Below, piece after piece: positions 1 to 64,000 of a DNA stretch of 64,000 bases (position 1 is the stretch's first letter; each line of letters opens with the position of its first letter). The DNA is taken from NCBI RefSeq assembly GCF_021462415.1, contig NZ_JAKEDS010000002.1, forward strand, positions 124,001 to 188,000, written 5' to 3'. The translations under genes and the position numbers were made by a program. The stretch is from Rhodohalobacter sp. 614A (GTDB taxonomy: Bacteria > Bacteroidota > Rhodothermia > Balneolales > Balneolaceae). A model generated the notes under the pieces. It did no database searches and was not told the DNA's origin. It was given only the letters and a program-made list of their open reading frames with translations.

Positions 1-1
1 T

Positions 2-775
2 TTTCTCTTCAATGATGAAGATGCCATGATACGGATCGACATGAGTGAATATATGGAAAAACACAGTGTGAGCCGATTGATTGGCGCACCTCCGGGATAT
101 GTTGGATACGACGAAGGCGGTCAGTTGACAGAAGCCGTTCGAAGAAAACCGTATTCGGTGGTGCTGTTGGATGAAATCGAGAAAGCTCATCCGGATGCAT
201 TCAACATTTTATTGCAGGTTCTGGATGACGGGAGGTTAACCGATAACAAAGGCGTGACAGTCGATTTCACGAATACCATTGTGATTATGACGAGTAACAT
301 CGGTTCTCATTTGATTTCTGACCAGATCGAGAAAACCGGTGGAGAGATGGACGAGGAAATGTACAGAACTCTTCAGGATGAGTTGCTGGATCAACTGAGA
401 AAAACCATTCGTCCAGAGTTTCTGAACCGGATTGATGATGTGGTTATTTTCCATCCGCTCAATCAAAAACACATTCGTTCTATTGTGGATATTCAGCTTA
501 AACGCGTCGAAAAAATGCTTTTACGCAACAAAGTTTCACTTTCAGTAACCGACAAAGTGAAAGACTGGCTGGCCAAGCGTGGATACGATCCGGTTTATGG
601 TGCACGGCCGCTCAAGCGGCTTATTCAAACCGAAATCGTTAACCAGTTAGCCAAGCAACTGATTAAGCGGGATGACGACTCACAACATATTGAGTACGAA
701 GCAACGGTCAGCAAAGACGGAAACCGCCTCGAATTTGCAGAAGTGTTCAGCGATGCCGAAGCGTGGGCGGATTAA
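2..775 (+). CDS. clpB: ATP-dependent chaperone ClpB, C-terminal part (5' end outside window)
   Basis: This is the last ~257 residues of a Hsp100 AAA+ disaggregase, which threads aggregated proteins through its hexameric pore together with DnaK. The reading frame is open from base 2, so the start lies off the left edge. Visible are the pore-loop stretch [20 protein letters not shown], the D2 Walker [12 protein letters not shown] near visible residues 53-63, the sensor-1 stretch [10 protein letters not shown], the [10 protein letters not shown] segment, and the C-terminal small-domain motif [13 protein letters not shown]. The wording of sensor 1 and the C-terminus fits ClpB better than ClpC, and no ClpP-binding loop was recognised in the visible part. 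ClpC or another Clp ATPase cannot be fully excluded without the N-terminal half. Confidence 0.9.
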
Positions 776-817
776 TGAGAGAAAAGTGAAAGGTGAAAAG
801 ACAGAAGAGAGCACATG

Positions 818-905
818 TCATTGCGAGTGAGTTTGCGAACGGGGCAATCCCCTAAACTGGAATCAGGAGATTGCTGCGGTGTCGCTATGCTCCTCCTCGC
901 AATGA
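818..905. repeat. Intergenic inverted-repeat element (MITE/REP-like)
   Basis: An 88-bp palindromic unit sits between clpB and the DUF1761 gene. Its ends are perfect 10-bp inverted repeats, TCATTGCGAG (818-827) and CTCGCAATGA (896-905). An inner stem pairs GCAATCCCC (844-852) with GGAGATTGC (866-874), with one G-U pair. I recall similar 'cattgcgag...gcaatc' units scattered between genes in Bacteroidota and related genomes. It appears only once here, so dispersal is an inference. Confidence 0.6.
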
Positions 906-935
906 TTTTTTAATGCCTATTCAATTTTTTCTTCA

Positions 936-1346
936 TTACCACCACCCGAGAACCAGGCCTGCCAACACCAATCCCACAACATGATATCCATTATCCAAAA
1001 AGTGCAGCTTCATCGGGATATTGGTAAAAATTCCGGTTGTTCCGGCAAGTGAAAAAACAAATCCAGCACCGGCGCCAAACCCTATTAAAGCGCCATTTCC
1101 GGCGCTGTTTACTCCAAGTACGGTGATAAACATTGCAAGGGAAATGACCCCGATGAATTGCAGGATAACCGAATAAAGATAAATAACAGGATTTGGTTGC
1201 TCCATGGTTTCTTTATCCAGATTTCGGAGCTTCATCCAGATATTTCCAAAAAGCACGGGGCTATACCAAAGCGCCCCTAAAACAAAATACACTACTGTTG
1301 CTACAAGTATCGAAAGCCAATTGAGAGAAGAAAGCAGTTCAGACAT
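936..1346 (-). CDS. DUF1761 domain-containing membrane protein
   Basis: A 136-residue integral membrane protein with about four hydrophobic segments, near residues 8-28, 54-79, 85-106 and 118-135. The N-terminal FVLGALWYSPVLFGNIWMK is the characteristic opening of the DUF1761 family, whose biochemical role is unknown. The length is normal for the family. It is a single gene on the minus strand, downstream of the M29 aminopeptidase, with about 100 bp and a small hairpin between them. No substrate or partner can be inferred from the neighbours. Confidence 0.75.
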   Translation of the reverse strand: MSELLSSLNWLSILVATVVYFVLGALWYSPVLFGNIWMKLRNLDKETMEQPNPVIYLYSVILQFIGVISLAMFITVLGVNSAGNGALIGFGAGAGFVFSLAGTTGIFTNIPMKLHFLDNGYHVVGLVLAGLVLGWW

Positions 1347-1417
1347 GAGTGTAGTTATTAGGTGAAAGTTTCACCCTATTTAGCTAAGAAAATCTGAAAA
1401 AACAATAGAGCTCTGTT

Positions 1418-1436
1418 AAGCTGTCATAAACAGCTT
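1418..1436 (-). terminator. Possible weak terminator hairpin after the M29 gene
   Basis: AAGCTGT (1418-1424) pairs with ACAGCTT (1430-1436) around a 5-nt loop, 17 nt beyond the stop codon of the minus-strand aminopeptidase. There is no good U-tract on that strand, so termination is only a suggestion. Confidence 0.3.
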
Positions 1437-1452
1437 TTCAAGACAATCTTCC

Positions 1453-2553
1453 TCAAAGCAGTGTATCAGGATTCAGTCCTTTCAGTTCATCCTTTACAAA
1501 AGTTCGTCCTTCACGAATAAGTTCTCCATCGCAATAAACATCCGGACCGATGCAGACCAAATCCCAGTGAATGTTGCTGGAATTTCCGTTTGGAGCAATG
1601 GCATAATCTTTTCCAAGCGTAAGGTGATTTGAGCCGTAGATTTTTTCATCAAACAGAATATCGTACATCGGTTTTTCAATAACCGGGTTGAGACCAAAAC
1701 TGAATTCACCAAATCGCCTTGCGCCTTCATCGGTATCCAGAATTTCTTCTAGCGCTGTATTGTTTGAGGAATCAAAATCTACAACCACACCGTTTTTCAC
1801 CTCAAGTTTCACAAACTCAAATGGTTTTCCCTGGTAAACGGATGGGGCATAAGTGATATGACCATTCACAGAATCGAGAATGGGGGAGGAGAATAGTTCA
1901 CCATCCGGAATATTTCTCTTGCCGAAACATGGAATCCAGTTCTGTCCTTTGACGGAGAACTCAATGTCAGTGCCATCTCCTTTCATTCGAATTATATCTG
2001 TTTTGCGCAACAGTTCTTCGAGCGGTTTCATGGCGTGCTCAAGTTTTTCATAATCAAAAATACAGGCGTCGTAATAGAACTTGCGGAATTTTTCAGTCGG
2101 CATCTTTGCATTCATGGCAAAAGCTGGTGAGGGATATCTCAACACCACCCAGTTTGTATGCTCAACTCTTTGCTTAAAGTGAACGGGATTCAGGAATTGT
2201 TTGGAATACGCGCTGTTTGCATCCTTCGGAACACCAGAATTTTCATAAATATTTTCAGCCGCCCGAATTCCCACAAAGGCGTCCATCTGTTTCATGAGAG
2301 GAAGTTGGTCAACCTCGGCCTGGTTTTTCCAGAAGTCTTCATCGCCATTTTCCAGTAATACCCGGTTAATTTCCGGATCTTCAATTTTAATAAATGGATT
2401 TGCGCTTCGCTTTCTCACCTCTTCAACCAGCGCTCTTAATAATCCGATTCCATTCAGCCCAATCAGTTGAAGCATAATGTTTTGTCCGGATTCAAGTTCG
2501 GTGCTGTGATCCAAAAGTTTTTGTGCAAGTTGTTGATCTTCCTGAGTATACAT
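1453..2553 (-). CDS. M29 family aminopeptidase (thermophilic aminopeptidase / AmpS type)
   Basis: A 366-residue cytoplasmic metallo-aminopeptidase that removes N-terminal residues from peptides using a two-metal centre. The family signatures are present in order: MKGDGTDIEFSVKG near residue 190, GEFSFGLNP near 282 (metal-ligand Glu), NHLTLGKDY near 308 (His) and NIHWDLVC near 326 (His and Asp). There is no signal peptide. The length is slightly shorter than the ~400 residues usual for M29, but all recognisable ligands are kept. It lies 9 bp downstream of the ABC ATPase on the same strand, so the two are probably co-transcribed. No functional link between them is obvious. Confidence 0.88.
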   Translation of the reverse strand: MYTQEDQQLAQKLLDHSTELESGQNIMLQLIGLNGIGLLRALVEEVRKRSANPFIKIEDPEINRVLLENGDEDFWKNQAEVDQLPLMKQMDAFVGIRAAENIYENSGVPKDANSAYSKQFLNPVHFKQRVEHTNWVVLRYPSPAFAMNAKMPTEKFRKFYYDACIFDYEKLEHAMKPLEELLRKTDIIRMKGDGTDIEFSVKGQNWIPCFGKRNIPDGELFSSPILDSVNGHITYAPSVYQGKPFEFVKLEVKNGVVVDFDSSNNTALEEILDTDEGARRFGEFSFGLNPVIEKPMYDILFDEKIYGSNHLTLGKDYAIAPNGNSSNIHWDLVCIGPDVYCDGELIREGRTFVKDELKGLNPDTLL

Positions 2554-2562
2554 TTTAGTCTT

Positions 2563-3183
2563 TTATGATTTTGACAGTTCTATAATTTCGTTACAGAGTG
2601 CAAGCTCCTCTTTTTGGTTGGAGGCAATCAGCACCATTCGGTTTCGGCTGCTGAATTTTTCCACAAGATCTTTAACCACATCTTTCCCTGCTTCATCCAG
2701 GTTTGATCCGGGCTCATCCAGCATTAAAATTTCAGGATCATGAATAATTGCCGCCGCCAGCTTAATTCGTTGCTGCTGACCGGTTGACAAGTCTCCATAA
2801 TGAAGTTCAGTGAGTTTATCGGCTCCTAACGGCTGCAGAACATCTTTCAATACGTTATCCTTCAAAGAGCGAACTTTTATGATGAAATCGAGATTTTCAC
2901 GAACGGTCAATTCCTCATACAACTGTACATATGGAGCTGCATAACCGAGAGAATTCTTTAAGCCCGCTCGTTCAAGTTCCTTGTTATTCATCATCCATTT
3001 AACAGAACCGGTTGTGGGTTTCATCAGACCGGCCAGGCATCTCAAAAGAGTAGATTTTCCCGAGCCGTTCATTCCGGCAATTCCCAGTACGGTGGTGTCT
3101 GTTTTTATGGAAAGGCCGGAGAACACGGTCTTTCTGCCGAATCTTTTTTCAAGGTTTTCTGTAATCAATTGTATCATTGCCAA
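2563..3183 (-). CDS. ABC transporter ATP-binding protein (CcmA-like), no adjacent permease
   Basis: A 206-residue nucleotide-binding subunit. It has Walker A GMNGSGKSTLLR near residues 36-47, the ABC signature as LSTGQQQR (an LSTGQ variant of LSGGQ), Walker B EILMLDEPGSNLDE, and an H-loop region where the expected His is replaced (MVLIASNQKEE). The short length and overall pattern resemble the heme-exporter ATPase CcmA, but no CcmB/CcmC permease lies next to it, so the substrate is unknown. Two Met codons (3183 and 3177) could serve as start. It is transcribed divergently from the acidic-protein gene and leads into the M29 aminopeptidase. Confidence 0.8.
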   Translation of the reverse strand: MAMIQLITENLEKRFGRKTVFSGLSIKTDTTVLGIAGMNGSGKSTLLRCLAGLMKPTTGSVKWMMNNKELERAGLKNSLGYAAPYVQLYEELTVRENLDFIIKVRSLKDNVLKDVLQPLGADKLTELHYGDLSTGQQQRIKLAAAIIHDPEILMLDEPGSNLDEAGKDVVKDLVEKFSSRNRMVLIASNQKEELALCNEIIELSKS

Positions 3184-3319
3184 AAGGTAGGCTGAGATGA
3201 AGCAAAAAGAAAAGAATTTTTAAAATGCCAGAGTAATTTTCTAAGAAATAGGAAATGTGATAAATTCCATTAATAGCATCATTTACCATTTGACAATGTA
3301 ACCCCATTTCTACTCAACT

Positions 3320-5272
3320 ATGGAGCAGTTTGCTGAACAAATCACAGAAAGTTTAATTCAACAGCTATCCAAAGAAGCTGATTTTTTTACCCCTCAGGAA
3401 CTGCTCTCATACGGTATTTCCAGTGTGGTTGTAGAAACATTAAGAAGAAATGTTGTGTCTACAATTGAGTCTGGTATGAATTTGCCTGCAACCGATTGGG
3501 TTCAAACAGACTCTGAAAAAGTATTGGCTGCCTGGAATGTTTTCGTGGATGTATCCAAACAACACATCAGGATTCCGGCATCCAGAATTTCCAACCTGTT
3601 GGAAGAAGCCGTAGAGCAATGCCTTGAGCTGGCATTGAAACCGAGACAATCTGTTCCGGAAATTATTTTCAAAACCCGCAAGACAATTGACCCGGAAACT
3701 GCAAAAATGCGTGTTGCAGCTCTTGTGGTGAATCAACAATTGGGTCTTGCTCTTTTGAGATATATGGAAAAGAAAGAGAAGCCGGAGCTTTCTCTTGATG
3801 AGGCCCGCGAACTCATCAGAAAGATAGATGAGAAATTGGTTGAGAATTATCATCCGTTAAACTGGGCACAGTCATTAAAACCTGTTTTTGAATTAGCAGG
3901 TTCTGCCGTGCATTCCGAGCTCTTTCGCATGTATTTTGAAGACAAAGAAAAACTCGGCATTGCCCGAAAGTTTGATCTTCTGGAGAAGGATTTGAATGAG
4001 ACGGAATTCATTGAATTTATGAGTTCAGCCGACTTATTGGATGTTGACGATTTTGAAGATTCCCAATCCGAACTGTTTGTTACGGATGAAGAGATTCCTA
4101 CTCAGACTGAATATGAAGAAGAGGACTCTTTTGAAGAGGAATCTGTGGAGCTGGATGAGGAAAAAGTGAATTCTGAATTCCTTGAGGAGGATGAGCCTCC
4201 TTTTGATTTGGAAGATGAAAATGAACCGGAAGAACAGCCCGTTTTTGAAGATAAAATATTTGAAGAGGCTGACGAAGAGGAACAGGAAACTATTCAACAG
4301 GATTACCCCTCAGAAGACGAGGAGCTAGAGGATGAAGAATCTGAAATAGAAGAATCCGAAGATCTTGATCTTGAGGACGAGACAACTCAAAAAGAGGAAA
4401 ATATTGTCAATCTGTTTTCACAAATTACAAAAGAGGAAGATGATGGGGACCTCTATTACCTCGAAAAAGAAGAAGAGAGTCGTTTGTCACTTGTGGAACC
4501 TGAAGAAGAGGACGATGACGATAATATTACTCTTCTGAACAAATTCATGTTTGATGAAAGCGTGTCAGATAATGATGAAGATTTTGAAGACGAAAGTGAA
4601 AACGAGATCCGACCGAAAAAAGAACCGTCATCCATTTATGACGAAATGAATCTTGTTAAGGAAAATCATCAGAGAAATGAAAGAGCGCCGGAAGTTTTTG
4701 ATGAAATTTCTGATGAGGAAGATGCAGGAGATGAAGAAGACGAATCGGATGAAGGTCTCTCATACAAAATTGAAACGAGAGAAGAAGAGGCTGAAGATGC
4801 TTTAGAGGAATCTCAACCTGTAGAAAATGAAGCGGAAGAACCTGATGCGGAAAGTGAAGAAGATCTGCCTATGTGGCGATCATTTTTGGAGAGGGATGAT
4901 CTTGAAACCGATTCAGGTTATGAATATGAGGATGAAGACGATGATGAAGAAGAATTCGAAGACGAGGAGGAATTTATAGAGGAACCGATTTATGATCTGA
5001 CCGTCTCCGAACCCGATCCCGAAGAAAAACTCAGGGATATTTCGAAATGGATGGATGATGAGAAAGATCGGTTTATAGAAGAAATTTTTAGAAGTTCTGA
5101 AGTTGCGTACGAACAGGCACTCATCGAAATTTTGGATTTTGATAGCTGGAAAAGTGCGTCGCATTATCTTGAAAGGGAGGTTTTTTCGAGAAATAGAATA
5201 GATGTGTATGATGAAGCCGCGGTAGATTTTACCGATCGATTGCACAGCTATTTTATGGAAAACAAATCATAA
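3320..5272 (+). CDS. Hypothetical protein with a long Glu/Asp-rich central region
   Basis: I do not recognise this 650-residue protein. Residues 1 to about 235 look folded and helical. Residues from about 235 to 570 are low-complexity and dominated by Glu and Asp, with short runs such as EEDDDDN and DEDDDEEEFEDEEEF. The last ~80 residues look folded again, with ordinary helical composition (WMDDEKDRFIEEIF, ILDFDSWKSASHYLE). There is no signal peptide or membrane segment. It ends 20 bp before the acyl-CoA carboxylase gene, so the two are probably one transcript. The net charge is strongly negative. The acidic linker may be a flexible spacer or bind basic partners or cations, but the sequence does not show which. 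Confidence 0.75.
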   Translation: MEQFAEQITESLIQQLSKEADFFTPQELLSYGISSVVVETLRRNVVSTIESGMNLPATDWVQTDSEKVLAAWNVFVDVSKQHIRIPASRISNLLEEAVEQCLELALKPRQSVPEIIFKTRKTIDPETAKMRVAALVVNQQLGLALLRYMEKKEKPELSLDEARELIRKIDEKLVENYHPLNWAQSLKPVFELAGSAVHSELFRMYFEDKEKLGIARKFDLLEKDLNETEFIEFMSSADLLDVDDFEDSQSELFVTDEEIPTQTEYEEEDSFEEESVELDEEKVNSEFLEEDEPPFDLEDENEPEEQPVFEDKIFEEADEEEQETIQQDYPSEDEELEDEESEIEESEDLDLEDETTQKEENIVNLFSQITKEEDDGDLYYLEKEEESRLSLVEPEEEDDDDNITLLNKFMFDESVSDNDEDFEDESENEIRPKKEPSSIYDEMNLVKENHQRNERAPEVFDEISDEEDAGDEEDESDEGLSYKIETREEEAEDALEESQPVENEAEEPDAESEEDLPMWRSFLERDDLETDSGYEYEDEDDDEEEFEDEEEFIEEPIYDLTVSEPDPEEKLRDISKWMDDEKDRFIEEIFRSSEVAYEQALIEILDFDSWKSASHYLEREVFSRNRIDVYDEAAVDFTDRLHSYFMENKS

Positions 5273-5292
5273 CATGACTAATCGAGATTACC

Positions 5293-6843
5293 ATGTCAGA
5301 AAATGGAAAAGTGGAGCGACTAAAAAAGCTCAGAGAGGAAACAAAGAAGGGTGGAGGCGAAGCCCGGATACAAAAACAGCATGACAAGGGGAAGTTAACG
5401 GCAAGAGAACGAATTGATATTCTCGTTGACAAAGGAAGCTTTGAAGAAATTGACGCTTTTGTTACACACAGGAGCCAGGCTTTTGGGTTAGATGGACAAC
5501 AGGTGATGGGAGATGGCGTAGTTACCGGTTTTGGAAAAATTGAAGGCCGACCGGTGTATATATTCAGCCAGGATTTTACCGTTTTTGGCGGGTCTTTATC
5601 AGAAACGCATGCCGAGAAAATTTGCAAAATTATGGATTTGGCTGTGAAGAATGGAATCCCGATAATTGGCCTGAATGACTCGGGAGGGGCACGTATCCAG
5701 GAGGGGGTAAGTTCGCTTGGAGGATATGCAGAAGTGTTCTGGAGAAATTCAATGGCATCCGGTGTGATTCCGCAAATTTCTGCTGTGATGGGTCCATGCG
5801 CAGGCGGAGCGGTTTACAGTCCGGCCCTTACTGATTTTGTTTTTATGGTAAAAAACACGAGCTACATGTTTGTAACGGGCCCTAACGTAGTGAAAACTGT
5901 GACTCATGAAGAAGTGACGTCCGAAGATTTGGGAGGCGCCTCTGCGCATGCTACAAAATCCGGCGTGGCACACATTACCAGCGAAAACGATGCCGAATGT
6001 CTGCGGCAGATTCGCCAGATGATGAGTTATATTCCGCAAAATTGTGAAGAAAAAGTACCGGCTCAAAAATCAGTAGAACCCGATTCCAAAAAAGCTGCCA
6101 AGTTGGATGAACTGGTTCCTTTAAATCCCAATAAACCCTACGATATCAAAGATGCTATCAAGGGTGTGATGGATAAGGATTCCTTTTTCGAAGTTCATGA
6201 AGAATATGCCGATAATATCGTGGTTGGTTTTGCAAGGCTGGATGGAAGAACTGTTGGGATTGTTGCAAATCAGCCATTGTCTTTAGCAGGTGTGCTTGAT
6301 ATAGATGCTTCCTTGAAAGGTGCGCGGTTTGTTCGATTTTGTGATGCGTTTAATATTCCGCTCGTTGTATTTGAAGACGTTCCCGGATTTTTGCCCGGCA
6401 CTGATCAGGAGTGGGGTGGAATCATCAAACATGGAGCCAAGCTTCTCTATGCATTTTGTGAAGCAACCGTTCCTAAAATGACGGTCATCACCCGAAAAGC
6501 TTATGGTGGTGCGTATGATGTGATGAACTCCAAACATGTTCGGGCAGATTACAACGTGGCCTGGCCAACATCAGAAATTGCCGTAATGGGAACCAAAGGC
6601 GCTGTTGAAATTATCTTCAGGAAAGAAATTGAAAGTGCCGATGATCCCGCAGCGAAACAGAAAGAGCTTGAGGATGAGTATAACAAGGAATTCGCTCATC
6701 CATACAGAGCGGCTGCCCGGGGATTTATTGACGATGTAATTTTGCCGTCGGAAACAAGAGAAAAACTGATTAAAGCGTTCGAACTTTGCCAGAACAAGGT
6801 AGATTGTGTTCCCAAGAAGAAACACGATAATTTGCCGATATAA
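5293..6843 (+). CDS. Acyl-CoA carboxylase subunit beta (carboxyltransferase, PccB-like)
   Basis: A 516-residue biotin-dependent carboxyltransferase that moves CO2 from carboxybiotin to propionyl-CoA or a related acyl-CoA. Both crotonase-fold halves are present: GGARIQEGV and [14 protein letters not shown] in the N-terminal half, and [20 protein letters not shown] and [11 protein letters not shown] in the C-terminal half. The length is typical. The biotin carboxylase/BCCP alpha subunit is not beside it. A decarboxylase role (MmdA) is an alternative that sequence alone does not exclude. It follows the acidic protein by 20 bp and probably shares its promoter. The start [16 protein letters not shown] matches the usual N-terminus of the family. 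Confidence 0.9.
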
Positions 6844-6908
6844 ACGGACTACAGTTCGTCAAGTTGTGAATTAAGAATTAAGTTTATTGACAACGAGAGT
6901 AGGACGAA

Positions 6909-6968
6909 TCATCGGATGGGCGAATAAGCTTGAGGATTTAAAGTTTTGATATAAAACTCATCCGATGA
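6909..6968. repeat. Inverted repeat in convergent intergenic region
   Basis: TCATCGGATG (6909-6918) and CATCCGATGA (6959-6968) are perfect 10-bp inverted copies separated by 40 bp, between the convergent carboxylase and CRTAC1 genes. No T-tract follows, so this may be a regulatory site or a remnant rather than a terminator. Confidence 0.4.
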
Positions 6969-7074
6969 ACGCTTGAGCCAGTTCAAGGAGTGTATTCTCA
7001 CGATCTGCGCGTTATTTTATGGCATTATAAACGGTAAAAATGGAGCCGATTGAATGAACATTGGAGCTTCTTTT

Positions 7075-8814
7075 TTATTCATCTTTAGTTGGCTTAACAG
7101 CCCCTTCCCTGAAGTGATGAATCCTGTTCATTTCCAGATTGGTTAAAGTATCGTCTCTGCCAGACGGCCATTGAATCACCAACGTATCTATGGATGATTC
7201 TCCCAATCCAAAAAAAAGAGATTTACTGCCGGAACTGACGTATGAATTGCCGGCTTTTACGGTTTGCATTTGAACCTGTCTGTCTCTTCGTTTAACAATG
7301 GCCCGCACTCCAATGGCATCCCGGTTCGAGAGAGTACCTTCAAAATCGAGCCGAACCCAGTTGTTTCCAGTTGATTGGTTTTTGATAAGCTGTGAGGTGT
7401 CTCCATTAATGTTCGAGAAAATCAGATCGGGAGTTCCCGATCGGTCAAAATCGGTTACAGCCAGCCCTCTCGTCATTGCATGGTTTGGAAATTGCACAAT
7501 CTCGTCTGTGACATTCTGAAACGATTCATTTCCTCGGTTTTTGAAGAATAGATTTTTTGCTTCTAATTCATCTTCAGGCTGCCAGAGCGGTCCGTTCCCC
7601 ATCACCAAATCCTGGTGACCGTCGAGGTCCAGGTCAATAAAAACGACTCCCCAGCCGGATACACGGGCGCTGGGCATGATTCCGGTTTGGTAGGTTACAT
7701 AATCAAAACGAAGATTTCCGTAATTTTTGAAAAGGCTGGCCATTTGTCCAATGAGGTTCGTGGTTACAAGATCAACTTCTCCACTATGATTAAAATCAAC
7801 CGCATCTACTCCCATGCTGCTTTTGGCTTCATCTACAAAGGCGGCAATTCCTACCTCCGAAAATGTTCCGTCTTTTTTATTAATGTACAACCTGTTTGGC
7901 GACAGATCATTTGCGATATATATATCCGGCCAACGATCATTGTTAAAATCCGTCCAAACCGCTGAGAGTCCTTTTCCATCTTCGCGATGCCTGTGAGCAT
8001 CCTGGTTATTAACCCCGCTTTCTGCCGATACGTTTTGAAATGTGCCGTCACCATTATTTCTCAAAAGGATCGTTGGCTGGGCATTGTAATGTATCGGTAT
8101 GAGAGATCCCCGACCATAGTAACGGGAATCATTGATATCCCAGTCTACATTGTTGATAAGCAATAAATCCAGGAATCCGTCACGATCATAATCAGCTGAA
8201 GAGGCTGCAGCCACCATACACGGAAAATCACCGCAATATCCCTCGAGATTTACATTGGCTGAATGGGTAACATTTGTAAAGACACCAGCTTCATTTCGAA
8301 AAAGTTCGCCGCCGTTGTAGGCTGTTACATACAAATCCTGATGCCCGTCATTATTATAATCAAAAAAAAGTGCTCCAATCGGGTATCCCTTTATTTGATC
8401 CAGCCCCGATTCCCGGGTGATATCTTTAAATGTTCCATCACCAAGATTTCGAAATAACGCTGAGGATGTAGACAACTCTTCGGGAACTTCTTCAAACGAC
8501 GGCATATTTGTAAAAAACAGGTCCTCCCAGCCGTCACCGTCAATATCACCCACGGCAACACCTCCGCCCATTACTTCCAGGTAGGAAGGATTGTTTTGGT
8601 TGATTTTGGGTCGTTTAAATAATTCAAGTCCTGCCTGCGCAGTTACATCCGAAATACGAATCGGATGGTTGTTAGGAGAAAAACTTTGAAGAAATGAAAT
8701 TTGATAAACTCCGGTAACGTGAGCTATCAACAGAAGCAAGACAGATCCCGATAAGCATAGTATCGCGATTGTCCGCCATGAAAACCGCCCTGATTTTGTT
8801 GACCTGGAAAGCAT
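7075..8814 (-). CDS. CRTAC1 family protein (FG-GAP/VCBS repeats plus ASPIC/UnbV domain)
   Basis: A 579-residue extracytoplasmic protein with an N-terminal signal anchor (ILCLSGSVLLLLIAHVTG). It carries at least seven FG-GAP/VCBS calcium-loop repeats, such as DIDGDGWEDLFF, DYNNDGHQDLYV and DLDLDGHQDLVMGNG, which form a beta-propeller. An ASPIC/UnbV domain ends it (NRDAIGVRAIVKRR, then WPSGRDDTLTNL). The frame stays open to a Met at 8913, but I chose ATG 8814 because it puts the signal segment near the N-terminus and avoids overlapping the divergent gene. Members of this family are often found near SusC/SusD genes, as here. Their molecular function is unknown. Confidence 0.87.
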   Translation of the reverse strand: MLSRSTKSGRFSWRTIAILCLSGSVLLLLIAHVTGVYQISFLQSFSPNNHPIRISDVTAQAGLELFKRPKINQNNPSYLEVMGGGVAVGDIDGDGWEDLFFTNMPSFEEVPEELSTSSALFRNLGDGTFKDITRESGLDQIKGYPIGALFFDYNNDGHQDLYVTAYNGGELFRNEAGVFTNVTHSANVNLEGYCGDFPCMVAAASSADYDRDGFLDLLLINNVDWDINDSRYYGRGSLIPIHYNAQPTILLRNNGDGTFQNVSAESGVNNQDAHRHREDGKGLSAVWTDFNNDRWPDIYIANDLSPNRLYINKKDGTFSEVGIAAFVDEAKSSMGVDAVDFNHSGEVDLVTTNLIGQMASLFKNYGNLRFDYVTYQTGIMPSARVSGWGVVFIDLDLDGHQDLVMGNGPLWQPEDELEAKNLFFKNRGNESFQNVTDEIVQFPNHAMTRGLAVTDFDRSGTPDLIFSNINGDTSQLIKNQSTGNNWVRLDFEGTLSNRDAIGVRAIVKRRDRQVQMQTVKAGNSYVSSGSKSLFFGLGESSIDTLVIQWPSGRDDTLTNLEMNRIHHFREGAVKPTKDE

Positions 8815-8898
8815 GTTATGATTTGTTTGAAAAAAAACACATAATGGAAAATCCGTGTGGAATTTGAACAGAGTATTCAGGTAAAGAATGATAAATAA

Positions 8899-10494
8899 AT
8901 GGTGAATGCCCAAAAAAAAGTACTTTTGTCTTTAATTGGTATTCTGTTTGTGTTTGCAATGGTGCTGTATTTTAAGAAAAATCCTGGAAGTGGCACTGAA
9001 AACAGAATAACGGATCCTCATTTTCTTGAAGGTAAACAACTGGCAACTACCTATTGCAGCAGTTGTCATAAATTTCCAGATCCCAACCTTCTACCGTGGA
9101 GAACGTGGCGTTTTGAGACCCTTCCGGCAATGGCTCCGTTTCTCGGGATGGATATCAACCGTTCCTCATACAACCCTGCCAGAAATCCCTATCTCCCTGA
9201 AAATTATTATCCTTCCGAACCGGTCCTTAGCACACAGGAGTGGAAAAAAATCCAAGACTATTATTTGCGTGCAGCACCGCAAGATTTAAATAAGACAGAA
9301 AGAATCCCGCCAATAATTGTCGATACACTATTTTTCAGTGCTGCATTTTCCGACGTTCAGGCTGAAGAACCACCGGGTGTAACAGCTGTAAAATTTGATC
9401 CGGTAAATCGATTGATTTACGCAAGTGATTTTCATGAAGGGATATTCATGGTTTTGAATGAGGATTTGCAACTCGAACACCGTTTTGAAATAGAATCAAC
9501 ATTAGCTGACATTCAATTTCTTTCGAAAAGTAAGCAGAGAAAACCCGGGCTACAGGAATTTCTTTTTACATTCATTGGCCATTTATATCCATCTGATGCA
9601 CCCTATGGATCAGTACGAACCGGCAGTTATGATCCGGAGGCCCGGAGTTTATCAGTGGATTCAATTTTGGTATCTGATATAACACGACCCGTGGAAAGTC
9701 AGTTTGCCGATTTGAACCGCGACGGCCTGGAAGACCTGCTCGTAAATGAATTTGGTCATCGAATGGGCAGTCTCTTTTGGGTGGAAAATAAAGGCAGTGG
9801 AATAGCACAGGAAAAGCACATATTGATCAACACACCCGGATGTATCCAATCATATATTACTGATTATACTCAGAACGGGTGGCCAGACATTCTATCCCTC
9901 TGCACTCAAACCGATCAGGCTATTTACATATTTTCAAACAAAGGAGAAGGAGAGTTTGAAAGAAAGAAATTACTTCAGTTTGAAGTTACTGCCGGTTCAA
10001 GCTCATTTGAACTGCATGATTTTAATAAAGACGGGCATGTGGATATTTTATATACCAGCGGCGATAATGCCGATTTCTCAAAAGTATTGAAACCATATCA
10101 CGGAGTTTACATCTATTTGAATGACGGACAGGATCAATTCAGCCAAAAGTGGTTTTATCCAGTAAATGGGGCTTATGATGCAAAAGCACGTGATTTTGAT
10201 TTGGATGGCGATTTAGATATTGCGTTGATCTCTTTTTTCGCAGATTATGAGAAAAGTCCTGAGGAGGGATTCCTTTTTTTCAAAAATGAGGGGGATTTTT
10301 CTTTTAGGCCATATCATCATCCGGCCGCCAAACTGGGCAGATGGCAAACGATGGATGTGGCGGATTGGACTGGAAACGGAAGGGATGATATTCTTTTGGG
10401 CAATTTTTCCAGGGGCCCCTCATTAGTGGCAGATTCGGTTCAAAAAAGGTGGGAAAAATCTCCTCATATCTTATTGTTGGAAAACAATAAATAG
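8899..10494 (+). CDS. FG-GAP/VCBS repeat protein with N-terminal cytochrome c domain
   Basis: A 531-residue exported protein. Residues 7-24 form a signal anchor (LLSLIGILFVFAMVLYF). Next comes a c-type heme site CSSCH in the segment LATTYCSSCHKFPDPNLL, near residues 50-67, with a plausible Met ligand in LPAMAPFLG and a cytochrome-like final helix (TQEWKKIQDYYLRAAP). The remaining ~400 residues hold FG-GAP-type loops such as DLNRDGLEDLLVNEFG, DFNKDGHVDILYTSG and DFDLDGDLDIALIS. The protein therefore combines a probable heme electron carrier with a beta-propeller, which points to a periplasmic or surface redox role. It is divergent from the CRTAC1 gene and lies just upstream of the sigma/FecR/SusCD genes. 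Confidence 0.85.
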   Translation: MVNAQKKVLLSLIGILFVFAMVLYFKKNPGSGTENRITDPHFLEGKQLATTYCSSCHKFPDPNLLPWRTWRFETLPAMAPFLGMDINRSSYNPARNPYLPENYYPSEPVLSTQEWKKIQDYYLRAAPQDLNKTERIPPIIVDTLFFSAAFSDVQAEEPPGVTAVKFDPVNRLIYASDFHEGIFMVLNEDLQLEHRFEIESTLADIQFLSKSKQRKPGLQEFLFTFIGHLYPSDAPYGSVRTGSYDPEARSLSVDSILVSDITRPVESQFADLNRDGLEDLLVNEFGHRMGSLFWVENKGSGIAQEKHILINTPGCIQSYITDYTQNGWPDILSLCTQTDQAIYIFSNKGEGEFERKKLLQFEVTAGSSSFELHDFNKDGHVDILYTSGDNADFSKVLKPYHGVYIYLNDGQDQFSQKWFYPVNGAYDAKARDFDLDGDLDIALISFFADYEKSPEEGFLFFKNEGDFSFRPYHHPAAKLGRWQTMDVADWTGNGRDDILLGNFSRGPSLVADSVQKRWEKSPHILLLENNK

Positions 10495-10673
10495 GAATAA
10501 GTTACCGGTTAATTTTTTCTTGACTATTCAGCCGTTAATAATTATTTAAATAACAGCTCAAGTGTATTATATACACCAAAACTCTAATGACAGTTTTCCG
10601 TCCATTTTTTTACACTTAAACTGGAAGCGCTTTTATATAACTGTCAGTGTTAAATAACCTACCGGATAGCTAC

Positions 10674-11270
10674 ATGTTTTTGCAAGCAGATCATTCTTTA
10701 GATGGGAGTCAGGAGAATGATACAAAGTTATGGAAAGCCTATTTAGAAGGCGATCAAAAAGCTTTGGGAAGAATTTTTTTGCAGCACTACAAAAGTCTTT
10801 ACCAATATGGGTTAAATCTGTCATTGGATGACGGTGTTGTGGAGGATGGAATCCAGGAATTATTTCTGAAGCTCTGGAAAAAAAGAAAGAGAATTAATGA
10901 GGCAGATTCTGTAGAGTACTATTTACTGTATTCATTAAGACGGATATTGTTACGCCACAAGGAACAGTCTGAATCGATTCACAGAAGAAACAGAGAGTAC
11001 ATGGAGGATATTTCACTTTCACTTCAATCTGCCGAGGATAGAATTATTTATGGAGAGATTGAGAGGAAACGCTATCAATTATTTTTAAAGGCACAGGAGA
11101 ATCTGACTGACCGGCAAAAGGAAATTTTTTATCTCCGAATGAGTCACGGCATGACAAACGCCGAAATAGCTGAATTTCTCGATCTGTCTATTCAAAGAGT
11201 TAAGAACTGCATGTATGAATCCGTAAAGATTATTCGAGAGAGTATTGCCCGCGCCTCTGTTAACAAGTAG
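10674..11270 (+). CDS. ECF-type RNA polymerase sigma factor
   Basis: A 198-residue sigma-70 family factor. Region 2 is visible as LWKAYLEGDQKALGRIFLQH and VVEDGIQELFLKLWKKRKR. Region 4 carries a helix-turn-helix, LTDRQKEIFYLRMSHGMTNA followed by IAEFLDLSIQRVKNCMYESV. It directly precedes a FecR anti-sigma factor and a SusC with an STN domain, the standard cell-surface signalling arrangement, so it probably activates the susCD operon when FecR releases it. I chose ATG 10674. An in-frame GTG at 10647 would add nine residues, and neither start has a clear ribosome binding site. Confidence 0.9.
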   Translation: MFLQADHSLDGSQENDTKLWKAYLEGDQKALGRIFLQHYKSLYQYGLNLSLDDGVVEDGIQELFLKLWKKRKRINEADSVEYYLLYSLRRILLRHKEQSESIHRRNREYMEDISLSLQSAEDRIIYGEIERKRYQLFLKAQENLTDRQKEIFYLRMSHGMTNAEIAEFLDLSIQRVKNCMYESVKIIRESIARASVNK

Positions 11271-11406
11271 AGCTTACCGACTAGTATCGATATTTGTCTG
11301 CTGACAGTTTTTTCATTAATCAAAAGAAAAAACCGGTACTTATTCTTTTGGCTTGTGTCTATTAAGGTGAAGACACACAAAAATCAGATATCCTTTTTTA
11401 CTACAA

Positions 11407-12495
11407 GTGACAGACAAAGAAAATGACAAACTTGAAAACCTTCTGCTTGACGACACTTTTGTTCGTTTCATAAAAGGTGTTGCCAGCGAGGAAGAACGGA
11501 TCTACTGGCAGGAATGGCTGCAACGGCATCCCGATCACAAGATCCTGCTTCGGGATGCAAAAGAGTTGGTTCAGTTTGCTGAATTTAATGAAGGAAAAAT
11601 TCCGAATCCCCAGGTTGAGTTGACAAAACTTGAAAAGTCACTCAGCGAATCTTCCTTGTCTTCAAAAAAGCCCGGTAAAAGAAATTTGTTTAAGGCAGGC
11701 AGAAGAAGTGGCGGTATTTGGTTTACAGCAGCCGCTATTATTGTATTTATAATGGTGTCTATTGGAATTTTTCAGTTTTCTGAAATTAGTACAAAGCAGC
11801 AACAAGAAGAACTTACCACTGTTTCCAGATCCGATTACCAAACAGGATTTGGAGAAAAAGCTTTCCTGCATTTGACTGACGGATCCCGCATTGTGTTGAA
11901 TGCAAATTCCCATCTTACATATTCATGGTCCGATTCAAATGGAAGCGGACAAAATATTGACATCCATCTGGAAGGAGAAGCCTGGTTTGATATCGAACCG
12001 CACACAGGCGAAGTTTCACGTCTTTTAAGAGTCCACACCCAAGACGGAATTGTAGAAGTAACTGGTACCATATTTACCGTTCAAACATCATCTCAAGGTA
12101 CCCGCACAGTTCTGGAAGAGGGTGAAGTTAAAGTTAGCATGCCAAATCATGAAGACTCTGAACATACTATTAATGCAACGCTGGAACCGGGAGAGATGGC
12201 CCGGCTTCTTCCCGGAAATGATAAAATTTTACTTCAAAAAGTGAATCCTGGTCTTTACACATCCTGGATCAGGGATATCTGGACATTCGAAAAAACTCCA
12301 TTAAGTCAAATAGCAGAGCGCATTGAAACTGTATTTGGTATTGAAGTGAAAATCCCCTCTGCCGATTTGCAAAATAAAACTGTTTCCGGAACCATCAGCA
12401 GCACCAATCTTCAACTTATAAAAGAAGGCCTGTCCGAAGCTCTGCACGTGCATGTAAGACAGGAAGGGGGGACAATTTTCATAACCCCGAAATAA
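11407..12495 (+). CDS. FecR family anti-sigma factor
   Basis: A 362-residue single-pass inner-membrane regulator. The cytoplasmic N-terminus (residues 1-100) would hold the ECF sigma factor, a membrane helix lies near residues 103-123 (WFTAAAIIVFIMVSIGIF), and the periplasmic part has a FecR domain (LTDGSRIVLNANSHLTY, LEGEAWFDIEP, VTGTIFTVQT, LEEGEVKVS). A C-terminal DUF4974/STN-like domain follows (WTFEKTPLSQIAERIETVFG), which would touch the STN domain of SusC. The start is GTG at 11407, and the nearest ATG is out of frame. It lies between the sigma factor and susC. Confidence 0.9.
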   Translation: MTDKENDKLENLLLDDTFVRFIKGVASEEERIYWQEWLQRHPDHKILLRDAKELVQFAEFNEGKIPNPQVELTKLEKSLSESSLSSKKPGKRNLFKAGRRSGGIWFTAAAIIVFIMVSIGIFQFSEISTKQQQEELTTVSRSDYQTGFGEKAFLHLTDGSRIVLNANSHLTYSWSDSNGSGQNIDIHLEGEAWFDIEPHTGEVSRLLRVHTQDGIVEVTGTIFTVQTSSQGTRTVLEEGEVKVSMPNHEDSEHTINATLEPGEMARLLPGNDKILLQKVNPGLYTSWIRDIWTFEKTPLSQIAERIETVFGIEVKIPSADLQNKTVSGTISSTNLQLIKEGLSEALHVHVRQEGGTIFITPK

Positions 12496-12734
12496 GGATT
12501 TCTCTTTGAATGAAATTCCTGTCGATGTCAAGGAAGTAAAATTTATTTGAATTGTGAATTAGCTTCAGGCAACCATCTTGAAGTATTTACTCTGATGAAG
12601 GAGCATTACGAGACAATCCCGGAGTATCGCACTGTTGCCGGGTAATTGTAAAATGGAGCACTGTGTTTTTAAGAAGAGAAGACCTGGCAGTATCATTCAT
12701 AAAATCAAAACATCAACCAAAACGGACCGAAAAT

Positions 12735-15700
12735 ATGGAGCGGATACATTCTACCATACGTAATTTGCTTGTTCTATTGCTCATCTTTTTTGTGAGTACA
12801 TGGGAGATGCAGGCCCAAGAGAAAAATTCTCTGGCATCTGTTTATGTGGATATGCAAAAAGAAGTTGGTACCCAAGCGTATCGCATACCCCTCAAAAACA
12901 TTCTGAGTAATCTTGAAGAACAGTACAGGGTTACATTTCTGTACCAGGATCAGGTGATGGAAGATCAATATGTAAATCTACTTGAATCTGAGTTAAACCA
13001 GATGAACGGAAAGAGGCTTGCAGAAATTTTAACAGCTATGGAGCTCAATTATTCACAGCTAAATGAGTATACATATGTAATCTCCCGGCCCGAGATTCCG
13101 CTTGTTGTAATGCAGGAATTAATTACAGGAACGGTTACGGATGCAACTACAGGGGAGGCGCTTCCCGGAGTAAACATTACGATTAAAGATACCGACCAGG
13201 GTACCGCAACGGATATTGATGGGATGTATGAACTCACGGTGCCAACTTTGAATGATACACTCGTATTTTCTTACGTGGGATATCAGAGTCAGACCGTTCC
13301 AATCAACGGGCGTACTACGGTAGATGTAGAATTGGGAATGGATGTATTTCAGGCAGAGGATATTGTTGTTGTTGGATATGGAACTCAAACCAGGGAAACT
13401 CTTTCGGGTTCTGTCAGTTCGGTTTCGGGACGACGAATTGAGCAAATACCTGTTACTAATATGGCCAATTCTCTGACCGGCCAGCTTCCTGGGATCGTAA
13501 CTGTAAACCAGAGTGGTGAGCCCGGATTCGATGGTGCACTCATCCGAATTCGTGGAGAGAGTACATTGAATGACAATCGTCCTCTTATAGTAATTGATGG
13601 AGTCCCGGACAGGTCTGGTGGACTGGATCGAATAAATCCGAGAGATGTAGAGAATATTAGTGTTTTAAAAGATGCATCGGCCGCAATTTATGGTTCTCGT
13701 GCAGCTAATGGTGTAATTTTGATTACGACCAAACGAGGACGTGCGGGGACTCCTCAGTTTTCGGTGAATTATAATCAGGGTTTCAATCAGCCAAGCCGTG
13801 TTCCTGAAATGGCAGATGCCGAGACTTATATGACGATGTTGAACGAAATTGATATGTACAGGAACACTGAACCCCGTTATAGCCAGGAGGAGATTAATTG
13901 TCATGCACAGGTACAGGATCCATGGCTCTGCCCGGACACAGACTGGTTTGCAGAGGCTTTAAAACCAATATCGTACCAGACCAGAGCGGATATGTCGGTC
14001 TCGGGCGGAACTGATAATTTTCGGTATTACCTTTCTTTTAGCGGGTTAACCGAGGATGGATTTTACGAAAACAGTGCTACCAGTTATAATGAGTATAGTT
14101 TTCGAAGTAATCTTGATGGGCAGCTCACAGAAAACATTTCGCTTGCTGTAGACCTTCTTGGGCGGTTTGAAGACCGGAATTTTCCCACAGAAAGTGCAGG
14201 TGAAACATTCCGGATGCTGATGAGAGGCAAGCCTAACGAACAAGGTTATTGGCCGAATGGACTGCCTGCACCAGATATTGAGAACGGAACCAACCCTGTC
14301 GTAACTGGAACAGATGCCACAGGCTATGACCGTGATGATCGCTATTATTTTCAAAGCAGTGTGAAACTCAACATCGAAATGCCGAGTGTTGAAGGCCTCT
14401 CTTTTACAGGTACCGCTGTGTTTGATAAAGATTTTCGCAATCGAAAATATTGGCAAACACCTTGGACCCTCTACGACCTGGCCGGTTTTGATACTAATGG
14501 AGATGGTGAGCCTGATGGCATGGACAGCAGTGGTACACCGATTTTTAATGCAAGCCTGGTGCCAAATCAGGATGCAAGGCTGGAACAATGGTCCGATGAG
14601 GGGCAGAACATCCTGGTGAACTTTCTGGCCAATTACCGAAGAGACATTGAAAATCACTCCTTTGGCATTTTACTCGGTGCTGAAAGGCAGGAGATCAAAA
14701 ATTCCGGGTTTTATGCTTTCAGGAGGTTTTTCCCAACCACGCAGATCGATCAGCTTTCTTTTGGAGGTGAAGAACAGCAAAACATTGAAGGTGGTAGTTC
14801 TTCTTTGGGAGATGATATCGACCGGCCGAACAGAGCACTGCGGCAGAACTTCTTCACGCGCCTCAACTACAACTACCAGAGTAAATATTTGGTGGAGTTT
14901 GTGGCTCGGTACGACGGTTCGTACATCTTCCCGGAAGGCAGCCGTTACGGGTTCTTCCCTTCTGTTTCAGTGGGCTGGAGGCTAACCCAGGAAAACTGGT
15001 TTCGGAATGCAACAACTTTCTTCGATGAGCTGAAGCTCCGCGCTTCTTATGGACAAACCGGAAATGACCGGATCGAAGAGTGGCAGTTTATGTCCACATA
15101 CCAATTTGGTGACGGGTATATATTCAACAATACTGCCAACCAGAGTATCTATCCGGCAAGAACACCGAACCCGGATGTAAGTTGGGAAGTGTCCAATCAG
15201 TTCGACTTGGGAATCGAATCTCGAATGTTCGACGACCGGTTATCATTGGAGCTTGATTACTTCAACGAACTTCGGACCGACATTCTTTGGTTTAGAAATG
15301 CCTCTGTACCCCAAACGGCCGGAATCAACCTGCCGCGTGAAAATATTGGTGAAGTGAAAGCTTATGGATTTGACGGCAGTATCGGTTGGCGGCAACAGTT
15401 CGGCACCGATTTCTGGCTGGATGTATCTGTGAACGGTGGATATGCAACCAATGAGATTCAGTTCTGGGATGAACCACCGGGAGCTCCTGAATGGCAGCAG
15501 TCTACAGGTAGCCCTATGACGATTGATGATGATGGTAATGATTATGGACTCATGTATGATGTGATTGGCGTCTTTAGAGATGAAGCACATCTAAATAGTA
15601 TGCCCCATTTGGAAGAGGCACGCCCTGGTGACTTGATCTTCAGGGATGTGAATGGAGATGGGTTGATTGATGGAAAAGACCGAATCCGTACTGACAGAAC

Positions 15701-16169
15701 CGGGGTTCCAAAATGGAATGGAGGACTGAATATCAGTGGTCAGTATAAGGCATTTGATTTCGTAATTTTATTTCAGGGTGCAGCCGGCGCTTCACAATGG
15801 GTGCAAACCCAGTCGGGTGACTTTGGTAACTATTTAAGTCACTTTGCCGATCAGCGGTGGACGCCAGATAACCCGGATGCTTCAGGCCCGAGAGCTTTCC
15901 AGCGCGAAGAGGAGTATTGGATCAACCAGCGCAATACGTACTTCTATATGGACACGGATTACATTCGGCTCAAAAATATGGAGATCGGGTATAATCTGCC
16001 GCCTTCTCTCACAACCCGAATGGGTATTAACAGGCTGCGAGTGTATGCAAACGGATTTAATCTGATCACGTGGAGTGATTTTCCATTGGATCCGGAAGCC
16101 CGGAACGCATCGGGATCCTATTATCCCCAGAAGCGGGTGTTCAACCTCGGTTTATCACTGGCATTTTAG
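12735..16169 (+). CDS. SusC/RagA family TonB-linked outer-membrane transporter with STN domain
   Basis: A 1144-residue TonB-dependent receptor that imports oligomeric substrate across the outer membrane with its SusD lid. In order it has a signal peptide (LLVLLLIFFVSTWEMQAQ), an STN domain (about 48-118), a carboxypeptidase-regulatory-like domain (from ITGTVTDATTGEALPGV near 130), the plug with VVVGYGTQTRETLSGSVSSV, DGVPDRSG and AAIYGSRAANGVILITTKRG (about 210-335), and a beta-barrel ending in GLSLAF with the terminal aromatic. The STN domain marks it as a transducer for the FecR/sigma pair upstream. I chose ATG 12735 rather than GTG 12663 because the signal peptide then starts properly. Confidence 0.93.
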   Translation: MERIHSTIRNLLVLLLIFFVSTWEMQAQEKNSLASVYVDMQKEVGTQAYRIPLKNILSNLEEQYRVTFLYQDQVMEDQYVNLLESELNQMNGKRLAEILTAMELNYSQLNEYTYVISRPEIPLVVMQELITGTVTDATTGEALPGVNITIKDTDQGTATDIDGMYELTVPTLNDTLVFSYVGYQSQTVPINGRTTVDVELGMDVFQAEDIVVVGYGTQTRETLSGSVSSVSGRRIEQIPVTNMANSLTGQLPGIVTVNQSGEPGFDGALIRIRGESTLNDNRPLIVIDGVPDRSGGLDRINPRDVENISVLKDASAAIYGSRAANGVILITTKRGRAGTPQFSVNYNQGFNQPSRVPEMADAETYMTMLNEIDMYRNTEPRYSQEEINCHAQVQDPWLCPDTDWFAEALKPISYQTRADMSVSGGTDNFRYYLSFSGLTEDGFYENSATSYNEYSFRSNLDGQLTENISLAVDLLGRFEDRNFPTESAGETFRMLMRGKPNEQGYWPNGLPAPDIENGTNPVVTGTDATGYDRDDRYYFQSSVKLNIEMPSVEGLSFTGTAVFDKDFRNRKYWQTPWTLYDLAGFDTNGDGEPDGMDSSGTPIFNASLVPNQDARLEQWSDEGQNILVNFLANYRRDIENHSFGILLGAERQEIKNSGFYAFRRFFPTTQIDQLSFGGEEQQNIEGGSSSLGDDIDRPNRALRQNFFTRLNYNYQSKYLVEFVARYDGSYIFPEGSRYGFFPSVSVGWRLTQENWFRNATTFFDELKLRASYGQTGNDRIEEWQFMSTYQFGDGYIFNNTANQSIYPARTPNPDVSWEVSNQFDLGIESRMFDDRLSLELDYFNELRTDILWFRNASVPQTAGINLPRENIGEVKAYGFDGSIGWRQQFGTDFWLDVSVNGGYATNEIQFWDEPPGAPEWQQSTGSPMTIDDDGNDYGLMYDVIGVFRDEAHLNSMPHLEEARPGDLIFRDVNGDGLIDGKDRIRTDRTGVPKWNGGLNISGQYKAFDFVILFQGAAGASQWVQTQSGDFGNYLSHFADQRWTPDNPDASGPRAFQREEEYWINQRNTYFYMDTDYIRLKNMEIGYNLPPSLTTRMGINRLRVYANGFNLITWSDFPLDPEARNASGSYYPQKRVFNLGLSLAF

Positions 16170-16188
16170 GAAAAGTTCTGTTTGAACA

Positions 16189-16219
16189 AACCTGTCGGTT
16201 TTTCGAAACCAGGCAGGTT
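16189..16219 (+). promoter_or_regulatory. Stem-loop between susC and susD, UUCG tetraloop
   Basis: GGTTT (16197-16201) pairs with AAACC (16206-16210) around TTCG. After a small internal loop, AACCTG (16189-16194) pairs with CAGGTT (16214-16219). It begins 20 nt after the susC stop codon and has no T-tract, so it more likely acts on mRNA stability or on the relative amounts of SusC and SusD than as a terminator. Confidence 0.5.
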
Positions 16220-16253
16220 ATTTCCACAAATAACTCTGAAAAATTTTAAAATC

Positions 16254-18026
16254 ATGAAGAATTTATCAAAATCATTATTACTGATACTGACTGTAATAAT
16301 TGTGGCTTTTGGTCTCAATTCTTGCGGTCAGGACGCATTGAATCTGAGCCCCACAGATCAGATTTCTGACAATCAAGTGTGGGAAGACCCCGCGTTGATG
16401 GACCTCTATTTGGGGGATGTCTATCGGCAAATGCACCACGGACAAGATGAGTTAAAGCTCTCCTCGCTGACAGATGACACTCATTTTACTCATGATTACG
16501 GATCATTTGGGATCGTTTCGGGCAATTGGAGACCCGACGACCTCGGGTCACTTGGTCGCGGAGATCTCCAGCATTTTCGGTGGGATCATCTCTATTATGC
16601 AATCCGGCAGGCCAACATCATCCTGGAGAATATCGATGATGCCAATGCCAGCGAAAGTTTCAAAAGCTCGATAAAGGGAGAAACACATTTTTTGCGAGCG
16701 TATTTCTATCATAATCTCATCCGTATGTACGGTGGGGTGCCTATCATCGAAACTTCAGTCGACCTGTTTGGTGATGAGGACCTGCTGGTTGCACGAAACT
16801 CTTTTGAAGAGAGCGTTAACTTTGTAGTTGAAGAAGCTGATCGTGCAGCCGCACTGCTGCCGATTGAACCCCGGGACCTTGGTCGGGCTACAAAAGGCGC
16901 GGCTTTAGCTCTGAAAGCAAGGATACTGATTCATGCAGCCAGTGATTTGTTTGCCGATCCAATTGGTTCCAATCCCGAATTGACCGGGTACACCTCCGGC
17001 AGTCAGGAATCTCGCTACCAGGCTGCAAAAGCCGCCGCACAGGAAGTGATGGATTTGAATATATACAGCTTGTACAACCAACATGCCGATCCCGCTGTAA
17101 ATTATGAGCAGCTCTTCCTGGTGAATGGAAGACATTCTGAAACTATTTTAAATCGCTATTTCCTGGCCAGCAGAGATTGGACAGACCGCTACTTGACGCA
17201 CCAATTTAACGGTCCAAACGGTTACCGGGGGTGGGCTGGTAATACTCCACTTCAGTCATTGGTAGATTCTTATGAAATGTCCGACGGATCCGAATTCGAC
17301 TGGAATAATCCTGAACACGCTGCAGCACCATACGAAAATCGGGATCCCCGTTTTTACGCTTCCATTTTGTACGACGGAGCTCCTTGGGTAGAACCACCTT
17401 CATTTCGGGAACCTTATGATGCGAATGGGCATATTCAAACATTTGAATCTATAACCCTGCCCGACGGCTCAGAGGCTGTAGGAGTGGATACCAGAAATGG
17501 GCCAATAGAAGACTGGAACGGTAGTTACACACGGTACTACATGCGAAAATTTATCGACCCGACGATGCTGCCTTCAGAACGCCAGGAAACCCCCTATCCG
17601 TATTTCCGGTATGCCGAAGTTCTGTTAAACTATGCCGAGGCATGCATTGGGTTGAGTGAAGATGAAGAAGCCCGCCAGGTAATCAATATGGTGCGCGAGC
17701 GTGCCGGGATGCCGGATATTACCGACAGTGGCCAGGCTCTTGTTGAAAGATACCGGAATGAGCGTCGTGTTGAACTGTTCGGGGAGGAACACCGGTTTTT
17801 TGATATACGCCGATGGAAAACCGCTCCGGAAAAATATCATAATGGCTTCGGGATTAGAATTACAGCGGATGCAACGGATCGAAGAGATCGAAGTACATAT
17901 TCCAACTATACTTATGAGCCGTATAGTATCCGGGAAAGAAACTGGAACGATAGCCATTATTTTGCGCCGATCTCTGAGGATGAAATGAATCGGAATAATC
18001 AATTAATCCAGAATCCGGGATATTGA
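16254..18026 (+). CDS. SusD/RagB family nutrient-binding outer-membrane lipoprotein
   Basis: A 590-residue surface lipoprotein, the ligand-binding lid of the SusC transporter. The signal ends at a lipobox-like LNSCGQ near residue 23. SusD features are visible: LRAYFYHNLIRMYGGVPI in the TPR helices, ATKGAALALKARILIHAA, and the C-terminal FRYAEVLLNYAEACIGLSED and RRVELFGEEHRFFDIRRWK. I chose ATG 16254 over the upstream in-frame start at 16182 because it gives a compact lipoprotein signal. It follows susC by 84 bp and must act with it. The lack of enzymes nearby leaves the ligand unknown. Confidence 0.92.
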   Translation: MKNLSKSLLLILTVIIVAFGLNSCGQDALNLSPTDQISDNQVWEDPALMDLYLGDVYRQMHHGQDELKLSSLTDDTHFTHDYGSFGIVSGNWRPDDLGSLGRGDLQHFRWDHLYYAIRQANIILENIDDANASESFKSSIKGETHFLRAYFYHNLIRMYGGVPIIETSVDLFGDEDLLVARNSFEESVNFVVEEADRAAALLPIEPRDLGRATKGAALALKARILIHAASDLFADPIGSNPELTGYTSGSQESRYQAAKAAAQEVMDLNIYSLYNQHADPAVNYEQLFLVNGRHSETILNRYFLASRDWTDRYLTHQFNGPNGYRGWAGNTPLQSLVDSYEMSDGSEFDWNNPEHAAAPYENRDPRFYASILYDGAPWVEPPSFREPYDANGHIQTFESITLPDGSEAVGVDTRNGPIEDWNGSYTRYYMRKFIDPTMLPSERQETPYPYFRYAEVLLNYAEACIGLSEDEEARQVINMVRERAGMPDITDSGQALVERYRNERRVELFGEEHRFFDIRRWKTAPEKYHNGFGIRITADATDRRDRSTYSNYTYEPYSIRERNWNDSHYFAPISEDEMNRNNQLIQNPGY

Positions 18027-18062
18027 ATTGATCCATTTGCTTTGAGGTTAGGTTTATTTAAG

Positions 18063-18111
18063 CCTGTCAGGTTTGTTTGATGAATTGCAAATGAAGTCTG
18101 ACAGGTTTTTT
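18063..18111 (+). terminator. Rho-independent terminator after susD
   Basis: CCTGTCAG (18063-18070) pairs perfectly with CTGACAGG (18098-18105), followed at once by six T residues (18106-18111). The loop is long (27 nt). It lies 36 bp past the susD stop and would end or attenuate the susCD transcript before the large CRTAC1 gene. Confidence 0.65.
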
Positions 18112-18273
18112 ATGATCAATTCAAACATATTAGAAAACTGTGGTTGTTATAATTTGAAAAGCTGCATGAGAATTGAAAGTGGATTTTTACAGGCGAATCA
18201 ATCATTTTATCCTCTCAAAAGCTGACAGATGTGCTGTCTTTTCATATCATTCTCTTTCAATTCGCAAAATTGT

Positions 18274-21200
18274 ATGTCTGCTCTATCTAAGCTTGCTGCA
18301 TTTCTTATAGGCTGTTGTACTCTGATGTCGGGTTGTACCTCCAAAGAAATACCCGAGTGGCAACAAGAGGATGGGTACCGCTGGGCAGAGGTCGATCCAG
18401 GTTTTTGGGATGACGAAGGTTTTAGGATGTTGCTCTCCTCAAATACAGGGATCATTTTCAGGAATGATGTCAGCGAAGAATTGCGGCGAAAGAACAGGCA
18501 TTATCTGAACGGTTCAGGTGTGGCGGTTGCTGATGTAGATGGTGATGGATTGGTTGATATCTATTTTGCAGCGATCGATGGGCCAAATAAACTGTATAAA
18601 AACCTTGGCGGATTCCAGTTTGAAGATATTACACAAGAAGCGGGTGTAGCCCACGAGGGATTCAATTCAACAGGTGTAGTTTTTTCTGATATAAATGGAG
18701 ATGGCAATCCTGATCTTCTTATCACTTCACTCAGTGATGAGAATTGTCTCTACATTAATGATGGTAACGGCAGATTCACCCTCAAAAAAGACAGTGGTTT
18801 GGGAAAAAGCCGGGGCGCCCATACAATGGCTATTGCCGATATTAACAGAGACGGGCTACCCGATTTGTACATTGCCAATTATAAAATTCAAACCGTCCGT
18901 GACATGTTTTCCGCCAGGGAGCTTTCGATGGAAAATACGGTGGAAATCATTGACGGAACATTACATGTGATCCCGGCATTCAGCGACTATTTCACAATTG
19001 TGGAAACGGAGGAAGGGCCATTCAGAAACGAGATTGGGGGGCCAGACGAGCTCTACCTTAATATTGGAAACGGTCGCTTTGAGCGTGTAAATCCACTTCA
19101 TCATTTTTTTGATGAAGATGATAATCCTACAGGCTTATCACCCGACTGGGGTTTAACAGCCACGTTTCGTGATGTAAACGAAGACGGTTTGCCCGATTTG
19201 TACGTTGCTAACGATTTTTGGACTCCCGATCGTTTTTGGATCAACAGGGGCGACGGCACGTTCAAAGCTATAGAAAAGCATGCCATCCGTAATATGAGTT
19301 TTTCCTCTATGGGAGTTGATTTTTCCGACATTAACAGGGATGGTCATATCGATTTTGTGGTTACCGAAATGTTGAGTCGTAATCACTCGAGACGTCTTCG
19401 GCAATCATCAGATTATCTACCGGAATATCAGGGGAAAACCTTACACAATCGCAATTCTGTTTATTTGAATCGCGGAGATATGTTTGAGAACGAGCAAACA
19501 GGGACATTTGCCCAGATCGCTTATTACAGCGGATTAGAGGCCAGTGAATGGTCGTGGGCTACCCGGTTTCTTGATGTAGATCTGGACGGATATGAAGACC
19601 TGATTGTGACAACCGGATTTGGAAATGATTACCAGGATATGGATACCCAGGTTGCTATGTATGAGTTAGATAGGGGAAGTTCACGGGGTGGAGCCGATAT
19701 TTTAAAATACCCACGCCTTGAACTGCCAAATAAAGTTTTTAAAAATAATGGGGACCTTACCTTTTCAGATGTAAGCGATGACTGGGGATTTGACTCTGAT
19801 GATATTTCCCATGGAATGGCCATGGCCGATCTCGATAACGACGGAGATCACGACCTCATTTTAAACCGCATGGATGATGAAGCCGCTGTGTATGAGAACA
19901 GGTCCAACGCTTCCAGAATTGCAGTTCAGGTAAAGGGAGTGGTACCAAATACACAAGGTATTGGAGCAAAAGTTGAATTAAAGGGAGGTCCGGTTCAGCA
20001 GGTTAAAGAAATTACAGCCGGTGGAAATTATTTATCCGGCTCGCAAACGCTTGCCGTTTTTGCCGCCAATGATGAAAGTGATGAACACTCAATTATCGTA
20101 ACCTGGCCGGATGGCAGGAAAAGTTTGATTTCAAATGTATCGGCCAACAGGATTTATGAAATTGACCAGTCATCCGTTGAAATTTTTCGGGAGGATTATG
20201 ACTCTGTTATTGACAAGAGTATAACCCCGATATTCCGGGATGTATCTGATGAACTGGCACACAGGCACCAGGAAAACGATTACAACGATTTCAGGTTTAG
20301 TCCTTTGCTTCCTGCCAAAATAAGTAGCTTTGGCCCTGGCGTTGCATGGTTTGATGTAAACGGCGATGAGAATGATGATCTTTTTATTACATCGGGAAAA
20401 GACGGCCGGCCGGTTCTTCTAACAAACAATGGCAACGGAAGCTTTACGCATGCAGAAGTGAATGGATATGGTGATAACGCTCCGGGTGATCAAACGGCGA
20501 TTTTGGGTTGGAAGGAGGATGAAAAGAATCGTATTGTCGTCGGGAGTGCCAATTACGAGCAGGGAAACCCGAATGTTCCGGCGGCCTTTGTCTATGACTT
20601 TAGTCATCAGGCTGCTTCAAGTGCCACGTCGGGTTTGGTGGCACAAGTAAAGGAAATTCCCGGCATCCATTCCACTACGGGACCGATTGCCGCTGCCGAT
20701 TATACTGGAGATGGGTTCGTGGATCTGTTTATTGGCGGGCGTTTTAAACCGGGCCAGTATCCTGTGGATGCCGATTCGAGACTGTTTCGAAATAATCGTA
20801 CTGGATTTGACTTAGATGCTCAAAACTCCGAGAGGTTAACCGGGGTTGGGCTCGTAACAGATGCCCTCTTTGTTGATATGAATGGCAACGGTCGGCAAGA
20901 TCTCTTAATCAGTACGGAATGGGGAACACTTAAACTCTTCGAAAACCGGGGCGGCAGATTCATTGAAGTTACGAATCAGGTAGGGCTCAATACGTATAAA
21001 GGATGGTGGAACGGAATTGCCGTCGGCGATTTTACCGGTAACGGACTACCGGATATCGTGGCGCTCAATATTGGTTTAAACAGTTCTTATCAATTACGTG
21101 GCAATCGTGCGGTCCGAATGTATTACGATGATTTTAACTGGGACAGGCGACTCGATATCCTTGAAACGTACTACAGTGAAGAAGAAAATGCATATGTACC

Positions 21201-21990
21201 CAGGCGAAAACTTCATCAGTTTGAATCGGTTCCTACAATTCTATCAAATGTTCGATCACATGCCCAATTTTCAGAAGCAACTATTGAAGAGATTTTCGCC
21301 CAATCTTTTGAAAGGGTGCCGTTTAAAGAGATTAATACACTTGAGCATGTGGTTTTTATAAATACCGGCACTGGCTTTGAAGCCAAACCTCTTCCCACCG
21401 AGGCACAGTTCTCTATGGGGTTTTATGCGGGAGTTTCTGATTTTGATAATGACGGTCATGAGGATTTATTTATTGGACAGAACTTTTTTGGGTTCTCCAA
21501 AAATACGCCTCGACTTGATGCAGGAAGAGGTTTACTGTTAAAAGGGGATGGGACCGGTAATTTTATGACGATTTCCGGAAACGTGAGTGGTATCAAGATA
21601 TATGGAGAGCAACGAGGTGCGGCGCTTGGCGATTTTAATGGTGATGGAAGGACAGATTTGGCGGTATCCCAAAATAACGGGCAGACAAAATTATTTGAAA
21701 ACCAGGTTAACACAGAAGGAATTAAAGTAAAATTAACCGGTCCGCAATCAAATCTTAACGCTGTGGGTTCAAGCCTCCGATTGATCTACCAAGGTGGGAA
21801 AAAAGGACCTCGAAGATTTGTCCAGGCTGGAGGAGGATACGGCTCGCAAAACAGTTACACACAAGTGTTAGGTGTGATTGAAGGAGAATTTCCCTTAGCT
21901 GTTGAAATAACCTGGCCAAACGGCTCAGTAGAGAGAGTTGAGATTCAGGATAGAAGGCAGTTAGTGGAAATTGAAATAGGCTCCGAATAA
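18274..21990 (+). CDS. Large CRTAC1-type lipoprotein with duplicated FG-GAP/ASPIC-UnbV units
   Basis: A 1238-residue exported protein with a lipoprotein signal (LIGCCTLMSGCTS). It is two CRTAC1-like units in tandem. The first has FG-GAP loops such as DVDGDGLVDIYFA, DINGDGNPDLLIT, DVNEDGLPDLYVAND and DLDNDGDHDLILN, then an ASPIC/UnbV segment near residues 560-640 (NTQGIGAKVELKGG, VTWPDGRKSLISN). The second repeats the plan (DVNGDENDDLFIT, DYTGDGFVDLFIGG, DFNGDGRTDLAVS) and ends with another ASPIC/UnbV segment (NLNAVGSSLRLIYQ, ITWPNGSVERVEI). I chose ATG 18274 rather than 18229 because of the signal. It follows the SusCD pair and probably works with it at the cell surface, in a way not yet known. 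Confidence 0.87.
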   Translation: MSALSKLAAFLIGCCTLMSGCTSKEIPEWQQEDGYRWAEVDPGFWDDEGFRMLLSSNTGIIFRNDVSEELRRKNRHYLNGSGVAVADVDGDGLVDIYFAAIDGPNKLYKNLGGFQFEDITQEAGVAHEGFNSTGVVFSDINGDGNPDLLITSLSDENCLYINDGNGRFTLKKDSGLGKSRGAHTMAIADINRDGLPDLYIANYKIQTVRDMFSARELSMENTVEIIDGTLHVIPAFSDYFTIVETEEGPFRNEIGGPDELYLNIGNGRFERVNPLHHFFDEDDNPTGLSPDWGLTATFRDVNEDGLPDLYVANDFWTPDRFWINRGDGTFKAIEKHAIRNMSFSSMGVDFSDINRDGHIDFVVTEMLSRNHSRRLRQSSDYLPEYQGKTLHNRNSVYLNRGDMFENEQTGTFAQIAYYSGLEASEWSWATRFLDVDLDGYEDLIVTTGFGNDYQDMDTQVAMYELDRGSSRGGADILKYPRLELPNKVFKNNGDLTFSDVSDDWGFDSDDISHGMAMADLDNDGDHDLILNRMDDEAAVYENRSNASRIAVQVKGVVPNTQGIGAKVELKGGPVQQVKEITAGGNYLSGSQTLAVFAANDESDEHSIIVTWPDGRKSLISNVSANRIYEIDQSSVEIFREDYDSVIDKSITPIFRDVSDELAHRHQENDYNDFRFSPLLPAKISSFGPGVAWFDVNGDENDDLFITSGKDGRPVLLTNNGNGSFTHAEVNGYGDNAPGDQTAILGWKEDEKNRIVVGSANYEQGNPNVPAAFVYDFSHQAASSATSGLVAQVKEIPGIHSTTGPIAAADYTGDGFVDLFIGGRFKPGQYPVDADSRLFRNNRTGFDLDAQNSERLTGVGLVTDALFVDMNGNGRQDLLISTEWGTLKLFENRGGRFIEVTNQVGLNTYKGWWNGIAVGDFTGNGLPDIVALNIGLNSSYQLRGNRAVRMYYDDFNWDRRLDILETYYSEEENAYVPRRKLHQFESVPTILSNVRSHAQFSEATIEEIFAQSFERVPFKEINTLEHVVFINTGTGFEAKPLPTEAQFSMGFYAGVSDFDNDGHEDLFIGQNFFGFSKNTPRLDAGRGLLLKGDGTGNFMTISGNVSGIKIYGEQRGAALGDFNGDGRTDLAVSQNNGQTKLFENQVNTEGIKVKLTGPQSNLNAVGSSLRLIYQGGKKGPRRFVQAGGGYGSQNSYTQVLGVIEGEFPLAVEITWPNGSVERVEIQDRRQLVEIEIGSE

Positions 21991-22157
21991 AAAATTATTT
22001 ATAATTTTCCCATATCGGCTTGATCGGAATAAGCACCAAATTTCGAATATACTCGTTTGTTCAAGGATGAATCAATTTCGCGCTTCTTTTTCCAGGTTTC
22101 TTGTATGAACATAAAGCTTGGGGTTTGGATTTTGAAAATTGGAAGTTAACTTTTGAT

Positions 22158-23513
22158 ATGGATTTATTTGAAAAAGACAGCCCGAACGATTCCCCTCTTC
22201 AGAGAGATTATGAAAATCAGCCGCTGGCAACACGTATGCGTCCGCAATCGCTGGATGAATTTGTAGGTCAGGAGCATTTGGTTGGAGAAGGCAAGATGTT
22301 GAATCGAATGATTAAGAGTGGAGTGATTGGTTCGTTGATTTTTTATGGCCCTCCAAGCTCAGGTAAAACCACATTGGCTCATGTCATTTCGAGAGAAATT
22401 GATGCAAGGTTTGAAGTGATTAATGCCGTGCTTGACGGAATCAAAGAGTTGCGAAAAGTGGTGTCGAAGGCCGAACATCAGAAAAAAGCCACAGGGAAGA
22501 AGACCATATTGTTTGTGGATGAAATTCATCGTTGGAATAAAGCTCAGCAGGATGCACTCTTGCCACATCTCGAATCCGGCGTTTTGACACTGGTTGGAGC
22601 CACAACAGAAAATCCCTTTTACTCGCTGGTAAGTCCATTGCTTTCCCGTTGCCAGCTTTTTGAATTGTATCCTTTAACGAAAGAGGATGTAAAAGTAATG
22701 ATTGGCCGGGTTTTGAAGGATGAAGAAAGAGGCCTGGGATTTGTAGAGATTGAAATTTCCGATGATGCCGTTGAGCATTTCGCTGATTATGCCGGTGGCG
22801 ACATTCGGAATGCGTTAAATGCACTGGAAGTGGCAGCATTGTCAACACCAAAGAGTAAGGACGGAAAAGTGGATATTACCCTTGAAATTGCTCGCCAATC
22901 CATCCAAAAAAGAAGTGTTCGGTACGACAGAACCGGTGACGAGCATTATCATTATGCCTCTGCTTTTATTAAATCCATGCGCGGTTCTGATGTAGATGCG
23001 GCTCTTTACTGGATGAACGCGATGCTTGAAGGTGGCGAAGATCCGAATTTTATATTCCGCCGGATGTTAATTTTTTCATCTGAGGATGTGGGCATGGCCG
23101 ATCCGTATGCCATTACGGTGATTAATTCTGCACATGAAGCTTTTATAAAAACGGGCATGCCGGAAGGATTTTATTTTTTGGCTCATGCCTGTATTTTTCT
23201 TGCGATAAGCCCAAAGGGTAATAGCACAAAAGCTGTCTTTGAAATAAATAGTGAAATCAAGAAGAAAGGAATTGGTGAGATTCCAGCCCATCTGAGAGAT
23301 AAAACTGCAAATAAACTGGCATCCATGTATTTAGATTCCAAGAATGCTTCGGATGACTATAAGTATCCTCACAGTTTTAACAGGCACTGGGTTCGGCAGC
23401 AATATCTCCCCGAGGAGTATAAAAATCAAACCTGGTACGAATTCGGAACTGAAGGCAGAGAGCCCGGACTTAATAAAAGGCTTGAAGAGATTAAAAAAAG
23501 AGAAGAGAAATAG
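22158..23513 (+). CDS. rarA: Replication-associated recombination protein A (RarA/MgsA) AAA+ ATPase
   Basis: A 451-residue clamp-loader-related ATPase that acts at stalled replication forks. It opens with PLATRMRPQSLDEFVGQEHL, followed by Walker A FYGPPSSGKTT (the usual GPPGSGKT has Ser in place of Gly), Walker B LFVDEIHRWNKAQQDALLP and sensor 1 LVGATTENPFYSL. The C-terminal tetramerisation domain carries YDRTGDEHYHYASAFIKSMR and RRMLIFSSEDVGMADP, which identify RarA rather than RuvB or DnaX. The start at ATG 22158 (MDLFEKDSPN) fits the family; the in-frame ATG at 22101 would add 19 unsupported residues. It stands alone with its own promoter region. Confidence 0.92.
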   Translation: MDLFEKDSPNDSPLQRDYENQPLATRMRPQSLDEFVGQEHLVGEGKMLNRMIKSGVIGSLIFYGPPSSGKTTLAHVISREIDARFEVINAVLDGIKELRKVVSKAEHQKKATGKKTILFVDEIHRWNKAQQDALLPHLESGVLTLVGATTENPFYSLVSPLLSRCQLFELYPLTKEDVKVMIGRVLKDEERGLGFVEIEISDDAVEHFADYAGGDIRNALNALEVAALSTPKSKDGKVDITLEIARQSIQKRSVRYDRTGDEHYHYASAFIKSMRGSDVDAALYWMNAMLEGGEDPNFIFRRMLIFSSEDVGMADPYAITVINSAHEAFIKTGMPEGFYFLAHACIFLAISPKGNSTKAVFEINSEIKKKGIGEIPAHLRDKTANKLASMYLDSKNASDDYKYPHSFNRHWVRQQYLPEEYKNQTWYEFGTEGREPGLNKRLEEIKKREEK

Positions 23514-23915
23514 GATCATTTGTATAAAAAAAGCTTGGCCGGAATTGTCCATTCCGGCCAAGCGAAGTATTGGAGCTATTGCTCGATGTCTACCATAACA
23601 TGAGTTCTTAGAAATGAAGTTCTTTATCGTTCATCACTGATATAATGATAGGGTGTTTCGGGATGAATGGCAAATAAAATTAGGTAAATTTTATCTATCA
23701 CATAGATAATTAAACTTTAATTAAAAATGTAAGCGCTTTTTTTAAGTGTAAGCCGAATTTTACAGTTCAAAAAAGAATTAAAAAATTTTTTCCAATCTGA
23801 TTTATCGAATGGGAGAGATACAGGAAATGGAAACAGAGCGGTTTTGATTCAGAAGAGCATAGTCATCAGAAACCGAAGGTTGTGGATTGTTTCGAATTTT
23901 TTAAATGCGGCCTGA
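23514..23915. other. Intergenic stretch between convergent rarA and response regulator
   Basis: These 402 bp separate two convergent genes. They hold the strong hairpin described separately at 23533-23563. The remainder is AT-rich with runs of A and T and no convincing reading frame or RNA gene that I can see. Confidence 0.6.
23526..23563 (-). terminator. Strong 13-bp hairpin with U-tract on the minus strand
   Basis: GCTTGGCCGGAAT (23533-23545) pairs perfectly with ATTCCGGCCAAGC (23551-23563) around a 5-nt loop. On the minus strand the stem is followed by seven T residues (complement of 23526-23532), a textbook intrinsic terminator. It lies ~350 bp past the response-regulator stop and 20 bp past rarA. 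It may serve both convergent transcripts, but the U-tract favours the minus strand. Confidence 0.7.
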
Positions 23916-24620
23916 TTAATTAAAGCGAAGCATGTAGCCAACTCCGTGAAGCGTCACAAGGAATTTGGGATCGTCAGGATTTTGCTCGATTTTAGCTCTC
24001 AATTTTGAGATGTGTACGTCTACTGTACGGGTGTTGGTGCTGTATTCATAGCGCCATACTTTTTCCAGCAGATCATCCCGAGAGATGGGGCGATTGGCAT
24101 TGGCCAGAAAAAATTCGATGATTTCAACCTCACGTGTGGAGAGTTCTTCTTCTTCCTGGTTCGGTTTTTTTACCTTGGCGTCGTTTAGGTCAATTTTAAC
24201 ATCGCCAAGTTTCAGGATTTCTACCGGCCCGGATTTTGTATAAGCATTAGCCCGTCGCAGCCTTGCTTTAATTCGTGCAAGAAGTTCTTTTACCCCAAAA
24301 GGCTTTGTGATGTAATCATCTGCACCGATATTCAGCCCTGTGACTTTATCAATCTCCTGGTCGCGTGCGGTGAGCATAATAATGGGAAAGGTGTATTTCA
24401 GATCCCGAATTTGCTTACAAATATCGTAACCGCTCATATTAGGCAGCATCAGATCCAGAATCATTAAATCCGGTTCAATCCCTTTAACGGTTTCTACTGC
24501 CTCAGCCCCGTCCGTAACAACGGTTACATCGTAACTTTCAGCTTCCAGGGTATCTTTAAGAGTAAAGACAAGACTTGGCTCATCTTCAATAATTAAAATT
24601 CTTTTCGATCTATCCGACAT
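23916..24620 (-). CDS. OmpR/PhoB family response regulator
   Basis: A 234-residue transcription factor. The receiver domain has the acidic pocket IIEDE, the phospho-acceptor Asp56 in LMILDLMLP, a Thr in IIMLTARD and Lys in YITKPFG. A winged-helix DNA-binding domain follows (STREVEIIEFF, NTRTVDVHISKLRAKIE, TLHGVGYMLRF). It overlaps the histidine-kinase gene by 11 bp, so the two are translationally coupled and form one two-component system. The target genes cannot be read from the sequence. Confidence 0.93.
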   Translation of the reverse strand: MSDRSKRILIIEDEPSLVFTLKDTLEAESYDVTVVTDGAEAVETVKGIEPDLMILDLMLPNMSGYDICKQIRDLKYTFPIIMLTARDQEIDKVTGLNIGADDYITKPFGVKELLARIKARLRRANAYTKSGPVEILKLGDVKIDLNDAKVKKPNQEEEELSTREVEIIEFFLANANRPISRDDLLEKVWRYEYSTNTRTVDVHISKLRAKIEQNPDDPKFLVTLHGVGYMLRFN

Positions 24621-26334
24621 ATTTATCTAATTCAACTCTTTTCGAAAAATTAACGGAGTTAAGGTTTTCCTGTTCATTATAGCCTTCCGGAACTTTTACG
24701 AGCGCAGGAAAAGATATTGAAAATGTAGCACCCCTTTCCGGTTCACTCTTCAAAGAGATGATTCCCCCATTCAGTTCCACGAGATTCTTAACGATGGATA
24801 ACCCAAGTCCGTGCCCTTTTGTTTTGGCAGTAAGAGAATTCTCCACCCGGTAAAATTTGTCAAACACATTTTTCTGCGCTTTTTTGGGAATGCCTTCTCC
24901 CTTATCGGTTACAGAAAGTTGTACATGATCTTTATCGGAAACCAAGTCAATCCGGATTTCCTTCTCTTTATGGCTGTATTTGAGACTATTTTCGATAAGA
25001 TTATTCATGATGGTTTCCAAGTGATCCGGATCAATCATGACCAGAGGATTTTTTTCATCTGCCTTGAAAGAAAACTCAAAACCTTTCTCTTTAACATATT
25101 CTTTATTTGTCTCATAATAGTTACTAATGAGATGTTTGAGCTGATACGGAGCTTGTTCAACTACGGTCTGTCCAGAGTCAACTTTGGCTACATCCAGTAA
25201 TTTATCGATCATTTTACGTAAACGTATGGCTTCTCCATATATATGTGTGCCATACTCTTTCAGGCGTTTCCCTTCAGTGACTCTGCCGTCTGAAATATTT
25301 TCACCGGCGGCCTGCATGACGGCAAGCGGCGTTTTTAATTCATGCGTAACATTGGCAAGGAAACCTGCCTGACGCCGGGCAAAATCACGCTCGCGCTGGG
25401 CATTTATAAACATAAAAATGAAGGCGCCAAAAAGAATGAAAACGGCGATTCCAAGAAGAATGAAGTTTCGATTTACAGATGCCTTGGTTGCGGCTACCGA
25501 GGGAGACTCAAGAAATGAAGCATAGAGAACCCAATTATCAAGCAGGTCGGGAAATCGCTGGCGAATGTCTACTTTTCCACGATCGTATGCAAAGCTGTCA
25601 TCACTGCTCAGAAGAATTTCATCCTGCATCCAGTCGCGCAACCAAACAACAATTCCGGATTCATCAGGCGTACCAATTTTGATCGCCAATTTTGGCTTCA
25701 TCACATTGTTCAACAGGTATTCCCTGTTGATTAGAAAATTGATATGACCCACGGTCTTTTGTTGGTCCATATCTATCAACGCAAGGGTCATAGAGCGATG
25801 GGCATCAAACTCTACTTTATTATTCCAGCGATAATTCTGAAGAGAAACTGTATTCATCCGCGACTTGGATATGCCAATACCATCACAAACCTCTTTAGGT
25901 ACATTTTTTTCAACGATGAAAGAAGCGGAGGCTTTATCAAACTTGTAAATGGGTTCATCCGGGTACCAGCAACCGATCCTCTCATCCGAAGTGTAATATA
26001 TATCGGAGAACAGAGAGTCATCAATGGCATCTAAAAGAACTTCTTTGAAGTTGACTGGAAAATCACCGGTTTCATTCCACGAATCTTCCAGGTTACTCAT
26101 GTCCAGTTTGCTGAGGTTTCGGAAAGGGTAGGAGAAGCGGTGTCTGATTGTTTCGGTAAACTCCTCGAGTTGGCTTTTTCTGTTTTCCTTGGCTGATTCA
26201 ATGGTTGATTCTCTCAACGCATATAACGAGTAGACATTTAGTCCGGTGAGGACAATAACAGCAAGAATCCCCGCACCCAGAAAAAACCAGCGTAATGTAT
26301 TGCTCTGTTTAAATCGGTTAAAAATTGACCTCAT
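24610..26334 (-). CDS. Sensor histidine kinase (two membrane segments, HisKA/HATPase)
   Basis: A 574-residue inner-membrane kinase. TM1 (about residues 14-34) and TM2 (about 288-308) enclose a ~250-residue periplasmic sensor region I do not recognise. The cytoplasmic part has the H box NVTHELKTPLAVMQAAG with the phospho-His near residue 330, the N box NNLIENSLKYS, G1 DKGEGIPKKA and G2 GHGLGLSIVKNLVE. A HAMP linker is not obvious. It is the first gene of the pair with the OmpR-type regulator. The signal is unknown, and the kinase is separated from the M1 peptidase by about 90 bp on the same strand. Confidence 0.92.
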   Translation of the reverse strand: MRSIFNRFKQSNTLRWFFLGAGILAVIVLTGLNVYSLYALRESTIESAKENRKSQLEEFTETIRHRFSYPFRNLSKLDMSNLEDSWNETGDFPVNFKEVLLDAIDDSLFSDIYYTSDERIGCWYPDEPIYKFDKASASFIVEKNVPKEVCDGIGISKSRMNTVSLQNYRWNNKVEFDAHRSMTLALIDMDQQKTVGHINFLINREYLLNNVMKPKLAIKIGTPDESGIVVWLRDWMQDEILLSSDDSFAYDRGKVDIRQRFPDLLDNWVLYASFLESPSVAATKASVNRNFILLGIAVFILFGAFIFMFINAQRERDFARRQAGFLANVTHELKTPLAVMQAAGENISDGRVTEGKRLKEYGTHIYGEAIRLRKMIDKLLDVAKVDSGQTVVEQAPYQLKHLISNYYETNKEYVKEKGFEFSFKADEKNPLVMIDPDHLETIMNNLIENSLKYSHKEKEIRIDLVSDKDHVQLSVTDKGEGIPKKAQKNVFDKFYRVENSLTAKTKGHGLGLSIVKNLVELNGGIISLKSEPERGATFSISFPALVKVPEGYNEQENLNSVNFSKRVELDKYVG

Positions 26335-26421
26335 ATAATAGATGGTTGGTAATCAATTGCAATTGTCAATATTAACTTTAAAAAATGATACTTTCAGAGA
26401 TTTTAAAAATTTCCTATCGAT

Positions 26422-28455
26422 CTATCCTTCATCCGCAGACCACTGGTTGTTTGACCGGTCTACATCGGGGAATTTAAAATCGGGATCTATAGTAACTTGC
26501 GAAACAGGAGCTTCCGACATGATACGAATTTGAGCGGTTCGATATCCGTTCAGCCAACGCTCCACATCAACCGTTTCCGTATGAACGGTGTTGTTCTCAA
26601 ACTCTATCAGAACGGTTGCCGGCATGGGTACATTGCCACGATCTTCAATTTCAATGACTACAGTATTTTCTTCATTTCTTACATCGGCAACGGCTTGGTC
26701 AAGAACCCAGGTTTCGTAATACCAGGATCTCCAGAACCAGGAAAGATCGCGGCCGGTTACATCTTCAACCGTTCGAAAGTAATCCCACGGGTATGGATGT
26801 TTGTATTGCCATCGGGCCATGAATTCACGGTGAGCTTCGAGGAAGAGTTCGTCTCCCAGAATTCCTTTTAAGGCGTATAAAACAGAGGCTGGTTTATCAT
26901 ACGATGCCACGCTGAAGGAATTGGGATAGTAGTGATAGTCTGACCATCTCATCATTTCTCCTTCTAACTCGGTTCCGGCAATCTGCATATATGTGCTGAA
27001 TACGTCCAATTGATCAAAGCGATCGGAGCCGTATTTGTCGATGGAGGCAAGATTGTCGTGAAAACTGGTAAATCCTTCGTCCATCCAGGAGAAACGGCGT
27101 TCGTTGGTACTGAGCATCATGGGAACCCACATGTGTGCCAATTCGTGAGCTGTAACGCTGTGAAGACGGACAGCACCTGCCTGATTATAATCACCGATGA
27201 TGGTCATCATTGGAAACTCCATACCACCGCCGATAATATCGGCTCCTTCAACGGAAGTCATGTGCGGCCAGGGATAAGAAAGGCCTGTGTAAGTCGACAA
27301 AAAATCGATGGAGTGTTGAGCATAGGATGCTTGTTCTTCCCATAACGGAGCCGGTTCACGATAAAATGTGTTGATTCGGGTGTAGTCAGTTTCACCGTCA
27401 CCATCCAAATCGCCAACGGGTGATCGTGTACCATCCCATTTTGATTCGAGCGTGGCACTAAAAGCTACATCAGTGACATTTTGAGATTGAAATCGCCAGG
27501 GAAGTTTGCCGTCTTCAGTATTTTGTGTCACATCTCCAAGCTCATCGAAATCAACAATAGTTACAACTTCGTCACTTTCGCCGGCCTCTCGGTAACGTTC
27601 AAGAGTTTCATCAGACAGGGTACTTTCCGGGTTTAAAAATTCTCCTGTAGCCATAACCAGCCATTCGTCGGGAGCCGTTATGGTTACATCATAGTCTGCA
27701 AAGCCATGGTAAAATTCGGCATTCCCCAAAAACGGATCATTGAACCATCCATAAACATCATCATAAACGGCAAATTGAGGATACCAATAAGCCACATAAT
27801 AGAGATTGTCACGGCTTCTCCCCATTCTTCCTGAATCATTTCCGGCACCTCCTTTTTGTGGAATTTCAAATGACCATTCAAATGCAAAATCCATGGAGTC
27901 ACCCGGATTTAGAGGGCTTTCGGGGTAGATGTATAAGTGAGTGCCTTCGAGAATATAGCCGCTGGCGTTTTGGGTCCATCGTTCTAAAATGCTGGTCTCA
28001 TCAATTTCCTGACCGTTTACGGCAATGCGAGAGAGGTCCATGCCGCCGGTAATCTCAATAGTTTCATTTTTAGGAACCCCTGCTTTATGAACATTCTGGG
28101 TTAGTTCAACAACAAGTACATGCAGCGAGTGGGGCGAGTTATTTTCATAAGTAACCTGAGAATTTCCCTTCAGAATATTTGTTGAAGTATCAATTTCAGC
28201 GTGAAGAGTATAATATGCATAGTTTTGCCAGTATTCATTTGAAGGAGCCCCGTTGGCTGTTCGTGTCCCCTGGCTTACGGCCGCGCTATATGCTGCGGGA
28301 ATCTCAATAGGGTAGGGTATGGGCCGTTCAATCTGGCTGGTTAGAGTGTTTAGGTCTGGGGAAGTGTATGTTACCGTCTCAGTTGTGGAACAAGATGAAA
28401 GGGCTAAAAGTGAAATAAAAATCAGGCAGGAAATAGTACGATGAAAAACTTTCAT
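26422..28455 (-). CDS. M1 family metallopeptidase, lipoprotein
   Basis: A 677-residue zinc aminopeptidase-like protein. The N-terminal signal ends in the lipobox LLALSSCSTT, so it is probably anchored in an outer or inner membrane leaflet facing the periplasm. The catalytic motif is HELAHMW with the downstream Glu in WMDEGFTSF, near residues 433-460. The family substrate-binding GxMEN motif appears as GGGMEFPMM, with Phe where Asn is usual; this form occurs in the bacterial M1 subgroup of unknown specificity. The N-terminal beta domain is present. It is upstream of the sensor kinase on the same strand and may share a transcript. Confidence 0.9.
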   Translation of the reverse strand: MKVFHRTISCLIFISLLALSSCSTTETVTYTSPDLNTLTSQIERPIPYPIEIPAAYSAAVSQGTRTANGAPSNEYWQNYAYYTLHAEIDTSTNILKGNSQVTYENNSPHSLHVLVVELTQNVHKAGVPKNETIEITGGMDLSRIAVNGQEIDETSILERWTQNASGYILEGTHLYIYPESPLNPGDSMDFAFEWSFEIPQKGGAGNDSGRMGRSRDNLYYVAYWYPQFAVYDDVYGWFNDPFLGNAEFYHGFADYDVTITAPDEWLVMATGEFLNPESTLSDETLERYREAGESDEVVTIVDFDELGDVTQNTEDGKLPWRFQSQNVTDVAFSATLESKWDGTRSPVGDLDGDGETDYTRINTFYREPAPLWEEQASYAQHSIDFLSTYTGLSYPWPHMTSVEGADIIGGGMEFPMMTIIGDYNQAGAVRLHSVTAHELAHMWVPMMLSTNERRFSWMDEGFTSFHDNLASIDKYGSDRFDQLDVFSTYMQIAGTELEGEMMRWSDYHYYPNSFSVASYDKPASVLYALKGILGDELFLEAHREFMARWQYKHPYPWDYFRTVEDVTGRDLSWFWRSWYYETWVLDQAVADVRNEENTVVIEIEDRGNVPMPATVLIEFENNTVHTETVDVERWLNGYRTAQIRIMSEAPVSQVTIDPDFKFPDVDRSNNQWSADEG

Positions 28456-28802
28456 AGAGGATGGCGTACGTTGATCAAAATTTTGGATTGAAGTCTTTGA
28501 TGATTTGTAAAGAACATTATGAAAAAAACGATTTAATAATCGTTGGTAAATTTAAGCTTTGATATTGATTTATCATAAACCAAAACATGATGTAAATGGA
28601 GCGTTATTAAAGGGATTGTAATTTTCTATCCTTGAATCGTTTAGCCGTTTTTAAAAAAAACTTTCATCAAGAAAAAGCTATTGTGTGTTATGGAGTTATC
28701 ATTAAATTATCAGTTGGAACGATTTGATATTTAAATACGAATTAGCCATTATCGTTTCAGGCTTTAACAATTCACTAATCATAACATAATTGGGGATAAC
28801 CT
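28456..28802. other. Divergent intergenic region between M1 peptidase and DUF805 genes
   Basis: These 347 AT-rich bases should hold promoters for both directions. AACGATT (28527-28533) pairs with AATCGTT (28538-28544); on the minus strand a T-run follows, making a weak attenuator-like hairpin ~70 bp before the M1 start. I saw no small gene. Confidence 0.5.
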
Positions 28803-29171
28803 ATGGATGTAGAAGAGATTAAAAAGTGGTACATGGAAGCACTCGGCAAGTATATTGAATTTGAAGGCAGGTCCCGCAGAACTGAGCTGTGGACGTTTGT
28901 TCTTGTGAATTTTGTGATTTCTGTGATTCTGTCTGTGTTGGACACAATAGTGGGAATGGGCATTGGTTTTATTGGAACTCTGTTTAGCCTGGCCATTTTG
29001 TTGCCAAGTATTGCGGTAGGAGTTCGCCGGCTTCATGATATTGGCAAAGAGGGCTTGTGGATTCTGATTGGCCTGATTCCGCTTATTGGTTGGATTGTAC
29101 TTATCTATTTTTATGTGCAGGATAGCGAACCGGGTACGAATGCTTACGGGCCCAACCCGAAAGGTATCTGA
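28803..29171 (+). CDS. DUF805 domain-containing membrane protein
   Basis: A 122-residue inner-membrane protein of the DUF805 family, function unknown. The family pattern is clear: WYMEALGKYIEFEGRSRRTE at the N-terminus, hydrophobic segments near residues 33-50, 53-70 and 80-103, the GVRRLHDIGKEGLWIL signature between them, and a polar tail (PGTNAYGPNPKG). The length is normal. It lies 42 bp before the small DUF4870-like membrane protein on the same strand, and the two are probably one transcript. Confidence 0.87.
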   Translation: MDVEEIKKWYMEALGKYIEFEGRSRRTELWTFVLVNFVISVILSVLDTIVGMGIGFIGTLFSLAILLPSIAVGVRRLHDIGKEGLWILIGLIPLIGWIVLIYFYVQDSEPGTNAYGPNPKGI

Positions 29172-29213
29172 TTATATCGTTCAACCTGAACCGCTTATTT
29201 CACATTTAATATT

Positions 29214-29600
29214 ATGGAAGAAAAAATTCCCGGTAACGAGCCCGGCGCTCAAAGGAAAAGCTCGCACTCACCTTCAGTGGATGCAGATATAAGCCAAGTC
29301 CGGCTTTTTGGTATTATCGGATATATATTCCCGATTCTTTTTTTCCTTCCGCTGGTAACCGATGGCAAAGACAATTCTTTTGCAAAGTATCACGCAAATC
29401 AACAATTACTTTTACTGCTGTTCCTGGTTATAGGAAATATGGCTGCCGGTATTTTAACGGTTATTTTAATTGGCCTTTTGCTTTATCCAGTTGTTTGGCT
29501 TTTTTGGTTGGTTTGTATGATTCTCGGTATTATGAATGTGGTGAATGAAAAGGAAAAGCCGTTACCGCTTATTGGTACAATCACCACACTGATAAAGTAG
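29214..29600 (+). CDS. DUF4870-like small membrane protein
   Basis: A 128-residue protein with a polar N-terminal ~30 residues and three hydrophobic helices. The pattern LFGIIGYIFPILFFLPLV, then FAKYHANQQLLLLLF and a last helix ending MILGIMNVVNEKEKPLPLIG, matches the DUF4870/Tic20-like small membrane protein group. The function is unknown. It follows the DUF805 gene and is closed by a good terminator, so the pair forms a small unit. Confidence 0.75.
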   Translation: MEEKIPGNEPGAQRKSSHSPSVDADISQVRLFGIIGYIFPILFFLPLVTDGKDNSFAKYHANQQLLLLLFLVIGNMAAGILTVILIGLLLYPVVWLFWLVCMILGIMNVVNEKEKPLPLIGTITTLIK

Positions 29601-29619
29601 TAAAAAAATAAAGCTTCAA

Positions 29620-29659
29620 AGAAAGCCCTGTTCGATGCATTGGAGGGCTTTCTATTTTT
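29620..29659 (+). terminator. Rho-independent terminator after the DUF805/DUF4870 pair
   Basis: AGAAAGCCCT (29620-29629) pairs perfectly with AGGGCTTTCT (29644-29653) around a 14-nt loop and is followed by ATTTTTC. It lies 20 bp past the stop codon and 42 bp before the sugar transporter start. Confidence 0.75.
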
Positions 29660-29700
29660 CTGATTCTTACTTTATAGAGTTACTAAAAACGAATTACTCT

Positions 29701-31050
29701 ATGTTGAAAACCAGGTCTATTGCACTGTCTGCTATTGCGGCCTCATTGGCCGGCTTTTTATTTGGATTTGATACCATCGTGATTTCCGGGGCTGACCAGC
29801 CGATTCAGGAACTCTGGCAAATGAGTGATTTGTTTCACGGAACGTTTATTATGTCGATGGCTCTTTGGGGAACGGTCATCGGAGCTCTTTTTGGAGGTAT
29901 CCCGTGTGACAAATTTGGAAGACGAAAAACACTCTTCTGGATTGGAATTTTATACTTTCTTTCCGCCGTAGGCTCAGGCCTTGCGCCCGATCCGTATATT
30001 TTTTCATTCTCACGCTTTATTGGCGGCCTGGGTGTTGGGGCCTCATCCGTAGCTGCCCCGGTTTACATTTCAGAAATTACACCCGCAAGAAATCGTGGCA
30101 AGCTGGTTGCTTTGTATCAATTCAATATTGTGTTTGGAATTTTGGTTGCATACCTGTCTAACTATTGGCTGGGAACCACTTTGGATGAAAACGCCTGGCG
30201 CTGGATGTTGGGTGTAGAAGGAATTCCTGCGGCCATCTACTGTTTCTTTGTGATAGGTATTCCGGAAAGTCCCCGATGGTTGGCAATCAAAAAACAAGAT
30301 ACATCAACCGCACGGGAGATATTGCAACAACTTAACCCAAAAGCCAATATCGACAAGATGATGGCTGAAATAACCAAATCGGTTTCTGGTGATTCTGGAG
30401 CATCCAAATTCTTTTCGAAAAGACTTCGCTTTCCAATCATGCTGGCATTCCTTTTTGCGTTTTTCAATCAGTGGTCGGGAATCAATTTTGTGCTTTATTA
30501 TGCTCCCCGAATTTTTGAACAAGCCGGAATTGCCGCAAGCGAAGTTCTCGGAGCTTCAGTACCTATTGGGGTTGTAAACCTGATTTTTACCCTCTTCGGC
30601 ATGTATCTGATTGACAAAGCTGGAAGAAAGGTTTTGATGTATATTGGATCATTTGGCTACATTTTATCTCTGCTGGGAGTCGCATGGGCTTTTTCAACCG
30701 GTGCTGAAGGAGCGATTGTGGTTGCATTTGTCACGGCATTTGTTGCCTCGCATGCTATTGGACAAGGGGCCGTCATTTGGGTATTCATTTCTGAAATATT
30801 TCCAAATGCCGTCCGCGATTATGGAATGTCACTCGGATCCGGAACGCATTGGGTTTTTGCCGCCATTATTACGCTGGTGACTCCCTCGGTTCTTAATGCA
30901 TTTTCCGGAGCACAAATCTTTTCCTTTTTTGCTTTTATGATGTTCCTGCAACTCCTGTTCGTCTGGAAGCTTATGCCGGAAACCAAGAATATTTCGCTTG
31001 AAGAAATGGAAGCTAAACTAGGTATTAATCGAGAGGCGTTGGAAGAGTGA
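29701..31050 (+). CDS. MFS sugar transporter (XylE/GalP-type sugar:H+ symporter)
   Basis: A 449-residue major-facilitator protein with about 12 membrane helices. Sugar-porter signatures are present: GFLFGFDTIVISGADQPIQ in TM1, DKFGRRKTLFWIG after TM2, PVYISEITPARNRGKL, PESPRWL after TM6, QWSGINFVLYYAPRIFEQAG in TM7, DKAGRKVLMYIG and the final PETKNISLEEME. The subfamily imports hexoses or pentoses with protons; exact specificity is not readable. I chose ATG 29701, because the in-frame start at 29635 would lie in the terminator loop region. It has no enzyme neighbours. Confidence 0.9.
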   Translation: MLKTRSIALSAIAASLAGFLFGFDTIVISGADQPIQELWQMSDLFHGTFIMSMALWGTVIGALFGGIPCDKFGRRKTLFWIGILYFLSAVGSGLAPDPYIFSFSRFIGGLGVGASSVAAPVYISEITPARNRGKLVALYQFNIVFGILVAYLSNYWLGTTLDENAWRWMLGVEGIPAAIYCFFVIGIPESPRWLAIKKQDTSTAREILQQLNPKANIDKMMAEITKSVSGDSGASKFFSKRLRFPIMLAFLFAFFNQWSGINFVLYYAPRIFEQAGIAASEVLGASVPIGVVNLIFTLFGMYLIDKAGRKVLMYIGSFGYILSLLGVAWAFSTGAEGAIVVAFVTAFVASHAIGQGAVIWVFISEIFPNAVRDYGMSLGSGTHWVFAAIITLVTPSVLNAFSGAQIFSFFAFMMFLQLLFVWKLMPETKNISLEEMEAKLGINREALEE

Positions 31051-31233
31051 GCAAAAACAACTCAACAACCCCGGCTGATTCTTTGATTCAAAAAAAGTCT
31101 ACAGATTTAAACCAATAATTTGAATCTCGCGGAAATAACAAAAGCCGGGTAACTCCAACAATTGATGAACGTACTGATTGCAGGTTTTTTATTCTGTACT
31201 GGATCTTTTTAGGGTAAGAAAATCAGCGTATCG

Positions 31234-32058
31234 CTATGATTCCTGCTCAAAGAAGAATAGTTTGGACACCGATGTAGAAAAATCTTCGATAGGTACCCTA
31301 CAAACTCCCTCTTCCAACATTCTTAAATGTGTCTCTTTCTCTCCATGAATAACCATTTTTTGAGGAGGAGATTTATGAAGCCGGTCAATAGTTATTTTTG
31401 CCTCATGATTTATAACTTCTAAATGGATGGACAACTTATCTGTGTCAATATCAAACGAGTCAATATTTATGAAGTTTGTTTTCTTATCACAATAAACATG
31501 AACTTTTGATAACGGCAGGTATAACTCACACTGGTTCCATCCCTTGATATCGTTGAGGGAGATACTTTCGGGGATAGAAATAAAACCTCCCAATTCACTG
31601 ACAAAGGTTAGTTTCTTTTCGGGTATTTTGATGATTACTAAATCGTCCTCACCAACAAATTCAGAAACCACATATAACTTAAACTGATTATTTACCTTGT
31701 CGTGTAATACACGTATTGAGGTTTTATGATCGTCCGAAATAAAGGTTCGAACTGGTTTAAGTGTTAAATTTTTTCTTGATAATGCCTGTATTTGGGTGGT
31801 GGGGGAAGAAAAGTTACTAGAAAAGCGCTTTTCCTCCTTACTCGATTTTAAGCGAATGTAAGAGGGTTTCTTATCGGTATCATTTGTGGATTTTTCGATT
31901 AGATCGACGGTATTGTAGTAATCCCTAAACCAATCTGCCAAAAGGCGGAGTTCGCAATCTTTCTCAATCCACCCTTCAATCCATATTATTTCTTTAGTAG
32001 ACAGATCTGATGGATAGCGGATATAAGTTTCTATATGTTCTTCGGAAGGTTTATCCAA
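31234..32058 (-). CDS. Hypothetical protein, possible anti-sigma-like partner of the upstream gene
   Basis: I do not recognise this 274-residue protein. The first ~60 residues (DLSTKEIIWIEGWIEKDCEL then RLLADWFRDYYNTVDLIEKS) read like the helical N-terminus of anti-sigma factors, where a 'residue-count' segment is followed by a short helix. No zinc HxxxCxxC motif and no membrane segment are visible, so a soluble regulator is possible. The remainder is a beta-rich region (LYVVSEFVGEDDLVIIKIPE, IHLEVINHEAKITIDRLHKS). It lies 54 bp downstream of the 335-residue gene on the same strand and is probably co-transcribed with it. The anti-sigma idea is an inference from order and a weak resemblance. 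Confidence 0.6.
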   Translation of the reverse strand: MDKPSEEHIETYIRYPSDLSTKEIIWIEGWIEKDCELRLLADWFRDYYNTVDLIEKSTNDTDKKPSYIRLKSSKEEKRFSSNFSSPTTQIQALSRKNLTLKPVRTFISDDHKTSIRVLHDKVNNQFKLYVVSEFVGEDDLVIIKIPEKKLTFVSELGGFISIPESISLNDIKGWNQCELYLPLSKVHVYCDKKTNFINIDSFDIDTDKLSIHLEVINHEAKITIDRLHKSPPQKMVIHGEKETHLRMLEEGVCRVPIEDFSTSVSKLFFFEQES

Positions 32059-32112
32059 AATAACGTTTGTTGTTTTTACCCATGTCTTTGCAAAATCGAA
32101 CTGGTGCCGATT

Positions 32113-33120
32113 TTAAAGCCAATCATCTTTGAAAGAAGATACTAAATCTTTTTTAATTTGATTAACAATATACTCAAGATATTGTCTTTTGTTATTCCTG
32201 TAATCCTCATGATCTAAGTGTGGCAGATAGTTTTTTAGCCATTCATATTGCGAGAATTCTTTCCTGCCATCCGTGAAATGATCTCTTACAATATCTTGGG
32301 CTGCAACCATATACAAATCCAGCTCCTCGCTATCTAATTTGCCTTTTTCAACGTATGACACGCCGGTTTTTTTCTTTGTTTTTTGAACGCTTTCATCCAG
32401 AAAATTTTCAAAATCTGATTGAAACATATCCTCTTCTACATTCGGTAACTTACTCGATTCTGCAAGAGATTCGTTGAGATGCACGTACGCTTCTCGAATG
32501 ATGGATGCCAACGCCACAAGTGGAAATTCTTTTCGATATCTGTCCTGACAGATTAATACTTCAATCACTTCATCCAAAATATCAGGAATCTGCATTTTTT
32601 CATGTAACCTGGAGCAGAGTTTCATCTGCATAAACTCGGACGGCATTGCCGGTTGATTTTGAATTTCTTTCTCCTCAACAATAATTCTGCCGTCGTGATA
32701 CATTATTGAGTGATGACAGCTTTTTTCTTTTAAAGCCAATTTAAGATTTCGAATAATTTTTCTCAGGGATGGATCTCTTTTTCCAAGAGAACGGAAAATA
32801 TTATCCTCTACTTTTGTAAAGATAAGTTTCCTTAATTCAATACGGATTTTTTTCTCGGTAAAGGTTGCGATATCCTTATCACAAAAATATTCCTTTAATT
32901 TTATTAGTTCGCCCTTCTCATTTTTCTCAAAAATATCTGCGATAAAATCCCAGGCAATGTCTTCAAGTTTTTCTCCTCGTATCATATACAAAGAACTAGA
33001 AGAGGCTTTCATTCGTAAATATGCCAATGCTTTTCTGTGGCAAAAACGAATAAGTAAATGCAATTCATTTCTGCTTTCGCAACCGTCTATACAGCTTTTA
33101 ACAGTCTCTTGTATTTTCAT
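32113..33120 (-). CDS. Hypothetical protein, possible divergent sigma-like regulator
   Basis: I do not recognise this 335-residue protein with confidence. It is lysine/glutamate-rich, helical, and without signal or membrane segments. Residues ~20-110 (LIRFCHRKALAYLRMKA, EKLEDIAWDFIADIFEKNEK, ATFTEKKIRIELRKLIF) loosely follow the layout of sigma-70 region 2, where a helix with 'D..Q..F' is followed by a basic helix. A clear region-4 helix-turn-helix is missing; the C-terminus (QYEWLKNYLPHLDHEDYR) is another helical segment. It is transcribed away from wzc and followed by the gene at 31234. A role in controlling the polysaccharide cluster is a guess from position. Confidence 0.6.
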   Translation of the reverse strand: MKIQETVKSCIDGCESRNELHLLIRFCHRKALAYLRMKASSSSLYMIRGEKLEDIAWDFIADIFEKNEKGELIKLKEYFCDKDIATFTEKKIRIELRKLIFTKVEDNIFRSLGKRDPSLRKIIRNLKLALKEKSCHHSIMYHDGRIIVEEKEIQNQPAMPSEFMQMKLCSRLHEKMQIPDILDEVIEVLICQDRYRKEFPLVALASIIREAYVHLNESLAESSKLPNVEEDMFQSDFENFLDESVQKTKKKTGVSYVEKGKLDSEELDLYMVAAQDIVRDHFTDGRKEFSQYEWLKNYLPHLDHEDYRNNKRQYLEYIVNQIKKDLVSSFKDDWL

Positions 33121-33519
33121 TTAAAATAATTTTGTATTTCTTAGTAAGAATCGTAAGAAATCTTAAAAGATTTTGGCAAGATTCGATTATTTTTTTAAAA
33201 ATTTATGTCTGCACACTATTTTAAATGTTATGAAATTCTAATCAAATGGTAATTACTTTACAATACACAGTAAGCTATTAGCAAATGTATTTCAGTAATA
33301 ATTAACAGTATTCTGCGAGGTCCTTGACTTAACTGTAATAAGATTAAAAAAAATTAATTAAATAATTTTAATTTTTCATTAAATAAAAAAAGGCACTGAG
33401 CTTTGCCGAATAATACTTTTTAAAACCCAAGCAGTGTGCTATAGAAGTATATTTGAATTCACATTCAATGTTTCTGAATAAATCAATTTTTTAGATAAAC
33501 ATATCAATAAGGGTATTTC
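33121..33519. other. AT-rich divergent control region upstream of wzc
   Basis: These 399 bp separate the minus-strand regulator-like gene from the polysaccharide cluster and must hold the main promoter(s) in both directions. The stretch is strongly AT-rich with many A/T runs. I saw no reading frame, tRNA or strong hairpin. Confidence 0.6.
33448..33455 (+). promoter_or_regulatory. Candidate Bacteroidota-type -7 promoter box for wzc
   Basis: TATATTTG matches the TAnnTTTG -7 consensus of Bacteroidota housekeeping promoters and lies 65 bp before the wzc ATG. I did not find a matching TTTG -33 box at the usual distance, so support is partial. Confidence 0.3.
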
Positions 33520-35919
33520 ATGAGCGACTTCGACAACAATTCCTTTTCAAATGGCAGCAACGGTTTTCATAGAGAACAGCCCCGGTATAAGGGAGAAAAT
33601 GTGACGAACAATCAGAAGCTGTTTGAGTCTGGTAATGATAATGAGATTGATTTACGAGTTGTATTCGGAGTTCTTTTAAAATATAAATGGTGGGTGATTG
33701 GCATCACGCTGCTTTGTTTTGGCGGTGCGTATTTATATGCGAATTTAGCTCAGCCAATTTATGAAAGCTCGGGTACTGTTCTGATTACCCAAGAGAATTC
33801 TCAGTATCCCATGAAAGACTCTGATTTATCATATATGATGTCTTCAACGTTTGGGGTTGGTGCGGGCAACAGGCTGGAGAATGAAATGGAAATCTTACAA
33901 TCCAGGAGCCTTTCAAGTGAAATTGCCAAGAGACTTTTAGAAGAGAAAACCATGGAAAACGGTGAGAACTTCCCGATTCTCTGGTATAATTATCCTGAAG
34001 ATTCTACCCTTATTCCTCAGTCTGCCGTGGCACAGAGAATAAAAAATAAAATGATTTTAGAGCGGACGGATCAGGATACAGATGTTATTAGAATCCGGTA
34101 TGAAAGTTACTCTCCATTCGAGGCAAAACGCCTGGTTGATATCACCATCGACACTTACATTGATGTATCTATACGGCAGAAAAGAACTGAAGCAAACTCA
34201 GCTCTCACATTTCTTGAGAGCGAATTGGATGATGTAGAAAGTAATCTTGAATCGGCCGAAGTAGCCCTGAAAGATTATAGAAAGAATACGAACCTGGTAG
34301 AGGTAGATGGCCAGACAAATGCAGTCATAACCAGGATGGCAGAACTTGAATCCCAGATGCAAGAGGTACAGGTGCAGCGGGTTTCTATAAGTTCTTCCAT
34401 TGAATCGTATGAGAACCAGCTTGAGCAAATTAAACCCGGTCTTGCCGAACAGTTTGCCGAGAATATTAGCGGCAGGCTGGAAGGAGCCCAGTTGCGTTTG
34501 GCTGAGTTAAGAACAGCCCAATCATTAATGCTTCAACGAAATCCTGGATTGCAAAGTAACCCGGAATCCGAGCCACAGTTTATTCGTAATCAGGAAGAGA
34601 TTAGAACGGTTCGTGAAGAGATAAGGGAAATCACCAATAATCTTTTAAATGCAGATGATTCCGATGTGTACATCGGTTTCCTGGAACAAGAAGATGGTGG
34701 TGTGACAAATCGTATTCTTGAGCTCAGAAAAAATTTAATTGAGTTGAAAATTCAAGAGTCGCAACTCAATGCACAGGAAGAGGTTATCCAGCAGAGAATG
34801 GCAGAAGAGAATCAATTTTTTGATGGTCTTCCGGAAAATATGCTGGAACTGGCGCGTCTTCAGCGGGAAGTAAAAATCTCGGAAGAACTTTTTACTACAA
34901 TTTCGAATCAGTTTGCTGAAACGCAGTTATGGGAGCAAACACAATTTGGTGCAGGGCGGCCGATTGATTACGGTTACTTGCCAGAGGATCCATCCTCGCC
35001 GAATAAGATTTTGTATTCTCTCATCGGTTTGATCATCGGATTTACATTTGGAATAGGGTTTGTAGTTATAAGAAGTTCACTTAATTCGAAAATTGATGGC
35101 GCAGAGAAACTGAAAGATGCGGGATTCCGTTTGTTGTCGGTCATTCCTGATTATACCAATCATGTGAAGGAAAAATACAACGGGCAATCCTTTGTGCACG
35201 TAAAAGATAAAAAGGTAAGCACCGGCTGGGAAACCATACTGGATTCTATTTCACCCATTTCCGAAGCGTATCGCCGCTTGCAGAATAATATTATTTTTTC
35301 CGATCCGGACACGAATATTCAGACTATCGTAGTAACCAGTTCTCAGAAGAGTGAAGGGAAAACCACCGTTTCTGCGAATCTTGCCGTATCATTGGCAGAA
35401 GGTGGAAAAAAAGTTCTCCTGATTGACAGTGACCTCCGGAGACCGAATATTCATACATTTACCGGTGAAGCGAGAGAACCGGGCCTATCAGAAGTTTTTT
35501 ATGATGACAAATCACTAAGTACGGCTATAAAACCAACCATTGCCCCGGCAGTAGAGGCTCTCACGGCGGGTCATTCCATTCCCAATCCTGCAGCCGTGAT
35601 GCAGAGTAAGAAACTCAAAAGTTTTTTAAGTGAGTTAAAACACCACTACGATCACATCATTATTGATACTCCGCCATTTGGAGTGATTACAGATGCTGCC
35701 CCGTTAATGCAGAATGCAGATGGTGTAATTTTGGTAGCCCGGTTTGGCCAAACTCAGACATATCAGCTTGAACAAACCATTGAGAACCTGAAGGGTGTGA
35801 ACGCGAATATAATTGGGACTGTATTAACAGCTTATAAGCATAGCAAGAGCGCTGAATATTACAATTACAATTATAAGTACAATAACTATGAAGCTTACAA
35901 AGAGTATCAGGAAACTTAG
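33520..35919 (+). CDS. wzc: Polysaccharide co-polymerase and tyrosine autokinase (Wzc type)
   Basis: A 799-residue inner-membrane protein that controls chain length and export of an extracellular polysaccharide. A Wzz domain begins at the first membrane helix (YKWWVIGITLLCFGGAYLYA, about 53-73); a long periplasmic coiled-coil follows, then the second helix (KILYSLIGLIIGFTFGIGFV, about 490-510). The cytoplasmic BY-kinase has Walker A SSQKSEGKTT (~606), Walker A' LLIDSDLRRP (~633), Walker B IIIDTPP (~713) and a tyrosine-rich tail with nine Tyr in the last ~20 residues, the autophosphorylation cluster. Kinase and membrane part are fused, as in Proteobacteria and Bacteroidota. It is the first gene of the cluster. 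Confidence 0.93.
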   Translation: MSDFDNNSFSNGSNGFHREQPRYKGENVTNNQKLFESGNDNEIDLRVVFGVLLKYKWWVIGITLLCFGGAYLYANLAQPIYESSGTVLITQENSQYPMKDSDLSYMMSSTFGVGAGNRLENEMEILQSRSLSSEIAKRLLEEKTMENGENFPILWYNYPEDSTLIPQSAVAQRIKNKMILERTDQDTDVIRIRYESYSPFEAKRLVDITIDTYIDVSIRQKRTEANSALTFLESELDDVESNLESAEVALKDYRKNTNLVEVDGQTNAVITRMAELESQMQEVQVQRVSISSSIESYENQLEQIKPGLAEQFAENISGRLEGAQLRLAELRTAQSLMLQRNPGLQSNPESEPQFIRNQEEIRTVREEIREITNNLLNADDSDVYIGFLEQEDGGVTNRILELRKNLIELKIQESQLNAQEEVIQQRMAEENQFFDGLPENMLELARLQREVKISEELFTTISNQFAETQLWEQTQFGAGRPIDYGYLPEDPSSPNKILYSLIGLIIGFTFGIGFVVIRSSLNSKIDGAEKLKDAGFRLLSVIPDYTNHVKEKYNGQSFVHVKDKKVSTGWETILDSISPISEAYRRLQNNIIFSDPDTNIQTIVVTSSQKSEGKTTVSANLAVSLAEGGKKVLLIDSDLRRPNIHTFTGEAREPGLSEVFYDDKSLSTAIKPTIAPAVEALTAGHSIPNPAAVMQSKKLKSFLSELKHHYDHIIIDTPPFGVITDAAPLMQNADGVILVARFGQTQTYQLEQTIENLKGVNANIIGTVLTAYKHSKSAEYYNYNYKYNNYEAYKEYQET

Positions 35920-36104
35920 TCCGGATATTTTCAAGTAGCGAACCCCATTGTCTGTGAGATCTTGAGGATGTCTGTCCTCCAGATAGAGATGTTTCTTTAC
36001 ACTTTATCTCAACTGAAAATTCAGATGATACGCCCTTATAGCACTTAGAAATTTAAACTTTCGAACATCAGCATTAAAACCCAAAAGAACAACAAGAGCA
36101 ATTC

Positions 36105-36647
36105 ATGAAAAAAAACGGATACCTGATTTTATTACTCACCTTATTATCATTTGGCTCAGTATCAGAAAGCCTCAAAGCTCAGGATTTGTCACAATCTCTT
36201 TCTCTTTTTCGCTTGGCAGAGGGATATGTCCGTATAGCCGAACCAGGCGTTTTTGCGGATACAGTAAGTGTCTTTGGTGATGTGAATGCTCCCGGGCAAT
36301 ATATTATTCCGCGAGGTACAAATATTCATGAACTTATTGGGTATGCCCGTGGCCCTGTACAACAACGAAATATTTCTCAAACGGCAGACTGGAGTAAACT
36401 GCGTGTAGAAATTACGATTTCAAAGAAAGATCCGTCAACAGGCAGAAGAACCCAGGAATCATTTATGTTTCGCTACAATGAGGATTATCCTGACGAGTTT
36501 ACAAATATGCCTTTGGGCAATGATTACATCGTAAGTTTGGAACTAAGGCGAAGGCCGGCTTTTGTGGATTGGCTGAGAGTGATTTCATCCATCGCAGGGA
36601 CAACAGCAACAGCAATTCTTATAATAGATCGCTTGTCTTCTGAATAG
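36105..36647 (+). CDS. SLBB-domain protein of polysaccharide export
   Basis: A 180-residue exported protein. A signal peptide (YLILLLTLLSFGSVSESLKA) is followed by an SLBB domain, clear in DTVSVFGDVNAPGQYIIPRG and TNIHELIGYARGP. The C-terminus has a hydrophobic helix near residues 157-175 (VISSIAGTTATAILIIDRL). The Poly_export domain that forms the base of Wza is missing, so it is about half the length of a normal Wza. It lies next to wzc, fitting a role as a periplasmic or outer-membrane export component. It may work with another porin, perhaps encoded elsewhere. Confidence 0.75.
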   Translation: MKKNGYLILLLTLLSFGSVSESLKAQDLSQSLSLFRLAEGYVRIAEPGVFADTVSVFGDVNAPGQYIIPRGTNIHELIGYARGPVQQRNISQTADWSKLRVEITISKKDPSTGRRTQESFMFRYNEDYPDEFTNMPLGNDYIVSLELRRRPAFVDWLRVISSIAGTTATAILIIDRLSSE

Positions 36648-36956
36648 AATAGGAATGCTCTGAGAGTGGGTGTTTCATCATTTTTAAAAAGGGCCAGATA
36701 TTTTCAATAACTCCGTTTTGATAATTATCTGAGCTCGGTTTGGGTTATAAAATTAATCAGCAGATTTAAAGTAGTGGTAGGAACATATTAATGATGATTT
36801 TGATCGATTCAGTAAAATAAAATCACTGATAAGACGAATTCATCAGATGCTTTTTTTTAGCCTTCAAGAAACATTCTCTGGCAAAACATCTTTGGCAATA
36901 TGTGTCCGTAATTACGTAAATAATTTTTGGCTCTAGGCAATCTAAGAAAATAAAAT
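36648..36956. other. Intergenic region before the sulfotransferase genes
   Basis: These 309 bp separate the SLBB gene from the first sulfotransferase. CTGAT/ATCAG near 36824-36846 can form a 5-bp hairpin four bases before a run of eight T residues, a weak terminator candidate. A second promoter for the downstream genes is likely, but I could not pick one out. Confidence 0.4.
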
Positions 36957-37955
36957 ATGGCCTTTAGATATGGATTTCTTACATATCTCAGCAGATCTGG
37001 TTCAACTTTTTTAAGCAACTTATTAAATAATTATGCTGACATTTGTGTGACTCTTGAGGGAGATTTTCCACCCGAACTTTTAGGTGTGAAAAATCGATCT
37101 GTGTTGCACATTAACGCATATGAGGAGATTGACTATTACTTTGATTATATCGTCAATAACTCAAGAGTTTCTTCCTGGGATTTGGATTTAAGAAGTTTTA
37201 AAGATGATTTGTATGAGGCTTCATTACCCATTTCCGGAGCAGATATTTTTAAAAAATTATTAGAAGCCTATCGGAATAAGCATAAACCGAATGCCACGGT
37301 TGTTCTCTACAAAGGCGTTCCCTTTTTGCCCTGGATGCTCGATGAAGTTGTTCAAAACTTTCCGGAATCCCAGGTGATTCACCTGTTCAGAGATCCAAGG
37401 GCCGTTTACAATTCCCAAAAAGGGTTGCCACTGCCTTATGAAGAGAGGGATTTTGTGTTCAATCCATTTCAAACGGTGGATGAATGGAAAAGGTCCGTTC
37501 AGAAATGTAATCATCCTGTCCGCCAAAATGTCCTTCCTGTCAGGTACGAAGATCTGATCCTCAATACAGAAGCTATAAGAAAACAGCTGATTTCATTTCT
37601 GAAAACTTCCGACAACCTGGCTACAGAAAATACATTTTCCCAGCGAATTCCGGACCAGGAGCAGGTGATTCACCAGGATGTAGCAAAATCACCCAAAAAA
37701 GAAAAAATACACAGATGGAAGGAAAATCTTGAACCCAGAGAAATTGAAATATTGGAAATCGGGCTGGGCGAACTTTTAAAAGAACATGCCTATGATTTAT
37801 CCGGATCTCACAACACAATCCCGTCACAGATTTCTTACTACAAGAGTTATCTGAGTTACACATTTTATACAGTATTTCACCGAATAAAGAGAATCATAAA
37901 CGGAGTTCGAACCGATCCTTCAAAGTATTATATAAAATTGAAGAGCCGCTTCTGA
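36957..37955 (+). CDS. PAPS-dependent sulfotransferase (1 of 6)
   Basis: A 332-residue enzyme that would transfer sulfate from PAPS to a hydroxyl or amino group, probably on the polysaccharide or its lipid-linked repeat unit. The 5'-phosphosulfate loop is YLSRSGSTFLSNLL near residues 9-22, and the 3'-phosphate motif is VIHLFRDPRAVYNS near 139-152. The C-terminal ~100 residues are lysine-rich. It has no signal peptide, so it acts in the cytoplasm where PAPS is made. The neighbouring glycosyltransferase follows by 16 bp. Acceptor and position of sulfation are not readable. Confidence 0.85.
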   Translation: MAFRYGFLTYLSRSGSTFLSNLLNNYADICVTLEGDFPPELLGVKNRSVLHINAYEEIDYYFDYIVNNSRVSSWDLDLRSFKDDLYEASLPISGADIFKKLLEAYRNKHKPNATVVLYKGVPFLPWMLDEVVQNFPESQVIHLFRDPRAVYNSQKGLPLPYEERDFVFNPFQTVDEWKRSVQKCNHPVRQNVLPVRYEDLILNTEAIRKQLISFLKTSDNLATENTFSQRIPDQEQVIHQDVAKSPKKEKIHRWKENLEPREIEILEIGLGELLKEHAYDLSGSHNTIPSQISYYKSYLSYTFYTVFHRIKRIINGVRTDPSKYYIKLKSRF

Positions 37956-37971
37956 CAAGCAATTTACTTTT

Positions 37972-38910
37972 ATGAAAAATGATTTGATCTCTATTGTAAT
38001 CCCGGCTTTCAATGCTAAAGAATATATAGCATCGGCTATAGAAAGTGTCTTAGGCCAGGAAGGTCTTGAATGCGAATTTGAAATCATCGTTGTGGATGAT
38101 TGTTCTCAGGATGGTACAGCTTCATTTGTCCGCGAAAAATTCAATTTGCAATCGGTTCGGGTCATTGAATTGGAGAAGAATAGTGGACCTGCTCATGCCA
38201 GAAATGTTGGCATTGAAGCTTCAAAAGGAAACTACATTTCTCTTTTGGATTCCGATGATATTTTCCAACCGGAAAAATTAGCCAGCCAATATACTTTTTT
38301 GGAAAATAATCCGGGGCGTGGAGCTGTAATAACCGCATCCAAAACAATTGTAGATAAAAAATATGGAAAAGATATCACCTATCATTTTCCTGTGACAAAA
38401 CTTGAACAGGCAAAAGAAGTATTCTTTTCAAAAATAGCCCGCTTTACCTCCACTTTATTTTTTAGGAAAGAGTTGTACCAAAGCACAGGGGGATTCGATT
38501 GCAGCATGAATCATTTTGAGGATCACGAGTTCTTGTTAAGGTGTATTAAGCACTCAAATCTCGGCTATATCAATCAACTTTTGACCTGTTACAGGGTTCG
38601 TGATGATGGCCTGTCGGGATCCATATCTGAGGTGAGTTTCCTGAATAGCAGGCAGAAATTTGAAGAAAAAGCATTTGATATTTTCCCGGAGCTGAAAGTA
38701 TTCGAACACGAATATTGGTCGAATGAATACTTCGGTCTTGGAAAGATCCTATTGTTTCAGAAACGGAATCGAAAGAGATCCAGATCCTATTTTAAAAAGA
38801 GTATTAGTGGAAATATGCAAAATGTGAAGCCCTATATCGGCCTGATGCTTTCGTATTTACCGCTTTTTGTCAGCATGAAAATCAGAAAAAAATTAATACT
38901 TGAGTCTTAA
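37972..38910 (+). CDS. Glycosyltransferase family 2
   Basis: A 312-residue GT-A enzyme that would add one sugar from a nucleotide donor to the growing lipid-linked repeat unit. It begins ISIVIPAFNAKEYIASAIES, continues with EIIVVDDCSQDGTASFV and NSGPAHARNVGIEASKG, and has the metal-binding DXD as LLDSDDIF near residue 91. A later ED motif occurs in NHFEDHEFLLRC. There is no membrane segment of note. The stop codon is directly followed by the flippase start. Donor and linkage cannot be deduced. Confidence 0.88.
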   Translation: MKNDLISIVIPAFNAKEYIASAIESVLGQEGLECEFEIIVVDDCSQDGTASFVREKFNLQSVRVIELEKNSGPAHARNVGIEASKGNYISLLDSDDIFQPEKLASQYTFLENNPGRGAVITASKTIVDKKYGKDITYHFPVTKLEQAKEVFFSKIARFTSTLFFRKELYQSTGGFDCSMNHFEDHEFLLRCIKHSNLGYINQLLTCYRVRDDGLSGSISEVSFLNSRQKFEEKAFDIFPELKVFEHEYWSNEYFGLGKILLFQKRNRKRSRSYFKKSISGNMQNVKPYIGLMLSYLPLFVSMKIRKKLILES

Positions 38911-40413
38911 TTGCCTGTGAGTAAAAAAGCTGACAAAAAAAAGGACTTATCGAAACAGTTGTCCAAAGGAAGCCAGATTGCCTTTATTGGCAACGGTTTA
39001 TCCAAGGTTTTTTCAATAGGAACCAAAGTAATTATTTCCCGATTGATGGGCCCCTCAGGATTAGGGACGTTTGAGCTGGTTATTTCTCTCACAAGATTTG
39101 CATCCATGACGGGACAAATTGGCCTCCATCAAACCGTTGTTTATTACATATCGCATTTTCGAAGAAATGGTGAAGAAGACAAAATAGCCGCCGTAATCAG
39201 AAGTGGTTTCTTTGTTTTGGGGATTGTTTTCACCATCGTCACACTCCTGATGTTTTTATCAAGAGATCAAATCAAAACGGTCTTTTTTAGTAATGAAACT
39301 CCCGTCATTGTCATCACTGCGTTGACGGTAATGATCGTAGCTTTTGGTTTGAGAAATTATCTGACCATGTGCTACAGGGGCTTGAAAAAGATTACACAGG
39401 AGGTTTTTATAAACCAATTTGCATTCTATTGTATCATTGTGTTGAGTTTGGGGGCATGTTATTTAATCCGTTCCAATATTACGATTCATTGGCTGGCTAT
39501 ACTTTTAATTTTTTCGGCAGTTCTTTCCTTCTCCTTTTCTCTGCCTGTTTTATTTACTCATTTAAAAACAAAAATCTCCAGAGAGGAAGAGCGGACCATT
39601 TTAAAAAAAATGTTGATCTATGGATTTCCACTTTGGGGGAATGGTTTCCTGAACATTGGAAGAGCCCAATTGGATCGTGTGATGTTAGGTATTTTTTCAA
39701 ATACTTCTCAGATTGGTTTTTTTGCAGCGGGAAATACGATCGCCGTTATTTTGTCTTTCATCCTGGACGCTTTTACGCCCATCTCCCAACCGCTGATTTC
39801 CGAGGCTTACGCAAGTTCCGATTTTCAGCAGCTTAACCACATTTACCGAACACTTGTAAGGTGGGGGGCAATAATATGTATTCCACTTGGCGGGGCATTC
39901 ATTTTATTTGGCGAGCCCCTTTTGGCGATCATTTTTGGGGCTGAATTCAGCGGAGCTTACCTCATGCTGGTATTTCTTGTTTTTGGATACACTATAAATG
40001 TTTTGGCCGGGCCAGCAGGAAATATGTTGATTATGACCAATCATCAGAGAGCCAGTTTGCTGTCTCTCTTAGCCGGATTTATAATAGCTATTGGCCTCCA
40101 CTGGTTTTTAATCCCAGTTTATCAGGGAGTTGGTGCTGCCGTTGCAACCGGTGTGTCACTGGCTGTTACAAATGTACTTCGGATTTTCCAGGTGAAGCAT
40201 TATCTCAAGATTTCTTATGAAGTAGCAACCGTAGTTAAAATTTCTGCCGGGATAACCGCATCTGTGCTGTTGGTATCATATTTACGTGGGTTTGGTATTC
40301 ACCTGATTTTCTTGGCGGCTATTTACACAATTATGTGCCTGATATTACTCTACTTCCTGGTAGATATTCGATCTGTCAGGGATAACATCCAATTAATCAA
40401 AAAGAATAAATAA
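38911..40413 (+). CDS. wzx: Oligosaccharide flippase (Wzx, MOP superfamily)
   Basis: A 500-residue membrane protein with about 12-14 hydrophobic helices that would flip the undecaprenyl-linked repeat unit to the periplasm. The N-terminus SQIAFIGNGLSKVFSIGTKV and GPSGLGTFELVISLTRFASM are typical of the polysaccharide-biosynthesis flippase family. The likely start is TTG 38911, directly after the previous stop codon; GTG 38917 is an alternative and no good ribosome binding site favours either. It lies between the glycosyltransferase and sulfotransferase 2, and is the only flippase in the cluster. Confidence 0.88.
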   Translation: MPVSKKADKKKDLSKQLSKGSQIAFIGNGLSKVFSIGTKVIISRLMGPSGLGTFELVISLTRFASMTGQIGLHQTVVYYISHFRRNGEEDKIAAVIRSGFFVLGIVFTIVTLLMFLSRDQIKTVFFSNETPVIVITALTVMIVAFGLRNYLTMCYRGLKKITQEVFINQFAFYCIIVLSLGACYLIRSNITIHWLAILLIFSAVLSFSFSLPVLFTHLKTKISREEERTILKKMLIYGFPLWGNGFLNIGRAQLDRVMLGIFSNTSQIGFFAAGNTIAVILSFILDAFTPISQPLISEAYASSDFQQLNHIYRTLVRWGAIICIPLGGAFILFGEPLLAIIFGAEFSGAYLMLVFLVFGYTINVLAGPAGNMLIMTNHQRASLLSLLAGFIIAIGLHWFLIPVYQGVGAAVATGVSLAVTNVLRIFQVKHYLKISYEVATVVKISAGITASVLLVSYLRGFGIHLIFLAAIYTIMCLILLYFLVDIRSVRDNIQLIKKNK

Positions 40414-40421
40414 AACCTGAA

Positions 40422-41417
40422 ATGGATCTTCTTTCAGATGCTTTTAGAGTACTCGGTCTTTTTGAGATCGTAGATAAAAAAAAGCGGCAAAGAGTCAATC
40501 CGGCCGAGACTCTCCTCGTTTCTGGTTTTTGGAGAAGTGGAACGACACTTCTTATGCAGGCAATTAGTAAAATTTTTAACCGAAGGTCGATCTATGAACC
40601 TTTACATTTTAAAACTGAAGAGGCAAATAGGTTTTACTACAAAAATGAAAGTGACCGGCAATGGATTCCCTATTGGAATGATTACCTCAGTGACGATGAA
40701 TTTTTTCATCTGCAGGAACAGGTTTTGAAAGGAGACCTGAAAGGAGAGTGGGTGAGAAGACATCGCGAGTACAAAGTGGCGTTTGCAGATCCATTGGTCG
40801 TAAAAATGGTAAGGTCGAATTTATGCCTGCCTTATTATGAGAAAAAATTCACATCAAAATGCATACTTCTGATTCGGCATCCGGGAGCTGTATTGGCCAG
40901 TATTATCCGGAACAAGGGAGGAGCAGCCAGAATTAAAGCCCAAATTTCCAGGTCAGACCTGGTCCGTCAATTACTCAGGAAATTTGAAAATGAATTACCA
41001 ATAGATAACCATTTTGATCAGTACCTGGATGATGTGAATGCCCGCATCATTCTTTTATACATGATAATGAACGAACTCCCGCTTTACTGGAAAGAGGCAG
41101 GGTTCATCCATCCATTGGTTATTACCTACGAAGAAATGATCGCCTCGCCTCTTGAGATGTTTTACGGAATAAAAGACTATCTGAATATCGATAATCAAAC
41201 TTCTGATGAAGAAATTTTAAGTATTTGGAAGAATCCTTCGGGAACTACGAAAAAAGAGAGAACCGATATTTCAGTCAATGAACGGTTGAATAGCTGGAGA
41301 TCTGAACTGGATTCGGGAACGGAGGAGATGATTTACCAAATACTTAACAATGGTTCCGTTTTTCCAAGAACCAGAAACCAAATTAACCAGATTGATAAAC
41401 TTGTAACTGAAAATTAG
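40422..41417 (+). CDS. PAPS-dependent sulfotransferase (2 of 6)
   Basis: A 331-residue cytoplasmic sulfotransferase. The PAPS 5' loop is VSGFWRSGTTLLMQAI near residues 31-46, and the 3'-phosphate motif is ILLIRHPGAVLASIIRN near 147-163. A third supporting segment, VITYEEMIASPLEMFYGIKD, is the family's conserved region before the C-terminal helices. It begins 8 bp after wzx and ends 2 bp before the next sulfotransferase, so it is firmly in the operon. It differs strongly from its five companions, which argues for a different acceptor. Confidence 0.85.
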   Translation: MDLLSDAFRVLGLFEIVDKKKRQRVNPAETLLVSGFWRSGTTLLMQAISKIFNRRSIYEPLHFKTEEANRFYYKNESDRQWIPYWNDYLSDDEFFHLQEQVLKGDLKGEWVRRHREYKVAFADPLVVKMVRSNLCLPYYEKKFTSKCILLIRHPGAVLASIIRNKGGAARIKAQISRSDLVRQLLRKFENELPIDNHFDQYLDDVNARIILLYMIMNELPLYWKEAGFIHPLVITYEEMIASPLEMFYGIKDYLNIDNQTSDEEILSIWKNPSGTTKKERTDISVNERLNSWRSELDSGTEEMIYQILNNGSVFPRTRNQINQIDKLVTEN

Positions 41418-41419
41418 CT

Positions 41420-42277
41420 ATGTCAGATACTCCCTATTTTATCGGAATTGGTGCCATGAGATGTGGCAGTACGTGGATTTCGCAGGTATTGAGCGAACAC
41501 CCGGAAGTGTATATTCCTGCGTCTTTAAAGGAAGTACATTTCTTTGATGCCTTTTATAAAAATTCCAAAAGAGATAAAAAAGAGAGGTGGAATTATGGGC
41601 GGGGTATTGAGTGGTACATGAATTTATTAAATGAAGGAGGAAGCCATTTAAAGTCAGGAGAAATAACGCCCAATTATTTGTACGATAATGAGGCCCCCAA
41701 TCTTATCAAACAGGACTTTCCGGATGTGAAGATTATTGTTTCGCTTCGGGATAAAGTTGAAAGGTCGCTTTCACATTTTCAGTTTGTGAAAATGCACAAT
41801 TATCTGGAAACCACCGGAGATGATCTGGCTGACTATAAGAAGTACGATTCGGATTATCATTTTTCGGATTACAGCCATTACGAAGAACGCCTGAAACGGT
41901 ATCACGAGCTTTTTGATGACATTCTTGTTATCAATTTTGAGGATATCAAAGAACGCCCATCCATTGTGTGCAAACAGCTTTATGGTTTTTTGGGAATTGA
42001 GGATGAGTTTCAACCTGCTTGTCTGAACAAAAAAATGAATAAATCCAGGGGCAAGAGGTCTGATTTTTTGTATGAAGTGTTCAAAAAAACAAGAAAAAAA
42101 GTAAAGAAAAACAGGGGGTTGGTTAAAGTATCCAACGCAACCGGCTTTACGAATGTGTTTAAGTTTCTCAACAGGCTGAATCTGTCCGAGAAAAAAGAGG
42201 TGAGTGACGATCTGAAGGAATATGTAGAGGGCTTATTTGCGGCTTCTGATGTAAAAGAAAAATCAAATCAGATTTAA
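41420..42277 (+). CDS. PAPS-dependent sulfotransferase (3 of 6), heparan-sulfotransferase-like
   Basis: A 285-residue enzyme of the Sulfotransfer_1 type found in heparan-sulfate N-/O-sulfotransferases. The 5' loop is GIGAMRCGSTWISQVLSEHP near residues 9-28, followed by the typical KEVHFFD stretch with acidic and aromatic residues and GEITPNYLY. The 3'-phosphate motif is IIVSLRDKVERSLSHFQF near 106. The fold of this group is specific for carbohydrate acceptors, so it is the best single hint that the polysaccharide itself is sulfated. It lies 2 bp after sulfotransferase 2. Confidence 0.87.
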   Translation: MSDTPYFIGIGAMRCGSTWISQVLSEHPEVYIPASLKEVHFFDAFYKNSKRDKKERWNYGRGIEWYMNLLNEGGSHLKSGEITPNYLYDNEAPNLIKQDFPDVKIIVSLRDKVERSLSHFQFVKMHNYLETTGDDLADYKKYDSDYHFSDYSHYEERLKRYHELFDDILVINFEDIKERPSIVCKQLYGFLGIEDEFQPACLNKKMNKSRGKRSDFLYEVFKKTRKKVKKNRGLVKVSNATGFTNVFKFLNRLNLSEKKEVSDDLKEYVEGLFAASDVKEKSNQI

Positions 42278-42313
42278 GAATCGAATCATGGATATAAGCC
42301 GAATCTGAATCGA

Positions 42314-43183
42314 ATGACACCACAAAAGGTAAACTTAATTTACATCGGCCCGATGGGTTACAGTGGGTCTACACTGCTGGATTTGATTTTGAATCAGCAT
42401 GAGGAGATTCAAAGTGTGGGCGAGCTGATTTTTTATGATCGGTGGAGAAAGGACAATTTACTTTGTTCCTGTTCAAAGCCAATAGATGAGTGTGCTTTTT
42501 GGAATAAAGTGCAAAAAATGCTGCCGGATGATTTTAGACTGCATGGAGAACTGAGCCGGCTGAAAACATTTACAGGATTGGACTTCTTTACGAAAAATTT
42601 GTCAAGTGCATATTTTGAGCAAACTTATAAGTTGGTCGATAAAGTAAGCAGGATCAGTTCTGTGAAATATGTTCTGGATTCATCAAAAAGTGTTGGGCGG
42701 TTGGAGAAACTTGCAGAAGGCAAACAGGTTATAAATTTAAAAGTTATACACCTGATCCGAAATGGAAAAAGTGTGGTGCAAAGCAGCCTGAAAGAAAAAG
42801 CCCGGCCCAGCTATGATAATGACCAAAAGACATCCACGCGATCAGCCTATAAAACAGCTTTAAGATGGTTTTTAGTAAACAGAAGAATGAAAAAAGTCAT
42901 CAACAAGTTCTCGTTAGATTCCATCGAAATACGATATGAAGACCTGATAAATGATCCGCAGGATGAGCTGAACCGCATTTTTAGCTTTTTAGATCTTGAG
43001 GCAATGGAAATCACCAATACGATTGATAATTCAAACATTCACAATATAAGCGGAAGCAGGTGGAGGTTTGACAACCAGATAGAAATTGTTCAGACAAAGC
43101 AAAACCACAATTTAAGTGGATACCAGAATTTCATTTTTAATTTAATTGCAGGAAATCTTTATAAATCATATGGATACAAGTAA
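42314..43183 (+). CDS. PAPS-dependent sulfotransferase (4 of 6)
   Basis: A 289-residue sulfotransferase. The 5' loop is IGPMGYSGSTLLDLIL near residues 11-26, and the 3'-phosphate motif is VIHLIRNGKSVVQSSLKE near 143-160. It has the later conserved stretch IEIRYEDLINDPQDELNRIF. A Cys-rich segment (LLCSCSKPIDECAFW), not seen in the neighbours, may bind metal or form disulfides. Its last 14 bp overlap the start of the next sulfotransferase gene, so the two are translationally coupled. Confidence 0.82.
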   Translation: MTPQKVNLIYIGPMGYSGSTLLDLILNQHEEIQSVGELIFYDRWRKDNLLCSCSKPIDECAFWNKVQKMLPDDFRLHGELSRLKTFTGLDFFTKNLSSAYFEQTYKLVDKVSRISSVKYVLDSSKSVGRLEKLAEGKQVINLKVIHLIRNGKSVVQSSLKEKARPSYDNDQKTSTRSAYKTALRWFLVNRRMKKVINKFSLDSIEIRYEDLINDPQDELNRIFSFLDLEAMEITNTIDNSNIHNISGSRWRFDNQIEIVQTKQNHNLSGYQNFIFNLIAGNLYKSYGYK

Positions 43184-43868
43184 AAAACTATGGGTTATCG
43201 GTTTCCCGAAAAGTGGCAATACATGGGTATGCTATTTAACCTCCTACATCTATAATGTGCCCTATTTTGATTTTGCTGATTTGAATTCAAAACCAAAACA
43301 GGAGTGGGTTTACGAAAACACACGAGGACAGCATGAGTGGGATCGGATTCACGGTATTGATGTTTTATACAAGTCTCACAAAATGATTGAGGATCTTCCC
43401 GTGAATACAGAAACCGACCTGATTCTGTATGTACATCGCGATCCCAGAGATGTGTATATCAGCTTTAAACATTTTATGGAAAATGGTTTAGCCGAATGGA
43501 AAGGACGGCTGCAATACCGGTTTTTCGGTTTTTTGGGAGAGAAATCAAGAATCAAGTGGTTTATAAATCAGTGGGAAAATCATTTAAAAGAGTGGGCCGA
43601 AATTGCAGATTTGAACGTCAGTTATGACTCTCTGTTGGAAGAAGGAGCTGATTATTTGTACCCGATTCTAAAAAAAGAAAAGGAAGATTTAGACAAAGAA
43701 ATTGTTGAAAGTGCAATTGAGAAATTTAGTTTCAAAAGTATGACGAAAGGACGGAAACGGGGAAGCGAGGATAAAGACAGTTTTTTTAGAAAAGGTGTTT
43801 CAGGTGATTGGGAAAATCACCTCAGCAAAGAGGAAAGTGATTTGTTTAACCCGGTTTTAAAAGGATAA
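43170..43868 (+). CDS. PAPS-dependent sulfotransferase (5 of 6)
   Basis: A 232-residue, rather short member of the Sulfotransfer_1 family, closest in pattern to the cytosolic type. The 5' loop is VIGFPKSGNTWVCYLT near residues 7-22, and the 3'-phosphate motif is LYVHRDPRDVYISFKHFM near 85-102. The C-terminal RKGVSGDWENHL resembles the RKG motif that binds the PAPS 3'-phosphate. I chose ATG 43170, since the in-frame ATG at 43146 lies deep inside the previous gene. It overlaps that gene by 14 bp. Confidence 0.87.
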   Translation: MDTSKKLWVIGFPKSGNTWVCYLTSYIYNVPYFDFADLNSKPKQEWVYENTRGQHEWDRIHGIDVLYKSHKMIEDLPVNTETDLILYVHRDPRDVYISFKHFMENGLAEWKGRLQYRFFGFLGEKSRIKWFINQWENHLKEWAEIADLNVSYDSLLEEGADYLYPILKKEKEDLDKEIVESAIEKFSFKSMTKGRKRGSEDKDSFFRKGVSGDWENHLSKEESDLFNPVLKG

Positions 43869-43872
43869 ACAT

Positions 43873-44655
43873 ATGGCTGCCAATATTCTTATTAATTCTC
43901 ATCGCCGTTCAGGAACTCATTTTCTTATCGATTCCATTCGGGCAAATGTTCAGGATGCGTGGTTTCCCAATCATTTTTTGTTGCCGGCAGATTTTAATAT
44001 TGGCTCTTTATTCGGAAAAGATGAGAAGGTTTACAAAATATTTAAAAAGTATCTGAATGAAGACCGGCCTGTGATTATTAAAAGTCATCTTTTACCCGAG
44101 GAGATGAATATTGAAAATCCGAAGGATAAATTTGAACAGTTAATAAAGGATACTTTTCAGCAGTCAAAAAAAATCTACATCTACAGAAATGGAAAGGATA
44201 CGTTGGTTTCATTATATCATTTTCTGAAACCGGGAGTGGACTTCCATAATTTTTTGGAAACAAAAAACGACCATATCATTAGAAAAATACGGACAGAACA
44301 AGCATATGATGAAAACCGGGTGCGTTACTGGGGATATCATGTGGAGGAATGGAAGAAAGTTGAAGACGTGTGTATCCTGAAGTTTGAAGATTTAAAGAAT
44401 AACTATACTGAGGCGATAAAGTCAGTCTGTGATTTTATAAATGAACCACCTCAGGATCCTGTCAAAAAACCTCAAATACCCCGTTTTAAACTGCTGCATG
44501 GAATTCAAAAAAAAATGAGTAACCTGGGAATTACACCATTGCCCGCAAGCTCATCAGTCAGGCCCCGAAAAGGAAAGGTTGGGGATTCAGATTCCTATTT
44601 TACCAAAGAGTTAGACACTTATTTTAAGAAACAACTCGAGCATTCTGCCATTTAA
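43873..44655 (+). CDS. PAPS-dependent sulfotransferase (6 of 6)
   Basis: A 260-residue sulfotransferase. The 5' loop is ILINSHRRSGTHFLIDSI near residues 4-21, and the 3'-phosphate motif is IYIYRNGKDTLVSLYHFL near 100-117. The C-terminal RPRKGKVGDSDSYF again shows the RKGxxGD pattern of the PAPS-binding tail. It begins 4 bp after sulfotransferase 5 and closes the block of sulfotransferases before the polymerase gene. The acceptor is unknown. Confidence 0.86.
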   Translation: MAANILINSHRRSGTHFLIDSIRANVQDAWFPNHFLLPADFNIGSLFGKDEKVYKIFKKYLNEDRPVIIKSHLLPEEMNIENPKDKFEQLIKDTFQQSKKIYIYRNGKDTLVSLYHFLKPGVDFHNFLETKNDHIIRKIRTEQAYDENRVRYWGYHVEEWKKVEDVCILKFEDLKNNYTEAIKSVCDFINEPPQDPVKKPQIPRFKLLHGIQKKMSNLGITPLPASSSVRPRKGKVGDSDSYFTKELDTYFKKQLEHSAI

Positions 44656-44688
44656 CATATAATTTCTCTTTTAAAGTTCAGGTATTCC

Positions 44689-46023
44689 TTGAAACTACGT
44701 GATATAGAAAAATTTGTATTCTTTGCTACTCTGGCCGGTTTATTTATTCCGCTCTCGGTAAATATCAGGGTGATCAATTTGTATGTGTGGAATATTCCGG
44801 CAATAGCTTTAATGATAGTCGTTTTTTTGCAGTCTTTATATACAGGCTTTTGGAAAGTTCAAAAGTGGGATCTCTGGGATTACAGTTTAATTGGTTTAAT
44901 GTTTGTGTTGATCATTTTTTCGATGATCGGTGCCAACTTTATGAATAACCTTCCATTTCTCACCCAATATATAACCATACTGTTTATGGCTTTTTATGCC
45001 AGAAGAGCATGGGGCAGGGTTATTACTCCCAAAGTGCTGGTAAGCTTTGCACTTATCAGCGTATTTATTCAATCTGTAATAGGAATTATACAACAGCTTA
45101 CATTTAGTCAGTTTGGAAATCCAAAAGCTTATTTTGGGCGCGGACAAAGTACAGAACTAAGAGATTCGTTTGGAGTAGAAATCAGCAGGGTACAGGGAAC
45201 TCTGGGCCATCCCAACCTTGTGGGAAATTGGTTTATTACTTTGTTTCCGTTTCTTATAGTGAGTGATTTTTTTGACCGGAATAGAATAGCGTGGATAATG
45301 AAGAGAATAGCTGTTCTTCTCGGTTTTATTGGGCTTTTATTTACGCTTTCGCGGGGAAACATTGCCTTCTTTAGTTTATTATGCGTTTTATTCATACTCC
45401 CCTGGCTGAGATTAATCAGTCCCAAAATGTGGTCTTCTTCCCAAGTATTAACCAGAACGGTATTTGTTATTGTATTGACATTATCCTTGCTGTATTTAAT
45501 CACCACAAACATGGAAGCGATAAATACCTACTATTCGGTTTTAGGGGATAGAATAGAGCAAGCTACATCTGTGAGAAATTCCAGGGGAACGGCAGATTTC
45601 AGGTTAGAGATGAACAAAGGTGCCTTACAAAAAGTGGTTGATCAAAAATTTATTCTTGGGAATGGCTTTAACAACTCAAGGAATATTTGGTCGGATGTAG
45701 ATACCGATATTCCCGTTTGGTGGAACTACAGACCCCATAATGTTTATCTGGCCCTGGCGGTGGAAGGAGGAATCTTCGCTTTTATTTTTTACATCATAAT
45801 AACCTGTCTGCCAATCTATTACCTTTATAGAAAAGTGAACTCCAGTGAGGTTTTGAAATATGCCTTTCTTTTTGCCTTGTGTGCCGGGTTTTTATTTGGC
45901 CAAATTTATCTGACGCATCTTTCGCCTGAATATGGTGTTTTATACTCTCTTATTTTGGGAAGCAGTATGGGGTATATTGATGAGATTTCAGCTATGTCCA
46001 ATTCTCTGAGAGAAATCAGTTAG
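44689..46023 (+). CDS. wzy: O-antigen ligase/polymerase family protein (Wzy)
   Basis: A 444-residue inner-membrane protein with about 11 hydrophobic helices. The Wzy_C/O-antigen ligase signature appears as RVQGTLGHPNLVGNWFITLF, LFTLSRGNIAFFSLL, and the periplasmic WWNYRPHNVYLALAVEGG. The enzyme would polymerise repeat units in the periplasm. The start is TTG 44689. Its stop lies inside the 3' end of the minus-strand SGNH gene, an 8-bp convergent overlap. Confidence 0.85.
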   Translation: MKLRDIEKFVFFATLAGLFIPLSVNIRVINLYVWNIPAIALMIVVFLQSLYTGFWKVQKWDLWDYSLIGLMFVLIIFSMIGANFMNNLPFLTQYITILFMAFYARRAWGRVITPKVLVSFALISVFIQSVIGIIQQLTFSQFGNPKAYFGRGQSTELRDSFGVEISRVQGTLGHPNLVGNWFITLFPFLIVSDFFDRNRIAWIMKRIAVLLGFIGLLFTLSRGNIAFFSLLCVLFILPWLRLISPKMWSSSQVLTRTVFVIVLTLSLLYLITTNMEAINTYYSVLGDRIEQATSVRNSRGTADFRLEMNKGALQKVVDQKFILGNGFNNSRNIWSDVDTDIPVWWNYRPHNVYLALAVEGGIFAFIFYIIITCLPIYYLYRKVNSSEVLKYAFLFALCAGFLFGQIYLTHLSPEYGVLYSLILGSSMGYIDEISAMSNSLREIS

Positions 46024-47089
46024 AGACGTGCTGATCCGTTTTCTTTTCGTAAAATTTTTGTGCAAGCAAGGTGCTATAGATCTTAGCACCATCACTATTC
46101 AGGTGTCCTGCATCAAACGAATATTGAAGTTCATAGAGCTCGGGAAAATTCTCAGGATCCGCTAATTGAATTTTATGGGATTCAGGAATGGCATGATATA
46201 AGTTGACTAAACTTTGTCTCGTGTTTCGTGGAGAAAGAAGGAAGATCAACTGTATATTCTTTTCCTTTGAGTCTTCAATCAATTTCAAAATTCTTTTGAG
46301 GTGAACTTCATTGAGCTCATCCGAAATGGATTTAAAATGGTTTTGAGTTGTTTGTGCTCTGACATCAAGCAGAGAACTACTATCAGCAAGGGCTTCTCTT
46401 CTTTCGGTATAATGATGAATAAGTGTGGAATCCGTTGTTGTATTTAATTCATAATCCAATGGAACATAACCGTTCGATGACGGCCCTAAATATTCAGCTT
46501 TATAATATCCGGGGCTTAAATATGATTGTCCAAAATGTCCCAGATTAAACATATTCTCAATAAATGAAATACCATATTTAATGTAATATTTGATGCTTTC
46601 CTGGTAGCTCATGCCGGGATGGTTAGCCACATACGATGAAATAAACCTCAATTCGTTAAAATTAATCCAATAAGTAGTTCTTTCCTGATGCATAACTTCA
46701 TTGCCGAGGTTCTGTACGTGAGTCAATTCAACAAAAGCATATTTTTCCTTTGCATTTGCAGATAATTCAGAGTCCAGAAAATGTTCGTACAAGTGATACA
46801 CTTGGGGTGCGAAAGTGGCTTGAGCTCCTAAATTGAAAGAAGAGATTTTTTGATTAGACAGGTTTGAATAAACACTATCGAATACGGATGGATCAATTTG
46901 CCGATAGACCCTGCTTGACCCGAAAAAATAAGCATCTGGCAGATCAGATTTATTCCGTTCATCCAGGGTTCGAATTTTTGAACTGAACCACGGATTTCCC
47001 CAATGATATGGAGCCAATAGGCCTATCGCCTGCGAAAGGAGAAAGAATATAAAAACAAAGATGACAATTTTTTTACAGAAACGTTTCAT
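46016..47089 (-). CDS. SGNH/AlgJ-like exported protein, partner of the MBOAT acyltransferase
   Basis: A 357-residue protein with an N-terminal membrane anchor (IVIFVFIFFLLSQAIGLLA). SGNH hydrolase-type motifs are visible: FFGSSRVYRQIDP (block I Ser) near residue 55, FNLGAQA (block II Gly), FLLSPRN, and the C-terminal DAGHLNSDGAKIYS (Asp-His pair) near 326-339. Such proteins are often encoded beside an MBOAT and finish O-acylation of extracellular polysaccharides. It starts 7 bp downstream of the MBOAT gene on the same strand. It is convergent with wzy and overlaps it by 8 bp. Confidence 0.8.
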   Translation of the reverse strand: MKRFCKKIVIFVFIFFLLSQAIGLLAPYHWGNPWFSSKIRTLDERNKSDLPDAYFFGSSRVYRQIDPSVFDSVYSNLSNQKISSFNLGAQATFAPQVYHLYEHFLDSELSANAKEKYAFVELTHVQNLGNEVMHQERTTYWINFNELRFISSYVANHPGMSYQESIKYYIKYGISFIENMFNLGHFGQSYLSPGYYKAEYLGPSSNGYVPLDYELNTTTDSTLIHHYTERREALADSSSLLDVRAQTTQNHFKSISDELNEVHLKRILKLIEDSKEKNIQLIFLLSPRNTRQSLVNLYHAIPESHKIQLADPENFPELYELQYSFDAGHLNSDGAKIYSTLLAQKFYEKKTDQHVSN

Positions 47090-47096
47090 GATTGTC

Positions 47097-48533
47097 CTAA
47101 AATTGGAAGTAAATAAAGGAGTTCTCTGTCCCGAAAAAGGAAGCTACAAGAGCGGCAAGGATTAGATATGTACTCCACCTGAACGGGACTGAAAGTGACC
47201 TGTTTTCAAATGAAAGTCCATGTTCCTGTTCTCTCTGAATCCATTCAATGGTGATAAAGATTGCTATTAAAATTGCCAGATATAGAGGGAGAATTTCCGG
47301 GAGGGAAAAAAAACTTGGACTCATTATGCCCGCAAGATATGCTATGGCATGTTGTACACTTTCAGCACGGAAGAATATCCACCCTAATACGGTTATCAGG
47401 AACGTTAAGAGGATGCTGAAAAATTCTTTTATGCTGGGAAAGAGTCTTCCCTTTGATACGATTTCGAGATTTTGCCGGTTTTTATCCATTAGAAGTAATG
47501 GTAGAAAGTAAGCGGCATTTAAAGCTCCCCATACGATAAATGTCCAGTTTGCACCGTGCCAAAATCCGCTGACAATAAAAATGATGAAGATATTTTTAAC
47601 CTGCATGGATAGCGGACCTCTGCTTCCACCAAGAGGAATGTATAAGTAATCCCGAAACCAGGTGGATAGTGAAATGTGCCACCGGCGCCAAAACTCCGCG
47701 ATGTCTCTCGAGAAGTATGGGAATGCAAAATTTTTCATGAGATGAAATCCAAATAATCGTGCAGTTCCAATGGCTATATCCGAGTAGCCGGAGAAATCTC
47801 CATAGATTTGGAAAGCAAAAAGAACTCCTCCCAAGAGCAATGTGCTACCGGAATAATCTGAATAATTTGAAAAAATATCATTGACATATACTGCACAATT
47901 GTCTGCTATGACCACTTTTTTGAATAATCCCCATAAAATTTGCTTCATTCCGTCTGCAGCTTTCACATATTCGAAGGATCTATATTTAGAGAATTGTGGC
48001 AAGAGGTTTCCAGCTCGTTCAATAGGGCCGGCAACCAATTGCGGGAAAAAGCTTACAAAGGCAAAGAACTGAATAGCGTTTGTTGTAGGCGTAAGTTTTT
48101 TCCTGTAGATGTCAATTGTGTAGCTGAGTGTTTGAAATGTATAAAAGCTTATTCCAACAGGCAGGATGATGTTGAGAGTAGCAGGTTCAAATGGTTGGCC
48201 GAAAAGCGTAAAAGCATTCGCAAAATTCTCTGCAAAAAAATTGAAATATTTAAAAAATCCTAGGAAACCGAGATTTACAAGAAGGCTGACAGACAGCAGT
48301 AATTTACGCTTATGCTCAGCTTCAGTTTTTGACAAACGAATGCCGACAACATAATCGACAACAGAACTGAATGCAATTAAAGACAAAAAACGCCAATCCC
48401 ACCATCCATAAAAGAAATAACTGACTATAAGTAGTAAAAGGTTTTGATCTCTTAAACGCTTGTTAAAAACAAACCAATAGAGCAAAAAAACAATGGGAAG
48501 AAAAAATGCAAATTCTATCGAATTAAAGAGCAT
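47097..48533 (-). CDS. MBOAT family O-acyltransferase (AlgI-like)
   Basis: A 478-residue multi-span inner-membrane protein with about 11 helices, of the AlgI/DltB group. The signatures are FLPIVFLLYWFVFNKRLRDQ at the N-terminus, FPQLVAGPIERAGNLLPQF, and the catalytic His in SGFWHGANWTFIVWGALNA near residue 326. It moves acyl (usually acetyl) groups across the membrane for O-acylation of polysaccharides. It forms a minus-strand pair with the SGNH gene in an otherwise plus-strand cluster and is divergent from the GH39-like gene. Confidence 0.9.
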   Translation of the reverse strand: MLFNSIEFAFFLPIVFLLYWFVFNKRLRDQNLLLLIVSYFFYGWWDWRFLSLIAFSSVVDYVVGIRLSKTEAEHKRKLLLSVSLLVNLGFLGFFKYFNFFAENFANAFTLFGQPFEPATLNIILPVGISFYTFQTLSYTIDIYRKKLTPTTNAIQFFAFVSFFPQLVAGPIERAGNLLPQFSKYRSFEYVKAADGMKQILWGLFKKVVIADNCAVYVNDIFSNYSDYSGSTLLLGGVLFAFQIYGDFSGYSDIAIGTARLFGFHLMKNFAFPYFSRDIAEFWRRWHISLSTWFRDYLYIPLGGSRGPLSMQVKNIFIIFIVSGFWHGANWTFIVWGALNAAYFLPLLLMDKNRQNLEIVSKGRLFPSIKEFFSILLTFLITVLGWIFFRAESVQHAIAYLAGIMSPSFFSLPEILPLYLAILIAIFITIEWIQREQEHGLSFENRSLSVPFRWSTYLILAALVASFFGTENSFIYFQF

Positions 48534-48647
48534 TTACTATAAAGTGAATGAATACATAATTAGCCTTGGTAACTGAAAGCCAGGAAATAAATCATTTAAA
48601 TATTTGCCATAAAGCCTACATGTATTGTTCTACGCACTGGAGATAAG

Positions 48648-50597
48648 TTGCTGAAAATAAAGGCTCTCATCTCCATTTATAATTCACTATTTCTAAACCA
48701 AACCCCCGGAACTATCTTTTATTCTAAACTAACTTATTTGCTTGCAGGCCTTTTAAAATCTACCTGTATCATTCTGATGCTGGTTTACTCTTCGTGCAGC
48801 CAGGCTCAAACGCCAAAACCTGAGTTTGGTATCCATAGCCATATCACCAAAAAGAAATCGTTTGATCTTGAAAGTGAATTTGCGGCACAAAATACACTCC
48901 TTGAAATAGCCAGGGATAAAGAGTCCCGGTTGATACGGACTGGATTTCTGTGGCGGGATGTAGAGCAAAAACCCGGCGAATGGGATTGGTCTGCCATTGA
49001 CGAGGTCGTGGAAAATGCAGAGAAACATGATCTTCAGATCATTGCAGTTTTACATGAATCTCCGGCTTGGGCAAAAAAACCATTGGAGAAAAACCTTGAG
49101 GGTTGGAAAGAGTTTGTAAGTCGTGTAACGGAACGATATAAGGGAAGAATAACACGTTGGGAAGTGTGGAATGAACCGAATCTGTCCCATCGTTTTAAAT
49201 CAGCTCAATCCAAACAATTCTTTTCTGAATTGCTTAAGGAGTCGTACAAAATTATAAAAAGTACGGATGCTGATAATCGTGTGGTTTTGGGTGGAATGGC
49301 AAGTCAGGAATCTGCTTTTCCTTTTTGGAAGGCCATCTTTACTCATGGAGCTCTTCAATATTGCGATGCCGTGGCAATTCATCCCTATCAATTTCCTGCA
49401 GAAAGTCTGGTGGATTATCTCGACAGACTGAGAAAACTGATGGGAGAATATGGCGAAGTAAAACCGGTGTGGATTACAGAATACGGGAATAGTTCGAGGC
49501 GCAATCCAATCCATCCGGCAGAATCAACAATTTTTGTAGAGTTAATTGAAAAAGCTTCTGCGGAAACATTTCCCAACCAGGAAAATCTCCAGATTGGTTT
49601 TGTGGAAGGAAAGTTGAAGAACACCTTTTTTGAACCGTTGGCAGATCAATTACAAGAAAATGGATGGAAGACTGAATCCATCAACATAAATACAAATGAA
49701 GGACAAGAAAAATTGCATTCTCAGGAATCCCGGATTCTGATTGTCGCGGCGTATTCTCAATTTTCAAGAGCACAACTCCAGGATATTTACGATTCAGTTA
49801 AAGACGGCGGGTTAATGGTCTCCATGGATGGTATACCGCTGGTTGCGTACGCTACCGAAGAAGGCGATGAAAAACCGGTAAGGTACACCAACGATTACAG
49901 ACAAAAATTTAAAATCAGGATGAGGAGAATCCGCCATAGAAATGTAGCTAAAAAAAGAGAGGTTAAAATAGCCGACGGCGTGGAATTAAGTAGTAATCCG
50001 CAATCGAATATTTTCATTAACAGAATTTTGAGGAACCCAAGGGATGAAGATATTTCCTACACGCCTTTGCTGTCGGTGTATGATGGAGGGAAAGAAATGG
50101 GAGAAATCGCTTCGCTTTTTAAATACTCAACCTCGGAGTTTAATGGAAGTGTGCTAATGATCCCGGTTCCTATGATAAATGGCGACAGTTTTGAAGTGCA
50201 GAGTGTGCAATTATCAAAAACCGTGTTAAGCGCCTGGGCAACCGGCGTTGAAACGTTTATTGCGTTCGAGCTCAGAGATAACAAGTATAATGTCAGAGAA
50301 AAATATTATGGCTTATTGGATGAGAATATGAATCCCAAACCAGCCTTTGATAGTTATTCGAACCTGATCAAACTGGTTTCATCTCATACCGTTTTGGATT
50401 ATGAGAAAAAAGGAAAGGGAATGTCTATTCAGCTTGAGGATGATAAAAACGGAGAGATCGTGTATATCGGATGGGGAGATCATTTCAGAAAAAAAATGGA
50501 TTCAGAAAATCGTGTTTTTAAACCGCTGGATATCATCACAAATGCAACGGATGAATCATCCATATACATAGCCAGGAACTCTTCCAATGGAATCTAA
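48648..50597 (+). CDS. GH39-like glycoside hydrolase with an inserted domain
   Basis: A 649-residue protein. A hydrophobic N-terminus ends in IILMLVYSSCSQAQ, so it is exported and possibly lipidated. A clan GH-A TIM barrel follows, with the acid/base Glu in WEVWNEPNLS near residue 175 and the nucleophile Glu in WITEYGNSS near 277; this arrangement is that of GH39 and of PslG-type glycosidases in exopolysaccharide clusters. After ~residue 305 an alpha/beta region that looks like a separate Rossmann/GATase-like domain (QIGFVEGKLKNTFFEPLADQ, RILIVAAYSQFSRAQLQDIY) is inserted before barrel material resumes near 530. The start is TTG 48648. It overlaps the next glycosyltransferase by 11 bp. Confidence 0.8.
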   Translation: MLKIKALISIYNSLFLNQTPGTIFYSKLTYLLAGLLKSTCIILMLVYSSCSQAQTPKPEFGIHSHITKKKSFDLESEFAAQNTLLEIARDKESRLIRTGFLWRDVEQKPGEWDWSAIDEVVENAEKHDLQIIAVLHESPAWAKKPLEKNLEGWKEFVSRVTERYKGRITRWEVWNEPNLSHRFKSAQSKQFFSELLKESYKIIKSTDADNRVVLGGMASQESAFPFWKAIFTHGALQYCDAVAIHPYQFPAESLVDYLDRLRKLMGEYGEVKPVWITEYGNSSRRNPIHPAESTIFVELIEKASAETFPNQENLQIGFVEGKLKNTFFEPLADQLQENGWKTESININTNEGQEKLHSQESRILIVAAYSQFSRAQLQDIYDSVKDGGLMVSMDGIPLVAYATEEGDEKPVRYTNDYRQKFKIRMRRIRHRNVAKKREVKIADGVELSSNPQSNIFINRILRNPRDEDISYTPLLSVYDGGKEMGEIASLFKYSTSEFNGSVLMIPVPMINGDSFEVQSVQLSKTVLSAWATGVETFIAFELRDNKYNVREKYYGLLDENMNPKPAFDSYSNLIKLVSSHTVLDYEKKGKGMSIQLEDDKNGEIVYIGWGDHFRKKMDSENRVFKPLDIITNATDESSIYIARNSSNGI

Positions 50598-51789
50598 AAT
50601 TTTATTGGTCAACGACTATTATTCTGAAGGAGGGGCCGAAGGCGTATGCCGGAAAATTGAAGAGATCGTAAAAAGAAGAGGGGGGACCATCTCTTTCTAT
50701 TATGGTTCAAAAAAATACCGGTTGCCGGACTCTGCGAAGGAATATATCTACTCCAAAAAGTATTACAGCGAATTCAAAAAAAAGATACTGGAGTTTGAGC
50801 CGGATATCATCCATTTGCACAATTATTATCATTTACTCTCACCGAGCATTTTAAAAGCGATAAAAGATTGCAGGAGGTCCGGCAGTTTTAATGGACGTGT
50901 AGTAATGACCGCCCATGATTATCATCTACTGTGTCCGGACAGCGGTTTATACTATAATTCTGATGGCAAAATTGTCCCCCAGAAAAGTTTGACTTCCTGG
51001 CAGGATATTTTGACTAAACAATATGATACGAGAGGATGGGCTTATAGCACGTTGAAAAAAGTGCAATGGGTTTACAATTATTCAATCCTGAAGCTTCAGG
51101 ACCAGATTGATACTTTTTTAGCCCCAAGTAATTTTCTGAAGAAAAAATATGCAGAAAAATTTCCCGATAAACAGATTCATCTTGTGCGCAATCCTTATGA
51201 GATTAATGTAATCAACACCCCGTCAAAATCAATTCCGGACGAAGAGGAAACACTGAAAATTGTATTTCTTGGCAGAGTTTCGCCGGAGAAGGGGATCAAA
51301 GAATTTATTCGCTCACTCGCAGAGTCTAAGGTGGATAATTACCGATTCGATATCATAGGCGACGGACCCGATATTGAAAAAACTCAAGAATTAATTCAGG
51401 AACTGCACCTTACTGAGAGGATATTTGTATTAGGACGTATTCCCTACGAAGATGTCCTCCAAAGATTAACAGAATATGATGCTCTTGTTCTTCCTTCATT
51501 GTGGTTTGAAAATGCACCCTTGGTGTTAGTAGAAGCTGTAATTGCAAACATTCGAATTCTGACGAGCAATTGGGGAGGAATGAAAGAGATCGCAGAATTA
51601 TGTGGAGGCAGTTATTTAATGAATCCACTTGATAGCGGTTCGGTGGAACGCTCAATGAATGACATTTACAGTGATATTTATGTTGAGAAGAAATCCCTTA
51701 ACAGAGATATAGAGCGTATAACAAAAGAGTTTTCTACAGAACTGTTCATCCAAAAAATGACAAGTTTATATTCTAATAACAGTGCTTGA
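50587..51789 (+). CDS. Glycosyltransferase family 4
   Basis: A 400-residue GT-B enzyme. The N-terminal half has NDYYSEGGAEGVCRKIEEIV and PDIIHLHNYYHLLSPSIL. The C-terminal half has the nucleotide-sugar binding pattern IVFLGRVSPEKGIKEFIRSL, DIIGDGPDIEKTQ and LVLPSLWFENAPLVLVEAVI, where the conserved E-x7-E is ENAPLVLVE. It would add a sugar to the lipid-linked repeat unit. It overlaps the gene before by 11 bp and the one after by 8 bp, so the three are translated together. Confidence 0.88.
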   Translation: MESKILLVNDYYSEGGAEGVCRKIEEIVKRRGGTISFYYGSKKYRLPDSAKEYIYSKKYYSEFKKKILEFEPDIIHLHNYYHLLSPSILKAIKDCRRSGSFNGRVVMTAHDYHLLCPDSGLYYNSDGKIVPQKSLTSWQDILTKQYDTRGWAYSTLKKVQWVYNYSILKLQDQIDTFLAPSNFLKKKYAEKFPDKQIHLVRNPYEINVINTPSKSIPDEEETLKIVFLGRVSPEKGIKEFIRSLAESKVDNYRFDIIGDGPDIEKTQELIQELHLTERIFVLGRIPYEDVLQRLTEYDALVLPSLWFENAPLVLVEAVIANIRILTSNWGGMKEIAELCGGSYLMNPLDSGSVERSMNDIYSDIYVEKKSLNRDIERITKEFSTELFIQKMTSLYSNNSA

Positions 51790-52942
51790 TTTAAAAAATA
51801 TTGCGGTTACTCACGATTGGTTATTAGAGTATGCAGGTGCGGAAAGAGTGCTTGAGGAACTTTTGCATGTTTTGGGAAAAAAGACAAAGGTGTATACCAC
51901 GGTATTTGATGGTAAAGATCTTCCATTTCTTCAGGATCATGAGGTTGTAGAAAGTTTTATAAGCAAATTACCGTTTGGCAGGTCTCATTCTCATTACCGC
52001 AAATACCTCCCGATAATGCCTCTTGCCGTTGAACAATGGGATATGAGCGAGTATGATATTGTTATTTCAAGCAATTATGCGGTAGCGAAAGGCATTATTT
52101 GTCATCCGGATCAGCTCCATATTTCATACGTACATTCACCCATTCGGTATGCCTGGGATATGCAGTATCAATATCTCGATGAGGCCGATTTGGACAAAGG
52201 GATAAAGGGATGGATTGCGAAATACTTGTTACACAAAATTCGCTTGTGGGATGTTCGAACAGCGAACCAGGTGGATAATTTTATTGCAAATTCTCATTTC
52301 ATCAAACGAAGAATTGCAAAGGTATACAGACGCGAAGCCAAAGTGATTTATCCACCCGTGGATATCAATGGGTTTAAGCTTAATAAAGACAAAGATGATT
52401 TTTACTGTACGGTTTCCCGCCTCGTTCCGTATAAAAAAACTTCGATGATCATAAGGGCCTTTAACCAAATGCCAAACAAAAAGCTGTACGTTATTGGCGG
52501 CGGACCAGACCTTGAAGAAATGAAAAAAATGGCGGGGCCGAATGTGGAGGTTTTAGGATTTCAACCGCAGGATAAAATGGTAGAGTACATGAGAAATGCG
52601 AGGGCATTTATTTATGCTGCTAAAGAAGATTTCGGAATCGTACCGCTTGAAGCACAAGCCTGCGGAACGCCGGTCATAGCTTTTGGTGAGGGAGGATTGT
52701 CTGAAACGGTTGTGCCGTGGCTGGGTAACGGACAAGCGGATGTCCCCACAGGTATCCTCTATAATAACCAGACAGCGAAGGATTTGGTGAATGCCGTTAC
52801 CTTATTTGAGGGTAATCAAAATGTATTTGATTCAGAAGCTATCAGGGAGCATGCTGAATTTTTTGGTCCCGAAAGATTTAGGTACGAGATACAAGGTTAT
52901 ATAGAAAATTCCTGGGAATCGTTTCAAAGTTCAATTGTATAA
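51782..52942 (+). CDS. Glycosyltransferase family 4 (second)
   Basis: A 386-residue GT-B enzyme. It begins VTHDWLLEYAGAERVLEELL and contains LHISYVHSPIRYAWDM, a stretch frequent in mannosyltransferase-type GT4 enzymes. The donor-binding half has FYCTVSRLVPYKKTSMIIRA, LYVIGGGPDLEEMKKMAG and EDFGIVPLEAQACGTPVIAF, with E-x7-E as EDFGIVPLE. The start is GTG 51782, overlapping the previous gene by 8 bp. Mannose transfer is only suggested by the pattern. Confidence 0.88.
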   Translation: MLDLKNIAVTHDWLLEYAGAERVLEELLHVLGKKTKVYTTVFDGKDLPFLQDHEVVESFISKLPFGRSHSHYRKYLPIMPLAVEQWDMSEYDIVISSNYAVAKGIICHPDQLHISYVHSPIRYAWDMQYQYLDEADLDKGIKGWIAKYLLHKIRLWDVRTANQVDNFIANSHFIKRRIAKVYRREAKVIYPPVDINGFKLNKDKDDFYCTVSRLVPYKKTSMIIRAFNQMPNKKLYVIGGGPDLEEMKKMAGPNVEVLGFQPQDKMVEYMRNARAFIYAAKEDFGIVPLEAQACGTPVIAFGEGGLSETVVPWLGNGQADVPTGILYNNQTAKDLVNAVTLFEGNQNVFDSEAIREHAEFFGPERFRYEIQGYIENSWESFQSSIV

Positions 52943-53022
52943 TAGATCAAATTCAGTCTCAGCACACACATCAAATTGCAAAGAAAATGTAGAGAAAGCT
53001 TTTTCTAACAAACTCTGACGAT

Positions 53023-54648
53023 GTGTTACCTGAAAAGAGATTTATAAATGATGGGAGATATGTCCGTTCTTCTCTTCTTTCTCAAAACCAAATAAAATTA
53101 TTACTTGCCTCACAACTGACCCTTCTTTTTATTTTTCTTTCTTTTTTTGAAGAGGCAAAAGGACAACAACACAAACTTGTTCCTACAGATAATTGGAGTT
53201 ATGATTATATACAAAGACTCCAACACCGCGGATTTTTAAAAGAGCTCAACCCGACAAGAATTCCGTATTCAAGATCAGAAATTAAAGCTGCATTGGCGGC
53301 GTTGGAGGACACCGAACTATCCAACACGGAATCCCGATGGGTAGAAAGGCTTCGAAATTATTTTGATGTAGTTTCATCGGATACGGTTCGTACAAGTGAT
53401 GATTTTACCTATGGATTGCAACTCGAGGGAGGATTTTCAGCGAGTAACTCCGATTCATTAATGCCGATGAGAGATCTCGACAGCAAAGGATTTATTTATC
53501 CAAATGGCACTCTTACCGGGTACATGGAAAAAGGGAATTTTATTGCTCATATGGGAATTCATCATGATCTTTTTTATGATCAAGACCCCATTGGCCTGGA
53601 TGCAACGAGAAGACTCTACATTCGTAGCCAGGATGCTTATCTGGGATTTGCAAACGATTACCTTCAGATCTATTTAGGACGATTTCAAAACCACTGGGCG
53701 TCATTCGGTCGCTCCTCCACCATACTGAGTGACAATGCCCGAAGTTTTGACCAAATCAATATCACATTTGGGAATGAAGTGTTTTCCTTTCGATCCCTTT
53801 TAGGTGAATTGGATAATATTAGTGCAAGAGGAGTGTATCACGGGTTTAATCCTGTTGTGGGAGCCCGGCAAAGGTATTTGGCCGCTCATCGGTTCGACTG
53901 GCGAATCGTCCCGAATATCAGGCTTACGTTTTTTGAGTCGGTTCTCTATTCAGGGCCTTCATCCTCGGTTTCACTAAAATATCTGAATCCACTTCACTCC
54001 CTGGTTTTTGTGCTGGCAAATAAACCTCAAAATAATGAAGGCAATATTTTGATTGGCGGAGCACTGTGGATGCAATTCATGAATAATTTGACGATTCAGA
54101 CCCAGTTTATGCTGGACGATCTGGACGTTGAAAGTGATAATGAACGAACCACATTTTCATGGTTTACTTCTATTGATATCGCAAATGTCTTTTCAAATGT
54201 AGATATCGGAGTAGAGACTGAAGCTGTTGCCTACCAAACGTACAACCCCGAACAGGCCGAAGGACGGTATCTCTATTTAAAACGCGGATTGGCCACGCAG
54301 TTCAATGATTATATTTATACATCTCTGTTTAGTAATATCTATTCCGGAGATCTTAGAATTACCCCGAAACTATCTTTTCTCTGGCAGGGCGAACAGGAAA
54401 TCAATCAGCCACTGGTTAAGCGAAATCCAGATGGAACTCTGCTGGATGTTATTCTTACCGGGCTGCCTGAAAAAAGAATACGCCCCGGCCTTGAGTTGTT
54501 TTATAAACCTGTTGAAGCACTTACACTTTCGCTGGATCTCGGGTTTATGATGGCAGATGATCTGCAACATATCTCCGGGAACTCTGAAAGTGGACTCAAC
54601 GGTATGTTGGAAATCAAGTGGAAATTATTTGATGTTCATAGCCAGTAA
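53023..54648 (+). CDS. Capsule assembly Wzi family outer-membrane protein
   Basis: A 541-residue exported protein. The signal lies near residues 25-48 (IKLLLASQLTLLFIFLSFFE), followed by an N-terminal domain with SYDYIQRLQHRGFLKELNPT and a long series of beta strands that end with the terminal strand EIKWKLFDVHSQ. Patterns such as YIRSQDAYLGFANDYLQIYL and GRFQNHWASFGRSSTILSDN fit the Wzi-type 18-stranded lectin-like barrel that holds polysaccharide at the cell surface. The start is GTG 53023, the first in-frame candidate. Confidence 0.78.
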   Translation: MLPEKRFINDGRYVRSSLLSQNQIKLLLASQLTLLFIFLSFFEEAKGQQHKLVPTDNWSYDYIQRLQHRGFLKELNPTRIPYSRSEIKAALAALEDTELSNTESRWVERLRNYFDVVSSDTVRTSDDFTYGLQLEGGFSASNSDSLMPMRDLDSKGFIYPNGTLTGYMEKGNFIAHMGIHHDLFYDQDPIGLDATRRLYIRSQDAYLGFANDYLQIYLGRFQNHWASFGRSSTILSDNARSFDQINITFGNEVFSFRSLLGELDNISARGVYHGFNPVVGARQRYLAAHRFDWRIVPNIRLTFFESVLYSGPSSSVSLKYLNPLHSLVFVLANKPQNNEGNILIGGALWMQFMNNLTIQTQFMLDDLDVESDNERTTFSWFTSIDIANVFSNVDIGVETEAVAYQTYNPEQAEGRYLYLKRGLATQFNDYIYTSLFSNIYSGDLRITPKLSFLWQGEQEINQPLVKRNPDGTLLDVILTGLPEKRIRPGLELFYKPVEALTLSLDLGFMMADDLQHISGNSESGLNGMLEIKWKLFDVHSQ

Positions 54649-55004
54649 CTATTCTGGATTTGCATCAATTCTGTCTCAAGTCTAAAAGGTGGTCTATTTT
54701 AAGGTTTCTGCAATTCTTTTTCGTCTTTTTGAATTTATTTCAAAAAAAAATCTGCAATTCTTTCCATGTGTTAAGAGACAAAAGTATATAGCATTAAGGA
54801 TGGTTTTCTATCAAATGAGAATACCTTTTAAGCTACTACAAATACAATATTGATCTGAAAGGCAGAATGAAATTCATTCTGCTGCTTACAAAGGCCACAA
54901 AAATGGATTTTAAATTGTGGCCAAAATCATAAAGGTGAAGTGATATTTAATTAGTACGGATACGAACCTTTTTCATTAATAAATAGCCAAGTATTAGATC
55001 AAGT
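54649..55004. promoter_or_regulatory. Structured leader region before the priming transferase
   Basis: This 356-bp gap holds a 13-bp direct repeat TCTGCAATTCTTT at 54707-54719 and 54751-54763, with a hairpin between them (TTTTTGAA 54726-54733 / TTCAAAAA 54739-54746). Next come a perfect 21-bp palindrome (GCAGAATGAA 54862-54871, one A, TTCATTCTGC 54873-54882) and an 8-bp stem GGCCACAA (54893-54900)/TTGTGGCC (54915-54922). There is no T-tract. The arrangement resembles an operator plus structured mRNA leader; no known riboswitch was recognised. Confidence 0.55.
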
Positions 55005-56414
55005 ATGGATAGCCCATTACAGGTACTTTTAACTGAAAAATCATCATCCAGGCTTGTTGCGCCTTTTAACTTCAGGCTGTCGCCCTATATAATTCCTATA
55101 TCAATCATGATACATCTGGGAATTATAAACTTTTTCCTTTTCCTGTTCACGCCTGCGACATATCTGGATCCGGTCAGCATTTTGTATTACAACTTTAGTT
55201 GGTTGTTTATTGCTTTTTCTCTGAAATATTATCGTATATCAAGAAACGAAGATTTTTCAACCAACCTGCCGAAATATCTGTCTTTATATATTCTCTTCGT
55301 GTTGGCCTATTTTGCCTACTTTGCGTTCCGGGGAATCGGATTTTCGATCCAGCATCAGGCCGTAATTCTATTAACAATTTTTGATGTCGTTACCTTTCAC
55401 AGGGCTGTATTCTACTATTTCAGAAAAATCTACAGAGAAAAGGGAGGTAACTTTGTAAATGTAGTAGTAGTTGGGCTGGACAAAAACCTGGAAAAGCTCC
55501 GCAGTTTCTTTGCTCAGCCGGAATTGGGATACCGATATAAGGGATATTTTCATAATGAAAATCCGGGAGGAGGGGAATATCTTGGAAGGATTGACGACGT
55601 TTATAAATATATTAAACGCAATAATGTTGATGAAATTTATTGTGTGGCCTCTCAATTGTCTGAGAATGAGTTGCGAACCCTTCTGACATTCGCAGATAAT
55701 AACTTCAAAAAACTCAAAATTATACCGGATAATAAAGGGATTTATACCCGAACCATGAATATTGAGCTTTTTGATACTACTCCGGTTTTAAACCTGAGAG
55801 AACTAAAGCTTAATACGGAATACGGAAGAATTGGAAAACGTGCATTTGATATCGTGTTTTCGTCACTTGTTATCCTGTTGATTCTCTCATGGTTAACCCC
55901 TTTGATGTACGTGATTATTAAGCTGGATTCAAAAGGTCCGTTGTTTTTTAAACAGTTACGGAATGGTCACAAGAAAAGGCCATTTAATTGTCTGAAATTC
56001 CGTTCAATGAAGGTGAATGAGCAAGCGGATAAAAAAATGGGTACGAAAAATGATCCCAGAATCACGAAAGTGGGCCAGTTTCTCCGAAAAACAAACATTG
56101 ACGAGCTGCCACAGTTCTTTAATGTTTTTGTCGGGGATATGACAGTGGTAGGTCCAAGACCTCACATGAAAGCTCATACCCAGGAATTTGAAAGATCAGT
56201 CAATAAATATTTGGTACGGCATTTCTCAAAACCGGGAATTACCGGGCTTGCACAAGTCAAAGGGTACAGAGGGGAGATCAAAACCAAATACGACATTATC
56301 CACCGGGTAAAACTGGATATTTTTTATCTCGAGCATGTCTCCTTTGGCCTGGATTTGAAGATTATCTTAATGACGGTTTTTAAAACTTTTACGGGTGATA
56401 AGAAAGCGTATTAG
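55005..56414 (+). CDS. Undecaprenyl-phosphate sugar phosphotransferase (priming enzyme)
   Basis: A 469-residue polyprenyl-phosphate hexose-1-phosphate transferase of the WbaP/WcaJ group. The N-terminal half has four hydrophobic helices (residues ~25-125) and a nucleotide-binding-like CoA-binding domain (FVNVVVVGLDKNLEKL). The catalytic C-terminal part has a further helix, RAFDIVFSSLVILLILSWLT, then GPLFFKQLRNGHKKRPFNCL, the Asp-Glu in TNIDELPQFFNVFVGDM, VVGPRPHM and GITGLAQVKGYRGE. It would start synthesis of the repeat unit on undecaprenyl phosphate. It has its own structured leader upstream and lies 50 bp before cysD. Confidence 0.92.
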   Translation: MDSPLQVLLTEKSSSRLVAPFNFRLSPYIIPISIMIHLGIINFFLFLFTPATYLDPVSILYYNFSWLFIAFSLKYYRISRNEDFSTNLPKYLSLYILFVLAYFAYFAFRGIGFSIQHQAVILLTIFDVVTFHRAVFYYFRKIYREKGGNFVNVVVVGLDKNLEKLRSFFAQPELGYRYKGYFHNENPGGGEYLGRIDDVYKYIKRNNVDEIYCVASQLSENELRTLLTFADNNFKKLKIIPDNKGIYTRTMNIELFDTTPVLNLRELKLNTEYGRIGKRAFDIVFSSLVILLILSWLTPLMYVIIKLDSKGPLFFKQLRNGHKKRPFNCLKFRSMKVNEQADKKMGTKNDPRITKVGQFLRKTNIDELPQFFNVFVGDMTVVGPRPHMKAHTQEFERSVNKYLVRHFSKPGITGLAQVKGYRGEIKTKYDIIHRVKLDIFYLEHVSFGLDLKIILMTVFKTFTGDKKAY

Positions 56415-56464
56415 TGAATGCCCATCTATTAAAATTAGAATACTCATATTAATATTAGTTACAC

Positions 56465-57367
56465 ATGAAAAACGACAGTAATCATCTGAAAGAACTGGAA
56501 GATGAAGGAATTTATGTGATGAGAGAGGTGGCTGCCCAGTTCGAGCGGCCAGTACTTTTGTTTTCGGGAGGCAAGGATTCGATCTGTATGTTCCACCTGG
56601 CCCAAAAGGCTTTTTACCCGGGCAAGATCCCCTTTCCTCTGATGCATATTGATACGGGGCATAATTTTCAGGAAACGATAGATTTTCGAGACAAACTGGT
56701 TGAAGAAAACGGGCTTGAATTGATTGTGGGTTATGTACAAGACTCCATCGACAGCGGCCGTGTGAAAGAGGAAACCGGACCGGATGCCAGCCGAAATGCC
56801 CTGCAAACAGTTACCCTTCTTGATACGCTTAAAGAATACCAGGTAGATGCCGCACTTGGTGGTGGTCGCCGCGATGAGGAGAAAGCACGGGCTAAAGAGC
56901 GATTCTTCTCCCACAGGGATGTGTTCGGTCAGTGGGATCCAAAAAATCAGAGACCCGAACTCTGGAATCTCTATAACGGCAGAAAAAACCAGGGGGAGAG
57001 TTTTCGTGTTTTTCCGTTAAGTAACTGGACGGAAATGGATGTATGGCAATACATTGCACAAGAAGAGATTGATATTCCGTCGCTCTATTTTTCTCATGAT
57101 CGAAAAGTTTTCAATCGGCGGGGAGTATGGCTTGCCGATACGGATTTTGTTAATCGACAAAATGAGGAGCAACTCCAAACTAAAACGGTTCGTTTCCGGA
57201 CGATTGGAGATGCTACATGCACCGGGGCCGTTTTGTCAGATGCTTCCAATATCGAAGAAATTATTGATGAAGTGGCCTCTGCCCGTCAGACGGAACGAGG
57301 TAATCGCCACGATGATAAGCGAAGTGAGACTGCAATGGAAGATCGGAAGCGATTGGGATACTTTTAA
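56465..57367 (+). CDS. cysD: Sulfate adenylyltransferase subunit 2 (CysD)
   Basis: A 300-residue ATP pyrophosphatase-fold subunit that makes adenosine 5'-phosphosulfate (APS) from ATP and sulfate, together with CysN. The PP-loop is LLFSGGKDSICMFHLA near residues 31-46. LPLMHIDTGHNFQ-like residues are present as MHIDTGHNFQET. GGGRRDEEKARAKERFFSHR and WNLYNGRKNQGESFRVFPLS are signatures of CysD. It lies 50 bp before the cysN-cysC fusion. No PAPS reductase or sulfite reductase genes are in the window, so the product probably feeds sulfation. Confidence 0.95.
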   Translation: MKNDSNHLKELEDEGIYVMREVAAQFERPVLLFSGGKDSICMFHLAQKAFYPGKIPFPLMHIDTGHNFQETIDFRDKLVEENGLELIVGYVQDSIDSGRVKEETGPDASRNALQTVTLLDTLKEYQVDAALGGGRRDEEKARAKERFFSHRDVFGQWDPKNQRPELWNLYNGRKNQGESFRVFPLSNWTEMDVWQYIAQEEIDIPSLYFSHDRKVFNRRGVWLADTDFVNRQNEEQLQTKTVRFRTIGDATCTGAVLSDASNIEEIIDEVASARQTERGNRHDDKRSETAMEDRKRLGYF

Positions 57368-57417
57368 AATCGCCATCTTTCTGAATTAAAATTATAAGGA
57401 TAAAGAGTTTAATATAG

Positions 57418-59349
57418 ATGAGTAATTCCAACGGGCACAGCAAAGAAAATAATTATTTGGATATGGACCTGCTGCGGTTTACAACTGCCGGCAGCGTGGA
57501 TGATGGAAAAAGTACACTGATCGGTCGGTTGCTGTATGATTCCAAATCCATTTTTGAAGACCAAATGGAAGCCATTGAAAAATCCAGCAAGAGCAGTGGG
57601 GAAGAAGAAGTCAATCTGGCGCTGCTCACAGACGGTTTGAAAGCCGAACGTGAACAGAAAATTACCATAGATGTGGCGTACCGCTATTTTGCAACGCCCA
57701 AACGGAAATTCATTATTGCGGATACACCCGGTCATATTCAATATACCAGAAACATGGTGACCGGCGCCTCTACAGCAGAGCTGGCAGTAATTTTGGTAGA
57801 TGCTACCAAAGGATTGCTGACCCAGTCCAAGCGGCATGCGTTTATCTCATCATTACTCCAGATTCCCCACCTGGTGGTGGCAGTAAACAAGATGGACCTT
57901 GTGAATTATAGTAAGGAAAGATTTGAAAGTATTGTTTCGGATTTTCGCCATTTCGTGCAAAAGCTTGAGGTGGATGATGTTACGTATGTTCCTATTTCAG
58001 CCCTGAAAGGAGACAACGTTGTGGACTCCGGAGAAAATATGCCTTGGTACAAAGGCTCAACATTATTGCACATTCTAGAAACCGTTCGGGTTGATTCAAC
58101 CCAGAATGTGATTGATTTCCGTTTTCCCGTTCAGTATGTCATTCGTCCGAATCAGAACTTCCGGGGATTTTCAGGCCGGGTAGCCTCAGGCCGAATTCGG
58201 CCGGGCGAGGAGATTATGGCATTGCCTTCGCGAAGGACCAGTAAGATCAAAGAAATTGTTACGAAAGACGAAAAGTTAGAGGAAACACATCCCGGTGATT
58301 CGGTTACGATCACACTTGAAGACGAGATTGACGTGAGTCGCGGAGATATGATCGTCAGAAAAAACAATGTGCCAAATGTTAATCAGCACTTTGAAGCTTT
58401 TGTGTGCTGGATGACCGATGAGCCGATGGAATTGGGCAAATCATATATCATCAACCATACAACCCGCACGGCGCAAGTATTTATTGATGAGTTGGTCTAT
58501 CGGATGAATGTGGATACCATTGGCCGGGAAGATGCCGATACATTGAAGCTCAATGAGATCGGCCGGGTAAAACTTCAAACTTCTCTGCCCCTGTTTTTTG
58601 ATCCCTACCAAATCAATCAGAAAACCGGAAGCTTTATTATTATTGATCCGGCCAGTAATGTGACGGTTGCCGCGGGCATGATTCGTGCGGGATCAACTGT
58701 TTCAGGAGATGAAGACGTAGTTGAAGAACTGACTGATCAAATTACAGAGGAGAAAACTATTCAGAAGTCTTCTCCAAATGTGGTTTGGGAACCATGGAAT
58801 ATTTCTCGCCAGGAGCGGGAGAAGCGAAATGGCCATGCTTCTAAAGTGTTGTGGTTTACAGGAATATCCGGAGCCGGCAAGAGCACCATCGCCAAAGAAG
58901 TTGAAAGACAACTTTGGGCTGAAGGTAAACAAACCGTTCTGCTGGATGGCGACCAGGTTCGCCATGGACTGAATCGGGATCTTGGATTTAGTGCCGGGGA
59001 TCGTTCGGAAAATATCCGAAGAGTCGGTGAAACCGCACGCCTGTTTTTTGAGCATGGAAATATTGTTCTTTGCACGTTTGTATCTCCCTACAAAAAAGAT
59101 CGGGAGATTGTGCGCAGCTTATTCCCCGAAGGCAGCTTTGAGGAAGTGTTTATAACCTGCTCACCTCAAACAGCCCAGGAACGGGATCCTAAAGGACTGT
59201 ATGAGAAAGCCAAAAAAGGAGAAATTACAAATCTGACCGGGTATGACGCTTCCCATGAAGCTCCCGACAAGACATCTTCGCTACATATTGATACTACGGA
59301 GCTTTCCGTTGAAGAGGCAGTGGAACTGGTGAAGAAGCTTATTCAATAG
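57418..59349 (+). CDS. cysNC: Bifunctional sulfate adenylyltransferase subunit 1 / APS kinase (CysNC)
   Basis: A 643-residue fusion. The N-terminal CysN GTPase has G1 GSVDDGKSTLIGRLL near residue 24, G3 DTPGHIQYTRNM near 101, and G4 NKMDLV near 156; it drives APS synthesis by CysD. The C-terminal APS kinase has Walker A FTGISGAGKSTIAKEVE near 479, DGDQVRHGLNRDLGFS, FVSPYKKDRE, and GLYEKAKKGEITNLTGYD; it phosphorylates APS to PAPS, the universal sulfate donor. The fusion makes PAPS formation direct. It is the last gene of the plus-strand cluster and is followed by a terminator-like hairpin. Confidence 0.95.
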   Translation: MSNSNGHSKENNYLDMDLLRFTTAGSVDDGKSTLIGRLLYDSKSIFEDQMEAIEKSSKSSGEEEVNLALLTDGLKAEREQKITIDVAYRYFATPKRKFIIADTPGHIQYTRNMVTGASTAELAVILVDATKGLLTQSKRHAFISSLLQIPHLVVAVNKMDLVNYSKERFESIVSDFRHFVQKLEVDDVTYVPISALKGDNVVDSGENMPWYKGSTLLHILETVRVDSTQNVIDFRFPVQYVIRPNQNFRGFSGRVASGRIRPGEEIMALPSRRTSKIKEIVTKDEKLEETHPGDSVTITLEDEIDVSRGDMIVRKNNVPNVNQHFEAFVCWMTDEPMELGKSYIINHTTRTAQVFIDELVYRMNVDTIGREDADTLKLNEIGRVKLQTSLPLFFDPYQINQKTGSFIIIDPASNVTVAAGMIRAGSTVSGDEDVVEELTDQITEEKTIQKSSPNVVWEPWNISRQEREKRNGHASKVLWFTGISGAGKSTIAKEVERQLWAEGKQTVLLDGDQVRHGLNRDLGFSAGDRSENIRRVGETARLFFEHGNIVLCTFVSPYKKDREIVRSLFPEGSFEEVFITCSPQTAQERDPKGLYEKAKKGEITNLTGYDASHEAPDKTSSLHIDTTELSVEEAVELVKKLIQ

Positions 59350-59382
59350 ACTTCTGTATAGCATAGACAGTTAATAGGTAGG

Positions 59383-59424
59383 TTGATGAAGTAGATTACA
59401 AGCAGACTGCTTCATCAATTTCTT
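59383..59424 (+). terminator. Terminator hairpin after cysNC
   Basis: TTGATGAAGTAG (59383-59394) pairs with CTGCTTCATCAA (59407-59418), a 12-bp stem with one G-U pair, followed by the T-rich TTTCTT. It is 34 bp past cysNC and covers the 3' end of the convergent lipoprotein gene. Confidence 0.55.
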
Positions 59425-61030
59425 CTTCATACGTAACCGAAGGGCCAGTAATTACTGCATTTTTCTGATACGTGTTTTCTTGAAAGCTCAGCTTAAACGT
59501 ATATTCTTCATCCTTTTCAACAGCGTTTATATCAAAAGTGGCTCCGGTCAATGCCTGGTTGCTATGGTCATAATTCCATTTCAGGTTTTTGGCTAACCTC
59601 CACTTTGTTCCATTTTTCGCGGAGCTTTTTCTGTATGCAATAGAAGCTCCAGGCAAATTAGTAATCGAAATCACCTCGTCGGCATTGACACAGGCTAATT
59701 TTACATGGACGCTTGCGTCAATGAGCTTAGGTGGAGGCGCGGGAAGTTGAATCGATACTTCAGGTTGATCACAGAAATTAACCTGGACGGATTTTGAGTC
59801 AGTGGCCGTTTCAATTTTAACGGTGAGATCCGTATTTGGAGCTTCAAATTCAAATCTGTTATTGTTGTTTGATATATGAATTTCATTAAAGAACCCGGCT
59901 CCGGAAGCTGTTCCGAAGAGTTTTCCTGTGTTTCCATTTCGATTGACCACGATATAGGCTGAGCATGTGACAGATTCATCGATAACGGATCCAATCACAA
60001 CGGCATAGGGCAAGGTCATGGAATCAAAAATTACACCGTTTCTCCCTTTTGATAGTTTTTCGATCTTTACGGTTTCCTCATCCAATATTTGCAGATTTTG
60101 ATCAAAAGAAGTTACAACAAGTGGATCCCCGGCTTTAAATGGATTTCCGTCAATCGGGTTTTGAAAATCGTTCGGGATAGCTAACGAGAGGGATATCTTT
60201 TCGGAAGATTCTGATGTTCCCGAGTCCATTAGTATGGAGGAAACTGCAACATGATTGTTTTGATCCGAGATTGAAATCGTATTGATTCCTGCTGCATAAA
60301 TGGTTTTTCCATCACTATTGATCAAATCAACCGGGGACAACTCAAGAGCTTCTGTCACGGATGGATCATAAAAAGTTAATTCAGTTCTCAGAGGGCCTGT
60401 AAGTATGTTTCCGTTTTCATCTTTAAAGACTGAGCCGTTCAAAATTTGTAACGTTGTGCCGGCAGATTGTTTTGCATTCGAATAGGTTTCAACCGCATAT
60501 CTATTTTTGATTCTGCCATTTTTCTCTGCAAATCCTTCATGGTTAATCGTTACATAAATCCCCTTTTTTTCTTCCCGGACATTCTTCTTAAGCATTTTTA
60601 CCTGGTAGTCAGTTGATCCGTCTTCTCTGATTTTGATAGTTTTGGCAGTTCGCACATACTGATTTGATTCCAATATGAGCTGAACAATTACAGGAGAATC
60701 CTCGGAAGGAGGCACTGAATTCTGAATTCCAAAGTTCAGAATGCCGTCTTGTATGTTTTTTTCGTTCAAAGGGTCACTATAAGTATCAATGACATCTTTT
60801 CCGTTTTTCCCGGCAAATGTTACACGAACATTTCTTTGAATAAGTTCGCCGGTTGAAGCGTCCGTAATAAGGACGGTAGGGGTTGTCTCTATTGGTTCAA
60901 GCTCAATAATCAGGCGGAAATCTTTTGCAGCATCTGTAACTCTGTCAACATCACAGCTCACAATTCCAGCTATGATGATCATTCCAAAAAAGAGTTGTAT
61001 GAAATTTCTTTTCCTCATTGTAGTTGACAT
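59396..61030 (-). CDS. Hypothetical lipoprotein, tandem paralogue A
   Basis: I do not recognise the function. The protein has 544 residues with a lipoprotein signal ending in IAGIVSCDVDRV. Its length is nearly the same as that of the next gene, and the two align throughout, for example FRLIIELEPIETTPTVLITD here against FRLIIGLEPIHTTPSVLITD in the other. The domains look beta-rich, with a carboxypeptidase-regulatory-like first part (LITDASTGELIQRNVRVTFA) and a conserved C-terminal segment (AYRKSSAKNGTKWRLAKNLK). I chose ATG 61030; ATG 61018 is an alternative. Surface or periplasmic location is likely. Confidence 0.7.
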   Translation of the reverse strand: MSTTMRKRNFIQLFFGMIIIAGIVSCDVDRVTDAAKDFRLIIELEPIETTPTVLITDASTGELIQRNVRVTFAGKNGKDVIDTYSDPLNEKNIQDGILNFGIQNSVPPSEDSPVIVQLILESNQYVRTAKTIKIREDGSTDYQVKMLKKNVREEKKGIYVTINHEGFAEKNGRIKNRYAVETYSNAKQSAGTTLQILNGSVFKDENGNILTGPLRTELTFYDPSVTEALELSPVDLINSDGKTIYAAGINTISISDQNNHVAVSSILMDSGTSESSEKISLSLAIPNDFQNPIDGNPFKAGDPLVVTSFDQNLQILDEETVKIEKLSKGRNGVIFDSMTLPYAVVIGSVIDESVTCSAYIVVNRNGNTGKLFGTASGAGFFNEIHISNNNNRFEFEAPNTDLTVKIETATDSKSVQVNFCDQPEVSIQLPAPPPKLIDASVHVKLACVNADEVISITNLPGASIAYRKSSAKNGTKWRLAKNLKWNYDHSNQALTGATFDINAVEKDEEYTFKLSFQENTYQKNAVITGPSVTYEEEIDEAVCL

Positions 61031-61299
61031 GTGTAGGTTAAAGAAATATGCTATCCACAGACTATACAAGCCTGAACAAGTTAAAGATTACATCTGTTCT
61101 CTGTGGTAAATAGAGAAACAAACTCACTTGTTCCGAAAAGTTACTATTGAGAGACAGCCATCAATAGGTTAATAAGAAAATGAAGCAAACTGACTTTATA
61201 AATAACCGGTCATTGGGGACACCTTCAGGTTCGCTAAAATATTAAAAATGAGATGGCCTCAGGAGAAATCAAACCAATAGAATGAATAAGCCCAATTTA

Positions 61300-62922
61300 T
61301 TACTGGCAAATATCTTCATTAATCGTTTCTTCATAAGTAACAGAACTGCCGGTAATTGCTACATCTTGCTGATAAGTATTTCCATCAAAACTAACTTTAA
61401 ATGTATACTCCTCATCTTGTTCAACCCCGGTAATATTAAAACCAACACCTGTTAAAGCTTGTTCATCCTCATCATATTCCCACTCAAGATTTTCTGCCAG
61501 CCGCCAGGGAGTTCCAACAGCAGCACTACTTTTTCTGTAGGCAACGGATGCAGCCGGCAGATCAGTGATTGAAATTTTTTCATCAGGCGCTGCACATCCT
61601 AGAGTGATGTTTACTGAACTATCAATAATATTTGGCGGAGGAGTGGGGAGGTTTACGGTTACATTGGGTTGAGCACAGAAATTTGCCGTTACAGAATGTG
61701 TTGTGGTGGCCGTCTGAATATCAATATTTACTTCGGCGTTCGGCGCGATGAAAGTAAACTCATTATTGCTACTGCCGATCTGTACTTCAACAAAAAATCC
61801 GGTTGAATAGGCGCTGCCAATCAGTGCTCCGGAATTTCCATTCCGTTCGATGGTCAATTGCGCGGGACAAGAAGCCGACAGTTCGGTGAGGGCATAGCCT
61901 GTGACCACCGCATAAGGCAAAGTGGTTGTGTTAAAAACCACACCGGTTTTCCCATTGGCAAGCACTTCCACCGTTTCCGAAACAACTTCAGTCAGTTGAA
62001 AAGAGTGACTAAAAGTGAATATGAAAATTTCGTCTCCAATCTTTACAGAGCTTCCATCCGGTTTCTTAAAGCCATCCGGTAAAGAAAATGAGACCGAAAT
62101 TTCACCGGCAGATGCCGCCTTTTGTTTAGACATTGCTTCCAGCGAAGTTGCGAGATTACCATTTTCGTCCATAATTCGAATGGTATTGACGCCTGCGGCC
62201 TGGATTGGATTTCCATCATTATCAGTTAATTCGAAAGGGAGCAATTCGAACACTTTGTCTGCAGAAGGATTATAGTACGTTAATTCTGTTCTCAAGGATC
62301 CCCTAAGCGGGCTGCCGTTTGCTCCAAGAAATACAGAACCTTCCGGAACCTCCAGCGAAGTTCCGTTTCCATCCTGATTTGAAGGTGATTCCACTACAAA
62401 ATTTTCCTGGATTGCGCCATCATTTCCGGCGGATCCCTGGGTATTTGTAGTTTTTTGAATTCCATCCGGATACGGCCCGGAATTCTCTTTTAGCATTTTA
62501 ACATAGAAATCCGGAGATCCCTCTTCGGTGATGATAATTGTCCTGGATTTTTGCTGATAACCGTTGGCTTCTAATATTAGTTGAATTTTAACAGGTGAAG
62601 ATTCGGAAGGTGCCAAAGAATTATCGATACCAAAATTGAGAATTCCGTCACTTACTTCATCCTGGGAAATCGGATCGCTATAAATATCGATCACATCCGC
62701 GCCATTCTGTCCCGCAAAAGTGATTGTAACATTTCCCGAGATGAGGTCACCGGTCGTTGCATCCGTAATCAAAACCGAAGGAGTTGTATGGATCGGTTCG
62801 AGGCCAATAATCAGCCTGAAATCATCCGCAGCGTCCGATACTTTATTAAAATCGCAGCTTGAAAGGAGAACAAGAAGTACGACCCCAAAAATCTTTAAAA
62901 AGGGAGTGTTAATTTTTTTCAT
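61300..62922 (-). CDS. Hypothetical lipoprotein, tandem paralogue B
   Basis: A 540-residue lipoprotein of unknown function (signal ending in VLLSSCDFNKV). It is a tandem paralogue of the gene at 59396; I estimate roughly half of the residues identical in the aligned ends. Beta-rich segments resemble Ig-like or carboxypeptidase-regulatory folds (ITDATTGDLISGNVTITFAG), and the C-terminus has YRKSSAAVGTPWRLAENLEW and TYQQDVAITGSSVTYEETI. It starts 9 bp after the outer-membrane protein gene, so those two are probably one transcript and may act together. Confidence 0.7.
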   Translation of the reverse strand: MKKINTPFLKIFGVVLLVLLSSCDFNKVSDAADDFRLIIGLEPIHTTPSVLITDATTGDLISGNVTITFAGQNGADVIDIYSDPISQDEVSDGILNFGIDNSLAPSESSPVKIQLILEANGYQQKSRTIIITEEGSPDFYVKMLKENSGPYPDGIQKTTNTQGSAGNDGAIQENFVVESPSNQDGNGTSLEVPEGSVFLGANGSPLRGSLRTELTYYNPSADKVFELLPFELTDNDGNPIQAAGVNTIRIMDENGNLATSLEAMSKQKAASAGEISVSFSLPDGFKKPDGSSVKIGDEIFIFTFSHSFQLTEVVSETVEVLANGKTGVVFNTTTLPYAVVTGYALTELSASCPAQLTIERNGNSGALIGSAYSTGFFVEVQIGSSNNEFTFIAPNAEVNIDIQTATTTHSVTANFCAQPNVTVNLPTPPPNIIDSSVNITLGCAAPDEKISITDLPAASVAYRKSSAAVGTPWRLAENLEWEYDEDEQALTGVGFNITGVEQDEEYTFKVSFDGNTYQQDVAITGSSVTYEETINEDICQ

Positions 62923-62931
62923 TATTCGAAT

Positions 62932-63588
62932 TTAAAGTCTGGTGGTAAGACTGATATTTAAGACCGGGTATAACTTAAAACTGTACATAGCATCTTCAAA
63001 TGTATCAGCCTGGTTAGCTGTTGGCGCAATCATTCCTTTGCCCTGCATGTCTACATTTGGGTTGTTGGTAAACATAGCTCCAAGTTCGAATCCAACTTTT
63101 ACGCGGCTGTTTTGATTTACAGCATTTCCAACTCCCAACCCCAGGTACGGAACAATTTTGGACTTGTAGGTGGCCTGTCCTGTTATTTCTCCAAGTCTTT
63201 CCGGTTGAAAAACTTTGCCCTCAACTTCGTACGGTTCGGATGGTTGAATGAGTCCCTCGACTAAAAAATCATGATAGTAAATTCCGCCTGTGAATTTGAA
63301 CCAATTGTTAAAAGGGAAATAATCGACAACGGCACCAAAACTTTTCACACTTCCGTCAAGATCATAGTTGTAGTTCGGATCATCCTCTACTTCCCCGGAT
63401 CTACCGTAGGCAAAAAAAGAAGCGTTTACGCGGGCATTAAAATTATTGTTAAGAGAGTTTACGACCTCCAGGCCAATTCCCGTGGTACCGGCTTTGATGC
63501 CAACAGCAGTTTGTGCGTAAAGAAATTCCGCTGATCCAAAAAGGAATATCAGGAGAAGGGGAATGTTTTTTAAAGTATGAGTCATCAC
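62932..63588 (-). CDS. Small outer-membrane beta-barrel protein
   Basis: A 218-residue exported protein. A signal peptide (IPLLLIFLFGSAEFLYAQ) is followed by alternating amphipathic strands (AVGIKAGTTGIGLEVVNSLN, FNARVNASFFAYGRSGE, WFKFTGGIYYHDF, VPYLGLGVGNAV, VKVGFELGAMFTN) and it ends in LYPVLNISLTTRL with a barrel-like final strand. This is the OmpA/OmpW-like eight-stranded barrel plan. A specific function is not visible. It is the first gene of the minus-strand unit with the two paralogous lipoproteins. Confidence 0.75.
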   Translation of the reverse strand: MMTHTLKNIPLLLIFLFGSAEFLYAQTAVGIKAGTTGIGLEVVNSLNNNFNARVNASFFAYGRSGEVEDDPNYNYDLDGSVKSFGAVVDYFPFNNWFKFTGGIYYHDFLVEGLIQPSEPYEVEGKVFQPERLGEITGQATYKSKIVPYLGLGVGNAVNQNSRVKVGFELGAMFTNNPNVDMQGKGMIAPTANQADTFEDAMYSFKLYPVLNISLTTRL

Positions 63589-64000
63589 ATAATTAATGAT
63601 TAATTCATGCAGTTGATTCTCTGCATGAGGAGAAAAGACAAATTGAAAAGAGACATCATCCGATTAAAACTTAATAGTATTTCTTTTCAAATAGTATCGA
63701 ATGCTTAAAAAAATCTAATATTTTAAAACGGGTTATGAAGAATCAGAAAAATTATCCGGAGAGACAGTTCATTCTCCTTGTGCGGCAGTCTATTATCAAG
63801 GAGACTTTCTTTCAGGTATTTCGTTTTTCAAGTTGTTTAATTGAAGTTTGGCATTGAATCCAATTCAAAAATGAATAGAATTGGCAAACTTTTGACAAAG
63901 AAGAACAGCTTAAAAATGATGGGTGGGGGAGAAAAGTCGAAAGAATTAACGTGAAATTCTCAAATTAGGAGTTGCTCAAAACAAGCTATAAGAGATGCTT
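63589..64000. other. Right-edge intergenic region
   Basis: These 412 bp lie upstream of the beta-barrel gene. An inverted repeat CATGCAG (63606-63612)/CTGCATG (63621-63627) sits ~20 bp before its start and could be an operator or leader hairpin. The rest is AT-rich with only a 40-codon frame (63735-63857) that I do not believe. Confidence 0.45.

Follow-up and report, generated by a model that had tools for sequence, protein, structure and literature searches.

A putative sigma/anti-sigma pair in Rhodohalobacter sp. 614A is apparently the remnant of a module that includes a transmembrane Lon-type protein in related bacteria

INTRODUCTION

In Rhodohalobacter sp. 614A, two genes without a recognisable protein family lie divergent to a wzc-type tyrosine kinase gene, which raises the question of what such a pair does and whether it serves the adjoining polysaccharide cluster. 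The initial annotation of the window, that is, the whole stretch of 64,000 nucleotides analysed here (positions 124,001 to 188,000 of contig NZ_JAKEDS010000002.1), had proposed a sigma-like gene followed by an anti-sigma-like gene that together regulate this cluster. We refer to the two genes as SIG and ANT. Here, we show by computation the set and order of the genes to which they belong, the domain homologies, Lon catalytic residues and topology of the encoded proteins, and the conservation and joint loss of a linker motif. The pair in the window is apparently the remnant of a seemingly undescribed module, SIG-ANT-LON, that is spread through the phylum; our literature searches, which were of partial coverage, found no description of it.

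RESULTS

Layout of the locus

SIG and ANT are both encoded on the minus strand with a spacing of 54 bp, and wzc starts divergently at 33520, 399 bp from SIG. Their positions and strands are as first described, both open reading frames are intact, and neither protein of the window could be assigned to a Pfam or NCBIfam family. The window genome (G000; 4.69 Mb, 99.3% complete) has its nearest named relatives among the Balneolaceae, including Rhodohalobacter sulfatireducens WB101. The locus comprises the following features:

29635..31050, plus strand: sugar transporter (MFS), convergent neighbour downstream of ANT (Pfam Sugar_tr, E 2e-104)
31051..31233, no strand: 183-bp gap at the position of the relatives' Lon-like membrane protease gene, the protease being absent here and from the whole genome
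31234..32058, minus strand: ANT, intact open reading frame of 274 amino acids with a TTG start, soluble and anti-sigma-like, with orthologues beside SIG
31237..31764, minus strand: ANT residues 99-274, two Ig-like beta domains (AlphaFold model, pTM 0.68)
31789..31809, minus strand: ANT residues 84-90 (SSPTTQI), site of the lost F-VLAAxT/S linker motif (alignment with close relatives)
31888..32058, minus strand: ANT residues 1-57, anti-sigma domain of three helices that has lost its zinc ligands (hhalign)
32113..33120, minus strand: SIG, intact open reading frame of 335 amino acids, first gene of the pair, with relatives in 51 of 394 genomes of the phylum
32116..32415, minus strand: SIG residues 236-335, helical C-terminal domain, weak candidate for a region-4 equivalent (VIA-align, lambda Q)
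32776..33117, minus strand: SIG residues 2-115, predicted sigma region 2 fold (AlphaFold model and VIA-align)
33520..35919, plus strand: wzc-type tyrosine kinase, divergent neighbour (Pfam Wzz, GNVR, AAA_31)

The TTG start codon of ANT (window 32058) apparently recurs in close relatives (L020, L023-L030, L118) and could possibly tune the anti-sigma dose. The regions upstream of SIG in 16 genomes were compared by eye for a common promoter element. TTGTAAT..TTTGT-like and GGGGTTA-like words recur before SIG (window 33121-33440, L023, L024, L026, L027, L031), and because they sit in very AT-rich DNA, no promoter element is claimed.

Distribution of the pair and its third partner

Homologous SIG-ANT pairs in the same order were found in eight related genomes, with identities of 39-56% for SIG and 26-41% for ANT. 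Together with the relatives of SIG in 51 of the 394 genomes, this identifies both as real genes. Within the genus and family, the two homologues co-occur, keep their order and are adjacent wherever contigs permit. An alignment-based scan of contigs gave matches where a one-protein scan had given none. Directly after ANT, the relatives carry a third gene, LON, encoding a protein of about 780 amino acids.

Of the 394 genomes searched with profiles, 51 contained SIG and 47 contained the third protein or its outer domain. Both SIG and a LON/BETA protein were present in 45 genomes, SIG alone in 6, and LON/BETA alone in 2 (Fisher P 5e-50); the sample was taken by species, and these counts are not phylogenetically independent, though many families are involved. 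The order SIG-ANT-LON is kept from the genus of the window strain out to other families and classes of the phylum, with LON lying upstream rather than downstream in a few genomes. In most fetched loci, SIG is followed by ANT or by a protein of the ZAS-TM-BETA type.

Full modules often neighbour genes for large proteins sorted by the T9SS that contain LamG, cohesin/dockerin or CBM domains, hinting that the module may control surface proteins. Eight large secreted proteins adjoining the module (L092 119-2782, L094 10494-15620, L095 11280-14681, L106 10557-12470, L161 6280-7851, L163 6468-8078, L167 7260-10136, and L029 1395-6392) form a possible regulon; a T9SS sorting tail is present in 7/8 and LamG in 5/8.

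ANT and its zinc-binding relatives

The AlphaFold model of ANT comprises helices at residues 6-14, 21-33, and 35-57, a linker with pLDDT under 50, and two Ig-like domains. The C-terminal two thirds of the protein are thus beta in the model, in keeping with the beta-rich C-terminal half first noted. When 15 zinc-less ANT domains were aligned by hhalign with the domains of 11 HxxxCxxC anti-sigma-TM proteins, the match had a probability of 96% (E 1.5e-9) and a score of 45, compared with at most 12 for 60 column permutations. In the PDB, the zinc form of the domain in turn reached RslA with an E of 0.004 and RsiW with an E of 0.14, plus some unrelated cysteine-rich matches. The HxxxCxxC signature is absent from the window ANT and its close relatives and present in six distant soluble ANTs and in 11/11 ANT-TM fusions, and no TM segment was found in the window ANT. 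As the zinc-less domain matches the zinc domains of the fusions and the zinc form reaches RslA and RsiW, ANT is, judged by sequence homology, an anti-sigma factor by descent, derived from the ZAS family and not a canonical member of it. The view of the initial annotation that the second gene starts like an anti-sigma factor devoid of zinc and membrane motifs was therefore sustained. A structure search with ANT matched generic beta, Ig-like and FnIII-like domains at a Z of 6 or less, and the helical domain drew no match. Matches of ANT to RepB/RepA (E 0.03-0.04) and a match to HEC-01B were judged to be due to chance.

The fusions come from eleven loci (e.g., L098, L101, L104, and L154-L158) in which SIG is followed by a single protein of 440-500 amino acids, composed of an HxxxCxxC zinc anti-sigma domain, a TM segment and the same outer domain as in the LON protein, without Lon. 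This two-gene version is the simpler form, the zinc anti-sigma-TM-FG-GAP fusion replacing ANT and LON. A conserved gene encoding about 1,210 amino acids lies directly upstream of SIG in three of the two-gene genomes (L154 942-4619, L155 7064-10720, and L156 6871-10497).

Predicted fold of SIG

The AlphaFold model of SIG, with nine sequences, had a mean pLDDT of 77 and a pTM of only 0.39. Residues 2-115 superposed on ShbA (9isn_F) with a Z of 9.2 and an rmsd of 2.5 Å over 91 residues (VIA-align), and sigma factors, AlgU, FliA, SigS, and SigA among them, made up most of the 50 listed chains matching the model. Foldseek alone ranked sigma-S first with an E of 0.25, the matched domain being small and helical. 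The best non-sigma structural matches fall in the other half of the model, where residues 236-335 aligned with lambda Q (4mo1) with a Z of 7.6 and an rmsd of 3.4 over 95 residues (VIA-align). Lambda Q has an HTH in common with sigma70 region 4 and binds the same RNA polymerase flap (PMC7171158), so the C-terminal half of SIG may do the job of region 4.

At the sequence level, SIG showed no significant similarity to sigma factors even with 34-40 sequences, and PDB profile searches returned no significant sigma match. Alignment of SIG by hhalign to an ECF profile of 27 ECF factors from three genomes, including the region-4 part, was not significant against permuted controls. Among 34 SIG members searched with Pfam and NCBIfam, the only matches to sigma factors were two sub-threshold NCBIfam ones, SigW and ShbA, in one member each, and the 31 Sigma70_r2 matches in the window genome do not include SIG. 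An internal duplication of SIG, its N-terminal against its C-terminal half, was rejected (score 18.1, permuted maximum 22.9).

In the predicted structure, a sigma region 2 fold of the N-terminal domain is moderately supported. The helical, region-2-like N-terminus ascribed to the first gene was thus borne out by the model and its superposition on sigma region 2, and the reported lack of a clear region 4 also stands, none being recognisable by sequence although residues 236-335 resemble lambda Q. The order of a sigma-like and then an anti-sigma-like gene agrees with the homology of the ANT domain, the model of the SIG N-domain, and the two-gene version, in which the zinc anti-sigma-TM protein directly follows SIG. 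Given the region-2-like fold and the anti-sigma partner, a sigma factor is the likeliest reading of SIG, and we hold it with good confidence.

LON, a membrane-anchored Lon-type protein

LON proteins begin with a helical domain, which is followed by a protease domain of the Lon type (S16), a single TM helix and an outer, FG-GAP-like domain rich in beta structure. Searched against the PDB, a profile of 30 Lon domains (A7) matched A. fulgidus LonB with an E of 2.7e-10 and CalpL with an E of 0.08, besides many Lon proteases. Pfam Lon_C was matched by 14 of the 30 members, and all 30 sequences without exception have GxS, TG, and the Lys of the S16 dyad. The single TM helix comes immediately behind the Lon domain, and in most proteins K/R flank it on the Lon side; the protease domain should therefore be cytoplasmic and the beta domain outside. 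FG-GAP matches above the cut-off were obtained for L101, L154, L155, and L157. The six third-gene proteins scanned for an AAA ATPase contained none, apart from a weak RuBisCO-activase helical match (E 0.15).

Some loci hold two to four tandem or multiple copies of the LON/FG-GAP membrane protein (L023 1598-8688, L024 10889-15563, and L162 4479-18348; two or three in tandem in L023 and L024), as if several sensors fed one sigma/anti-sigma pair. Other LON proteins end just past the TM helix and have no outer domain (L030 7746-9062 and L100 6749-8248).

A conserved motif in the ANT linker

In the 30 soluble ANTs from protease-carrying genomes, the linker that joins the helical domain to the Ig-like part contains a motif resembling V-L-A-A-x-T/S. 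Ranked by conservation among the 246 columns of these proteins, Ala88 comes first (29/30), Ala87 fourth, and Leu86 eleventh; variants are few (LVA, LSA, MMA, and LLDS). The VLAA motif is absent from 11/11 ZAS-TM-BETA fusions, which have no protease. Its position is near the first beta strand of the Ig-like domain, and VLAA might form a strand with a structural role.

The tmRNA (ssrA) tags of genomes from this set end in RLAA (G000, G015, and G203), RMAA (G043), or ALAA (G280, G299, and G110), so an ANT stump ending in LAA would resemble an ssrA-tagged ClpXP substrate. We infer that VLAA is a candidate cleavage site; proteolysis after LAA would uncover a ClpXP degron similar to that of ssrA. 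The stumps of RseA and RsiW go to ClpXP (PMC4598750), and CalpL cuts the anti-sigma factor CalpT, with ClpXP as the proposed fate of CalpT23 (PMC11417357).

Loss of protease and motif in the window genome

LON was not found in the window genome with a protein query, a full-length profile (A3) or the Lon-domain profile A7. The latter detected only the 855-amino-acid housekeeping Lon there, and three matches in the positive control, G015. In ANT, the window sequence reads SSPTTQI where 9/9 close relatives have F/Y-[VI]LAA[QK][TS]. The window ANT keeps 25 of the 33 columns conserved in at least 8 of the 9 relatives, and all four conserved motif columns are within the 8 lost (P 0.0017 for their joint loss, in a test chosen after the motif was seen). 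This is one loss event, which cannot prove the link between motif and protease.

Compared with two protease-bearing sisters, the helical domain of the window ANT (ASD) is as similar to outgroups (41.6% identity versus 39.6 and 41.7%), and the beta part evolved hardly faster (27.3% versus 29.6 and 28.4%). The linker evolved clearly faster (22.1% versus 31.9 and 29.7%) and SIG slightly faster (43.5% versus 47.3 and 49.7%). With the rates of the ANT domains kept and linker motif and protease lost, the pair appears to be maintained with its proteolytic trigger removed. As the protease and the motif have disappeared but SIG and the two ANT domains seem to be preserved, the pair in the window probably still works as sigma and anti-sigma factors, with a changed trigger.

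DISCUSSION

We consider it fairly probable that SIG acts as a highly divergent factor of the sigma type with ANT as its soluble anti-sigma factor, and that both derive from a three-gene transmembrane signalling module predicted to cut ANT. SIG-ANT binding, the signal, the cleavage, use of the degron and promoter recognition are inferred steps of the following model. ANT would hold SIG; the outer FG-GAP-like domain would sense a signal, upon which the cytoplasmic Lon domain would be activated and would cut ANT in the linker, most simply after V-L-A-A. The anti-sigma stump with its ssrA-like -LAA end would then be removed by ClpXP, and the freed SIG would join RNA polymerase at its promoters. 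In the window strain, the proteolytic trigger would be gone. More tentatively, and with a little less than even confidence, we propose a phylum-wide, undescribed type of transmembrane signalling, in which a sigma family novel in sequence is freed when one membrane Lon-type protease with an FG-GAP-like sensor cuts a soluble anti-sigma factor at VLAA and unmasks an ssrA-mimicking degron for ClpXP; the window strain would be a natural mutant in which protease and degron were lost jointly.

The closest known parallel is CalpL-CalpT-CalpS, a type III CRISPR system of a Lon-SAVED protease, an anti-sigma factor and an ECF sigma factor. It likewise has three genes, for a sigma factor, a soluble anti-sigma factor and a Lon-type Ser/Lys protease, and release of its sigma factor through a cut in the anti-sigma factor, with the stump left to ClpXP (PMC11417357), is the course predicted here for the module too. 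In contrast, the module proteins scanned had no SAVED domain and no PADLOC match, the protease is anchored in the membrane and bears an outer FG-GAP-like sensor, SIG is unrelated to CalpS by sequence, and the module often lies beside genes for secreted proteins rather than CRISPR. RseA/sigma-E and RsiW/sigma-W share with the proposed mechanism an outer signal, proteolysis of the anti-sigma factor and a ClpXP degron at the new C-terminus (PMC4598750), and RsiW also shares the zinc anti-sigma ancestry of ANT; here, however, ANT is soluble, and a single Lon-like protease in the membrane would take the place of the site-1/site-2 cascade. The two-gene version resembles the ZAS-TM anti-sigma factors (zf-HC2; RslA, RsiW), to which the ANT domain is homologous, whereas ANT of the window lineage lacks both the zinc ligands and the membrane anchor and has two Ig-like domains. 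Archaeal LonB of A. fulgidus is the best-matching solved structure for the protease domain with its Ser/Lys dyad, but in the module protease no AAA+ was recognised, and the N-terminal region is a separate helical domain.

Foremost among the alternatives, though unlikely, is that SIG is another transcription or signalling factor with a sigma-2-like or lambda-Q-like fold, such as an anti-terminator or a regulator that binds RNA polymerase, and that ANT holds it just as it would hold a sigma factor. Its lack of sequence similarity to sigma factors, the resemblance of its C-terminal half to lambda Q and a length of 335 amino acids, long for an ECF factor, would fit; however, its partner derives from a zinc anti-sigma factor and SIG comes first in the order, the best fold matches of residues 2-115 are to sigma region 2, and the weak single-member NCBIfam matches are to SigW and ShbA. 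Slightly less probable again is that the Lon-like domain spares ANT, being a protease or pseudoprotease for some other substrate or degrading SIG, with VLAAxT as a docking or structural element. Cleavage of ANT is a prediction, and the nearness of the motif to the first Ig-like beta strand suits a structural role; against this, the catalytic Ser and Lys are invariant in 30 sequences, the motif occurs only in protease-linked ANTs and was lost along with the protease, -LAA fits the ssrA degron, and CalpL provides a precedent.

For the window itself, it is similarly doubtful that the pair is a decaying, functionless remnant: the protease is absent and the linker has changed, but both reading frames are intact, and the identities of the ANT helical and beta domains to outgroups are near those of the protease-bearing sisters. 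The original idea of a dedicated regulator of the adjacent polysaccharide cluster drew on the divergent position 399 bp from wzc and has become very improbable. wzc stands beside the pair only in the window genome, with no homologue in the other fetched loci, where the usual partner is the transmembrane Lon-like protease, often followed by T9SS-secreted proteins; neighbourhoods vary, and the pair predates its linkage to wzc.

If the reading as a sigma/anti-sigma pair from a proteolytic module is correct, it would add a new sigma family that escapes the Pfam and NCBIfam models altogether, and a way for a single protein to link an outer signal to the release of a sigma factor, in place of the usual cascade of site-1 and site-2 proteases. 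It makes a residue-level prediction for R. sulfatireducens WB101 (L111), namely, a cut at VLAA that leaves the degron -LAA, and the window strain offers a natural protease-less comparison to this relative. It would also suggest that the control of anti-sigma factors by Lon proteases extends beyond the CRISPR-linked CalpL.
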